A stretch of DNA of 46,162 nucleotides from an uncultured Ferrovum sp. (GTDB taxonomy: Bacteria > Pseudomonadota > Gammaproteobacteria > Burkholderiales > Ferrovaceae). A program made the translations under genes and the position numbers. The notes beneath the pieces are model-generated. The model worked only from the letters and a program-made list of their open reading frames with translations. It searched no databases and was not told the DNA's origin. Below are positions 1 to 46,162 of this stretch, one piece after another; position 1 is the first letter of the stretch; the number at the start of each line of letters is the position of its first letter. The stretch is taken from the NCBI GenBank assembly GCA_903905585.1, contig CAIVHB010000140.1:1-46162 (forward strand). Reading direction: 5' to 3'.

Positions 1-926
1 CGACTGGTGCAGTCTGGACTGACATGGCGTACCGTAGTGTGATGGTCTAGATGCATGCGTTTACGCGGTAAGTAAGCACCGTCTAAATCCACATGCGCGC
101 CTGGGGCGTTGAGATTAATGCGCAAATCTTCGCGGCCAATCAATCCGCCTAAAGCCAAGACCACCGAATGGTACTGCGCTCTCGCTGCAACCTCCACTTC
201 GGTATCGGCCAAATGAATGGCACGCGCACCCTCAGTTTGTAATTTAACATGGGTGAGGTCAGCATCTTGATCCAAAGTCACGCGAGTCAATACTTGAGCA
301 AACGTAGCCTCGTTATGAAGTGCGATATGTTGTTCAATCAAGGTGGCTTGAGCACCTTCTCCCAGATGAATGGCGCTAGCCGGAAAGACACTGTGCCCGG
401 CACAAGCTGAAACAAATAGCACTAAGACGGGAGTATTTATTTTGATGCCAGCAGGAATATTGAAATCCAGTCCGTCTTCACTGAGAGCCAAACCCAATGA
501 GACCAGAGCGCTCGAATGTTGGGAACTTATCGGAAGTCCATCCTCAGGACGATCTGCCAAACTTGAGGACAATGCACCCGCTCTGACCCCAACGGGTAAA
601 CCATGCTTTGATAAAGCAGGCGCAAAGCGTCCATCTACAAAGACTAAGCGATGCTCTGCTTGAGGCAGGACAGCAGGTTCTAAAACTTGCGCCAAAGAAG
701 GATCAGCATGCTCATACTCATTTATTAAAGGCAGCGGTTTTTTTTCTAACGCAGCAAGACTGGTGTATTTCCAGTTTTCTTGACGTGTGGTGGGTAGACC
801 GAGTACCAAAAACTGTTCTAAGGCTTTTTTGCGCTCGGAATCCAGTTTAAGGTTGCCCGCTCCCGGGAGTCCGCTTTCTACGCGCGCAAACTCGTCAGCA
901 AAAAACTGGCTAGCGGAATCGCTCAC
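1..926 (-). CDS. sufD: SufD, Fe-S cluster assembly scaffold subunit (3' end outside window)
   Basis: Partner of SufB and SufC in the cytoplasmic SufBC2D scaffold that builds Fe-S clusters. About 308 codons are present and the frame is still open at base 1, so the C-terminus is missing. The start is read as GTG at 926-924, whose first base is the last base of the sufC stop codon (TAGTG), which implies translational coupling. The translation runs without a stop and ends near the edge in a His-rich stretch (HHTTVRHVSPDC) that matches the conserved SufD C-terminal core. SufD-type beta-helix sequence with repeated hydrophobic turns is seen throughout. Fourth gene of the Rrf2-sufB-sufC-sufD operon; sufS and sufE would be expected beyond the left edge but cannot be seen. 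Confidence 0.93.
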   Translation of the reverse strand, partial: MSDSASQFFADEFARVESGLPGAGNLKLDSERKKALEQFLVLGLPTTRQENWKYTSLAALEKKPLPLINEYEHADPSLAQVLEPAVLPQAEHRLVFVDGRFAPALSKHGLPVGVRAGALSSSLADRPEDGLPISSQHSSALVSLGLALSEDGLDFNIPAGIKINTPVLVLFVSACAGHSVFPASAIHLGEGAQATLIEQHIALHNEATFAQVLTRVTLDQDADLTHVKLQTEGARAIHLADTEVEVAARAQYHSVVLALGGLIGREDLRINLNAPGAHVDLDGAYLPRKRMHLDHHTTVRHVSPDCTS

Positions 927-1699
927 TACGCCGCTCCTTTGCTAGGTGCATCTTTCTGATCACCGGTTAGCCAAGCATAGCCTTGACGCTCCAATTCTAA
1001 AGCCAGATCAGGTCCACCCGATTTAATGATGCGGCCTGCTGAAAGTACATGCACAAAATCAGGGGTGATGTAATCTAACAAACGCTGATAATGCGTGACC
1101 AAGATCATGGCCCGATCGGGGCTACGCAAACTATTCACGCCTTTAGACACGACTTTAAGGGCATCAATATCTAATCCAGAGTCTGTCTCGTCTAGCAATG
1201 CGAGTGTGGGCTCCAACATAATCATTTGTAGAATTTCATTGCGTTTTTTTTCGCCACCGGAAAAACCTTCATTGACGGCGCGATACAACATCTTTTCGTC
1301 CATTTCCATGAAGCGCACTTTTTCTTTCACTAGACTCAAGAAGTCCATTGCATCAAGTTCTTGCAAACCTTGATGACGGCGGCGCGCGTTCACAGCAGCT
1401 TTAAGCAAATAAATGTTGCTGACCCCGGGGATTTCAACAGGGTATTGAAAAGCCAAGAAAACCCCATCGCGCGCGCGATCTTCAGCAGGCATATTGAGCA
1501 AATCTTTTCCCTGGTACATCACAGAGCCACCCGTAATTTCATAACCGTCGCGTCCGGCAAGAATACTGGCCAGCGTACTTTTTCCTGAACCGTTGGGGCC
1601 CATTACCGCATGAATTTCTCCCGCATTCACCGTGAGGTGAATGCCTTTGAGAATAGGTTTGCCGTCAACTTCGGCTGTGAGATCTTTAATTTGCAGCAT
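926..1699 (-). CDS. sufC: SufC, Fe-S assembly ABC-type ATPase
   Basis: ATPase subunit of the SufBCD complex; ATP binding drives the rearrangement of SufB-SufD during cluster assembly. Usual length for the family (257 aa). Walker A GPNGSGKST is at residues 34-42, the ABC signature is FSGGEKKRNEI near 147-157, and Walker B LALLDETDSGLD follows near 170-181. No membrane segment, as expected for this soluble ABC protein. It lies 71 bases after sufB, with a GGAAAA ribosome site before the ATG, and its stop overlaps the sufD GTG by one base. Identification is firm. Confidence 0.97.
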   Translation of the reverse strand: MLQIKDLTAEVDGKPILKGIHLTVNAGEIHAVMGPNGSGKSTLASILAGRDGYEITGGSVMYQGKDLLNMPAEDRARDGVFLAFQYPVEIPGVSNIYLLKAAVNARRRHQGLQELDAMDFLSLVKEKVRFMEMDEKMLYRAVNEGFSGGEKKRNEILQMIMLEPTLALLDETDSGLDIDALKVVSKGVNSLRSPDRAMILVTHYQRLLDYITPDFVHVLSAGRIIKSGGPDLALELERQGYAWLTGDQKDAPSKGAA

Positions 1700-1770
1700 T
1701 GTATTTTCCGGATTCTTTAATTAGATGAATTTTTGATGCGCTGGATTCTTAAGTTTTTAAGGCTTGGCGC

Positions 1771-3219
1771 TTAGCCTACCGAGCCTTCTAAGCTCACCCC
1801 GAGAAGCTTCTGTGCTTCAACCGCAAACTCCATTGGGAGTTCTTTGAAGACTTCCTTACAAAAACCATTCACAATCATGGATACCGCATCCTCAGGCGAA
1901 AGACCGCGTTGGCGGCAGAAGAACATTTGGTCTTCACTAATTCGGGATGTAGAGGCTTCATGCTCAACCGTGGCTGTGGGCTGCTTTACTTCGATATAGG
2001 GAAAGGTGTGGGCTTGGCATTTTTCACCGAGTAATAGTGAGTCGCACTGGGTGTAGTTACGAGCACCTACTGCCGATTTTGCCACCCGCACCAAACCCCG
2101 GTAGGCCTGTTGTCCAAAGCCCGCGGAAATTCCTTTTGATACGACCGTGCTTTTAGTGTTTCGACCAATGTGGATCATCTTGGTACCCGTATCTGCTTGC
2201 TGACGATGATTGGTCAGCGCTACTGAATAGAATTCACCCACTGAGTGATCGCCTTTGAGGACCACACTGGGATATTTCCAAGTGATGGCAGAACCGGTTT
2301 CTACTTGGGTCCATGAAATCTTGGCGTGATCGCCACGACACTCCCCGCGCTTCGTCACAAAGTTATAGATTCCCCCTTTGCCGTCTTTATCGCCGGGGTA
2401 CCAGTTTTGTACGGTGGAATATTTGATCTGCGCTTTTTTCATCGCGACTAATTCCACTACTGCTGCGTGTAATTGGTTCTCATCACGCATAGGAGCCGTG
2501 CAGCCTTCCAAATAGCTCACATAAGCGCCTTCGTCAGCAACAATTAAAGTACGCTCAAATTGACCCGTGTTTTTGGCATTGATACGGAAATAGGTAGAGA
2601 GCTCCATCGGGCAGCGCACCCCGGGTGGAATGTAGCAAAAAGAGCCATCTGAAAATACCGCAGAATTTAGTGCTGCATAAAAATTATCGCCCACTGGAAC
2701 GACAGAACCGAGGTATTGTTTAATCAATTCGGGGTGAGTGTGAACCGCCTCAGAAAAACTGCAGAACACAATCCCCACTTCAGACAATTTGTCTTTGAAA
2801 GTAGTCGCAACTGAAACGCTATCAAAAACGGCATCTACTGCCACCCCAGCCAAGATCGCACGCTCATGTAAGGGAATACCCAGCTTCTCATAAGTTTTGA
2901 GGAGTTCGGGATCGACTTCATCCAAGCTTTTAGGGCCATCCTTCTGAGACTTAGGCGCAGCGTAATAAATCATGTCCTGATAATCAATGGCAGGGTAATG
3001 CACATTGGCCCACTCAGGAGGGGTCATGGTGAGCCAATGGCGGTATGCGGCAAGTCGCCATTCCAACAACCATTCGGGTTCATTTTTTTTGGCTGAAATT
3101 AGGCGCACGACGTCTTCTGATAACCCTCGTGGGATGACATCCATTTCAAGCAGGGTTTCAAAGCCATGCTCATAGTCTTTGCTGATGATTTCGTCTATGG
3201 TGCTTTGTGCTTCAGACAT
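1771..3219 (-). CDS. sufB: SufB, Fe-S cluster scaffold subunit
   Basis: Main scaffold on which the nascent Fe-S cluster forms, fed with sulfur by SufS/SufE and working with SufC and SufD. At 482 aa it is full length. Family hallmarks visible are [20 protein letters not shown], the [19 protein letters not shown] segment that carries the conserved core cysteine region, and the C-terminal [13 protein letters not shown] block. The ATG is preceded by AGGAG at good spacing. It lies 25 bases after the Rrf2 gene, so it is very probably cotranscribed with and controlled by that regulator through the operator at 3739-3763. Confidence 0.97.
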
Positions 3220-3244
3220 CTCAATTCTCCTGATGGCCGTGCGC

Positions 3245-3709
3245 TTAAGCGCTGACTGCCGGGTGCGTTAAGTCCGGTGCGGACTTTACAAAATGAATGG
3301 GTTGCGATGGAGGGGCGGCCATTTCTGCGAGGCTGACTTTTGCCAGCGCCTCTTGGACTGCCTGACTGATGCGTTGCCAATTGGTTTTGACAGAGCATTT
3401 TGATTCGCGCACACAAGCTCCGGGGCTACTACCACACTCGGTTAAGCCGATAGGACCTTCCATGGCTTGCAAGATATCGGCCATTGAAATCTGTTGTGCA
3501 GGACGTGTAAGCAGATAGCCACCCTTGGTGCCGCGCTGTGACCGCAAAAGTCCTGCCTTAGAGAGCGTTTTTAGAACCTTGAGGGCAGTCTGGGGACTGA
3601 TGCCCACCTCATTGGCAAGCTCACTAGCCGCATGGACCTCACCTGGGTTTTGAGCCAGAAAGTTCATGATGACCGTTGCATAGTCGGTGAGTTTGCCCAT
3701 TTTGAGCAT
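3245..3709 (-). CDS. Rrf2-family regulator of the suf operon (SufR/IscR-like)
   Basis: Winged-helix transcription factor of the Rrf2 family, 154 aa, first gene of the suf operon. The N-terminal half shows the typical [16 protein letters not shown] start and the HTH with [18 protein letters not shown] at residues 38-55, followed by the RGTKGGYLL wing. A cysteine trio C92, C99, C105 (spacing Cx6C, Cx5C) could hold a [2Fe-2S] cluster; E. coli IscR has Cx5C, Cx5C, so the first gap is one residue longer here. It most probably senses cluster status and represses the operon at the palindrome upstream of its own gene. Start could also be the internal M4. Family call is firm; the effector is inferred. 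Confidence 0.9.
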
Positions 3710-3738
3710 GGTGGCCGCCGTTTCAATGAATAAATTGT

Positions 3739-3763
3739 ATAGTGGACTATTATAGTCCCATAT
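3739..3763. promoter_or_regulatory. IscR type-1-like operator of the suf operon
   Basis: A 25-base imperfect palindrome with the core GACTATTATAGTC (3745-3757) and flanks ATA/TAT. It fits the described IscR/Rrf2 type-1 consensus ATASYYGACTRWWWYAGTCRRSTAT in the whole core and outer ATA/TAT, with mismatches only in the inner flanks. It sits 30-54 bases upstream of the Rrf2 start codon and covers the probable -10 box of that promoter, the position expected for autorepression. Confidence 0.75.
3749..3754 (-). promoter_or_regulatory. Probable -10 box (TATAAT) of the suf operon
   Basis: On the minus strand this reads TATAAT, a perfect sigma-70 -10 hexamer inside the palindrome. A start site near 3741 would give a leader of about 32 bases before the Rrf2 ATG. 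No good -35 box is seen at 17 bases, so the promoter may be weak or activator-helped. Confidence 0.5.
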
Positions 3764-3868
3764 ATCGTTCTGTTGCTATAGGCGTCTGCTACACTGATCT
3801 GCTTATACTTGAATGGGGCATTCAGAACCCCACCTTAGGATTTCACCGCTTTTACTGGAGTATTCATC

Positions 3869-5188
3869 ATGGTGCCTCACCTCACCACCGCACTAACCGG
3901 ACCACTTCTCACGCTAGAAACGAAAGTTTTAGGGGCCATGCCCGAGATTGAGCATTGGTTCAGGCAACAGTGGATGGAGCACGCCGCTCCTTTCTATGCC
4001 TCAGTTGATTTACGTAATAGCGGGTTTAAGTTAGCCCCAGTCGACACCAATTTGTTCCCTGCTGGCTTTAATAATTTACGAGAAGAGTTTCACCCTCTCG
4101 CAATCCAAGCATTGATGTCTGCTGTTGAAAAACTGTGCCCCGAAACAGAACGTCTTTTGTTGATCCCTGAAAATCACACCCGCAATCAGTTTTATCTGCA
4201 AAATTTGGCTGTATTGCGCAGCTTGATCGCGCGCACTGGCGTGCAGGTAAGGATCGGTTCCCTGCTTCCCGATCTGGAAGGGCCCATGCCGGTGAGCCTA
4301 CCCAATGGAGATACCTTGCTTCTTGAGCCCGTGCAAAGAACCGGCAACCGGCTCCACCTAGGTGACTTTGATCCCTGTGCCATTTTGCTCAACAACGATT
4401 TGTCTGGCGGAGTACCTCCTATACTTGAGGGATTGCAACAACGCCTCATCCCTCCCACTTGGGCGGGCTGGAATCGCCGCCGCAAATCACGTCACTTTGC
4501 AGCTTACGATCGAGTTGCGGAAGACTTTGGACGATTATTGGATATGGACCCTTGGTTCTTTAATCCATTATTTTCGACATGTGGTCGCGTAGATTTTGCT
4601 TCACGCACAGGTGAAGACTGCCTGGCTACGAATGTAGAGGAATTATTGGCACAGATTCGCGAAAAATACCGCGAGCATGAAATCACCCAAGAGCCCTTCT
4701 TAATTGTAAAGGCTGATGCTGGAACTTATGGCATGGGTATCATGACCGTAAAAAGCCCTGATGATGTGCGCAATCTCAATCGCAAACAACGCAACAAAAT
4801 GGCTGTAGTGAAAGAAGGGATGGAAGTTCATGAAGTCCTTATTCAGGAAGGCGTATATACCTTCGAGCAAATTGACGAAGGGGTGGCTGAGCCCGTTGTT
4901 TATATGGTGGATCACTATGTAGTTGGCGGTTTCTACCGCGTTCACACAGGCAGAGGACAAGATGAAAACTTGAACGCCCCAGGAATGCATTTCGTTCCAT
5001 TAGCCTTTGATGAAACTTGCCAAGCACCCGATCACGCGCTAAGCCTGAGTTCCCCTAATCGCTTTTACACCTACGGGGTCGTCGCGCGCCTTGCCTTACT
5101 GGCTGCAGCCTTAGAATTAGAAGATATGGAAGCTGAAATTGAGCGAGAACTTGATGAAAGAGCCCCCGCACCTCTGCTGATTTCCTAG
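3869..5188 (+). CDS. gshA: Glutamate-cysteine ligase, Thiobacillus/Acidithiobacillus type
   Basis: First step of glutathione synthesis: ATP-dependent joining of glutamate and cysteine. At 439 aa the protein belongs to the distinct GshA family first described from Acidithiobacillus ferrooxidans and common in betaproteobacteria, not the E. coli type. Recognisable parts are the SVDLRNSGFKLAPVDTNLFP segment near residues 45-64 and the ATP-grasp-like FLIVKADAGTYGMGIMTV near 278-295. GGAG lies 9 bases before the ATG. gshB follows after 34 bases, which supports the pathway. The gene is divergent from the suf regulator, and the shared 159-base spacer contains the suf operator. Confidence 0.92.
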   Translation: MVPHLTTALTGPLLTLETKVLGAMPEIEHWFRQQWMEHAAPFYASVDLRNSGFKLAPVDTNLFPAGFNNLREEFHPLAIQALMSAVEKLCPETERLLLIPENHTRNQFYLQNLAVLRSLIARTGVQVRIGSLLPDLEGPMPVSLPNGDTLLLEPVQRTGNRLHLGDFDPCAILLNNDLSGGVPPILEGLQQRLIPPTWAGWNRRRKSRHFAAYDRVAEDFGRLLDMDPWFFNPLFSTCGRVDFASRTGEDCLATNVEELLAQIREKYREHEITQEPFLIVKADAGTYGMGIMTVKSPDDVRNLNRKQRNKMAVVKEGMEVHEVLIQEGVYTFEQIDEGVAEPVVYMVDHYVVGGFYRVHTGRGQDENLNAPGMHFVPLAFDETCQAPDHALSLSSPNRFYTYGVVARLALLAAALELEDMEAEIERELDERAPAPLLIS

Positions 5189-5222
5189 ACCAAAAGTTGT
5201 TGATTACAGTTGATTTAACCCT

Positions 5223-6197
5223 ATGCGCCTAGCCCTCATCATTGACCCTTTAGAATCGCTGAAACCAGCAAAAGACTCGAGCATTGCCATTTTTCGTGCT
5301 GCAACGGAAAAGGGTCATGTAGTCAGTTCTATGGCTGCTGGTTCTCTTTTGTTGCGCGAAGGAGTGGTCTTTGGCAGAGCTCAACAACTGCATATTGCCG
5401 CCAGAAATTCTTCTCAATGGTGCACACCCCAAGATGAAAAGCTTGTCGCTTTGAGGGATTATGATGCCGTACTCATGCGTCAAGACCCTCCCTTTGACCT
5501 TGAATATTTATACAGCACTCACCTGCTTGAATTAGCTCAGGAAAATGGCGCGCTTGTTTACAATAATCCTAGCGCCTTGCGCGATCACAATGAGAAATTG
5601 GCCGCAACCCGCTTTTCACAATTCACGCCTGCCACCCTTGTAGGAAGAGAGGCGCGGTACTTTCGTGAGTTTTTGTTGGAGCATCAAGACATCATTGTCA
5701 AACCTTTAGACGGGATGGGTGGGAGCTCTATTTTCCGTATTCGTGAAGGCGATCCAAATACCAGTGTGATTCTTGAAACGATTACACGATGCGGCACTGA
5801 AACTGTCATGGCACAGGCCTATCTGCCCGCCATCGTAGAGGGCGACAAACGCGTCTTGGTGGTAGATGGGGTGCCGGCCCCTTTTTCATTAGCCCGAATT
5901 CCTGCCGCCGGTGAAACCCGAGGCAACTTAGCTGCGGGCGGCCGCGGTGAAGCGCGGCCCTTGACCGAGAGAGACAGAGAGATTGCTGAAGTAGTGGGTG
6001 CCTATGCAAGGACGCAGGGATTACTGCTAGTAGGTCTAGACATTATCGGTGAGCATCTCACCGAGGTGAATGTCACCTCTCCCACCTGCATGGTGGAAAT
6101 CCGCGATCAAACGGGGTTTGATGTTGCTGAGCAATTAGTGTGCGCCTTAGAAAGAATACTTGGCGAGAAAAAACCAGGCATGAAAAATCAGGTCTAG
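5223..6197 (+). CDS. gshB: Glutathione synthetase
   Basis: Second step of glutathione synthesis: adds glycine to gamma-glutamylcysteine with ATP. 324 aa, within the usual length range. The N-terminal MRLALIIDPLESLKPAKDSS and the MRQDPPFDLEYLYST motif are typical GshB substrate-binding sequence. The ATP-grasp part shows IVKPLDGMGGSSIFRI near residues 158-173 and the metal-binding LTEVNVTSPTCMVEI near 279-293. It forms an operon with gshA, and the ApbE-like gene starts at or just before its end. Confidence 0.96.
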   Translation: MRLALIIDPLESLKPAKDSSIAIFRAATEKGHVVSSMAAGSLLLREGVVFGRAQQLHIAARNSSQWCTPQDEKLVALRDYDAVLMRQDPPFDLEYLYSTHLLELAQENGALVYNNPSALRDHNEKLAATRFSQFTPATLVGREARYFREFLLEHQDIIVKPLDGMGGSSIFRIREGDPNTSVILETITRCGTETVMAQAYLPAIVEGDKRVLVVDGVPAPFSLARIPAAGETRGNLAAGGRGEARPLTERDREIAEVVGAYARTQGLLLVGLDIIGEHLTEVNVTSPTCMVEIRDQTGFDVAEQLVCALERILGEKKPGMKNQV

Positions 6198-6205
6198 AGC
6201 ACATC

Positions 6206-6979
6206 TTGAATAAGTCTTCATTATCCCTATCACGCCGCAACTGGCTTATCCAAGCGAGTTCTTTGATGGGTGCGGCAGGAATTGGCGCAGTCACGGGCTG
6301 CAGTAGCGAACCTTTTGCCCATTTTGAAGCAACAGCTTTTTCAGCTCCGGCACAGCTTGCAATATGGGGCTTACAAGACGCCACCCGAGCTAAGCTTGCC
6401 AAGAAAGTCTGGAAGAAGCTGAATGAAATGGATGAAGAGGTATTGCAAGCACACCTTACTCCAGAAGTTGATTTTCAGATGCGTGGGGCGGCTCTGGATG
6501 AAGCAGCTTCGATCCTTCAGTCACGCGAACTTGACGGCGCCTTATTAAGTATCGGCGAGCATGTTTTAGCGCTGGGAGAGCGCGGATACCGGCCTTGGCA
6601 TGTGGGCGTTCCCAACCCCATCAATCTTAAACCCCTTCTGAGTTTTGACTTATTCTCGGATGAACGGCTCATCACACTCGGGCAATACGCTGCTTACCGC
6701 CAGAAAGAAGACGATCAAATAGTCAGCAAAACCTTCGAGAGTGAAGTAGGAGATTGTGCAAGTTGCTCGGTCATATTGCGAGGCTCTGGCGGTGCACGTT
6801 TAGCAAAAATTGCCACACAACTATATGCCAGCAGCAAGGCTGATTGGCCTGCAGTAATGAAGCGTGAAGGCTTAGATACCGTTCTCTGGGTGAGCAAAAC
6901 AGGCCGCTATGAAGCCACCAAAAACTTTGCCAGCCGCACCATCATGGTGGATTCCCGCGACTCCCTCACCATTATTTAA
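6206..6979 (+). CDS. ApbE-like Tat lipoprotein, shortened and divergent
   Basis: About 257 aa from a TTG at 6206; a GTG at 6140 inside gshB is the alternative start. The N-terminus has a twin-arginine motif SRRNWL (residues 9-14 from the TTG) and a lipobox-like VTGC ending at C32, so it is probably exported folded and anchored. The rest resembles FAD:protein FMN transferase (ApbE). LDGALLSIGEHVLALGERG and YRPWHVGVPNP match the flavin-binding part, and the C-terminal region matches its last domain. The family's central block with the DLGAIAKGYA-type motif is not found, and the protein is about 80 aa short. It may be a non-catalytic relative. Convergent 8-base overlap with ddl. Confidence 0.5.
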   Translation: MNKSSLSLSRRNWLIQASSLMGAAGIGAVTGCSSEPFAHFEATAFSAPAQLAIWGLQDATRAKLAKKVWKKLNEMDEEVLQAHLTPEVDFQMRGAALDEAASILQSRELDGALLSIGEHVLALGERGYRPWHVGVPNPINLKPLLSFDLFSDERLITLGQYAAYRQKEDDQIVSKTFESEVGDCASCSVILRGSGGARLAKIATQLYASSKADWPAVMKREGLDTVLWVSKTGRYEATKNFASRTIMVDSRDSLTII

Positions 6980-8006
6980 TATTAGACGTGCGATTCAGGG
7001 CAATATCGCAAATTCTCTGGCAGAGCGCTGGAAAAGATAAACCACTGACTGCAGCGGATTGAGGTAGCAAACTCATGGCTGTCATTCCTGGCAGTGTATT
7101 CGCTTCTAAACACCATAAGCCGCCATTGGCATCGCGCCTAAAATCTATGCGACAGTAATCTCGAAGCTTCAATGCCTGTGCGACAGTCGCCCCTAATAGC
7201 TGAATTTTGGCAGTCTCTGCTTTACCAATTTCAGCAGGAAAAACCTCAATTGCGCCTCCAGGTTGATACTTGGCTTCGTAGTCAAAAATCTCACTGCGGG
7301 TCAGAATAATTTCCCCAACCGCCAGTGGCTTACCATCCAAAATGCCCACCGTTAATTCTCGGCCAGGAATAAATTGCTCTACCAAAACTTCATCGTCGTG
7401 TTGAAACGCGAGCGCTATCGCTTTGGGTAATTCTGCTGGTGAACGCACTATTGAAAGCCCAACAGTTGATCCCTGTTTGCTTGCCTTAACAACAACAGGC
7501 CAGCCAAGCGTCAACGCTACAGTGTTGGCATCGACTGGCGCCATCAGCCATTCGGGGGTGGGAACGCCTGCCTGGCGCATTAAACGCTTGGCGATATCCT
7601 TGTCCATCGCGCATGCACTTCCAATCACACCACTAGCAGTGTAAGGAAGTCCGCGCAAATCTAACAAAGCCTGTAAGCGGCCATCTTCACCCGCCCCACC
7701 ATGCAGGGCGACAAATACGAGATCAAGGCCATCCAATGCGGGATCAGCAAAAAACGCTGCTGGATCCTCCGCAAGTTTTCCTAGGCCCCCCAGACTATGA
7801 GGAGCCGAAGCAGAGACCCCAGCCGAAAAGAGTTTTTCTTCCTGATCACGAGTCAAAAGGCCCGTAGCGGTATCTATAGAACTTACTTTGTGCCCAAGAG
7901 AACGCAAGGCTTTGACTACCTGAGCGGCACTGGCTATCGAAACATCTCTTTCTGAACTCGCTCCACCGAAGAGAACTGCAATGTTCAGTTTGCGTTCACT
8001 GCTCAT
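6972..8006 (-). CDS. ddl: D-alanine-D-alanine ligase
   Basis: Makes the D-Ala-D-Ala dipeptide for peptidoglycan in the cytoplasm. 344 aa. Visible motifs are VLFGGASSERDVSI near residues 11-24, VFVALHGGAGEDGRLQALLD near 96-115, the ATP-grasp VVVKASKQGSTVGLSIV near 172-188, and the metal-binding LEANTLPGMTAMSLLPQ near 299-315. It stands alone, away from any mur/fts genes, and its 3' end overlaps the ApbE-like gene convergently. A second ddl in a division cluster elsewhere is possible but cannot be judged here. Confidence 0.93.
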   Translation of the reverse strand: MSSERKLNIAVLFGGASSERDVSIASAAQVVKALRSLGHKVSSIDTATGLLTRDQEEKLFSAGVSASAPHSLGGLGKLAEDPAAFFADPALDGLDLVFVALHGGAGEDGRLQALLDLRGLPYTASGVIGSACAMDKDIAKRLMRQAGVPTPEWLMAPVDANTVALTLGWPVVVKASKQGSTVGLSIVRSPAELPKAIALAFQHDDEVLVEQFIPGRELTVGILDGKPLAVGEIILTRSEIFDYEAKYQPGGAIEVFPAEIGKAETAKIQLLGATVAQALKLRDYCRIDFRRDANGGLWCLEANTLPGMTAMSLLPQSAAVSGLSFPALCQRICDIALNRTSNIK

Positions 8007-8055
8007 TTCGCCACCATTAAGCAGAACGCGAGCGCTAAGCGCTTAATGCGCTTCG

Positions 8056-8064
8056 TGCTAAACT
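8056..8064 (+). promoter_or_regulatory. Possible extended -10 promoter of the hem operon
   Basis: TGCTAAACT is an extended -10 match about 40 bases before the hemC ATG and would give a leader of about 35 bases. No convincing -35 is seen. Just upstream, three GCGCT copies (8032, 8039, 8048) and the palindrome AAGCGCTT (8037-8044) might be a regulator site. Weak evidence. Confidence 0.25.
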
Positions 8065-8105
8065 CATTGAAGATTATTTGACCACTTGTAAAACTCTGAT
8101 TACTC

Positions 8106-9041
8106 ATGTCTGCCCGATCTCATCTCATCATTGCCACCCGGGAAAGTCGTCTCGCCTTGTGGCAAGCCCACCATATGCGGGACCGTTTAGCTGGATTATA
8201 TCCAGAGGCTCGCCTCGAAATACTAGGAATGACAACAACGGGCGATCAAATTCTAGATCGCACCTTAGCCGCTGTGGGGGGTAAAGGGCTCTTCGTTAAG
8301 GAATTAGAGGTGGCCATGCGCGAAGGTCGAGCGCATTTTGCAGTTCACAGCTTAAAGGATGTACCCATGGTACTGCCTGAAGATTTTGATATGATTTTCA
8401 CGGGGCCACGGGAAGACCCGCTAGACGCCTTTGTCAGTAACGATTATCCCGATCTGCAAAGCTTGCCTAAAGGAGCAGTAGTGGGTACTTCTAGTTTGCG
8501 TCGGGAAAGCCAGCTTAGAGCGCGTTTCCCTCATCTCGAAATTCGTTCACTACGCGGTAACCTTGATACCCGATTACGCAAACTAGATAGCGGCGAATAT
8601 CAGGCGATCTTGCTCGCCGCAGCAGGGTTAATGCGCTTGGGTCTGGCGGATCGTATACGTACCCGGCTTAGTTTAGAAGACAGCATTCCTGCTGTGGGGC
8701 AAGGTGCTCTGGGAATCGAGTTCTTGAAGGATGATCTTGAGACACGCACTGCACTGGAACCTTTGATCGATCCTGCTACAACCTCTCGCGTCTCAGCTGA
8801 ACGAGCATTCTCTCGCCGTCTAGCAGGGAGTTGCGATGTACCGCTGGGCGCGCATGCGATTCTTCATGGCGAAGAAATGCATATCGAAGGCTTCGTTGCT
8901 GCTGTAGATGGCTCAAAGCTTTTGCGCGAATCAGTTCGGGGAAGTTCTTCGCAAGCCGAAAGCTTGGGTACTCAACTCGCAGAGGTTCTCCTTGCCCAAG
9001 GCGCTGCTGAAATTCTAGGTGATCGTGTTCCCCATATTTAA
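8106..9041 (+). CDS. hemC: Porphobilinogen deaminase (hydroxymethylbilane synthase)
   Basis: Polymerises four porphobilinogens into hydroxymethylbilane in tetrapyrrole synthesis. 311 aa, normal length. The catalytic HSLKDVP motif with D85 is at residues 81-87. [11 protein letters not shown] and [13 protein letters not shown] are the substrate-binding arginine segments. C243 in [13 protein letters not shown] is the residue that carries the dipyrromethane cofactor. First gene of hemC-hemD-hemX-hemY, with hemD 9 bases downstream. No clear Shine-Dalgarno precedes the ATG. Confidence 0.97.
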
Positions 9042-9050
9042 GTTTCCGGT

Positions 9051-9833
9051 ATGACCGCAGGCCCAGACTCGCGCCCGCTAGTCGGGCGACAAATTCTGAT
9101 TTGTAGACCGGCGGGACAAGATCGCCCTCTGGCAGAACACCTGGGCTCGCTGGGTGCTGAAATCTTTTCCTACGCAGGAATGACCATTTCACCTTGCGAA
9201 CATTCACAGGAAACTCAACAGCACCTTAAGCATTTGCTCGAATATCAATGGGCCGTATTTGTAAGTGCTAATGCAGTTGAGTTTGGATTAGAGGCTATCT
9301 CAAAGCATGGCCCTTGGCCAGCTCATCTTCGCTGCGCAGCCATTGGCAAGGCAACGGCTTTCAGACTTGAACAAGCAGGACGAGGGCCAGTTATTCGCCC
9401 CCAGGGAAGCGAAGACAGCGAAGGCTTGCTGCAAACTAAAGCATGGAAAAACCTGCAAGGCCAGCGTGTTCTCATTTTTCGTGGTTTGGGAGGGCGAGAG
9501 ACCCTGGCTAACGGATTGCGTGCAGCGGGCGCCTTAGTTGATTACGCAGAAGTTTACCAAAGACAAGCACCCAAAGAAGATCCCGGAGAACTTCGTACTC
9601 GGGTTAAGTCACATCAACTATCAGCGATATGCGCAATGAGCAGTGAAACCCTGCACAATGTTATTGAGGCCTTTGGTCTAGAATGTTTCCCTAGCTTATG
9701 CTCTATTCCTTGGTTGGTGCCACACTCCAAAATTGCTGCTGTAGCTCGGGAGGCAGGAATTCAGCAGGTAATAGAATCACCCGGAAGCGAGCTTCAAGCG
9801 GTGAGTGGTGCCCTTATTAACTTTTTTCGATAA
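9051..9833 (+). CDS. hemD: Uroporphyrinogen-III synthase
   Basis: Closes and inverts ring D of hydroxymethylbilane to give uroporphyrinogen III. 260 aa. HemD is poorly conserved in sequence, but ILICRPAGQDRPLAEHLGSL at the start, WAVFVSANAVEFGLEA near residues 67-82 and VLIFRGLGGRETLANGLRAA near 140-159 are typical. Position between hemC and hemX confirms the call. Nine bases after hemC and seven before the hemX ATG. Confidence 0.92.
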   Translation: MTAGPDSRPLVGRQILICRPAGQDRPLAEHLGSLGAEIFSYAGMTISPCEHSQETQQHLKHLLEYQWAVFVSANAVEFGLEAISKHGPWPAHLRCAAIGKATAFRLEQAGRGPVIRPQGSEDSEGLLQTKAWKNLQGQRVLIFRGLGGRETLANGLRAAGALVDYAEVYQRQAPKEDPGELRTRVKSHQLSAICAMSSETLHNVIEAFGLECFPSLCSIPWLVPHSKIAAVAREAGIQQVIESPGSELQAVSGALINFFR

Positions 9834-9840
9834 TTCACTC

Positions 9841-10911
9841 ATGAATTTGTCCGACGATTCTGCGACTCAACAAGACATTCGAGAAATGCCCTTGGCTCAG
9901 CAAAGCCCACGCGAGAGAAGACTTATTCGCGAAGTGCGCGCCGCAATAGGGTTGGCTGCGCTTGCTTGTATCTTGACCATCTTTGGAAGCATTGAGGCCC
10001 AACGCGAAATTCTAGAGTCACGCACCGATTTACAAAAACAGTTAGCTGATCTTGATTCCTCCAGTGATCATGCCAGAGCTTTAGCCTCCCAAGCACAAAG
10101 AGTCACGCAGGATATGGAGGCTAGAATCATTGCTCTGGAAGGTAAAGTGACTGACACTCAGACGCAACAAACCTCCTTAACAGCCTTATATAAAGACCTG
10201 TCGATCAATAAGGACGAAATAGTTGTGGCTGAGGTAGAGCAGGCGGTTGCGATTGCAAATCAGGAATTACTGCTTGCGGGTGATGTGCGTTTAGCGATTC
10301 GAGCCATGGAAGATGCCGAACGCAGACTAGATCGAATTGACCGCCCTTCCTTGCAGGGCATACACCGAATTGTTGATCAAGATTTACGCCGGTTGCGCTC
10401 AATTCCGGTTGCGGATGTTGCTGGGATGAGCCTCCGCTTAGAAAATCTCGCAAATTCTGTTGATCAATTACCTCTTGCAGCTTCTGCTCGACCCAGCTCT
10501 GTGCCAAAAGTTAAAGATAAAAAATCTGAAAGTTTTTGGTCGACCCTAAGTGACAAATTGTTGACCGAAATAGGTGAAGCGGTCCGCATTCAGCGAAGCG
10601 AAGGCGAGGCTCTGCCTCCCTTGGCTCCCGATCAAACATTTTTCCTACGTCAAAACTTGCGCTTACGCCTGCTCACAGCAAGGCAAGCTTTGCTATCCCA
10701 CGATGATACAAATTATCGAGGCGACCTCAGGCTCGCCAGTCGTTGGTTAGACAATTGGTATGACAAGCAAGACCGAGGCGTTAAACAAGCCTCTGATTCC
10801 TTGCGACTCATGATGGATAGTCCTATCTCCATCAATCTACCTGATGTTGCAGCAAGTTTGAATGCCATTCGCGATCATCGATCAACCCATTTGGCAGGCC
10901 ATGTTAAATGA
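9841..10911 (+). CDS. hemX: HemX-like membrane protein
   Basis: Inner-membrane protein encoded next to hemD in many beta- and gammaproteobacteria; its exact role in haem synthesis is unsettled. 356 aa from the ATG at 9841; a longer reading from GTG 9805 would overlap hemD and is less likely. A short cytoplasmic N-terminus rich in charged residues is followed by one membrane segment (IGLAALACILTIFGSI, about residues 36-51). A periplasmic coiled coil with QKQLADLDSSSDHARALASQ-like heptads comes next, and then the HemX-family domain. The stop overlaps the hemY ATG (ATGA). Confidence 0.85.
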   Translation: MNLSDDSATQQDIREMPLAQQSPRERRLIREVRAAIGLAALACILTIFGSIEAQREILESRTDLQKQLADLDSSSDHARALASQAQRVTQDMEARIIALEGKVTDTQTQQTSLTALYKDLSINKDEIVVAEVEQAVAIANQELLLAGDVRLAIRAMEDAERRLDRIDRPSLQGIHRIVDQDLRRLRSIPVADVAGMSLRLENLANSVDQLPLAASARPSSVPKVKDKKSESFWSTLSDKLLTEIGEAVRIQRSEGEALPPLAPDQTFFLRQNLRLRLLTARQALLSHDDTNYRGDLRLASRWLDNWYDKQDRGVKQASDSLRLMMDSPISINLPDVAASLNAIRDHRSTHLAGHVK

Positions 10912-12077
10912 GCTCCATCATTTGGATATTGCTGCTGGCAGTCCTTGCAGTCACCACTGCAATACTTACGGCGAATGGCGGTGCCTTTGTACTCTTAGTG
11001 TTACCACCTTGGCGCATTGAGCTATCAGTCGCTGCTTTTGTAATTGCTGTATTGCTGCTGATGGTGCTGGGCTTCTTTGTGACCCGCGTGACGGCAGGCA
11101 CTTTAAACCTTCCTTCCAGCATTCGTGCTCTGCGAATGGGAAGACAACGGGCAAAAGCCCAAGAGGCCGTGCTGTTTGCAGTTCAGTCTTTTTTTGAAGG
11201 AAATTATGCACGCGCCGAACAAGCGGCTCAACGCGCCCTCACCCAAGGCGAATCCGTAGGTTTATGTGCCGTCATAGCGGCTCGGTCTGCACATCAACAA
11301 CGTCGTTTCATAGAGCGCGATCAATATTTAGAAAACTTTCACAGTCTCTTACCTGCTGACAGAATATTGCAGCTGTCTACTCAAGCAGATTTGCTTCTTG
11401 ATGAACGCCGCCATCAAGAAGCAAATGAAGTGCTTCGTCGAGCGCGGGAAATTGCTCCTCGTAATCAAACCCTTCGACGCCTTACCCTACGGGCCCAAGT
11501 ATTGATGCGTCAGTGGGACCTGGTGCTTAAATCGCTGCAAAGCCTCGAGGCCTCAAAAGGAATTGACCGCCCTCACGCTGATGCCATCCGTCGGCAAGCC
11601 TTGCTGGGCCTATTGGCTCGGCATGGACAGGACACCTCAAGCCTTCGCACTTTTTGGCGTTCACTTTCCAATCGAGAACGCACTGACCGTGCCCTCGTCA
11701 TCTCTGCGGCGAGTCTATTTATCGGCCTAAAATTGATGGACGATGCACGCACCCTTCTTGAACAAGCACTAGATGAGTCTTGGGATACAGAATTTGCTTT
11801 GCTTTACGGCAAGTGCACCAGCTCAAGTATATTGGAGCAGGTCAAGAAAGCTGAGTACTGGCTTAATCAGCATCCCCAAGATGCCGGATTATTATTGAGC
11901 TTAGGGCGCTTGTGTCTTCATCAATCACTATGGGGTAAAGCTCAGAACTATTTAGAAGCCAGCCTTGCACTCGAACCTTCGCGTGAAGCCCGAGCCATGC
12001 TTGAGGGAATGGGAAGCAACTTAATACCCCGAACCCCAAAGATGCGGCCACTGCCTCCCGATGTGGAGGGGGGTTAA
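10908..12077 (+). CDS. hemY: HemY-like membrane protein with TPR repeats
   Basis: Protoheme IX biogenesis-type HemY, not the Bacillus oxidase of the same name. 389 aa. Two membrane segments are at about residues 3-23 and 39-63. A cytoplasmic or periplasmic helical repeat part follows (for example QSFFEGNYARAEQAAQRAL, DERRHQEANEVLRRAREIAP) that fits TPRs. The function is thought to lie in haem or membrane-complex homeostasis but is not proven. The start overlaps hemX by four bases. The 3' end overlaps the convergent reductase gene by four bases, leaving no room for a terminator between them. Confidence 0.87.
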   Translation: MSSIIWILLLAVLAVTTAILTANGGAFVLLVLPPWRIELSVAAFVIAVLLLMVLGFFVTRVTAGTLNLPSSIRALRMGRQRAKAQEAVLFAVQSFFEGNYARAEQAAQRALTQGESVGLCAVIAARSAHQQRRFIERDQYLENFHSLLPADRILQLSTQADLLLDERRHQEANEVLRRAREIAPRNQTLRRLTLRAQVLMRQWDLVLKSLQSLEASKGIDRPHADAIRRQALLGLLARHGQDTSSLRTFWRSLSNRERTDRALVISAASLFIGLKLMDDARTLLEQALDESWDTEFALLYGKCTSSSILEQVKKAEYWLNQHPQDAGLLLSLGRLCLHQSLWGKAQNYLEASLALEPSREARAMLEGMGSNLIPRTPKMRPLPPDVEGG

Positions 12078-13105
12078 ACTTTTTTATTAGGATCTACTGC
12101 AATAGTAAAAGGATCTGAGTAAAACTCATCCTCGGGAAGTCCTCTCGAACTCACAAAGCTGCGCTTGCCTGCGTCTACCATCACTGGAGCACCACAAGCA
12201 TAAACCTGATAGCCCGATAGATCAGCAAAGTCGGCCAGAATCGCTTCATGAACTAAACCTGTGCGGCCAACCCAGTGGTCTTCGGGCAAAGGTTCTGATA
12301 AAACTGGAATGAATGTGAAGTGGGGATATTTTGCCTGCCAGCTTCCTGCTTCTTGGGCCATATAGAGATCGCGCAAGCTACGCACCCCCCAGTACAAGAC
12401 CATTTGACGTAAAGAACCTTGTGCCAAAGCGTGTTGAATCATCCCTTTTATAGGTGCGAAACCTGTACCTCCAGCCATGAACACAACCGGTTTATCCGAA
12501 TCTTGCCGCAGGAAGAAGGTACCCAAAGGCCCCTCGATACGAAGAATCGTCTTGGGTTTTAGCTCTTCAAAAACATATTTTGAAAAGTTACCACCGGGAT
12601 AATGACGAATATGCAACTCAACAAAAGCCTCTTCGCTGGGTGTGCTGGCCAAGGAGAAGCTTCGGCGCTTACCATCCTGCATAATGAAATCAATATACTG
12701 CCCCGGTAGAAAGTTAAACTTCTCAGTGGCAGGCAACTTAAGGCGTAAAACAGCCACATCATGACTAATTCGTTCGATACTCTCTACACGAACAGGTAAT
12801 TTACGAACGGCAATATCTTTTACGCCCGAAATCATGCGCGCTTCAATAACGAGATCACTTTTGGCTTTAGCAAGGCAAAATAGTGCTTTGCCGGCAGCGA
12901 TTTCTTCCTCACTTAAAGCTGAGGATTGATAATCGCCTAAATCGACTTCGCCCGAAACAATACGCCCCTTGCAGGTTCCACATGCACCACTTCTGCATCC
13001 GTAAGGTAAGCCGAAACCTTGGCGCAGAGCCCCCTCGAGCAGAGTCTCATTGTCTTGTATTTCGAAGATATGGCCCGCTGGCTGGATAGTGACATGCAGT
13101 GACAT
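12074..13105 (-). CDS. 2Fe-2S ferredoxin-FAD/NAD(P)H reductase (CDP-6-deoxy-glucoseen reductase-like)
   Basis: A single-chain electron-transfer flavoprotein of 343 aa. Residues 1-95 form a plant-type ferredoxin with cluster ligands C37, C42, C45 and C77. Residues 100-200 are an FAD domain with RRSFSLAST (147-155) and GPLGTF. The rest is an NAD(P)H domain with AGGTGFAPIKGM (211-222) and a C-terminal VYACGAPVMV. Similar proteins are annotated as CDP-6-deoxy-delta-3,4-glucoseen reductase or as reductase components of oxygenases. No sugar-pathway or oxygenase gene is adjacent, so the substrate is unknown. GGAG lies 11 bases before the ATG. Divergent from the YeeZ-like gene. Confidence 0.88.
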   Translation of the reverse strand: MSLHVTIQPAGHIFEIQDNETLLEGALRQGFGLPYGCRSGACGTCKGRIVSGEVDLGDYQSSALSEEEIAAGKALFCLAKAKSDLVIEARMISGVKDIAVRKLPVRVESIERISHDVAVLRLKLPATEKFNFLPGQYIDFIMQDGKRRSFSLASTPSEEAFVELHIRHYPGGNFSKYVFEELKPKTILRIEGPLGTFFLRQDSDKPVVFMAGGTGFAPIKGMIQHALAQGSLRQMVLYWGVRSLRDLYMAQEAGSWQAKYPHFTFIPVLSEPLPEDHWVGRTGLVHEAILADFADLSGYQVYACGAPVMVDAGKRSFVSSRGLPEDEFYSDPFTIAVDPNKKV

Positions 13106-13126
13106 AAACAGTGATACTCCTGAACT

Positions 13127-14035
13127 ATGAATAAGTTATCGATGCAATCGGAAAGGCTATTGATTGTCGGCACAGGCGATGTAGCTTGGCGCGCGCTTCC
13201 TTGGTTATTAAAACGTTTCCGCGTATTTGCGCTCTGCCGCAACCCTGACAATGCAGAACGTTGGCGTCAGGCAGGGGCGATTCCATTGATTGCCGATTTG
13301 GATGACCCGAGTTCCTTAAAACGTCTTAAAGGCCTAGCCAATTGGGTTTTGATCACTGCGCCGCCCAACGGTTCCCAACCCAACGACCCACGTTTAAAGC
13401 GCCTGCTCGCAACGTTAAGCTCGGCGCGGATAATACCATGCCGGCTGGTTTATATCGGAACCACGGGTGTTTATGGAGACTGTGGCGGCGCAAAAATTGA
13501 TGAGACGCGTCCGCGCCGAGCCCTGAATGCTCGAGCGCAGCGTCGTGTAGCAGCTGAAAACCTACTCCGCCGTTGGCTAAGCTCTTTTCCTTTATCCCAT
13601 CGAACTGCAAGTATTTTACGCGCTCCCGGAATCTATGCCTCCGATCGCCTCCCTGTAACGCGCTTATCCGCGGGCACCCCAGCCATACGAGCCGAAGAAG
13701 ACAGTTATACTAGTCATATCCATGCTGATGATTTAGCAATGGCAGCTTGTTTGGCGCTGTTTCGAGCAAAAGCTGGGCGCGCCTATCATGTTTGCGACAA
13801 CAGTCAGTTGAAAATGGGGGATTGGTTTGATCTAGTTGCGGCACACTTTGATCTTCCCAAACCTCAGCGGATCACTCGGCAGAATGCTGAAAAAGAACTC
13901 CCTGAAAATCTTTACAGTTTTATGCGTGAATCCCGTCGCTTAAGCAACCAACGACTATTAAAAGAACTTAAAGTAAGACTGCGCTTTTCATCTGTTCTGC
14001 AAGGTTTAGAGGCAATACCTAAGCTAAAGGGATAG
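13127..14035 (+). CDS. NAD(P)-dependent epimerase/dehydratase family protein (YeeZ-like)
   Basis: Short-chain/extended SDR protein of 302 aa with a Rossmann start (LLIVGTGDVAWRALPWLL, residues 11-28; note GTGDVA rather than GxxGxxG). RLVYIGTTGVYGDCGG carries the conserved strand and Tyr-containing region, and SHIHADDLAMAACLAL is the C-terminal signature of this subgroup. It resembles E. coli YeeZ; the substrate is unknown. The start is uncertain: the first ATG (13127) and a second (13142) both lack a strong ribosome site. Divergent from the ferredoxin reductase with only 21 bases between start codons. Confidence 0.8.
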   Translation: MNKLSMQSERLLIVGTGDVAWRALPWLLKRFRVFALCRNPDNAERWRQAGAIPLIADLDDPSSLKRLKGLANWVLITAPPNGSQPNDPRLKRLLATLSSARIIPCRLVYIGTTGVYGDCGGAKIDETRPRRALNARAQRRVAAENLLRRWLSSFPLSHRTASILRAPGIYASDRLPVTRLSAGTPAIRAEEDSYTSHIHADDLAMAACLALFRAKAGRAYHVCDNSQLKMGDWFDLVAAHFDLPKPQRITRQNAEKELPENLYSFMRESRRLSNQRLLKELKVRLRFSSVLQGLEAIPKLKG

Positions 14036-14103
14036 CCAGGATGAGCCAGCCATTTACGCTTCATGAGCCTTACAACTCTTCCTTATTTTTTTAGAAAATA
14101 TTT

Positions 14104-14700
14104 ATGCCCTCGGCACCCTCCCAACACCGACTAATTGTAATGCTCGCCTGCGCCGCTGGATTTGGCCTACTCAGTACTTGGTGGCTGCACCAGGCTCCGG
14201 AGGCAAATGGCCCAACAGCCCTAGATGGTCTTCTTTCCCAGAACAAAGCCCCAAAACCAGCCACAATCTCTCAAGGCGCTCTGATGGCGATTAGCCTGGC
14301 AGACCCATCAGGTCATGCTCACACCCTCGCGGAATGGCAAGGGCGGCCAATAGTCATCAACTTCTGGGCAACTTGGTGTTTGCCCTGTGTGGAAGAAATT
14401 CCCACCTTGGCAAAATTTGCCATCCAAAAGCAGTTTTCTGATGTTGCAGTCATTGGAATCGCGATGGATTCCCCAAAAGACGTACAGTCCTTCTTAAAAT
14501 CCCATACTTTGCCCTACAGCATCTTGCAAGAATCTGGGGGAGTCGCCGAAAATCTAGCAAACCGATTAGGAAATCCTGCAGGATCGCTCCCGTTCTCTGC
14601 CATTATTAACCGTCGAGGGGTGGTCGTAGAGACCCGCCTAGGCCCATGGAAAGAAGGCGAACTTGAGGCACATGTCTTGCCATTGCTGGCAGGAGACTGA
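14104..14700 (+). CDS. TlpA/ResA-type membrane-anchored thioredoxin
   Basis: Thiol-disulfide oxidoreductase of 198 aa. An uncleaved N-terminal anchor or signal (LIVMLACAAGFGLLSTWWL, about residues 10-28) puts the thioredoxin domain in the periplasm. The redox motif is WCLPC with C92 and C95 in the strand INFWATWCLPCVEEIPTL, and the cis-proline region is GSLPFSAII. Likely roles are reduction of apocytochrome c cysteines or other envelope thiols, which would suit the cytochrome c genes here, but the substrate is inferred. No clear ribosome site is seen in the AT-rich leader. Confidence 0.85.
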   Translation: MPSAPSQHRLIVMLACAAGFGLLSTWWLHQAPEANGPTALDGLLSQNKAPKPATISQGALMAISLADPSGHAHTLAEWQGRPIVINFWATWCLPCVEEIPTLAKFAIQKQFSDVAVIGIAMDSPKDVQSFLKSHTLPYSILQESGGVAENLANRLGNPAGSLPFSAIINRRGVVVETRLGPWKEGELEAHVLPLLAGD

Positions 14701-14756
14701 TTCGCCCACGACCCACACAAACTGTCAAGCGAATTGATTCTCTCCGGCGTTCGCCG

Positions 14757-14783
14757 AAATTGTAGACAAATTGCAGAAAATTG
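14757..14783. repeat. Three helically phased AAATTG repeats upstream of accB
   Basis: AAATTG occurs at 14757, 14768 and 14778, 11 and 10 bases apart, that is about one helical turn. They lie 63-89 bases before the accB ATG and just after a short palindrome CGGCG-TT-CGCCG (14745-14756). The arrangement could serve a cooperatively binding regulator of the acc operon. No known operator is recognised. Confidence 0.35.
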
Positions 14784-14845
14784 CTCACACTTCGTCCCAC
14801 ATTCACTCTACAGTTGGGCGGCTTTAGTGCTGCACGGCAGTTCCT

Positions 14846-15325
14846 ATGGATCTAAGAAAACTAAAAAAACTCATCGACCTCGTTCAGGAATCTGGTATTG
14901 CAGAACTTGAAATTACTGAGGGCGAGGAGAAAGTACGTATCAATCGGGTGGGCTCTGGAGTGGTAGGCGGGGTGGTCGTGTCACAAGCTCCTTCCATGAT
15001 TCACCCCGAATATACTCAACAAGCTGCCCCGCTTCATCACGCATCTGCGGCTGCCCCTCAAGCCCCTGCAGCTGTTGCATCCGAAGGAACCCCTGTCAAG
15101 TCTCCTATGGTGGGTACTTTTTACCGAGCACCTTCCCCCGGAGCCGCCGCCTTTATTAATGTTGGCGACACGGTCACTGTGGGACAGACTTTGTGCATTA
15201 TCGAAGCGATGAAGCTGATGAATGAAATCGAATCTGATGTGGCAGGTGTCGTTACCAAAATTCTCGTTGAATCCGGCCAACCCGTTGAGTACGGTGAGCC
15301 GCTTTTCCTCGTTTCGCCCAACTGA
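14846..15325 (+). CDS. accB: Biotin carboxyl carrier protein of acetyl-CoA carboxylase
   Basis: Carries the carboxybiotin between AccC and AccAD in the first step of fatty acid synthesis. 159 aa. An N-terminal helix ([20 protein letters not shown]) is followed by a Pro/Ala-rich linker (about residues 48-82) and the biotinyl domain, with the biotin-accepting lysine K123 in the EAMKLMNE motif (120-127). accC follows 15 bases later. The 145-base upstream spacer carries the phased AAATTG repeats. Confidence 0.96.
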
Positions 15326-15340
15326 GTTACTGCGTAATTT

Positions 15341-16699
15341 ATGTTTGAAAAAGTGCTCATTGCCAACAGAGGCGAAATTGCGCTTCGTATCCAGCGCGCA
15401 TGCCGAGAACTTGGAATCAAGACAGTGGCCGTGCATTCTGAAGCTGACCGTGAAGCCAAATACGTGCGCCTTGCTGATGAATCCGTTTGTATTGGTCCCG
15501 CTTCTTCCGCGCTAAGTTACCTTAACGTCCCTTCAATTATCAGCGCAGCCGAAGTCACGGGAGCAGAAGCCATCCACCCCGGGTATGGGTTCCTTGCTGA
15601 AAACGCAGACTTTGCAGAACGTGTAGAAAAGAGCGGATTTGTTTTTATAGGCCCACGTGCTGAAACCATTCGCTTAATGGGAAGCAAAATTAGTGCTAAA
15701 GACGCGATGGAGGCCGCTGGCGTCCCTGTGGTTCCCGGTTCAGGCGGAGCACTCAGCGATGACCCGGAAGCCTTGTTAAGCATTGCTGAAAAAATTGGGT
15801 TTCCTGTGATCATCAAAGCCTCAGCCGGAGGGGGCGGGCGCGGCATGCGGATTGTTCAAACTGCAGATGAGCTGGTTGCCGCTGTAGCAATGACTCGCGG
15901 AGAGGCTGGAGCAGCCTTTGGGGATGATACGGTTTACATGGAAAAATTTCTCACTCTGCCCAGACACATCGAAATTCAGGTGATGGCAGATGAGCATGGT
16001 AATGCCATTTTCTTGGGGGAACGTGACTGTTCTATGCAGCGCCGCCACCAAAAAGTCATTGAGGAAGCCCCAGCACCTGGGATTTCAGTTGCCCTCCGCA
16101 ATAAAATTGGTGAGCGCTGCGCAGCAGCATGCCGTCAAATTGGTTACCGTGGTGCAGGAACATTTGAATTCTTGTATGAAAATGGAGAATTTTTCTTCAT
16201 TGAGATGAACACCCGTATTCAGGTTGAGCATCCTGTTACCGAGGCAATTACGGGAGTTGATTTAGTTCAGGAACAATTGCGTGTTGCTGCCGGGGAAAAG
16301 CTCAGCGTAAGTCAGAAAGATATTGTTATTCGTGGCCATGCTATTGAATGCCGCATTAATGCCGAAGATCCTTTTACCTTTGTCCCATCTCCTGGCAGAG
16401 TGACTCAGTTCCATACACCGGGTGGCCCTGGTATCCGGGTGGATTCGCACATGTATCAAAACTGTACTGTTCCTCCTTACTACGATTCCTTGATTGCAAA
16501 AATCATCGCGCATGGTGATACGCGCGCCCAAGCTTTATCGCGGATGCGTATCGCACTTTCTGAGATGGTGGTGGAAGGGATCAAGACCAATATCCCCTTG
16601 CATCAAGAATTATTGAATGACCCCGGTTTCATCGAAGGGGGCACCTCTATTCACTACCTAGAAGAAAAGCTCGCGCGCGAGCGCGGCAAGGGACATTAA
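15341..16699 (+). CDS. accC: Biotin carboxylase subunit of acetyl-CoA carboxylase
   Basis: ATP-dependent carboxylation of the biotin on AccB. 452 aa, standard length. The N-terminal biotin carboxylase domain starts with [20 protein letters not shown]. The ATP-grasp glycine loop is [16 protein letters not shown] near residues 156-171, the catalytic core shows [14 protein letters not shown] near 288-301, and the C-terminal domain has [14 protein letters not shown]. Cotranscribed with accB and probably prmA, which starts three bases after the stop. Confidence 0.97.
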
Positions 16700-16702
16700 G
16701 CA

Positions 16703-17605
16703 ATGCCTTGGCGACGCGTGGTGGTGTCGCTGCAAGCGACTCTTGCTGACGCCTTTGCCGATGCCTTGATGGACTCCGGCGCTTTGGCAGCGAGCATAGA
16801 GCAAGATCGAAGTGCAGGCCAAGCTGAACATGCCTTGTTTGGCGAACCCGGGGATGTCGATGATATGGGACCCGGTCTCTGGCCGGATTGTTTGGTCGAC
16901 GCACTACTTCCCATCGAGTTTGATTCTAAAACACTGGTTGCCTCAGCCAGCGCTTTATTAGATCTTCAAGAAATACCTCACTTTACTGAAGATATTATTG
17001 CGGATCAGGATTGGGTGCGAGCCACGCAAAGTCAGTTTGAACCCATCCATATCTCTTCTGGTTTATGGATTGTTCCAAGTTGGCACAAGCCGCCCGAGGA
17101 AGGGGCGATCAACATTCGTCTTGATCCCGGCCAGGCGTTTGGTACGGGAAGCCATCCCACCACCCGCTTGTGTTTGCAATGGCTCGCAACACATCGACCG
17201 CAAGGTACAGTTTTAGACTATGGCTGTGGCTCAGGAATACTAGCCATTGCTGCGCGCCTGTTAGGTGCGCAAGAAGTGATTGGCGTAGACCTAGACCCAA
17301 CGGCTGTTACTACCGCTGAAGCAAACGCCAAAACGAATCAAGTAACCGCCTTGTTTGGTCTGCCAGATTTAATTGAGGCGCAAGGCAAGTTTGATGTAGT
17401 GATTGCTAATATTTTAACCCGCCCCTTGATTGCTCTTGCCCCGCTCCTCGTTGCACACCTTGCACCCGGAGGGCAACTGGTACTCTCTGGTATTTTGGAT
17501 AGGCAAGTTGATGAAGTAGCCAAGGCTTATGCCTTTGGGCTTAGCCTTCAGAGTTATGGAGAACCGGGTGAGTGGGCCTGCCTCACTGGACGTTTACAGT
17601 CGTGA
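16703..17605 (+). CDS. prmA: Ribosomal protein L11 methyltransferase
   Basis: SAM-dependent trimethylation of ribosomal protein L11. 300 aa. The C-terminal Rossmann methyltransferase has TVLDYGCGSGILAIAA (motif I), EVIGVDLDPTAV (motif II) and VIANILTRPLIAL (the NxL-type substrate loop). DPGQAFGTGSHPTTRL just before is the PrmA-specific signature. Three bases after accC, and its stop overlaps the GTG of the next gene (GTGA). The order accB-accC-prmA is common in betaproteobacteria. Confidence 0.95.
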   Translation: MPWRRVVVSLQATLADAFADALMDSGALAASIEQDRSAGQAEHALFGEPGDVDDMGPGLWPDCLVDALLPIEFDSKTLVASASALLDLQEIPHFTEDIIADQDWVRATQSQFEPIHISSGLWIVPSWHKPPEEGAINIRLDPGQAFGTGSHPTTRLCLQWLATHRPQGTVLDYGCGSGILAIAARLLGAQEVIGVDLDPTAVTTAEANAKTNQVTALFGLPDLIEAQGKFDVVIANILTRPLIALAPLLVAHLAPGGQLVLSGILDRQVDEVAKAYAFGLSLQSYGEPGEWACLTGRLQS

Positions 17606-18414
17606 GCCTTACCCGCGTTACCACCACCTGCCCTCAATGTGCCACGATTTTTCGGGTAAACCCTGAGCAACTGGCTGCTCGGCGAGGCCAAGTTCGATGC
17701 GGACGTTGTCGCCATGTTTTTAATGGCTACGAAACAGTCTCTATTGGGCCCATCGACGGTAACAAAAAGCCTGCAGGTACGTTGAACAAACACTCCCCAA
17801 ATAAAAGCAGCTGGTGGAGCCGAATTCGCGGATTGCAAAATACTGCTTCTCGATCATTAGGTTCTGAAGCACGCACACCAGCCCCAAGTATATTGAAAGG
17901 CTCCTCGCCACGGGATGAGTTTGGTTTTCGTATTCCTTTTTGGAAACTTCATCTTGGTAAGCTTTTTTTTGGTTTTGGCATTGTTGTATTTTTATTTCTT
18001 TTTGTTGGAGAGCGCGTGGCCATCATTCAAGTTGTCCCTTCTTTGCGCCCCTTATATTTAAAAATGCTGGTCCCTTTTGGTTTACATACGCCTTACCCTG
18101 GAGATGCGGAACTGTGGACGGTTGAAAGTAGCGACTTACGTGAAGATGCAAAAGATAGTGAAATTTTTCACCTGAGCGCCACCCTCCGAAATCGTTCCAA
18201 AAGCACCCAAGCCTTACCGTCTATTGATCTTAATCTTACTGATATGGATGGTCTGAGTATCGAGCATCAAACCATCACCCCAGAACAATATCTCAAAGAA
18301 AACAGTTCGGTAGACCAAGGTTTACCAGGTAACACTGAACTATCCATTAAGTTAGATCTCAAGCATTCAGGAAAAAAGGGGCAAGGGTATAGGATAGTTT
18401 TGTTTTTTCCATAG
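17602..18414 (+). CDS. Zinc-ribbon, DUF3426 single-pass membrane protein
   Basis: 270 aa, from a GTG overlapping the prmA stop. The N-terminus is a zinc ribbon of the MJ0042 type: C10-x2-C13 and C33-x2-C36. A low-complexity linker (about 50-115) leads to one membrane helix (LFFGFGIVVFLFLFV, about 121-135) and a periplasmic beta-rich DUF3426 domain (HLSATLRNRSKSTQALPSID). The function is unknown. The constant position after prmA in betaproteobacteria supports the identification. The cytochrome gene follows after 107 bases. Confidence 0.85.
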   Translation: MSLTRVTTTCPQCATIFRVNPEQLAARRGQVRCGRCRHVFNGYETVSIGPIDGNKKPAGTLNKHSPNKSSWWSRIRGLQNTASRSLGSEARTPAPSILKGSSPRDEFGFRIPFWKLHLGKLFFGFGIVVFLFLFVGERVAIIQVVPSLRPLYLKMLVPFGLHTPYPGDAELWTVESSDLREDAKDSEIFHLSATLRNRSKSTQALPSIDLNLTDMDGLSIEHQTITPEQYLKENSSVDQGLPGNTELSIKLDLKHSGKKGQGYRIVLFFP

Positions 18415-18476
18415 AAATTTATGATTGAAGCTATTGAGAACGTTAATGTTGCGCCGCATAATTTACGATTACCCCG

Positions 18477-18482
18477 TATAAT
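18477..18482 (+). promoter_or_regulatory. Possible -10 box (TATAAT) of the cytochrome c5 gene
   Basis: A perfect TATAAT lies 39 bases before the cytochrome ATG in the 107-base gap after the DUF3426 gene, which is where a promoter would be expected. No good -35 hexamer is found at 16-18 bases, so the call is tentative. Confidence 0.35.
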
Positions 18483-18521
18483 TGATGGGTTGAAATTTTT
18501 TATCTTTCCTGGGCCCAAGAC

Positions 18522-19046
18522 ATGATCACTTCTTCCAGCCCGCGCGCTCAGCGCGGTATGAGCACCGTTGAATCTGCCATCGCAGTTGCTGTTGGCGCTA
18601 TTGGTATGGTTTTGGGAATCGTACTATTAGTGCAATATGCAACTTCTTCCTACACTAGCAGAGATTCTAGAAACGAAACTTCTATGTCTCACGATGCCAT
18701 CATGGCGCGCTTGAAGCCTGTTGGTGAAATCGGCATGTATGACCCTAACGCCCCCCAGCCTATTGCAGCAAAACCCGTTGCTATTGCCGCGGCAGCCCCT
18801 TCTGCGAATAAAGCAGAGGCAACCTTTAAGGGCGTTTGTTCAGCTTGTCATGGTGCAGGGGTAATGGGCGCACCAAAGTTTGGTGACAAAGCCGCTTGGG
18901 GTCCTCGTATCGCTAAGGGTCTCGATGTCCTGTATGTGAGCGCGATCAAGGGTAAAAATGCTATGCCGGCCAAAGGTGGAAACCCGACCTTAGCTGACGA
19001 CGATATTAAAGCCGCTGTTCAATACATGGTGAACGCTGCCAAGTAA
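18522..19046 (+). CDS. Membrane-anchored class I cytochrome c (cytochrome c5 type)
   Basis: 174 aa periplasmic electron carrier. Residues 15-40 form a hydrophobic N-terminal helix. A flexible Ala/Pro-rich linker (about 75-97) leads to a cytochrome c5 domain with haem motif C106-S-A-C109-H110 and a likely axial methionine M148 in GKNAMPAKGG. The N-terminus is unusual. RG-MSTVE before the hydrophobic stretch matches the type IV prepilin or TadE cleavage pattern (Gly, then Glu at +5) rather than an ordinary signal anchor. apaH starts three bases later, perhaps only by compaction. Role: probably delivery of electrons to a terminal oxidase or reductase; the partner is not visible here. Confidence 0.88.
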   Translation: MITSSSPRAQRGMSTVESAIAVAVGAIGMVLGIVLLVQYATSSYTSRDSRNETSMSHDAIMARLKPVGEIGMYDPNAPQPIAAKPVAIAAAAPSANKAEATFKGVCSACHGAGVMGAPKFGDKAAWGPRIAKGLDVLYVSAIKGKNAMPAKGGNPTLADDDIKAAVQYMVNAAK

Positions 19047-19049
19047 GTT

Positions 19050-19856
19050 GTGGTGAGTCGCTATGTGATTGGCGACATACAAGGATGTCTTGAGCCCTTA
19101 CAAAGGCTTCTCGACATCCTCCCTATGGGCTCTGAGGATCAACTCTGGTTTACGGGAGACTTAGTCAATCGGGGCCCTCACTCTTTAGAGGTCCTGCGCT
19201 TAATAAAAGGATTAGGTTCAGGCGTACGCACTATTCTTGGTAACCACGATTTACACCTGCTGTGTGTTGCCGAAGGTTTTGCAAAAACACACAAGGGCGA
19301 TACCCTAGAAACAATCTTAGAAGCAGCAGACCGTGACGAATTACTCACTTGGCTGCGCTCGCAGCCCTTAGCAATTAAAGAAGATGACTATCTAATGGTG
19401 CATGCTGGCGTTTTTCCTAGCTGGTCAGCCGAACAAACCCATCGTCTTGCCAAAGAAGTTCAAGTCTTTCTTAGCAGTCCTCATTACCGAGACTTCTTGG
19501 CTGTGATGTATGGCAACATGCCTGATGCTTGGAATGATGCGCTTAACGGTTTAGACCGCTTGCGCGGCATCATTAATGCCTTAACCCGAATGCGGCTTTG
19601 TAGCCCTGAGGGAATAATGAACTTTTCGCACAAGGGCGAACTTGCTGACGCCCCACCTGGATTGATACCTTGGTTTGAACTACCCAATCGAATCACTGCA
19701 AACAATACCGTAATCTTTGGTCATTGGTCTGCAATGGGTTTAGTGCTAAAACCCAACTTGATCGGCGTAGATACTGGTTGCTTATGGGGCCGCACGCTCA
19801 CTGCGGTTCGCCTGGAGGATCGCACGGTTTTTTCAGTTCCCTGTTCCGCGAAATAG
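19050..19856 (+). CDS. apaH: Symmetrical bis(5'-nucleosyl)-tetraphosphatase
   Basis: Hydrolyses Ap4A symmetrically to two ADP. 268 aa from GTG at 19050 (GTG 19053 is equally possible). Metallophosphatase motifs are in order: GDIQGC (8-13), GDLVNRGP (36-43), GNHDLHLL (64-71), HAG (118-120) and FGHWSAMG near the C-terminus. Three bases after the cytochrome gene and convergent with the tRNA-Arg gene, with only 15 bases between them. Confidence 0.95.
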   Translation: MVSRYVIGDIQGCLEPLQRLLDILPMGSEDQLWFTGDLVNRGPHSLEVLRLIKGLGSGVRTILGNHDLHLLCVAEGFAKTHKGDTLETILEAADRDELLTWLRSQPLAIKEDDYLMVHAGVFPSWSAEQTHRLAKEVQVFLSSPHYRDFLAVMYGNMPDAWNDALNGLDRLRGIINALTRMRLCSPEGIMNFSHKGELADAPPGLIPWFELPNRITANNTVIFGHWSAMGLVLKPNLIGVDTGCLWGRTLTAVRLEDRTVFSVPCSAK

Positions 19857-19871
19857 ACCCCTTAGTTGAAC

Positions 19872-19948
19872 TGGCGCGCCCGAGACGATTCGAACGTCCG
19901 ACCTTCGCCTTCGGAGGGCGACACTCTATCCAGCTGAGCTACGGGCGC
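19872..19948 (-). tRNA. tRNA-Arg, anticodon CCG (reads CGG)
   Basis: 77 bases including an encoded CCA. All arms pair: acceptor GCGCCCG/CGGGCGC, D stem GCTC/GAGT, anticodon stem TCGCC/GGCGA with loop CTCCGAA, variable AGGTC, T stem GGACG/CGTCT with loop TTCGAAT, discriminator G. The anticodon CCG gives arginine. It follows tpx on the same strand after 80 bases. Confidence 0.96.
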
Positions 19949-20028
19949 GTAAGGCCGCAGTATAACTTAACCTACCTGTACTCTGTGGTTGATACACGCC
20001 TGGGTTCTTCGAAAAGATTGGGGAGCGC

Positions 20029-20529
20029 TTAAGCCAAGGCTTTAAGAGCTGCCTCGTAGTTAGGCTCATGCGCGATTTCGCCTACCAACTCTGCGTGCAA
20101 GACTTTATTGTGCTCATCCAGCACCACCACTGCCCGAGCAGTCAGCCCCCGTAAAACACCATCGGCAATATCCACCCCATAGGCATGGTGGAAATCACGA
20201 CCGCGGAAGGTTGAGAGCGGTACTACATTCTCTAGTCCCTCAGTAGTGCAAAAGCGTCCCATTGCAAAGGGGAGATCTGCGGCCACAACGAGCACTACAG
20301 TATTGTGCATTTTTCCTGCTTGCTCATTGAATTTTCGAGTAGAAGTTGCGCAGGTAGGGGTATCGAGGCTAGGCACGATGTTCAATACTTTGCGCTTACC
20401 AGCATAACTAGCCAAAGAGACTGTGGCCAACTCTTTGTTTGTTAAAGCGAAGTCAGGGGCAATGGTGCCTAACGCAGGAAGCGTTCCACAAACAGAAATA
20501 GGGTTACCACTTAGTGTAACAGTGCTCAT
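20029..20529 (-). CDS. tpx: Thiol peroxidase (atypical 2-Cys peroxiredoxin)
   Basis: Reduces hydroperoxides with thioredoxin as electron donor. 166 aa. The peroxidatic C60 lies in [10 protein letters not shown] and the resolving C94 in GRFCTTEG, the Tpx arrangement. An extra cysteine C14 is close to the N-terminus. AGGAG precedes the ATG. The 112-base spacer to the divergent glycosyltransferase gene contains a 9-base inverted repeat that could be a regulator site. Tpx is usually in the periplasm or cytoplasm; no signal peptide is seen, so cytoplasm is likely. Confidence 0.96.
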
Positions 20530-20560
20530 TCTTAACGCTCCTAGTAAAAATTGTCATTCT

Positions 20561-20600
20561 TTTAGAGAGATCTTCAAGCCCAATATTCTAGCTCTCTAAA
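20561..20600. repeat. Inverted repeat in the tpx/glycosyltransferase spacer
   Basis: TTTAGAGAG (20561-20569) and CTCTCTAAA (20592-20600) are perfect 9-base inverted arms with 22 bases between them. They sit 32-71 bases upstream of tpx, where a peroxide-responsive or other regulator could bind; the two half-sites are about three helical turns apart. No T-run follows, so a terminator is unlikely. Confidence 0.4.
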
Positions 20601-20677
20601 GGCATGATGAGCGACTGTCATTTATTATTAATATTATCGTAATGATGCCGCGAAGAAATCCTTGTCAAACTACTACT

Positions 20678-21889
20678 ATGTCTCATGAAGTATCTATTCT
20701 CGACCGAACCGCAGCGGCACTTCCGCGCTTACGGATTTGCGTGGTCACTGAAACCTATCCCCCTGAAGTAAATGGGGTAGCGCTCACGCTCGAACGTTGT
20801 GTTGAAGCGATGCGTAGCCGTGGCCATCACGTAGTTGTGGTTCGTCCACGTCAGGTAGGGGCAGAAGGTCGCCCAGACGAATTCATCACATCGGGTTTGC
20901 CCATACCTGGCTACCCAGGCTTAAAAATGGGCTTACCTGCCAAAAGCAAGCTTCGTCAACATTGGCAGAGTTGGCGGCCCGATTTAGTTCACGTCATTAC
21001 AGAAGGACCTCTAGGATGGTCTGCGCTGAGTGTTGCTGAATCGATGCATATTCCAGTAGTTGCTGATTTTCACACCAATTTTCATAGCTATGGCCGCCAC
21101 TATGGTTGGGGCATGTTTTCTCAAGTTATTTATAGTTATCTCAGATATTTTCATAACCGCGCTCAGCTCACTCTTGTCCCAACCCGCGGAATGCGGGAAC
21201 GTCTTATCGCAGATGGATTTAAACGTCTAGAAGTTGTTGCCCGGGGAGTTGATACCCTTCTATTCCACCCAAAACGCAGAGACGCCGAACTAAGACTGAA
21301 ATGGGGCTTAGGTCCTGAAGACTTGGCAGTTCTTTATGTGGGGCGTTTAGCGGCTGAAAAAAATCTGCCTGTTGTCCTGCTTGCATTTGACGCCATTCAA
21401 AAGGTTGAACCCCGCGCCAAACTGGTACTTGTAGGCGACGGGCCCGCTAGAGCCACCCTAGAAACCGAGAAACCTCACTACATTTTTGCTGGAATTCGGC
21501 GAGGTGAAGATTTGGCTACTCACTATGCTTCTGCTGATATTTTCCTTTTCCCCAGTCTCACTGAAACTTTTGGAAATGTAACTTTAGAGGCAATGGCGAG
21601 CGGCCTAGCTGTAGTCGCCTATGACTATGCTGCCGCTGCAGAGCACATCACCGATCGTGAATCAGGACTCCTAGTTCCTTACGATGATACTCACAGTTTT
21701 ATCCAAGCTGCTCAAATCTTGGTTCAATCAGCCAATCTGAGAGGCCGCGTGCGCGCTGGTGCAGTGTTGAGCTGTGAACCCTTAGGCTGGGAGCAAGTGT
21801 TGGATGATATGGAGCGAGCGCTCATTAAAACTGTCCATGCAGAGACTCAAGCGATTCTTCCTGCTATCGCTGCACCTCGCTCACTTTAA
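20678..21889 (+). CDS. GT4-family glycosyltransferase (alpha-mannosyl/glucosyltransferase-like)
   Basis: GT-B fold retaining glycosyltransferase, 403 aa from the ATG at 20678. An earlier ATG at 20642 would add 12 residues; neither has a clear ribosome site. The N-terminal domain starts with LRICVVTETYPPEVNGVALT, followed by HTNFHSYGRHYGWGMFS. The C-terminal domain has VLYVGRLAAEKNLPVVLLAF and the EX7E catalytic motif in SLTETFGNVTLEAMASG. This subgroup includes mannosyltransferases acting on phosphatidylinositol-type or lipid-linked acceptors and plant sulfolipid synthase-like enzymes. With the PlsC gene nearby, a membrane-lipid role is a reasonable guess but unproven. Confidence 0.85.
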   Translation: MSHEVSILDRTAAALPRLRICVVTETYPPEVNGVALTLERCVEAMRSRGHHVVVVRPRQVGAEGRPDEFITSGLPIPGYPGLKMGLPAKSKLRQHWQSWRPDLVHVITEGPLGWSALSVAESMHIPVVADFHTNFHSYGRHYGWGMFSQVIYSYLRYFHNRAQLTLVPTRGMRERLIADGFKRLEVVARGVDTLLFHPKRRDAELRLKWGLGPEDLAVLYVGRLAAEKNLPVVLLAFDAIQKVEPRAKLVLVGDGPARATLETEKPHYIFAGIRRGEDLATHYASADIFLFPSLTETFGNVTLEAMASGLAVVAYDYAAAAEHITDRESGLLVPYDDTHSFIQAAQILVQSANLRGRVRAGAVLSCEPLGWEQVLDDMERALIKTVHAETQAILPAIAAPRSL

Positions 21890-21934
21890 ACTCGCTATCC
21901 CTAGAAATCCTGCTCGGGCGATAGTTGAAGCTCT

Positions 21935-21943
21935 TGCTATACT
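21935..21943 (+). promoter_or_regulatory. Probable extended -10 promoter of the PfkB kinase gene
   Basis: TGCTATACT is a good extended -10 element 35-43 bases before the kinase ATG. It gives a leader of about 28 bases from a start near 21950. No strong -35 is needed for this promoter type. Confidence 0.45.
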
Positions 21944-21977
21944 CTTTAAATAATTTTCCCCCTCCCCGTGTGATGAC

Positions 21978-22913
21978 ATGCAAACCTTGCTCTGCGGTTC
22001 CCTTGCTTACGACACCATTATGGTGTTTCCCGATCGTTTCAAAAACCATATCCTGCCCGAAAAAATACATATGTTATCTGTTGCATTTCTTGTTCCAGAT
22101 ATGCGTAGGGAATGGGGTGGGACTGCAGGAAATATTGCCTACAACCTTAAACTCTTAGGTGGCGACCCAATGATCATGGCAACCGTTGGAGAGGACTTTG
22201 GACCCTACGCTACGCGTCTAGATCATTTGCAGATTTCTCGCCAATATATTCGTCAAATTCCCGAGACCTTTACTGCTCAAGCTTTTATTACGACAGATCT
22301 CGATGATAACCAGATCACCGCCTTCCATCCTGGTGCGATGAATTTTAGCCATTTGAATCACGTCTCAGATGCAGCCGGAACGCGATATGGAATTATTGCA
22401 CCGGATGGTCGCGATGGTATGTTGCAACATGCCCAAGAGTTTTTGCAGGCTGGCATTCCTTATTTGTTTGATCCCGGTCAGGGCCTACCTATGCTCTCAG
22501 GCGAAGAAATCTTGAACTTTCTTAATGGAGCCAGTTATTTTGCTGTAAACGACTATGAAGCCGAACTTCTCGTTGAAAAAACGAAAAAAAGTCTCTCTGA
22601 GCTAGCCAGTCATGTTGAAGCTGCGATTGTTACCCGAGGTGCTGAGGGTTCGACTATTTTTACTGAAGGCACCGAGATTGCTATTCCTCCCGTTGCACCT
22701 GAAGCGATTGTAGATCCAACCGGTTGTGGTGATGCTTATCGCGCAGGATTATTGTTTGGGCTTTCTCAAGGATGGTCATGGGCAAAAACCGGACGCTTGG
22801 CCTCACTCATGGGATCCATCAAAATCGCTTCTCGTGGCGGACAAAATCACACCCCCAGTCGTGCTCAGTTAGAACAAAAATTCAAAGCAGCTTTTGGCGA
22901 ATCTCTTTTTTGA
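21978..22913 (+). CDS. PfkB-family sugar/nucleoside kinase
   Basis: Ribokinase-fold kinase of 311 aa. WGGTAGNIAYNLKLLGG near residues 46-62 is the family's first signature. VDPTGCGDAYRAGLLFGL near 238-255 is the second, with the catalytic Asp in the GCGD anion-hole turn (usually GAGD). DDNQITAFHPGAMNF suggests the adenosine-kinase-like branch seen in betaproteobacteria, but the substrate cannot be set from sequence. The plsC-type gene follows after 15 bases, so the two are probably one transcript. Confidence 0.85.
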   Translation: MQTLLCGSLAYDTIMVFPDRFKNHILPEKIHMLSVAFLVPDMRREWGGTAGNIAYNLKLLGGDPMIMATVGEDFGPYATRLDHLQISRQYIRQIPETFTAQAFITTDLDDNQITAFHPGAMNFSHLNHVSDAAGTRYGIIAPDGRDGMLQHAQEFLQAGIPYLFDPGQGLPMLSGEEILNFLNGASYFAVNDYEAELLVEKTKKSLSELASHVEAAIVTRGAEGSTIFTEGTEIAIPPVAPEAIVDPTGCGDAYRAGLLFGLSQGWSWAKTGRLASLMGSIKIASRGGQNHTPSRAQLEQKFKAAFGESLF

Positions 22914-22928
22914 TTCTTTTGGGGCGAG

Positions 22929-23768
22929 ATGAATACCGCGTTCCCTAAAAGACAGCATCGCGATCGCGCGGCAAGCTGGAAGGTAGGATTAAGGTTGGTC
23001 TTTTGCATGCTTTGGATTGCGATGGGCCTATGTATGTGCCTGTTTTTATTTCCCTGTCTTGGATCATCTCGCCGCAGCCAGGCCAGCAGTTACTGGGCAC
23101 GCTGGTTTATTTGGTGTATGGGTATCAAGGTCGGTGTTCAAGGCACTTGGCCTCGTTCACCTGGTCGCTATATGTTGGTTTCTAACCACATTTCTTGGCT
23201 CGACATCTTTATCATTTTGGGTGTTCGTCCCGTGCGCTTTGTTTCAAAGGCTGAAGTAAAAAATTGGCCTATAGCAGGGTATTTTGCGCGCTGCGCAGGA
23301 ACGCTGTTCATCAATAGAACCCGTAAACGCGATACCGTTCATATTGGCGCTGAAATGCTGGCTGTCATGGAGGCTGGTGAAGTGATTGGCATTTTCCCTG
23401 AAGGGACAACCAGTGATGGGTCCGTGCTCTTGCCCTTTTTTAGCCCGCTTCTGCAACCGGCCGTCAACAGCGAGGCACAAATTGTTCCTGCCGCTCTCAG
23501 TTATCGAGATGTAACGGGACACCGCGACATGGCCATACCGTATATCGGTGAGCAAACATTTCTGGAATCTCTGCTAATCTCGATGCGCCGCAACGCCCTA
23601 AACGTTACGGTAAGCTTTGGTGAACCCATTCAAACCGATCGGGCTCATCGTCGCGAAATCACGCGTCAAGTTGAGGCGACTGTGGCTCATTTACTCGGCG
23701 TCGCTGTGGATGGTTCATGGCGTGCCCCCGGCCAAGAACATGCAGCGATGCCCCACTCCTCTTCTTGA
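22929..23768 (+). CDS. 1-acyl-glycerol-3-phosphate acyltransferase family protein
   Basis: PlsC-type lysophospholipid acyltransferase, 279 aa. A hydrophobic segment (LRLVFCMLWIAMGLCMCLFL, about residues 21-40) anchors it to the inner membrane. The NHX4D catalytic motif is NHISWLD near residues 87-93, and the acceptor-binding motif is FPEGTTSDG near 158-166. It probably acylates a lysophospholipid or ornithine-lipid type acceptor. A strong GGGGCGAG ribosome site precedes the ATG. Convergent with the small zinc-finger-like gene. Confidence 0.88.
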   Translation: MNTAFPKRQHRDRAASWKVGLRLVFCMLWIAMGLCMCLFLFPCLGSSRRSQASSYWARWFIWCMGIKVGVQGTWPRSPGRYMLVSNHISWLDIFIILGVRPVRFVSKAEVKNWPIAGYFARCAGTLFINRTRKRDTVHIGAEMLAVMEAGEVIGIFPEGTTSDGSVLLPFFSPLLQPAVNSEAQIVPAALSYRDVTGHRDMAIPYIGEQTFLESLLISMRRNALNVTVSFGEPIQTDRAHRREITRQVEATVAHLLGVAVDGSWRAPGQEHAAMPHSSS

Positions 23769-23773
23769 ATGAC

Positions 23774-23995
23774 TTAGTCCGCCTCGTCAACTCCACCCAA
23801 AACAATCTTAGCCTGCTGCCCAATGAGCATTGCTTTATGAAGCTCTACCTCACGCTCAATACGGTAGGAGCAATGGGGTTCATGGTTCTCTAACAAACCG
23901 TTGATGACCAAGGTATTAAGCTTGCAATGCTTGCAGCGATAGCTGTGCATTGCCCCATCTTCTTCCTGTGGGTAATCAATGTAGTAATCAGGCAT
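23774..23995 (-). CDS. Small zinc-finger-like protein of unknown function
   Basis: 73 aa, not recognised as a named family. C21-x2-C24 and H38-x2-H41-C42 are spaced like metal ligands, in SYRCKHCKLNT and NHEPHCSY. The C-terminal third is a probable helix followed by an acidic end (VDEAD). Codon use and lack of an overlapping larger gene support it as real. The ribosome site is weak. Convergent with the acyltransferase gene (5-base gap). Possible roles are an RNA- or protein-binding adaptor; nothing more can be said. Confidence 0.6.
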   Translation of the reverse strand: MPDYYIDYPQEEDGAMHSYRCKHCKLNTLVINGLLENHEPHCSYRIEREVELHKAMLIGQQAKIVLGGVDEAD

Positions 23996-24179
23996 TTTTT
24001 ATTCATCCAAGTAATTTGTTCAAATAAGCTTGACTTTTTTATCTTTTCCGCTTAATTTTCTCTTAAAAATGAAACAAGGTATCAAATTCATGAAGTTAAG
24101 AGGCTTTTCGTGAATCTATATTAAAAAAACGCAATTCATTGTTGTTGCACATGCAATATTAAGCTTCCCGGGGAGAAAA
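23996..24179. other. AT-rich intergenic spacer with probable divergent promoters
   Basis: 184 bases without a supportable gene, much richer in A+T than its surroundings. It separates the divergent zinc-finger-like and HTH genes. It contains a promoter-like pair at 24030-24057 and an interrupted palindrome TTGCA-CA-TGCAA (24145-24156) 24 bases before the HTH start codon. The latter could be an autoregulatory site. Confidence 0.5.
24030..24057 (+). promoter_or_regulatory. Possible sigma-70 promoter upstream of the HTH gene
   Basis: TTGACT (24030-24035), a spacer of 16 bases, then TTAATT (24052-24057). The -35 is near consensus and the -10 is poor. The start would lie about 115 bases before the HTH gene, giving a long AT-rich leader. 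Confidence 0.3.
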
Positions 24180-24416
24180 ATGGACGGCCACGATCAAGCT
24201 CTTAATGATTCATATTCATCCGAGGAAACCCTGCAACACTTGCGAATTGCGGCAGGTTTAGACATCCCAACCTTAGCACGTAGAGCCTGTCTTTCCGTGG
24301 CTCAAATTCAGCAGCTAGAGTGCGGCCAATCAAGCTCTTTCTATAGTGACGCAATCCGGACTCAAGCATCCCGCCGGGTAAGGGCAATACTCAAGTCTAT
24401 TGCACAGCCTCACTAA
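24180..24416 (+). CDS. Small HTH (XRE/RodZ-like) DNA-binding protein
   Basis: 78 aa. Residues 16-50 read as a helix-turn-helix of the XRE type: ETLQHLRIAAGLDIPTLARR then LSVAQIQQLECG, the pattern found in Cro/CI and RodZ N-termini. No other domain and no membrane segment is present. GGGGAG just before the ATG is a strong ribosome site. It stands alone, convergent with the cyclase gene (5-base gap) and preceded by an AT-rich spacer. A local regulator of the neighbouring signalling genes is possible but unproven. Confidence 0.7.
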   Translation: MDGHDQALNDSYSSEETLQHLRIAAGLDIPTLARRACLSVAQIQQLECGQSSSFYSDAIRTQASRRVRAILKSIAQPH

Positions 24417-24421
24417 GCACC

Positions 24422-26719
24422 TTATTTAGACTTCATCACAAAAACACCTTCCCAATCTTTAGGGGGATCAAGTTTGAGTTTTTCGCAACGGGCAATATAG
24501 GTTCGACTCAGTTCGTCGCCTTGATGTGCTTTGAGCGACTCGTTAAAACATTTGATCGCACGATCCCAATTTCCCTCTCGATACTCTCCCAGCCCGCCGC
24601 GGAAGGCCGTCAACATATCCATTAACACACTGGCAGGAATATCCTGACGGTGATCAAGAATTTCAAAAACCGTGACCGGCTTGGTTTTTCCTTTCACGAT
24701 CAGCTTGTCAGCTTCGCGAACACGATAAGATCCCTTCAAGCGACTATAGGTGGATTCTGAAATGAGTAGCTTTGCAGAGTATTCCTTACAAGCGCCCTCC
24801 AGTCGCGCGGCCAAATTCACTCCATCACCAATCACGGTGTAATCCATTCGTTTTGGTGATCCAATGTTTCCTGACACCACGTGGTCGGTATTTATGCCGA
24901 TACCCATTTCTACCGACGGCAAACCTTGGCTATTTCTATGGCCATTCCAAAGGCTGAGCTCAGTCAGCATATTGATAGAAGCTCGAACAGCCCGGTCCTC
25001 ATCATCGCCATGACCTACGGGCAGGCCGAAGGCCGCCATAATGGCGTCACCGATGAATTTATCGAGCATTCCACCTTCTTTGGTGATGCAGTCCACCATG
25101 AGCGTAAAATACTCATTGAGAAGCGCTACGGTGCCATGAGCACCCAAGGCCTCTGTAAGGGTTGTAAAGCTTCGCACATCCGTGAAAACGATTGTAGCCT
25201 CTATGCTCTGTCCACCCAGCGCATCTTGCCCACCTGATAGCAGTTGATCCGCAAGGCCGGGGTCCATATAGCGTGACATCGTGGCACGCATCCTTTTTTC
25301 TCCACTGATATCTTCCATCATGACCATAGCGCCCATTTTTTTCTTTTCCTCTCCAACCAGAGGAGAGACAGAAACGTTGGCTGATATGGTCTCCCCACGG
25401 AATTCTAAGGTGGCATCCATCGCAACTTCTTGATCGCCCGCATTCTCAACGCGCTTAATACGCTCACTTAACCACTCGTTGGGGCCACCAAAAAAATCCT
25501 CAAACTTGTGCTTCAGAATATCGTCTGCTTTTCTGAGCTTCATGATGCGTGCACCCGCAAGATTACAGGTAGCAATGAGGCCTTCATCATCGATGGTAAT
25601 CACGCCATTGCTCATACTTTCTAATATGCTTTGATTGTAATTTCGCATATTCGTGACATCGGCAAAAAGCTTCGCGTTTTCTAAACCGATCGCAATTTGC
25701 GCGGTAAATGCACGTAAGCGTTGTTCATCTTCTTGCGTAAATGGCCCGCCGCGTTTATTCAATACTTGGGTGACCCCTATAATGCGTCCGGTTTTATTCA
25801 AAACAGGGACGCACAGTATGGAACGCGTAAAAAAGCCTGTCTGACGATCAAAACCCGGATTGAATCTCAGATCAGCATAGGCATGAGGAATGTTGATCGA
25901 CTTGCCGCTTGTAAATACTGCACCAGCGATACCAAGGTGGTTGGGAAAGCGAATCACATTCGCCCCTAGTCCCTCTCCAACTTGCGACCACAACTCATTA
26001 CGCTTTTCGTCATTTAAAAATAGGGTGGAACGCTCTGCAGCGAGCATATCCTGTGCCTCACCCATTACCTTTTTAAGCAAAGATGAGAGATCCAAATCGG
26101 AGGTCATATCCGAGACGATTTCAAGGAAATGCCGCTCTAAATCTCTCGCAGCCCTTGCTTGCTCGAGGGAAAGAGCCCCGTCCAAAATAGTTGAAGCGCT
26201 TTCGATGAGTTGGTTAGCAATCTCGATATCACGCGCATCAAAATCGCCTTCAAGCTTGTTCAAGCATTGCACAACACCAACCAATTTGCCACGAATTGTC
26301 CGGAACGGCAGCGCCATAATAGATTTAGTGTGATACCCCGTTTGATCATCTATTCGTTGATTAAACCTCGGATCATCGTAGGCATTCTTAATAATTTCAG
26401 ACTCACCTGAATTAAATACTGCCCCTGCAATGCCCACTGTAGTAAGCCGAATTTCATTTGTTACTCCCCCCTGAGCATAGCGCGCGAAAAGTTCATCTGT
26501 TGAGGCATCTTTCATGAGTAAGGTAGAACGGTCTGCTTTCACAGCATGGCTCACTTCAGCAACAAATATTTCGATCATGGCATCCAGCGAATCGCAACTG
26601 GATAATCTTTGTATGAGTTGCAACAACTCCGCAGGAGAAGCTAAATGAGCGGGGGTTCTTTTTGCAGACTTCTTACCTTCACTCTTTTTAAGAAGACTTT
26701 CAGAAGCGGCTTTAACCAT
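24422..26719 (-). CDS. Class III adenylate/guanylate cyclase with two GAF domains and a PAS domain
   Basis: 765 aa cytoplasmic cyclase. Order: GAF1 (about 43-185), GAF2 (about 208-350), PAS (about 362-480), catalytic domain (about 503-690), then a short TPR-like tail (about 700-745). Catalytic residues are present: metal-binding D514 and D558, N635 and R639 for the transition state, and K554 with D626 (MDYTVIG) in the positions that favour ATP. So cAMP is the likely product. Both GAF domains carry the NKx4Fx3D motif (N154..F160..D164; N321..F327..D331-E332), known from cyclic-nucleotide-binding GAFs. The same layout occurs in Anabaena CyaB1/CyaB2. Last gene of a tight operon, two bases after the coiled-coil gene. 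Confidence 0.93.
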   Translation of the reverse strand: MVKAASESLLKKSEGKKSAKRTPAHLASPAELLQLIQRLSSCDSLDAMIEIFVAEVSHAVKADRSTLLMKDASTDELFARYAQGGVTNEIRLTTVGIAGAVFNSGESEIIKNAYDDPRFNQRIDDQTGYHTKSIMALPFRTIRGKLVGVVQCLNKLEGDFDARDIEIANQLIESASTILDGALSLEQARAARDLERHFLEIVSDMTSDLDLSSLLKKVMGEAQDMLAAERSTLFLNDEKRNELWSQVGEGLGANVIRFPNHLGIAGAVFTSGKSINIPHAYADLRFNPGFDRQTGFFTRSILCVPVLNKTGRIIGVTQVLNKRGGPFTQEDEQRLRAFTAQIAIGLENAKLFADVTNMRNYNQSILESMSNGVITIDDEGLIATCNLAGARIMKLRKADDILKHKFEDFFGGPNEWLSERIKRVENAGDQEVAMDATLEFRGETISANVSVSPLVGEEKKKMGAMVMMEDISGEKRMRATMSRYMDPGLADQLLSGGQDALGGQSIEATIVFTDVRSFTTLTEALGAHGTVALLNEYFTLMVDCITKEGGMLDKFIGDAIMAAFGLPVGHGDDEDRAVRASINMLTELSLWNGHRNSQGLPSVEMGIGINTDHVVSGNIGSPKRMDYTVIGDGVNLAARLEGACKEYSAKLLISESTYSRLKGSYRVREADKLIVKGKTKPVTVFEILDHRQDIPASVLMDMLTAFRGGLGEYREGNWDRAIKCFNESLKAHQGDELSRTYIARCEKLKLDPPKDWEGVFVMKSK

Positions 26720-26721
26720 TT

Positions 26722-27393
26722 TTAGCTTTTCCCTTGATTGTTTTGCTGCTCTAATGCGAGCCTAAGCGAATGAATAGTTTCTCTTAGAAGATTTTTTTCA
26801 TTGTCTTCTGTTTGAGTCATTAGCAGGTTTTTTTGCTGATGATGAATTTCTCTTGCTTCTAGCTGTTTTCTAAGCTCATCGAGAGATTTCTGCAATAATG
26901 AGACCTCTCTAGAATGTACCGAATTCGCCGCTTCTAGGTCAGCCAAATTTTGGATTCGCTGTTTTTCCATTGCATCTCGAAGCGTCTGAATCGTACCTTT
27001 TAGCAGCCCCTTTTCGTTATCTTCTGTCTGCGTCAATCGTAAATTTTGCTGCTGATGGTGAGCTTCTCTTGCTTCTAGCTGTTTTCTGAGCTCATCGAGA
27101 GATTTCACTAATTGAGAGGACTCTCGATCACGCATGGAATTCGCCGTTTCTCGATCGGCCAGATTCTGGATTCGCTGTTTTTCCATCGCATCTCGAAGCG
27201 TCTGAATAGTCTCTTTAAGATGCATGATCTGCGCATCATAAGAATGAGAGAGTTCAAGTACTGCCTGAGCGTGTTCTTTATGTAAGGCCTCAAGCGCATC
27301 TCGAGCAGCTCGCTGTCCATCTTGAAGGGTGTCTAGTTCACGATGCAATTGACGCACTATTTCATCGTGAGAGGTAGGTTCTGGTTTAGTCAT
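26722..27393 (-). CDS. Coiled-coil protein with a 72-residue tandem repeat
   Basis: 223 aa, almost all predicted coiled coil (heptad-rich, Glu/Gln/Leu/Arg), with no recognised enzyme domain, signal or membrane segment. Residues 60-131 and 132-203 are near-identical 72-residue units starting TIQTLRDAMEKQRIQNLAD at the third residue, with DELRKQLEARE in the middle of each. Residues 204-223 begin a third, diverged unit. The ATG overlaps the end of the DUF2779 gene by four bases and the cyclase gene starts two bases after the stop, so the three proteins are made together. A linker or scaffold joining nuclease and cyclase is a fair inference; the function is unknown. Confidence 0.8.
   Translation of the reverse strand: MTKPEPTSHDEIVRQLHRELDTLQDGQRAARDALEALHKEHAQAVLELSHSYDAQIMHLKETIQTLRDAMEKQRIQNLADRETANSMRDRESSQLVKSLDELRKQLEAREAHHQQQNLRLTQTEDNEKGLLKGTIQTLRDAMEKQRIQNLADLEAANSVHSREVSLLQKSLDELRKQLEAREIHHQQKNLLMTQTEDNEKNLLRETIHSLRLALEQQNNQGKS
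26785..27216 (-). repeat. Two tandem 216-base repeat units within the coiled-coil gene
   Basis: Unit 1 is 27216-27001 and unit 2 is 27000-26785, encoding residues 60-131 and 132-203. A partial third copy (26784-26725) follows. Long identical runs at DNA level suggest a recent in-frame duplication that could expand or contract by recombination. Confidence 0.85.
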
Positions 27394-28937
27394 GGTCTTG
27401 AGGATGAAACAAGAAGCTCCGTTTCGGAGTGATTCACCATAGCATTTAATATGGTTACGAGTGCAAGACTGTCGAGTCGACAGTAAGTAAATAATTCTTG
27501 CTCGATTTGTGCGCGCCTTTCAAATGATGTTTCCGGTTGTATGGCCTCAACATAAGCTAACACAGCCATATAACCATCTTTAACCCCTTCAAGATGGTCA
27601 TAATTCAGTACCGATGATAAGGTGGGTAATACACGCTTCAATTTCCAACTTCCCCTTTGTTCAGGATGGTAATAGCACTTCTCTACAATTTTAAGTAAAT
27701 CAACAATACGATCCTGTATATCAGACAAACTAGGCTTTAAATCGGCAAATTGCTGGGCCAATGCGCCCAGGCGCGCCAATTCAAAACTGGCATTCCAAAC
27801 AAAAATAGATCCCGTTGTTGGACAAGCCCGCACCAAGGCTTCCGCAAATGCTCTCGAAGGCTCCGCGCCCGAAAGATCCATGAACTCATGGTGATCAAGC
27901 GCCCCATCTTGACGTCGGATGTGCAGGCTAAATTGGAAAGGAAACATCTGATAAGGATGGGTGCCAGGCCAAATGGGTACGGCAAGTTGCACCGCCTCAA
28001 AATCTAAAAAAGTATGAGGCTTCGAATAAGACAAGACCTCACTTTTTGCTCCAGCTCGATCAAAAAAACATGAATTAGAAAGCGTGCATTTTTTTACCCG
28101 CAGTTGAACAGGGGTGAGTTTTTCGTCAGGTACCTCACTGAGCTCACGCGTTTGATGCGCTTGCATCCAGCGCCGCAGCTCTCCCTGTACCCGTGGCAAC
28201 AAATCCACCGAATAAGCCACCGGTGCCTCTTGAGTGCGGCAGTATTTAACAAAACCACAAGGATGGGGGCTTCGGCACTGCGCTCCAGTGAGGATAAACG
28301 GCATGTTCTCAGATGCAACAATCTCTTGAGCTAAGTTCACCCATTGAGCAACTTCATCAAACCGGTTGAGGGCTTCATGAGTAAGATCTATTTCCCTGAG
28401 TAGACCGTCATAATGATCTTGCCCTTTATAGATGAAACTCGTATCGATATGCGCCACCTTCACGGCACTAAGATTGAGGTGCGCTTGTTGTGCAACATAA
28501 GCCTGAATAGCCACATCATCACGATGATTGCCCTTTAAGCTCGTAGAGGATTTCACCTCAATCAATTCCCAACTGCGTTGGCCCGATTTTTTTACAGGGC
28601 GAAGAATATCAATAAAAGCGCGGGCTCCTGCAGCTTGAAACCCTGCCTCAAAAATGGGCACTCTCTTATCCAGCAAAGCCTCGGTTCGAGCAACGCCAGC
28701 ATCGGGGCCCTCTTCCATTACTTGAACGAGCACCCCATTATCTTCTGGGTCATAGAGCTGTCTTGCCAGTTCTCCAACCAAGTCCCCAACAGCGAATTTC
28801 GCCTCCGTGGCGGCAGAGTCTTCTCTTAAAGAGGGCTGATGCACCTCTAGCCATAACCTTCGAGGGCACTGGCGAAACGCCATGAGCTTTGATTTTGAAA
28901 GAGGCCTCACCAACAATCTTGCCTCTGTATTATTCAA
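27390..28937 (-). CDS. DUF2779 protein: PD-(D/E)XK Fe-S nuclease fused to DnaQ-like exonuclease domain
   Basis: 515 aa. The N-terminal half looks like a Cas4/RecB-type nuclease: D110, E127-V-K129 in ELIEVKSST, and Q145-x-Y147. Four cysteines, C24 and C221/C227/C233, are placed like the Fe-S clasp of Cas4 and AddB. The C-terminal half carries DEDD exonuclease motifs: D312-F-E314, VWNASFE (380-386), D413, and CRLDS with D489. Both catalytic sets look intact. No helicase is adjacent. It sits between gcvH (4-base overlap) and the coiled-coil gene (4-base overlap), so it is part of a signalling-linked operon. The family's biological role is not known. Confidence 0.85.
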   Translation of the reverse strand: MNNTEARLLVRPLSKSKLMAFRQCPRRLWLEVHQPSLREDSAATEAKFAVGDLVGELARQLYDPEDNGVLVQVMEEGPDAGVARTEALLDKRVPIFEAGFQAAGARAFIDILRPVKKSGQRSWELIEVKSSTSLKGNHRDDVAIQAYVAQQAHLNLSAVKVAHIDTSFIYKGQDHYDGLLREIDLTHEALNRFDEVAQWVNLAQEIVASENMPFILTGAQCRSPHPCGFVKYCRTQEAPVAYSVDLLPRVQGELRRWMQAHQTRELSEVPDEKLTPVQLRVKKCTLSNSCFFDRAGAKSEVLSYSKPHTFLDFEAVQLAVPIWPGTHPYQMFPFQFSLHIRRQDGALDHHEFMDLSGAEPSRAFAEALVRACPTTGSIFVWNASFELARLGALAQQFADLKPSLSDIQDRIVDLLKIVEKCYYHPEQRGSWKLKRVLPTLSSVLNYDHLEGVKDGYMAVLAYVEAIQPETSFERRAQIEQELFTYCRLDSLALVTILNAMVNHSETELLVSSSRP

Positions 28938-29302
28938 CCCACATTGGCCAGATAGGTCTGAGCATCCATCAGTGTTGTGGGAAGGGCAGCGTGGTCAGGT
29001 TTTATTTTAAGAAACCACCGATCCGCCTCTGGCAAGGAGTTAACCAAGGCTGGTTCGTCAACCAATGCAAGGTTTACCACCTCTATGCGCCCATCAATGG
29101 GCATACGAATGTCCCCTGCGGCCTTAACTGACTCAATGACCACCACTTCGTCACCACTTGAAAAGTGGTGTCCTGTTTCAGGCAATTGGACAAAGACCAC
29201 ATCCCCCAATTGCTCCTGGGCATGGTCAGTAATTCCAATGATCAGGAAACCCCCTTCTTCTCTTATCCATGAATGATCTTCCGTGTATTGCATGCTGTGC
29301 AT
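28934..29302 (-). CDS. gcvH: Glycine cleavage H-like lipoyl carrier protein
   Basis: 122 aa from the ATG at 29302, chosen because AAGGGG lies six bases before it; an upstream in-frame ATG at 29317 is the alternative. The lipoyl domain is complete: YTEDHSWIREEG start, ITDHAQEQLGDVVFVQLPE, and the lipoyl lysine K60 in VIESVKAAGD. gcvT and gcvP are not in the window. Its stop overlaps the DUF2779 start (ATGA). H-protein normally shuttles aminomethyl groups in glycine cleavage and also feeds lipoylation. Here it heads a nuclease/cyclase operon, which is unexpected. It may simply be a displaced housekeeping gene. Confidence 0.88.
   Translation of the reverse strand: MHSMQYTEDHSWIREEGGFLIIGITDHAQEQLGDVVFVQLPETGHHFSSGDEVVVIESVKAAGDIRMPIDGRIEVVNLALVDEPALVNSLPEADRWFLKIKPDHAALPTTLMDAQTYLANVG
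29152..29170. repeat. Perfect 8-base hairpin inside gcvH
   Basis: CACCACTT-GAA-AAGTGGTG, with an extra direct copy of CACCACTT at 29141-29148. It lies in the codons for GHHFSSGDE and could pair in the mRNA in two alternative ways. No T-run, so not a terminator. Confidence 0.4.
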
Positions 29303-29412
29303 GATGTACCCCTTCATCGTCTTCTATATTGATTGTAACGCCTCTTTGCAACGGATGATTGTTGCTTTGATGGATAATGATATGTTTAAGGTTCATGGCA
29401 GGAGAACGCAGA

Positions 29413-30117
29413 ATGAAAGCACGTGCGGTTGTTTTGCTGAGCGGAGGTTTAGACTCCTCCACCACCATGGCGCTTGCTCAAGAGGCCGGATTTGATGCCT
29501 ATTGCATCAGTTTTCGCTACGGGCAACGTCATGCTCACGAATTGCTGTGTGCAGAAAAAATTGCACATCAATTAGGAGCCTCTCGGCATGTGGTTATAGA
29601 TATTGATCTTAGAACTTTTGGCGGATCGGCGCTTACCGCAGATATTGAAGTTCCAAAAGACCGATTACCCGCTGATCTTGGGTCAGGAATTCCCGTCACT
29701 TATGTTCCTGCGCGGAATACTGTTTTCCTAAGTTTTGCCTTGGCATGGGCAGAAGTAATCAAATCTACCGATATTTTTATCGGGGTAAATGCCTTAGATT
29801 ATTCTGGCTACCCAGACTGTAGGCCGGAATATATCGAAGCCTATGAACAAATGGCGAACTTAGCGACGCGTGCGGGGGTAGAGGGATCAAACCGTCTAAA
29901 AATTCATACCCCTTTAATTGCGATGACGAAAGCTGAAATTATTTTAGAAGGCCTGCGCTTGAGTGTCGACTATAGTATGACTATTAGTTGTTATGACCCA
30001 AGCCCTTCGGGTGACCCCTGTGGAGCGTGTGACGCATGCCAATTGCGTCAAAGAGGTTTTATGCAAGCGGGAATAATAGACCCTGCATTAAACCTATCAA
30101 CAGCTCAGAACGATTAA
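29413..30117 (+). CDS. queC: 7-cyano-7-deazaguanine synthase
   Basis: Converts CDG to preQ0 with ATP and ammonia in queuosine biosynthesis. 234 aa from the ATG at 29413, which has AGGAG at the right distance. The PP-loop is [10 protein letters not shown] (residues 8-17), the active-site [12 protein letters not shown] follows, and the zinc ligands are C..CGACDAC near 196-211. Divergent from gcvH, with 110 bases between starts. Other queuosine genes (queD, queE, queF) are not in the window. No preQ1 riboswitch fold is seen upstream. Confidence 0.95.
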
Positions 30118-30137
30118 GTTTATCCGCCATTCCCATA

Positions 30138-31016
30138 TTATTTATCAGGGCCTAGGCCAATCTGTGTTGAAGGCGAGAGCGGGAGAAGCGTTACAAGGGT
30201 GCCACGGGGAAATTCGCGGCTTCCTAAATGACGGGCATCTAGGAACCATCCCATACCAAACATTTCAGGTATCGTGAATTGAACCGGAGCGATCCGCACA
30301 CATTCAGCCACAACTGAAGGTAGGCCCATCTGCGCCAACTCGCCTATTTTCCAGGTGTTCTCCGGAGCCACGAGTATTGCAGCAAGGTTCACAAAGGCAA
30401 CACGGGAACCTGCATCAATTCCGATAACGGGGATAGGCAATTGATCCAGCCCGTCCTTAGTGAGGCGCAATACTTTTTCACCTAACAACATCACACTTTT
30501 CTGGTCCGCCAAGGCGGTCTGTAAACGATCGTTTTGACGTTCTAGTTGTTCTTTGGCGGAACGAAGTTGTTGATTAAGACGACGATTTTCATCATTAAGC
30601 TCTTTGCGCTGAAAAGCCTCATGAATACTGGCTCGAAGTAGGCCGTCATCCCAGGGCTTAGTCAAAAACTTGTAAATCGCCCCTTCATTGATGGCATCCG
30701 TGACTGAGCCCAGCTCGGTATAACCTGAAAGGACGATTCTGACCGTTTCTGGACATATCGTTTTTGCTTGTCGCAAAAACTCTACCCCGGTCATTTCTGG
30801 CATGCGTTGATCAGATATCACCACATCGACGATATCGTGTTGCAGTATCTCTAGCCCTTGCTTGCCGCTTGTCGCCGTGAGTAGTCGATAACCATCTCGG
30901 CGCAGCAGCCGCTTCAAAGCCGCGAGGATATTTTCATCATCATCGACCATCAAAAGGGTGCCGCTCGCAGCGTTTTGCGGTGGCTGATCTTCCGAGGTCA
31001 TGTCTTCAGCGTTCAT
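30138..31016 (-). CDS. Response regulator: REC, coiled coil, PAS-like output
   Basis: 292 aa. Receiver domain at about 18-135 with phospho-acceptor D69 in ISDQRMPEMTG and K120 in FLTKPW, of the type found in RpfG-like regulators. A coiled coil (about 140-178, QQLRSAKEQLERQNDRLQTA) links to a small PAS-like domain (about 188-240, PVIGIDAGSRVAFVNLAA). No DNA-binding or GGDEF/HD output is present, so it probably acts through protein contact. Last gene of the five-gene phosphorelay operon, seven bases after the histidine kinase gene. Confidence 0.85.
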   Translation of the reverse strand: MNAEDMTSEDQPPQNAASGTLLMVDDDENILAALKRLLRRDGYRLLTATSGKQGLEILQHDIVDVVISDQRMPEMTGVEFLRQAKTICPETVRIVLSGYTELGSVTDAINEGAIYKFLTKPWDDGLLRASIHEAFQRKELNDENRRLNQQLRSAKEQLERQNDRLQTALADQKSVMLLGEKVLRLTKDGLDQLPIPVIGIDAGSRVAFVNLAAILVAPENTWKIGELAQMGLPSVVAECVRIAPVQFTIPEMFGMGWFLDARHLGSREFPRGTLVTLLPLSPSTQIGLGPDK

Positions 31017-31023
31017 TTTGGAT

Positions 31024-32355
31024 TTATTGCGGCGCGCTGTTGGCGAACTCTATTTCTTCAGATTCACCCATCTTGCCATGAAAAATTGGCAATAAGATAC
31101 GGAAACACGTTCCCTTACCCACTTCACTGCGAACTATTAAATCACCCTCATGCTTGCGGATGATGTTGTAGCAAACAGATAAACCCAGTCCTGTTCCCGT
31201 TCCAACAGGCTTAGTCGTAAAAAAAGGTTCAAAAATGCGTTGCTGATTTTCAGGTGGAATACCAATGCCGTTGTCTTCCACTTCTATCCAAACGTACATG
31301 CCCTCCTCACCTGTCCTCAATGTAATTTGACCGCGTTCAGGGAAAGCTTGAGAAGCATTGACGACCAAGTTCATCAGCACCTGATTGATTTGTCCTGGAA
31401 CACACTCAACCAGAGGGGGATGACCATACTCTTTTACAACTGTAGCTTTATAACGGATTTCATTAGAGACAACGTTCAAGGTGGTGTCGATGCATTTTTC
31501 TAGATCTGCGATCTGCCAGCCACTTTGATCAACCCTAGAAAAATCTTTAAGATCCGAGACAATGCGTCTAACATGGCTAAGGCCTTCTTTACTCTCACTA
31601 ATAAGAGCTGCCAAATCTTCTTTCAAATATTCAAAATCAATTTCTTTTTTGATTTTGCTCAGTTCACGCTGTGTGTCCTTAGGAAGTTCAGTTTCTTTAC
31701 TCTCAAACACGGCCATTAATTTCATCAAGTCAGTCACGTTGCGCTCTAACGTGCCCAAGTTTGAGTTCACAAATCCGATGGGATTATTAATTTCATGTGC
31801 TACACCAGCTGCCAATTGACCAATAGATGCTAGTTTTTCGGACTGATAAAGCTGGTTTTTAGCATCTTCTAATTTGACGATTAATTCTTGCTGCTTGCGC
31901 CGTTCCTCGTCTGAAACCGTAATCGCCTCAGCAAGACGCTGCTGAATCAATGCATTATCTGTACAGTCCTGCAAGGTAATTACCACCAACTCCACTTTAC
32001 CTTTTGCATCTCGCAGCGGCAGAAAAGTACAGTTCTGCAACATTGCGTCAACGCCACCGGTTATCGGTCGATTATGCTTAAATCGAAACAAATAGGCGCG
32101 TTGCTCCCAAGAGGTAAACGCGTAATTACCGAGGGCAAAAACGTGTTCAATCTTACGCTTTAACCATGACTCAGGAAGTTCGGGAAAAGACGCAAAGAGA
32201 TTTGTGCCTTTTAGGCTCTCCCAACTTTTTCCGCTATGCGTATGCATAAAGTGATTCCAAAGGACGATGTTAAAACTAGAATCGACTGCAAAAACACCCA
32301 ATTCCATTCGTTCAACAATAAATCCTGAAAGCTGCGGGTTTTGCTGATCAGCCAT
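31024..32355 (-). CDS. PAS-domain cytoplasmic histidine kinase
   Basis: 443 aa soluble kinase with no membrane segment. N-terminal PAS domain (about 8-135) with a VFAVDSSFNIVLWN start; coiled coil (about 135-175); HisKA with the phosphorylated H187 in LAAGVAHEINNPIGF; HATPase_c with the N box NLVVNASQAF, G1 VEDNGIGIP, F box FEPFFTTKP and G2 GTGTGLGLS. Its cognate receivers are presumably the three REC proteins of the same operon. The signal is unknown; the lack of a sensor membrane part suggests a cytoplasmic cue. Eighteen bases after the CheC gene. Confidence 0.92.
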   Translation of the reverse strand: MADQQNPQLSGFIVERMELGVFAVDSSFNIVLWNHFMHTHSGKSWESLKGTNLFASFPELPESWLKRKIEHVFALGNYAFTSWEQRAYLFRFKHNRPITGGVDAMLQNCTFLPLRDAKGKVELVVITLQDCTDNALIQQRLAEAITVSDEERRKQQELIVKLEDAKNQLYQSEKLASIGQLAAGVAHEINNPIGFVNSNLGTLERNVTDLMKLMAVFESKETELPKDTQRELSKIKKEIDFEYLKEDLAALISESKEGLSHVRRIVSDLKDFSRVDQSGWQIADLEKCIDTTLNVVSNEIRYKATVVKEYGHPPLVECVPGQINQVLMNLVVNASQAFPERGQITLRTGEEGMYVWIEVEDNGIGIPPENQQRIFEPFFTTKPVGTGTGLGLSVCYNIIRKHEGDLIVRSEVGKGTCFRILLPIFHGKMGESEEIEFANSAPQ

Positions 32356-32373
32356 GATGAAAAAACCTGCGAC

Positions 32374-32982
32374 TCAAAGCGTGCATAGAAATTGATCAAG
32401 CAGCTCTGCTAAAGCGCCAACCTCATTATTCGGTAACAAAATCACTAAGTGTGCCGTTAGGCTTCTGTTTTCTACCTGAAAACACACTTCTAAACTCAGC
32501 GCTTTATCAATCGCCAACTGATCAGGGTGGATGACATCGAGGGGATCAATATCTTCACCGATCAATGAAGGGGCGCTGAACCCAATCTCGGCATTCACTT
32601 GTTGCGCGATCCCGCCAACGCAAGCACCGCCTAAAAGATTCACGATGTCGAGTAATACCTCTTCACGCTCGACTGAATCGAGTTGTCCTTCATATCCCAT
32701 CAAATTGGCTAGGCCATTTCGATCCTTCGCGCTTACAACCACCAATACTTCGCCGCGAAACCCCCCATGAAAGGCTTGTCGTGAAGCACTGACTGCGGTA
32801 TCCCCGACAAAACCATGAATGAGCGCCGGTAACCTGCTGGCATCAACAATCGCTATTTTAGGAATAGAGAGGTGAACAAACTCTTTCCAAATTCGTGCAA
32901 GAGAATCCCCTGCCTGGCCCATACCGATATTGGCCAATTCTTGCAGCGCATCGGTCTGATCTTCGCTTAAGCCCTTATTCAT
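32374..32982 (-). CDS. CheC-family response-regulator phosphatase
   Basis: 202 aa, the CheC/CheX/FliY fold. The first active-site consensus is D11-x3-E15-x2-N18 (DALQELANIGMGQAGDSLA). The second, in LLDIVNLLGGACVGGI, has Asp where Glu is usual (DxxN). CheC proteins dephosphorylate CheY-P. This one overlaps the CheY gene by four bases, which strongly suggests that the neighbouring CheY is its substrate. No CheD or flagellar genes are near. CheC is uncommon in betaproteobacteria. Confidence 0.85.
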   Translation of the reverse strand: MNKGLSEDQTDALQELANIGMGQAGDSLARIWKEFVHLSIPKIAIVDASRLPALIHGFVGDTAVSASRQAFHGGFRGEVLVVVSAKDRNGLANLMGYEGQLDSVEREEVLLDIVNLLGGACVGGIAQQVNAEIGFSAPSLIGEDIDPLDVIHPDQLAIDKALSLEVCFQVENRSLTAHLVILLPNNEVGALAELLDQFLCTL

Positions 32983-33347
32983 ACCAGTATCCCATATTGG
33001 CGCAACACTTCTTGCAGGCCTTCGGGATTCACCGGTTTAGGGATAAACGCGATTGCCCCCATGGCCAAAACGCGCGCGCGCGCCTGTGGCTGAACGTCTG
33101 CAGAAACCACAATCACGATGCAATTCAGTCCTTCTGCTTGCAATATTTCAAGTACTCCATAGCCATCAATATTAGGCATGGTCAAATCTAGAAACATCAG
33201 CTCTACGCCGCCCTTTCTATATATATCAATGGCTTGAGCGCCATCTACAGCCTCTTGAATAGTGATGTCCCAATCCGGTGGAAGGGATCTACGCATCATT
33301 TTTCTGGCAATAGGGGAATCGTCTACGATCAGAACTGAAACGGGCAT
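32979..33347 (-). CDS. CheY-like single-domain response regulator
   Basis: 122 aa, only a receiver domain: DD at 9-10, phospho-acceptor D54 in MFLDLTMPNIDG, S82 and K104 in FIPKPVNPEG. It has no output domain, so it works by binding a partner. Overlaps the CheC gene by four bases and lies 21 bases after the HD-GYP gene. A run of alternating CG (33071-33082) in the codons for QARARV is prone to slippage. Confidence 0.92.
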   Translation of the reverse strand: MPVSVLIVDDSPIARKMMRRSLPPDWDITIQEAVDGAQAIDIYRKGGVELMFLDLTMPNIDGYGVLEILQAEGLNCIVIVVSADVQPQARARVLAMGAIAFIPKPVNPEGLQEVLRQYGILV

Positions 33348-33368
33348 TTGTACTCTCTAGATTAACAG

Positions 33369-34766
33369 TTATTGGTTGGGTTTATTTTGAATGACTATGC
33401 GCAGGGGTGAATTATCGTGGTTTTTATAGTCCTGTAAACGTTTGATTGTTTCTTCATCTGCTAATTTTGTCTGCGCGACAGCAAGCAAAGCACCATCCGA
33501 GCTAAACAAGTCCCGACTGAGCACATTACCAATTTTGAGTTCCTCTGGGGTGACAAGCCGCTCATTTTTGCCAAGCTCATCGCCAAATACCACTCTTTCA
33601 AAAGCACGAACGACGACAGGATCGTAACGTTTGCCGCTACCCAACTGAATCATTTTCACCGCAGCCTCAGGTTTTAAACGGGTTACGGTAAGGGTCCCAG
33701 ACTGCAGCCCATCATAATCATTCGCTACACACACAATCCTAGCCGTAAGCGGGATCCGCTCCCCAGAAAGATTATCCGGATATCCGCTACCATCCCACAT
33801 TTCATGATGAGACCGCACAATGAGACTGACTTTTTCCATATCCCCCAAGGCCTCGAGCGCTTCTTGTCCATTTTTGGTGTGACTTTGGTGCAATTTGGTT
33901 TCTTCGATATTCATCTGAGCCAAAGGCTTACCCAAAATATCATCCGTAAAGCCAATTTTACCCACGTCATGCAATAAGCTCCCCAGCAATAATTCTTGTA
34001 ATACCGACCGGGGCAACTTCATTGCCGTACCAATTTTGACCGCCACTTCACCTACTCGTCTGGAATGGCCCGACAAAGCCCCCCCACGTAAGTCAATGAG
34101 ATTAGAAAAGACCTTAATAGAGGTCACATAATTATTTTTTAGCCTTTCATTGGCTGCGTTAATTTCTTTAGAACGCTGCTCTACCTTTTGCTCTAGGCTA
34201 ATATTTAATTTAGCCAGTTCTTCATTCTGTTGGTTGATCTGATCCTCAAGCCCTCTTTTTTCAAGCTCTAGGTTCCTTCGTTTAAGCCCATTTTCAACAG
34301 CGCCAATAATCTCTTCATCGACCCATGGTTTTGCGATATATCGCGATATGCGCCCTTGGTTAATGGCCCCAACAGTTGCCGAAATATCTGCATAACCTGT
34401 CAATAAAATCCTTTCGGTATCCGGCCAGCGCTCGTAAACCTTTGAGAGAAACTGTGCCCCATCCATATTGGGCATACGCATGTCTGAAACAATCAAATCT
34501 ATTTTTTCTTCTGACAAGACCTTTAATCCTGCTTCACCACTTTCAGCAATTAAAATCTTTAGGTCTTTCCCGCGAAATAAGCGAGCCAGTGAACGCAGAA
34601 TATTCGCCTCGTCGTCCACAAAAAGTACATTGGCACGATATACAGGTTCAGCTTCCGATTCATTTCCAGGCGACGTATTGGCAACGTTTACAGGAATCAG
34701 AAGCGATTCTGATTCCCCTGTATCTAAGGTTGGAGGGCTTTCGATTATGGATTCGTTTTGGGTCAT
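33369..34766 (-). CDS. REC/HD-GYP response regulator, putative c-di-GMP phosphodiesterase
   Basis: 465 aa. An acidic N-terminal tail (about 1-43) is followed by the receiver (about 46-165, D95 in IVSDMRMPNMDG), a coiled coil (about 165-212) and an HD-GYP domain (about 213-415). The HD pair H266-D267 (LLHDVGKIGF), HHE at 320-322 and GYP at 328-330 are present. The later conserved VAD position reads VAND (N349), replacing an Asp that is often a metal ligand. So activity or metal use may be altered. GGAG stands eight bases before the ATG. First gene of the phosphorelay operon, 75 bases after ntrX on the same strand. Confidence 0.9.
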   Translation of the reverse strand: MTQNESIIESPPTLDTGESESLLIPVNVANTSPGNESEAEPVYRANVLFVDDEANILRSLARLFRGKDLKILIAESGEAGLKVLSEEKIDLIVSDMRMPNMDGAQFLSKVYERWPDTERILLTGYADISATVGAINQGRISRYIAKPWVDEEIIGAVENGLKRRNLELEKRGLEDQINQQNEELAKLNISLEQKVEQRSKEINAANERLKNNYVTSIKVFSNLIDLRGGALSGHSRRVGEVAVKIGTAMKLPRSVLQELLLGSLLHDVGKIGFTDDILGKPLAQMNIEETKLHQSHTKNGQEALEALGDMEKVSLIVRSHHEMWDGSGYPDNLSGERIPLTARIVCVANDYDGLQSGTLTVTRLKPEAAVKMIQLGSGKRYDPVVVRAFERVVFGDELGKNERLVTPEELKIGNVLSRDLFSSDGALLAVAQTKLADEETIKRLQDYKNHDNSPLRIVIQNKPNQ

Positions 34767-34841
34767 GTTGTTTTCTCCGGCAAGAATACGATTACTCGCT
34801 TTCGAGATAACGGCAGATTAGCCTAGTTTATTTACAAGCGT

Positions 34842-36101
34842 TCATTCATCCTTTCCAGATGTTCTCATCCCTAACTGCTTTAATTTTCTGTAAAGATGGG
34901 TTCGCTCCAGCCCAACTCGCTCTGCTACGCGAGACATATTGCCCGATTCGGCGCGAATATGATGCGCAAAGTAGGCCTGCTCGAATAAATCTCTTGCTTC
35001 ACGCAATGGCAGGTCAAACTCTAAGGAAGCAAGCCGTGATTCCTCGGTCTTCGTAAACTGAGATGCAATTCGGTTAACCTCTTCCACCCCGATTTCGACC
35101 TCTAAACAGCTTAAGGCCAATGTTCGTACAGCATTCACCAAAGTGTGAAGATTGCCCGGCCAATTCAAAGACCGAAGTGCATTCAGGGCGCCAGCAGACC
35201 AGGCTCGAAATGGCACTTCCTTTGCCTCTATTAATTGCATCAAAACCACTGTGGCTATATCAGGGATATCATCCAAATGTTCTCGAAGCGCGGGCATTGG
35301 CATCACAATTTGCGATAGCCTAGCCAGGGTCTCTGCTTCAAACAGCCCTTCTTGCAGCAAGTCCGCAGGAGGTCTTGAGGAAAAAGCTAACAAGCGAACG
35401 TTATGGCGGTCTAACTTGCCCACGAGTTGACTCAAACCCTTCTGGGCAGCCCGATCGAGTTTGGAAATATCATCAAGAAATAAGGTGCCATCTTGAGCTT
35501 CTGTAAGCACGGTAAAAGGGTTCTCAGCCAGCCAACCCATCTCTAAAGGTGCCACCCAGGGTGCATTAGGACGGTGAAGATAGCGGGCAGCGAGTTCAGC
35601 GCCTGAGCCAGGTTCCCCAACAAAAAGAATAGGCGCAGCCCGATTGGCCAAGAGATCCAACCGTTTTCGCATATCCATCATCACGGCAGATTTGCCAAGG
35701 TGAACAAAACTGAGACCTGGTTGAAAGTCTGCTTTCCCCTTGGCTAACGCTCGCTCAACCGTATCGAGAAGCTTAGGAAGCGCAATGGGTTTTTGCAAAA
35801 AATCAAATGCACCTAAGCGTGTTGCCTCTGCAGCAGTCTCCACCGTTCCATGGCCAGACATCATAACGATGGGCATCGTCAACATTCCTGCACCGCCCCA
35901 CTCTTTCAGCAAAGTAATCCCATCGGTCCCAGGCATCCAGATATCCAACAAGACAAGATCAGGGCGGGACTCTCGACGCTCACGCCGAGCCTCTATCGCA
36001 TCAGCGGCAAGGCGAACTCGATAGCCTTCATCAAGCAAGATCTCCGAGAGTAACTCTCGAATACCAACCTCATCATCGACAACTAAAATATCTTGGCTCA
36101 A
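34842..36101 (-). CDS. ntrX: NtrX-like response regulator with degenerate AAA+ domain
   Basis: 419 aa. Receiver (1-120) with D53 in LVLLDIWMPGTDG, a reduced AAA+ domain (about 135-330), and a Fis-type HTH (about 385-412). The AAA+ domain is degenerate. Walker A reads GEPGSGAE (162-169), with Ala for the essential Lys. The GAFTGA loop that contacts sigma-54 is absent, with the whole stretch between Walker A and B shortened. Sensor II WPGNLHTL has His for Arg. It therefore cannot be a normal sigma-54 activator and more likely regulates sigma-70 promoters. The start overlaps ntrY by four bases. Confidence 0.9.
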   Translation of the reverse strand: MSQDILVVDDEVGIRELLSEILLDEGYRVRLAADAIEARRERRESRPDLVLLDIWMPGTDGITLLKEWGGAGMLTMPIVMMSGHGTVETAAEATRLGAFDFLQKPIALPKLLDTVERALAKGKADFQPGLSFVHLGKSAVMMDMRKRLDLLANRAAPILFVGEPGSGAELAARYLHRPNAPWVAPLEMGWLAENPFTVLTEAQDGTLFLDDISKLDRAAQKGLSQLVGKLDRHNVRLLAFSSRPPADLLQEGLFEAETLARLSQIVMPMPALREHLDDIPDIATVVLMQLIEAKEVPFRAWSAGALNALRSLNWPGNLHTLVNAVRTLALSCLEVEIGVEEVNRIASQFTKTEESRLASLEFDLPLREARDLFEQAYFAHHIRAESGNMSRVAERVGLERTHLYRKLKQLGMRTSGKDE

Positions 36102-38272
36102 GCCTTGACCTCATCTGATTCATTGCCACCCAAGGGCAGAATAATCACGAACTGAGCACCTTGTGGTTCTTGGTTTCTCACTTGAATTCGACCCTGATGT
36201 TCCTCTACGATTTTCTTCACAATAGCCAACCCAAGCCCGGTACCCTTTATTTTTCCTGTGACATAAGGCTCGAATACGCGACCCAGTAGGTTTTCAGAAA
36301 TTCCAAGTCCATTATCGCTGATGGTTAGGTAGAGCTCACCCGATTCGACTTTAGTGCTAATCATTATTTCAGGATTAGCTTGATCCTGAAGAACATCCGT
36401 AGCATTTTGCATTAAGTTATGCAAAACTTGCCTGAGTAGCTTTGAGTCTCCCATAAACCTTGGAATATTCGGCATAAGATCGAGGCGAATCGAAATCTGC
36501 ATGGGTTCGTATAATGTTGCCACTTCCCCAATCAAGGCGTTCAGATCTAGGCTCCTGAGAACGAGGCCCGACGCGCGAGCATAGGCACTAAAGTCATCCA
36601 CCATCAATTTCATGGCATCCACTTGATTGACGATCGTTGCCGTAGAGCGATTTACAAATGCGACATCCTCTTCATTCAGTCGGGAAATGAGTTTTCTTTG
36701 TAAATGTTCCGCAGCAAGCTGAATAGGGGTGAGGGGATTCTTAATTTCGTGGGCAAGCCTCCTTGCCACCTCACCCCATGCGGCATCTCTCTGCGCCTGA
36801 AGGAGCTCAGTAATATCATCAAACACCACCATACGATCTGATGGCGTCTTGCCAGGCAATGAGGACCCTCTAAGGCGCAATATGCTTACACCATCTGGCG
36901 CGACATACTCTAACTGACTATCCCAAGATGATTCTGTGGCCTGGGCAAAATGTTGAAGAATCGCGCCCGCAAAAGCCCGCATCCCTTCTATCGGTGCATC
37001 GGTGCGCATCGTTTCTAGTTGGGCCCCAATGACAAAAAAAGTATCGGCTTTAAGATGATGGTTTGCAGCAGGGTTGGCTGCCTCAATCGTATTATCTGAA
37101 TTAATCACGATTACCCCCGCACTCAAATGTGCCAGGATTCCCTCAAGGTGTGACTTGGCTTCCTCAACTTGTGCTTGATCCCGAGCCCGCGTCTCAGCCG
37201 CACTTTGAAGTTGGCGAATCATCGTGTTAAATGCGCCGGCTAATAAGCCAAGTTCATCTTTACTCGATACCTTAGCGAATCGCGTAAAATCGCCTCTTCC
37301 CACAGCGAGCGCCGTTTCTGAAAGTTGTCCCAGGGCCCGCCCCAAGTACTCTGAAAGAGAGAAAGCTAGAGCCAGGGCTGATAATAGGGTAAGCAGCAAA
37401 GTCAGCGTGAGCGTTAAGCCATAAACTCTTTTAAGCCCTACTCTGGCCCGAATCAACTCTTGATAGTTTCGCCAAGCAGAATCCACCCGTTCCGCATTTG
37501 CCGATAGCTCAGCAGGCACAGGCTGAAGCAACTCAAGCGCTCGCATATCTTCATTAATAGAAAGAAGATTAACAGGCACAACAACCCTGAGAAAAAACCC
37601 TTGCCCCGGAACAGACTCAATACTTTTATATATACGCTGTAAGCGAATTTGTCTTAATGCAGCTGCGTTCGGTAAACCAGCCCCAGGAAATAGTGCCGTA
37701 GGATGAGAGCTTGAGAATGCGAGGGTTTTTCCTGTCTTGTTATACAAAGTCACTTCATCTACACCGGCCTGCTCGCGTAAATGGTTAAGCAAAGGCACCT
37801 CATCAATCGCCGTACTTTCAGCCATCGACCCAGCCATACTTTCCCCTTTGAGCGCGAGATCATCAAGCATGCTATCCAGGCTAGTTCTTCCTAGATTTAG
37901 TCCTGCTTCTAACGCTTGATCAACATTGACGTTAAACCAAGTTTCAATGCTATTCGCCAGAAACTGCACGGAAACAGCATAGACCAAGGTACCAGGAACT
38001 AAAGCCGCGACACTAAAAACAATCAACAGTCTTAAAGTCAGGCGTGAACCAAATTCGCGTGAGCGTAATCTGCGGTAAAGCATTCTGATCTGGTAGCCAA
38101 TCAATCCTAACAAACCCAACGCTAGGGTCGCCCCCAACAACAGCAACATGGTGTAGTTTTCTGCAAAGAGCGAGGTATTGGCAGTGGCCTGAAACAATAG
38201 GTATAGCAAGCCTCCCCCAAGGAGCACGCACACTCCAAGCAATACCCTTAATCGCCATGATGAAAAGAACAT
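36098..38272 (-). CDS. ntrY: NtrY-like transmembrane histidine kinase
   Basis: 724 aa sensor kinase, partner of NtrX. Membrane segments at about 8-28, 40-62 and 80-104, then a periplasmic domain (about 105-283) and a fourth segment (about 284-306). HAMP (about 305-360), PAS (about 375-490), HisKA with H508 in RRLAHEIKNPLTPIQ and HATPase_c with SDNGLGISENLL and GTGLGLAIV follow. NtrYX pairs regulate respiration, nitrogen use or envelope functions in different proteobacteria; the signal here is unknown. Its ATG overlaps the DUF4390 stop by one base (TAATG). Confidence 0.93.
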   Translation of the reverse strand: MFFSSWRLRVLLGVCVLLGGGLLYLLFQATANTSLFAENYTMLLLLGATLALGLLGLIGYQIRMLYRRLRSREFGSRLTLRLLIVFSVAALVPGTLVYAVSVQFLANSIETWFNVNVDQALEAGLNLGRTSLDSMLDDLALKGESMAGSMAESTAIDEVPLLNHLREQAGVDEVTLYNKTGKTLAFSSSHPTALFPGAGLPNAAALRQIRLQRIYKSIESVPGQGFFLRVVVPVNLLSINEDMRALELLQPVPAELSANAERVDSAWRNYQELIRARVGLKRVYGLTLTLTLLLTLLSALALAFSLSEYLGRALGQLSETALAVGRGDFTRFAKVSSKDELGLLAGAFNTMIRQLQSAAETRARDQAQVEEAKSHLEGILAHLSAGVIVINSDNTIEAANPAANHHLKADTFFVIGAQLETMRTDAPIEGMRAFAGAILQHFAQATESSWDSQLEYVAPDGVSILRLRGSSLPGKTPSDRMVVFDDITELLQAQRDAAWGEVARRLAHEIKNPLTPIQLAAEHLQRKLISRLNEEDVAFVNRSTATIVNQVDAMKLMVDDFSAYARASGLVLRSLDLNALIGEVATLYEPMQISIRLDLMPNIPRFMGDSKLLRQVLHNLMQNATDVLQDQANPEIMISTKVESGELYLTISDNGLGISENLLGRVFEPYVTGKIKGTGLGLAIVKKIVEEHQGRIQVRNQEPQGAQFVIILPLGGNESDEVKA

Positions 38273-38880
38273 TAGTTAGGATTCACTGTAAAGCGATGTA
38301 TGGGGGAAGTAAGCTGCCAATCACCTGTAGATAGGCTCTCTATCTGAAGCGGTTTGGGCAGTAATGAGGTATCCAGACCAAGAGAAATTGAAGCTTCGTA
38401 GCGCTGACCTTTAATTAAAGCTTGTTTCTCGGCAGCAGGTACGGCATGAACATGGGCTAAAGCCTTCAATGCTTCCTTAAGGTTAGTAAAGGTCTCATAT
38501 GACGTCCCTATATTGAGTCGATACATTCTGGTTACAGGAACGAAGCTTAGTCGGCGATGCTCTTGAAAATGAATAATGGTCTCGTCAAACCACCATGCGC
38601 GGGTCCGCCATAAGTCAAAAGCCAGAACAAAATCTAGTGAGACGCCATGGGATACCGCATCCAGCAATTTAGGGGTAAGTTCCAGATCAAAATCAGCGTT
38701 AAGCAGATACCCTTCTTCTACCGTCTCAACATCAACTGACCGAATATTAATGCCTTCAGCTTTAGCTTCTAGCGCCAAACAGTAAACCAGAACACACCCT
38801 GTAATCAGAAGGTAAAATATATCCCGGGTGCGGTACCTAGGATTTGCAGGAGCGCTTAAGAATTGCGTAGAAAAATCCAT
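38272..38880 (-). CDS. DUF4390 exported protein
   Basis: 202 aa from the second of two adjacent ATGs (38883/38880), inside the 3' end of rsmB; a TTG at 38916 is another possibility. No start without overlap fits, because the signal-like helix (IFYLLITGCVLVYCLALEAKA) begins right after the rsmB stop. The mature part has DUF4390 features, such as FVLAFDLWRTRAWWFDE and YRLNIGTSYETF. The function is unknown, but the family is nearly always encoded between rsmB and ntrY in betaproteobacteria, so it may serve the NtrYX pathway. Start uncertain. Confidence 0.8.
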   Translation of the reverse strand: MDFSTQFLSAPANPRYRTRDIFYLLITGCVLVYCLALEAKAEGINIRSVDVETVEEGYLLNADFDLELTPKLLDAVSHGVSLDFVLAFDLWRTRAWWFDETIIHFQEHRRLSFVPVTRMYRLNIGTSYETFTNLKEALKALAHVHAVPAAEKQALIKGQRYEASISLGLDTSLLPKPLQIESLSTGDWQLTSPIHRFTVNPN

Positions 38881-40180
38881 CATGCAGGACATCGGGAATA
38901 ATCCAACCTTTTTCAAATTTAGAGGAATCTATATGAATCAAGCGAGCATCATCTTGTTCTGTTAGAAAACCTTGAACAATCTTAGGGCCCTCTTCTGCAA
39001 ACAATGAACAGGTAACGAATAACAATGTACCACCCGGTTTTAAGGTTCGCCAAAGCGCACGAAGTATTCGCGCTTGCTGAACTGCCATCGTTGATGGGTC
39101 AGCAGACCGTCTAAGCCAGCGAATATCAGGATGGCGCCGGGTGACGCCTGAACCCGTGCAAGGGGCGTCCAGTAAAATTCGATCAAACGCTATCCCATCC
39201 CACCAGGCATCTAGATGAGCCGCATCCGCACACACGATAGTTGCTTCTAAACTTAACCGGTCCAGATTGTGTTTCACTCTTTCTAAGCGCTGGGAGTCAT
39301 GATCCAGAGCGCTCAGCTGTATATCCGCTAACTCCAACAAGTGGGCTGTTTTGCCACCGGGAGCCGCACAGGCATCCAAGATACGCTCTCCGTCTTTTGG
39401 TGCCAAAAGGTGCCCCGCCCATTGCGCTGCGGCATCTTGCACAGAAACCCATCCATCAAAAAAATGAGGGATATGCTCGACTGAAACCCCATGAGTAAGA
39501 TGGACGCCTGAAACTCCTATGGGGTTTGCTTCTATCGAGTGTTGCTCTAGAAGGTTCAGGTACGCCTCTCGCGTTGTTTTGCGTTCATTCACTCGGAGGG
39601 TTAAAGGAGGCGGGGTTTGGGCGGTCTCAAGAATCTGCTTCCAGTGATTGGGATGGTCCCTCTTCATTCGGCGCACCCACCATTCAGGATGCGAATATCT
39701 GCCCTCTGCTGTCCGGTTGGCTTCGAGTTCTAACTCTTCTCTTTGACGGATAAAGTTACGCAAAACGGCATTGATAAACCCTCCTACAGCGGGATGGGCA
39801 AGCGCTCCTGCTGATGAAACGGCATGGTCTACGACGGCATGGCTTGCTGTTCGCGTATAGGCAATTTGGTATACGGCTACTTCAAGTAGGGTTTTTAGAA
39901 GCTCTTGCGTATTGTCATCTCGCAGCAGGGGTGTAAGTAAGGCTCGAATTCGCCCGCGATGGCGCAAAACTCCATAACAGACATCTCTGCATACAGCCTT
40001 TAAATGTGGGCCCAGAGCATCTAGTTTTGTCATGGCTTTAAGCGTTGCGGCATCCAAACTGCTTCCAGCATAGACCTGCTGCAAGAGTTCCACGCTGAGC
40101 ATCTGCGCCAGATCTAATCTTTCGCCGCCCCCGCCCAAATTACGTGGGTGAGCGGACTTGGAGGGCTTAATTTCAGTCAA
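38837..40180 (-). CDS. rsmB: 16S rRNA (cytosine-967-C5)-methyltransferase
   Basis: Methylates C967 of 16S rRNA. About 447 aa from a TTG at 40180 that overlaps the fmt end by eight bases; an ATG at 40102 is an alternative. The N-terminal NusB-like RNA-binding domain (KAVCRDVCYGVLRHRGRIRA) is followed by the SAM domain with DACAAPGGKTAHLLEL, the first cysteine in DAPCTGSGVTRRHPDIRW and the catalytic one in VTCSLFAEE. Operon with def and fmt as usual. The DUF4390 gene overlaps its 3' end. Confidence 0.93.
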   Translation of the reverse strand: MTEIKPSKSAHPRNLGGGGERLDLAQMLSVELLQQVYAGSSLDAATLKAMTKLDALGPHLKAVCRDVCYGVLRHRGRIRALLTPLLRDDNTQELLKTLLEVAVYQIAYTRTASHAVVDHAVSSAGALAHPAVGGFINAVLRNFIRQREELELEANRTAEGRYSHPEWWVRRMKRDHPNHWKQILETAQTPPPLTLRVNERKTTREAYLNLLEQHSIEANPIGVSGVHLTHGVSVEHIPHFFDGWVSVQDAAAQWAGHLLAPKDGERILDACAAPGGKTAHLLELADIQLSALDHDSQRLERVKHNLDRLSLEATIVCADAAHLDAWWDGIAFDRILLDAPCTGSGVTRRHPDIRWLRRSADPSTMAVQQARILRALWRTLKPGGTLLFVTCSLFAEEGPKIVQGFLTEQDDARLIHIDSSKFEKGWIIPDVLHDGFFYAILKRSCKS

Positions 40181-41114
40181 GTTTCGAACCCACCGGCACG
40201 GAACAACCCGCCAGAAAATCTTGAACGGGCAGCATCCTCCCACCCGGTCTTTGCAATCGGGTTATCCGTAATACGCCCGCCCCAGTCAAAATCTGCAAAT
40301 CTTCCTGGCTGTTGAGCACGTATCCAGGCTGAGCTGTTTGAGGCAAATAGGTTGGGGAGTCTAAGACAAAAGCCTCACCCACTTTAATCATCTCTTCTTT
40401 AAAACGGAATCGTGCACCTGGACTTGGGGTGAATGCGCGAATTTGTCTTTCCAGAACCACCGCAGGTGACATCCAGTCTAACCAAGCTTCTTCCTTTTGT
40501 ATTTTGGCTGCATACAGAACTCCGTCAACGGATTGTTGGCGTGCTTGTTGAATAACATCTTCTACTCGGTCTAAAGCCTTCAATATAATTTGAGCGCCAA
40601 GATCGGCTAGGCGATTGTGCAAGGTTTCCGTGGTATCACGCGGCTCTATAACGATTGATTCCTCAAGTAAGATCGGTCCTGTATCCAGTCCTGCTTCCAT
40701 TTGCATGATTGCTACCCCTGTTTTTTGGTCACCCGCTTGGATTGCGCGATGAATAGGGGCTGCCCCACGCCAGCGAGGCAACAAAGAAGCGTGAATATTC
40801 AAACAACCCAATGGCGGGGAAGACAATATTTCTAAGGGTAAAATTAAGCCATACGCCGCCACCACCCAAACCTGAGAAGTATCATTTTTAATCCACTCTA
40901 GGATCTCTGGGGCCTTCAAGTTAGTGGGTTGGAACAGCGGCAAACCATGTTTTTGGGCCAATTGTTTAACTGGCCCCGGCATCTGTTTTTGTCCTCGACC
41001 TGCGGGACGATCTGGTTGGCAAAACACGGCGCTCACTTCATGGCCTGCAGCCAATATGGCTTCTAATGCCGTAGCAGCAAAAGCAGGCGTACCTGCAAAG
41101 ACTAAGCGCATCAC
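40173..41114 (-). CDS. fmt: Methionyl-tRNA formyltransferase
   Basis: Formylates initiator Met-tRNA with 10-formyl-THF. 313 aa. [19 protein letters not shown] at the start, the catalytic [19 protein letters not shown] near residues 106-123, and a C-terminal OB-type tRNA-binding domain are present. Four-base overlap with def upstream. A very Pro/Gly/Arg-rich loop [15 protein letters not shown] is typical of Fmt. Confidence 0.97.
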
Positions 41115-41614
41115 CCTGCCGTTCGTGAACGCTTGCGCATTTTTGTCTTAATTCGATTCTGTTTAAGTTGCGATAAATATTCTACGAAGACCTTACCCAC
41201 CAAGTGGTCCATTTCATGCTGAATGCACGTTGCCAGCAATCCCTGCGCATCGAGTGTAAAACTATTGCCTTCTCTGTCTAGAGCTCGAACAGTGATAGCG
41301 TCTGGTCGTAAAATGCGATCATAAATACCCGGGACCGATAAGCAGCCTTCCTCCCGTTCAGCTTCCCCGGCTGAAGATAGAATTTCAGGGTTGATGAAAA
41401 CCTGAAGCCGGTCATTATTTTCGCTTGTATCAACAATGATAATACGCTGATGAACATTCACCTGCGTTGCAGCCAAACCGATCCCTGGGGCGGCATACAT
41501 GGTTTCAGCCATGTCATCAATTAATTTACGAATACTGTCGTCAACCTGCTTCACAGGCGCAGCTATCTTGTGCAAGCGCGGGTCAGGATAATGAAGGAGC
41601 GAAAGTAATGCCAT
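41111..41614 (-). CDS. def: Peptide deformylase
   Basis: Removes the formyl group from nascent proteins. 167 aa. The three motifs are GIGLAATQV (45-53), EGCLSVPG with the metal cysteine (near 91-98) and [12 protein letters not shown] with HExxH (near 132-143). A probable TATAAT box lies 33-38 bases upstream. First gene of def-fmt-rsmB, divergent from dprA. The lysM gene that often lies between def and dprA in this clade is absent. Confidence 0.97.
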
Positions 41615-41646
41615 GATCGGAGCACAATAAAAACAAATTAACGCTC

Positions 41647-41652
41647 ATTATA
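41647..41652 (-). promoter_or_regulatory. Possible -10 box (TATAAT) of the def operon
   Basis: TATAAT on the minus strand, with a start expected about 25 bases before the def ATG. No good -35 at 17 bases (GCAGAA). It lies in the 172-base spacer shared with dprA, which holds nothing else recognisable. Confidence 0.35.
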
Positions 41653-41786
41653 ACCCTTGGCAGTCCATGTTCTGCTCTGTGTAAGCTTCTAGTCACACAA
41701 GTTTTTTGTTGTTTTTGAACTGTTCCCATCTTTACCTCCAGACCTATGCTTAGGATTGATTTCATTGCCAGCGATCTAAATTTTTG

Positions 41787-42938
41787 ATGCCAACCCATAA
41801 AAACAGATTATTACAACGTGAAGCTCTTCTCGAATTAGCCGCTATTCCAGGCTTTGGATCGGGGGTTTGGCAACAACTCCTTGGCGCTTTTGGGGATTTA
41901 GATAACGTCTGTCGTCAGCCCCTTCGACGAATGGCCGAAGCCTTATCGCCTGTTGCGGCAAAGCACTTTCGGGAGGGGCCCAAAGCTGAAGCAATCGATG
42001 AAAGATTGGCTTGGCTTGAAACGCCTAATCGCTCTGTCCTCACTTTAGCAGATGCCGATTACCCCGAATCTTTGCGAACTTTGTCTGACCCCCCTCCTAT
42101 CTTGTGGCTTTCTGGGAACGCATCATTACTTCATCATCCCTCTCTAGCTATAGTCGGAAGCCGCCGAGCTTCGCCTCAAGGCTTGCAGGATGCACGAGCG
42201 TTTGCCAAGCACTTAGGAGAGGGGGGGTTAACCATTGTCAGCGGCTTAGCGGAAGGAATTGATGGGGCCGCTCATGAGGGTGCTTTAAACACCTTAGGGC
42301 GTACGATTGCCGTCCTAGCCCATGGACTAGATCGTATCTACCCCCCTTCACATCGCGCCCTTGGACATCGCGTTGCTATGGAAGGACTTCTTCTCAGCGA
42401 ATATCCCTTACAGACGAGCGCAATGAAACGCCACTTTCCTGAACGGAATAGACTCATTTCTGGATTGAGTCAGGGTGTTTTGGTTGTAGAAGCCGCCATA
42501 GGAAGTGGGTCTTTGATCACCGCCCAGCAAGGATTAGAGCAGGGGCGCGAAGTCATGGCTATACCCGGTTCAATTCACTCCCCTTTTAGTAAGGGGTGCC
42601 ACCAGTTGATCCGACAGGGGGCAACGTTGGTAGAGACCGTGCACGATGTATGGGCTCAACTTGCCCCTGTTCTGAGGCCGCATTCCTCTTTACCCGGGTT
42701 GACTTCGCCGCACCACGCCCCAATATCAGAAACTGATCCCGTTTTTAAAGTGTTACAAGCTGGTATTGCTGATGTAGATGAAATAGTAAACCTTACGTGC
42801 TTGACGGCAAGCCAGGTATCCTCCATTCTCGGTGAGGAAGAATTAGCAGGACGTGTTATCCGATTGCCAGATGGGCGATATCAAGGGCTTGTTCCTAATG
42901 GGTCTCACAGTGAATACTGTGAGAGTAAGGATTCGTAG
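41787..42938 (+). CDS. dprA: DNA processing protein DprA
   Basis: Loads RecA on incoming single-stranded DNA in natural transformation and is also found in non-competent bacteria. 383 aa from ATG 41787. N-terminal SAM-like domain, Rossmann domain with IVGSRRASPQG, VSGLAEGIDGAAHEGAL and FPERNRLISGLSQGVLVVEA, and a C-terminal winged helix (ADVDEIVNLTCLTASQVSSI). The last codons lie in a perfect 9-base hairpin (42903-42924). smg starts 29 bases after the stop. Confidence 0.95.
   Translation: MPTHKNRLLQREALLELAAIPGFGSGVWQQLLGAFGDLDNVCRQPLRRMAEALSPVAAKHFREGPKAEAIDERLAWLETPNRSVLTLADADYPESLRTLSDPPPILWLSGNASLLHHPSLAIVGSRRASPQGLQDARAFAKHLGEGGLTIVSGLAEGIDGAAHEGALNTLGRTIAVLAHGLDRIYPPSHRALGHRVAMEGLLLSEYPLQTSAMKRHFPERNRLISGLSQGVLVVEAAIGSGSLITAQQGLEQGREVMAIPGSIHSPFSKGCHQLIRQGATLVETVHDVWAQLAPVLRPHSSLPGLTSPHHAPISETDPVFKVLQAGIADVDEIVNLTCLTASQVSSILGEEELAGRVIRLPDGRYQGLVPNGSHSEYCESKDS
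42903..42924. repeat. 9-base hairpin at the dprA 3' end
   Basis: TCTCACAGT-GAAT-ACTGTGAGA: a perfect stem of nine pairs with a four-base loop, in the last codons of dprA, about 43 bases before the smg ATG. It is followed by GTAAGG, not T residues, so it is not an intrinsic terminator. It may be an operator or an mRNA structure. Confidence 0.6.
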
Positions 42939-42967
42939 TGTGACTTCGGGGAGTGAAACGAGAGACT

Positions 42968-43417
42968 ATGTACGACATCCTAATTTTTGTTTATGAAAAT
43001 TTTTTTTCCAGTGGGGTATATCCCACGAATGCAGTCCTTCAAAACCGTTTATTTGCTGCAGGCTTTGAACCGACTGAGGTAGAACAGGCACTCGCTTGGT
43101 TGGAAGTTGTAGATCAACTCCCAATTGGAACTTTTGAAACGGGCGGTAAAGCGTCGTTGAGATGTTTAAGTGATGCCGAATTTGATAAATTAGGCCAAGA
43201 AGGTTGGGGCTTTTTAAGCTTCCTTGAAGGCGGCGGAATACTTGGGGCTGAACAGCGAGAATGGATCATTTCCAGCGCAATGGCGATAGAAGGCGGTGCC
43301 ATCAGCCTAGACAAACTCAAGCTGATTACCCTAACTGTATTCTGGCGGCAGGGACACCCCATGGACATCATGCTCATGGAAGAACTCATTGGGGACACCG
43401 AGCCCCTCATTCATTGA
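42968..43417 (+). CDS. smg: Smg protein (DUF494)
   Basis: 149 aa from the ATG at 42968, chosen because family members begin MxDxLxxxYEN, as in MYDILIFVYENFF; a GTG at 42953 is an alternative. Conserved features include GVYPTNAVLQNRLFAAGFE and a helical C-terminus ending in the LEELIGDTEP-like block (MEELIGDTEPL). The function is not established. The position between dprA and topA is conserved in beta- and gammaproteobacteria. The topA ATG follows after 75 bases. Confidence 0.93.
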   Translation: MYDILIFVYENFFSSGVYPTNAVLQNRLFAAGFEPTEVEQALAWLEVVDQLPIGTFETGGKASLRCLSDAEFDKLGQEGWGFLSFLEGGGILGAEQREWIISSAMAIEGGAISLDKLKLITLTVFWRQGHPMDIMLMEELIGDTEPLIH

Positions 43418-43492
43418 TTGTGGGTTCGTTAAGTATTGCTGCATTGAGCCCTTTTACCCCTTCTTTCTGGGCTTCTTAGAGACTGCGCCAAT

Positions 43493-46162
43493 ATGGCTGA
43501 AAACCTCCTCATCGTTGAGTCGCCCTCCAAAGCCAAAACCCTGAAAAAATATTTAGGATCCAGCTTTGAGATTCTTGCGTCCTACGGTCACGTTCGTGAC
43601 CTCGTTCCCAAGACCGGTGCAGTGGATATCGACCATGACTTCGCCATGCAATACCAAATGGTGGAACGCAATGAAAAACACGTCGAAGCCATCGCCAAGG
43701 CAGTAAAAAAATGTAATCACATTTACCTCGCCACTGACCCGGATCGCGAGGGGGAAGCCATTGCGTGGCATTTGGCTGAGATTCTGAAGGACAAAAAGCT
43801 TCTCAAGGACAAGACTATGCAACGAGTCGTGTTTTATGAGATTACGCAAAATGCCGTTCGAGATGCTGTAGCCAATCCCCGCGAGATTGCGCAACCTTTA
43901 GTCAATGCCCAACAGGCTCGGCGCGCCTTAGATTACCTTGTTGGTTTTAATATTTCTCCACTGTTATGGAAAGCACGGCGCGGTTTATCAGCTGGCCGAG
44001 TTCAAAGTCCTGCTCTGAGGCTCATTGTTGAACGTGAGCAAGAAATCAAAGCCTTTCAAACCCGTGAGTATTGGTCTATTCATCTTGAAGGGCTCAAGGA
44101 TGGTCAACCGGTTCAAGCCAAACTAAATCAACTTGACGGTGAAAAACTAGAACAATTTTCTGTTACCTCGTTAAATAGCAGTGGCGAGGTCATGCGCACA
44201 CTTGCTAAAGCTGTGGGCGGAAAAGTCACGATGATCCCAGGAGCGCTCTCCGAAGGGGCCGTTGAACTCTTTGAAAGCCAAGGGGGCCAAGTAAGAGTCA
44301 CCAAGGTTGATCGTAAGCGCAAACAGAGACAAGCAGCAGCGCCCTTTACTACCTCTACGCTCCAACAAGAAGCGGTTCGTAAGCTTGGGTTTACTACGGA
44401 TCGCACCATGAAGGTTGCCCAACAGCTCTATGAGGGAATTGCGATCGACGGCGGTGCAGTCGGTCTCATTTCATATATGAGAACGGACTCTGTTGCCTTA
44501 AGCCGAGAAGCCATCACGGATATACGACAATGGGTTTCTGGCCACTTTGATGCCGAGTATCTTCCCGAGAGCCCAGTAAGCTTTGCCAATCGATCAAAGA
44601 ATGCGCAGGAAGCCCACGAAGCCATTCGTCCCACTGCGATTGCAAGGACGCCAGCAAGTTTGCGTGAACACCTTTCCCCTGAGCAATTTCGTTTATATGA
44701 AATGATTTGGAAGCGCACCGTGGCTTGCCAAATGTCGCCTGCACGGTTCGATACCGTCAGCATTGATTTAGCGGCTGCGGGCGATCCCTCACATTTGTTC
44801 CGTGCTTCAGGACAAACACTTGTTTTCCCTGGTTTTATTGCGGTTTACCAGGAAGGCAAAGACGATAACGAAGCCGAAGACGGCGAAGCGCGTTTACCTC
44901 ATTTAGAGCAAGGCGATGTTTTAGAAGTCGTTCGACTCTTTGGCGAGCAACACTTTACGCAACCTCCACCCCGTTTCACTGAGGCCAGTTTAGTTAAAGC
45001 ATTAGAAGAATATGGTATCGGCCGCCCCTCAACCTACGCCAGCATCATTAGCACGCTGCAAACGCGCGAATACGCCAATCTAGACAACAAACGCTTTACG
45101 CCCACGGATGTGGGAACTTGGGTCAATGCCTACCTAACCGAGCGATTTTCACGCTATGTGGACTATGCTTTTACCGCGAACATGGAAGACCAACTGGACA
45201 TCATCTCTGAGGGAAAATCAGAATGGGTTCCCGTACTAAAACATTTTTGGGATCAGTTCTCAGAGTCTGTTCAGGCGGCAGGCAAACCCGCTCCTTGGCC
45301 CAAGGTAAATGAACTTTGTCCCAAGTGTAATAAGGCTTTATGCCTTCATTTAGGAAGTCGCGGCCTCTTTGTGGGCTGTGATGGATACCCCGAATGTGAT
45401 TTCACTCGAAATATGGATGGCTCTACCGAACCGGTCGGTCCAACGATAGTGGGAGATGACCCTGAAACTTCTCACCCGATTTTGTTGCTAAAGGGTCCAT
45501 ATGGTCCCTATGTTCAGTTGGGTGAAGTCATTAAAGATGAAAAGAAGAAACCCAAACGTGCCTCTTTACCCAAGGGCATGGCACCTGCAGATGTCACTCT
45601 AGAAATCGCGTTAAAGCTTCTCACCTTGCCTCGAGATCTGGGCTTGCATCCTGAAACCGGCAAAAAAGTAGTGGCCAATGTAGGTCGCTTCGGTCCGTAT
45701 CTTCAGCACGATGGAGAGTTCCGGTCAGTTCCTAAAACAGAAGATGTTTACACCATAGCGCTAGCACGAGCGCTTGAGATCATGGCACAGCCAAAATCTG
45801 CTGCTCGAGGCTCTTTACGCACGGTGGGCAAGCACCCCGAGGATGGCGCTGCAATCACCTTGCATTCTGGGCGTTACGGCAATTATGTGAAACACGGTAA
45901 AGTTAATGCCACCCTTCCAGACGGAACCGATCTCGACACGCTGAGTCTCGAAGAGGCCGTGGCTTTGCTCAACGCGCGAATAGCGGCTACATCTACCAAG
46001 AAGGTCGCAAAACCCGCTAAGGCCAAAAGTCCCGCGAAAAAAACAACTACGGTTAAAAAACCGGCGACCAAAGCTAAAACAAGCTCGGACAGTAAGGCCA
46101 AATCCGATAAACCAAGTACCAAAAAATCAACAACGGCTCGATCTCCGGTTAAGAAAACAGCA
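43493..46162 (+). CDS. topA: DNA topoisomerase I (3' end outside window)
   Basis: Type IA topoisomerase that relaxes negative supercoils. 890 codons are present and the frame is open at the right edge. The Toprim start is LLIVESPSKAKT, with ATDPDREGEAIAWHL near residues 80-94. The catalytic tyrosine is Y328 in SYMRTDS. One C4 zinc finger follows near residue 608 (CPKCNKAL with a later CDGYPEC). After it come topo-C repeats (KGPYGPYVQLGE, GRFGPYLQHDG, SGRYGNYVKHG). From about residue 836 the tail is rich in Lys, Ala, Thr, Ser and Pro, as in histone H1-like tails. Confidence 0.97.
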   Translation, partial: MAENLLIVESPSKAKTLKKYLGSSFEILASYGHVRDLVPKTGAVDIDHDFAMQYQMVERNEKHVEAIAKAVKKCNHIYLATDPDREGEAIAWHLAEILKDKKLLKDKTMQRVVFYEITQNAVRDAVANPREIAQPLVNAQQARRALDYLVGFNISPLLWKARRGLSAGRVQSPALRLIVEREQEIKAFQTREYWSIHLEGLKDGQPVQAKLNQLDGEKLEQFSVTSLNSSGEVMRTLAKAVGGKVTMIPGALSEGAVELFESQGGQVRVTKVDRKRKQRQAAAPFTTSTLQQEAVRKLGFTTDRTMKVAQQLYEGIAIDGGAVGLISYMRTDSVALSREAITDIRQWVSGHFDAEYLPESPVSFANRSKNAQEAHEAIRPTAIARTPASLREHLSPEQFRLYEMIWKRTVACQMSPARFDTVSIDLAAAGDPSHLFRASGQTLVFPGFIAVYQEGKDDNEAEDGEARLPHLEQGDVLEVVRLFGEQHFTQPPPRFTEASLVKALEEYGIGRPSTYASIISTLQTREYANLDNKRFTPTDVGTWVNAYLTERFSRYVDYAFTANMEDQLDIISEGKSEWVPVLKHFWDQFSESVQAAGKPAPWPKVNELCPKCNKALCLHLGSRGLFVGCDGYPECDFTRNMDGSTEPVGPTIVGDDPETSHPILLLKGPYGPYVQLGEVIKDEKKKPKRASLPKGMAPADVTLEIALKLLTLPRDLGLHPETGKKVVANVGRFGPYLQHDGEFRSVPKTEDVYTIALARALEIMAQPKSAARGSLRTVGKHPEDGAAITLHSGRYGNYVKHGKVNATLPDGTDLDTLSLEEAVALLNARIAATSTKKVAKPAKAKSPAKKTTTVKKPATKAKTSSDSKAKSDKPSTKKSTTARSPVKKTA

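Follow-up and report, generated by a model that had tools for sequence, protein, structure and literature searches.

A conserved coiled-coil/class III cyclase gene pair beside gcvH and a DUF2779 nuclease gene in an uncultured Ferrovum sp.

Four minus-strand genes (gcvH, DUF2779, coiled coil and cyclase, in that order) were analysed in the window, the whole stretch of 46,162 nucleotides of uncultured Ferrovum DNA. The four ORFs of the original prediction were confirmed in place, with the families it had named, by an ORF check and Pfam profiles. Features are listed in Table 1.

Table 1. Features of the four-gene locus and the evidence for each.
Feature	Position	Strand	Evidence
gcvH, GcvH-like lipoyl carrier	28934..29302	-	GCV_H, TIGR00527, lipoyl-lysine motif
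DUF2779 protein	27390..28937	-	Pfam profile matches, alignment, structure model
Coiled-coil protein, 36-residue repeats, 223 aa	26722..27393	-	Repeat analysis, predicted helix, conserved pairing
Tandem duplication within coiled-coil gene, 216 bp	26795..27207	-	Two 36-aa units
Class III cyclase, GAF-GAF-PAS-catalytic domain	24422..26719	-	Pfam, PDB match, residue alignment

The DUF2779 and coiled-coil genes overlap by 4 bp (27390-27393) and the coiled-coil and cyclase genes are 2 bp apart, as had been described. The further 4-bp overlap proposed between gcvH and DUF2779 requires a DUF2779 start at TTG 28937, which is doubtful. The start common to five members of the genus is a GTG, ATG or TTG just before a conserved (R)xLSKSKLMA; here this is GTG 28910, 23 bp from gcvH, and alignment makes it the likely true start. 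For genes 2-4 the claim of joint translation is thus plausible; for gcvH it is unproven. Consensus scanning of the minus strand gave two weak promoter-like sites (27523-27494 and 27475-27448) and a weak terminator-like site (27429-27417), all a short way ahead of where the coiled-coil gene starts. Promoter-like sites were no commoner than in shuffled sequences (6 vs 8.4 expected), and terminator-like sites numbered 11 vs 5.6 expected (sd 2.1).

The DUF2779 protein matched PF11074 (E 2.9e-41) and PDDEXK_1 (E 3e-06), and consists of an N-terminal Cas4/RecB-like PD-(D/E)XK domain followed by a C-terminal RNase H-like exonuclease-fold domain. D101, E118-x-K120, Q136, D303-x-E305 and D404 were invariant in eight aligned sequences, as were four cysteines (C15/C212/C218/C224). 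The structure model was matched to Cas4 (7mi4; Z 15.0, 186 aligned, rmsd 3.3) and to DNA polymerase alpha (8g99; Z 15.7, 170 aligned, rmsd 2.7). The invariant residues and the two model matches support the earlier description of a nuclease with two catalytic-type domains. A PDB sequence search gave 0 matches, and a phage search with DUF2779 gave none. PF11074 is placed in the 3'-5' exonuclease clade, and a DUF83 domain is noted (PMC3985635). Domain order and residues are those of RNase H-like family F.17 with DUF83 (PD-(D/E)XK), from which the window protein has nothing to distinguish it except its cyclase neighbour, in two genomes. DUF2779 elsewhere adjoins WYL and ATPase genes; no DUF2779-WYL pair appeared in the titles and abstract openings of open-licence papers. 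The protein is probably an accessory nuclease that occurs in many contexts.

The gcvH product matched GCV_H (E 9.3e-34) and TIGR00527 (118.1 bits, over a cut-off of 115.85), and carries the lipoyl-lysine motif ESVK (K60), which was present in 20/20 GcvH sequences compared. An LbpA role in Hdr-type sulfur oxidation was weighed by family score, for which TIGR00527 passes. Sequence family and lipoyl lysine are shared with GcvH of glycine cleavage, but the window genome, in which this protein was the only GCV_H match, has no GcvP match. GcvP was likewise not found in the genome of a sister species (G004), using a PF02347 search that was positive in 10/14 control genomes and in G001-G003. Participation in a working glycine cleavage system here was rejected because of the missing GcvP match. 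The product would most likely act as a lipoyl carrier. Two matches to 2-oxoacid dehydrogenase E2 were found in the window genome, so lipoyl-dependent enzymes for a lipoyl-relay role probably exist; the Bacillus subtilis GcvH also relays groups to other lipoate enzymes (PMC6067878).

The gene is probably the leftover of a gcvH-gcvP-gcvT locus like that of sister species. Alternatively, an orphan gcvH would be ancestral, and the high-GC sister species would have acquired gcvP and gcvT between gcvH and DUF2779, with no loss here. GcvH without GcvP is indeed the rule in the family (GcvH in 31/32 genomes, GcvP in 3/32). However, the GcvH neighbourhood in the genus differs from that in other genera, and the window protein is closer to those of sisters bearing the glycine cleavage system (49.6-55.3% identity) than to 15 other-genus proteins (34.5-44.7%), and we regard insertion as the less probable history.

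Only the window and G004 showed the full four-gene order, and in G004 the whole region is collinear. Two members of the same genus (G002 and G003) have the order gcvH-gcvP-gcvT-DUF2779 with no cyclase nearby. Flanks were examined in 20 of 23 other DUF2779 genomes (G066, G195 and G383 were left out). Within the fetched flanks, some of them short (loci from 3.6 kb up), a cyclase domain was present in 2/33 DUF2779 loci, those of the window and G004; the cyclase-domain HMM recovered 11/11 control cyclase loci. DUF2779 and gcvH were present in 0/35 other cyclase loci, 15 of these with flanks of about 1.5 kb or less. It had been proposed that the four genes form one system, in which a cyclic nucleotide made by the cyclase would control the DUF2779 nuclease through the coiled coil. 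The tight spacing of genes 2-4, the order retained in G004, the defence-like company of DUF2779 elsewhere and purifying selection on all four genes (dN/dS 0.029-0.098 between window and G004, with dS above 2 and saturated) are in its favour. Retention of the order at saturated synonymous distance may reflect a local benefit of co-expression. The cyclase counts at DUF2779 loci, the reciprocal absence of DUF2779 from other cyclase loci and the gcvP-gcvT genes ahead of DUF2779 in G002 and G003 speak against a single four-gene system. A four-gene nuclease-signalling system was rejected on these counts; comparative genomics already disfavours it, and we hold it to be very improbable. The neighbourhood conservation suggested as a check thus failed for the four genes and held strongly for genes 3 and 4. 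gcvH and the nuclease gene look like neighbours of the pair brought there by local rearrangement, and not parts of a nuclease-signalling system.

The cyclase has two GAF domains, a PAS domain and a Guanylate_cyc domain by Pfam, and a weak C-terminal TPR-like stretch below cut-off. The best PDB match was 1ykd, an adenylate cyclase chain (E 4.3e-44) that we take to be the CyaB2 GAF tandem, and the catalytic domain matched 3r5g (E 1.8e-35). NKFDE is the motif of GAF domains in CyaB2-type cyclases. In the form N(K)F-D(E) it is present in GAF-B at 321 (N321 K322 F327 D331 E332) and in GAF-A at 154, there with the final E absent (N154 K155 F160 D164). N154, F160, N321, F327, D331 and E332 were identical in 33/33 orthologues, K155 in 32 and D164 in 31. 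The catalytic-type residues D514, K554, D558, T628, N635 and R639, presumably the metal Asp pair, the adenine-type Lys-Thr pair and the Asn-Arg pair, were identical in 32/33; the remaining sequence is gapped there because its contig stops earlier. The cyclase N-terminus, where contact with a partner would most obviously be expected, is not conserved among orthologues, a point against the scaffold reading given below. A plasmid search with the cyclase gave no match at 1e-60.

With its tandem GAF domains, NKFDE-type motifs and catalytic residue pairs ahead of or within a class III catalytic domain, the protein resembles Anabaena CyaB1/CyaB2, and probably makes cAMP. It differs in having a conserved gene for a 36-residue-repeat coiled coil directly upstream; we know of no upstream coiled-coil gene described for CyaB1/CyaB2. 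PADLOC models of PycC, the cyclase that together with an effector constitutes Pycsar, also matched (best E 1.2e-21), and the match was confined to the class III catalytic domain that the two have in common. In contrast to Pycsar, a scan of eight further proteins from the neighbourhood found no cyclic-nucleotide-binding effector domain, and the cyclase has an extensive GAF-GAF-PAS sensory portion as well as its coiled-coil partner. Pycsar membership was rejected on the absence of an adjacent effector among these neighbours and on the restriction of the PADLOC match to the catalytic domain.

A coiled-coil gene lies directly upstream in 33/33 cyclase orthologues examined (51.7-100% identity, 22 genera), confirming genes 3 and 4 as a real, conserved and closely spaced pair. 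Twenty-five are from the same order (Burkholderiales, in GTDB terms) and eight from other orders of the same class (Gammaproteobacteria). In 28/33 the cyclase has a candidate start between -14 and +9 bp of the coiled-coil stop. For the count, whichever candidate upstream ORF was most helix-like in composition was taken, a choice biased towards coiled coils, and negative loci were treated alike; the count was independent of greedy ORF calling, which gave shadow ORFs and 'no anchor' rows in GC-rich loci. Twelve more distant cyclase homologues (36.8-47.8% identity) had an upstream coiled coil in 0/8 testable cases, the eight including the cyclase paralogues of the window genome (L167) and of G004 (L168). 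The other four (L194, L196, L126 and L197), with only 0-486 bp upstream, were excluded as an unfair test. Eight cyclase matches at 43-48% stand outside the counts (G716:C38, G652, G032:C32, G490:C63, G447:C22, G626, G566:C17 and G597:C27). Within the family the pair is carried by 2/32 genomes only, which also weighs against the module reading. No coiled-coil/cyclase pair was mentioned in the titles and opening abstract lines of open-licence papers.

The self-match of the coiled coil was maximal at a shift of 36 (mean BLOSUM62 1.18, z 46 vs 20 shuffles), and this shift was the best among shifts 20-49 in 33/33 coiled-coil proteins. Repetitive helices may resemble each other through convergence. 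A coiled-coil HMM run at E 1e-4 against 198 sequences (1.42 Mb, with overlaps) matched only loci of this cyclase group, among them one (L118, from G503) outside the 33-orthologue count; these exclusive matches and the common 36-residue register argue against chance likeness. The protein was predicted as one helix over residues 9-222 (214 residues; mean pLDDT 90.3, pTM 0.31). With 3.6 residues to a turn, 36 residues make exactly ten turns, which implies an almost untwisted helix. The tandem duplication has 1.9 copies with 81% matches, in agreement with the difference of 72 residues (two units) between the coiled coils of window and G004. The window protein had no Pfam match above cut-off and no NCBIfam match, and an orthologue (L127) fell below all family cut-offs; by profile search, this half of the module has no match to a named family.

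We consider it probable that the locus comprises three unrelated units, of which the coiled coil and cyclase form a real functional module of a cAMP cyclase and its scaffold. In this conserved two-gene module the cyclase would most likely convert ATP to cAMP, and its activity would most likely be raised by cAMP or another ligand at the tandem GAF; in CyaB2 activity is raised by cAMP binding to GAF (PMC4411481). The coiled coil would most likely bind the cyclase, and we infer that it acts as a straight rod, a scaffold or tether by which the cyclase is clustered or positioned, with a rod length that would shift through gain or loss of 36-residue units. Coiled-coil length varies widely among orthologues; pattern matching counted between 1 and 9 copies of the strict motif. 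In one locus (L141) the coiled coil forms the C-terminal portion of an ORF whose N-terminal portion is metallo-beta-lactamase-like, and can therefore be coupled to other modules; that ORF gave 0 matches in a PDB sequence search. Both observations would also suit a structural or filament protein that is co-expressed with the cyclase but does not attach to it, or one that connects the cyclase to another sensor or membrane partner. Against this, no sequence searched showed the pairing outside this cyclase clade, and we find such a role rather doubtful. In a more speculative and, on balance, improbable form of the cyclase-scaffold reading, the coiled coil is a dedicated rod whose 36-residue units determine how a cAMP cyclase that activates itself is spaced or clustered, such that local cAMP amplification would depend on a length-tunable scaffold. 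By analogy only, such a rod might be a bacterial counterpart of scaffolded cAMP microdomains.

Close spacing of genes can be misleading, as the locus shows: gcvH and the nuclease gene appear operonic, yet gcvP and gcvT intervene in two congeners. A false lead, the nuclease-cyclase defence system, is removed, and a testable two-gene cyclase module takes its place, conserved across 22 genera of the sampled genomes and with one half not assigned to any named family. Should the coiled coil position or cluster the cyclase, bacteria would have in the pair a simple genetic means of controlling cAMP signalling in space.

The four genes lay on the minus strand, at the positions named in the original prediction, and belonged to the families it had given. 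The 4-bp overlap between the DUF2779 and coiled-coil genes and the 2-bp gap between the coiled-coil and cyclase genes were exact. A further overlap, of gcvH with DUF2779, was obtained with the TTG start only; in relatives the DUF2779 start is the codon preceding (R)xLSKSKLMA, and with its window equivalent, a GTG, the frame opens 23 bp after gcvH. The layout had thus been described largely correctly. Its interpretation as one four-gene system was mostly wrong: the order is local, and a cyclase domain was found in 2 of 33 DUF2779 loci, the window and the sister species G004 (443 kb in total, unequal flanks). The same cyclase HMM found 11/11 control cyclase loci. Coordinates are collected in the table.

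Positions of the genes, alternative starts and neighbourhoods discussed in the text
Feature	Sequence	Position	Strand
gcvH, DUF2779, coiled-coil and cyclase genes	window	24422-29302	minus
DUF2779 start, TTG	window	28937	minus
DUF2779 start, GTG	window	28910	minus
634-aa ORF upstream of cyclase	L141	8359-10263	
EH_Signature, SNF2/Mrr helicase and DUF2779 genes in a row	L006 (Verrucomicrobiales assembly)	1088-7485	
ATP-binding protein - DUF2779 - WYL trios	L198, L199 (plasmids NZ_CP019242, NZ_CP049906)		

The window is contig C140 of a 2.29 Mb genome (G000; 171 contigs, 99.5% complete, 4.71% contaminated). G004 shares the four-gene order, and its surroundings are collinear too (pfkB, acyltransferase, queC, response regulator, histidine kinase). 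Of the 32 family genomes searched, only these two had the coiled coil, and only they had close orthologues of the cyclase (G004 88% identity, remaining matches at most 46%). dN/dS between the two genomes was 0.029 for the cyclase, 0.098 for the coiled coil, 0.058 for DUF2779 and 0.031 for gcvH (dS >2, saturated), and 0.019 and 0.065 for the neighbouring pfkB and acyltransferase genes. All four genes are maintained, and selection does not set them apart from these neighbours.

In the same-genus genomes G002 and G003 the order was gcvH, gcvP, gcvT, DUF2779, with a divergent queC adjoining gcvH. In a third, G001, gcvH and gcvP shared one contig, and DUF2779 adjoined an HI0933-like gene on another. 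GcvP had no match in G000 or G004. The simplest reading is that gcvP and gcvT were lost from between gcvH and DUF2779 in the window lineage; it is kept cautious because the sisters are far off in composition (GC 0.64-0.70 in fetched stretches of L003, L019 and L020, against 0.48 in the window), and both genes may instead have been gained in the sister species. Family-wide, GcvH was found in 31/32 genomes and GcvP in only 3/32. At most of the loci read in other genera, an orphan gcvH lay between prmA and a redoxin-pfkB-acyltransferase block. A lipoyl-carrier role, for which B. subtilis GcvH is a precedent (PMC6067878), is plausible for the G000 protein because the genome retains two matches to 2-oxoacid dehydrogenase E2.

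The DUF2779 protein was modelled with AlphaFold2 (mean pLDDT 91.5). In eight aligned sequences D101, E118-x-K120, Q136 and four cysteines of its Cas4/RecB-like PD-(D/E)XK domain were invariant, as were D303-x-E305 and D404 of its RNase H-like domain. The top Foldseek match was Cas4 in 8d3l (E 1.5e-05). VIA-align matched residues 1-231 to a Cas4/Cas1/Cas2 chain (7mi4; Z 15.0, 186 residues, rmsd 3.3) and residues 297-494 to DNA polymerase alpha (8g99; Z 15.7, 170 residues, rmsd 2.7). DUF2779 (PF11074) is already assigned to presumed 3'-5' exonucleases, with a DUF83 domain noted, in PMC3985635.

Elsewhere the neighbours of DUF2779 varied between loci. A WYL-domain gene lay directly downstream in five (L150, L021, L022, L023, L007) of 33 DUF2779 loci, 30 of them with an anchor. 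Two Comamonadaceae plasmids carried the annotated trios, and on one of them genes for a phospholipase D-like protein and a DEAD/DEAH helicase come next; the trio is possibly an undescribed defence-type operon. In L201, too, DUF2779 had WYL and ATP-binding genes beside it; in L154 it followed an AAA gene. The neighbourhood in L006 is one we take to be Zorya-like. DUF2779 was matched on 30 plasmid records and, at E 1e-5, on no phage record.

The cyclase has the domain order GAF-GAF-PAS-class III catalytic; a C-terminal TPR match was below cut-off in the window and in the L141 orthologue. Its best PDB match was 1ykd (E 4.3e-44), which we take to be the GAF tandem of Anabaena CyaB2, followed by 3r5g (CyaB; E 1.8e-35). 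Catalytic-type and NKFDE residues were conserved. By analogy with CyaB2, whose GAF tandem binds cAMP with a rise in activity (PMC4411481), cAMP should bind the GAF tandem here and raise activity.

Cyclase matches were present order-wide in 32/399 sampled genomes at E 1e-60 or better (distant homologues included) and class-wide in 12/369 at 1e-120. The upstream side was examined at 43 cyclase loci, 33 at 51.7-100% identity and 10 at 36.8-47.8%. The 33 orthologues span 22 genera by genus labels; 25 of these loci belong to the order and 8 to different orders within the class. Neither DUF2779 nor GcvH was present in the 35 cyclase loci (343 kb) apart from the window and G004. Four of the ten lower-identity loci gave no fair test, because their frames open only 0-486 bp from where the locus ends. 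No coiled coil was found upstream of eight distant cyclases (the other six and the paralogues L167 and L168 of G000 and G004), all with at least 1.1 kb before the frame and negative with the coiled-coil HMM as well. At four of these eight (L123, L124, L125, L146) long ORFs with closely similar ends lay 22-23 bp upstream instead; the one scanned (L123) was GGDEF-EAL, and these loci possibly couple cAMP with c-di-GMP.

The last 160 residues of the coiled coil gave a single strong period of 36 in self-comparison (mean BLOSUM62 1.18; z 46 against 20 shuffles), the next-best period, 72, being its double. A shift of 36 was the best among shifts 20-49 in 33/33 coiled coils, and 105 units gave the consensus.EiaQLKaTvaALRDeLE.aRae.E.AVQ.AvAaa. 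for the repeat. The G004 protein is shorter by exactly 72 residues, which fits the 216-bp tandem duplication seen in the window gene. The window protein was predicted as one helix (residues 9-222, mean pLDDT 90.3, pTM 0.31); the prediction, from a two-sequence alignment and for the monomer only, carries no information on the oligomer. The helix should be nearly straight, since 36 residues make ten turns at 3.6 per turn. In a single case, L141, a 634-aa ORF has a metallo-beta-lactamase-like N-terminal part (HCHDDH; PF12706 below cut-off) and ends in the coiled coil.

No description of the coiled coil-cyclase pair was found in the open-licence literature at search-listing level. A coiled-coil ORF lay directly upstream, on the same strand, at all 33 cyclase loci of 51.7-100% identity. 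Taking the candidate cyclase start nearest to the coiled-coil stop where several were possible, the distance was -14 to +9 bp in 28/33 and 13 to 72 bp in the other five. When 198 fetched sequences (1.42 Mb, overlaps included) were searched with an HMM built from the coiled-coil tails, there were 60 matches: 33 at the orthologue loci, 26 in duplicate copies of those loci and one in L118, a cyclase orthologue outside the 43 loci. One positive result is left by the comparison: a conserved coiled coil of 36-residue repeats, as yet unnamed, and its pairing with a CyaB2-like cyclase.
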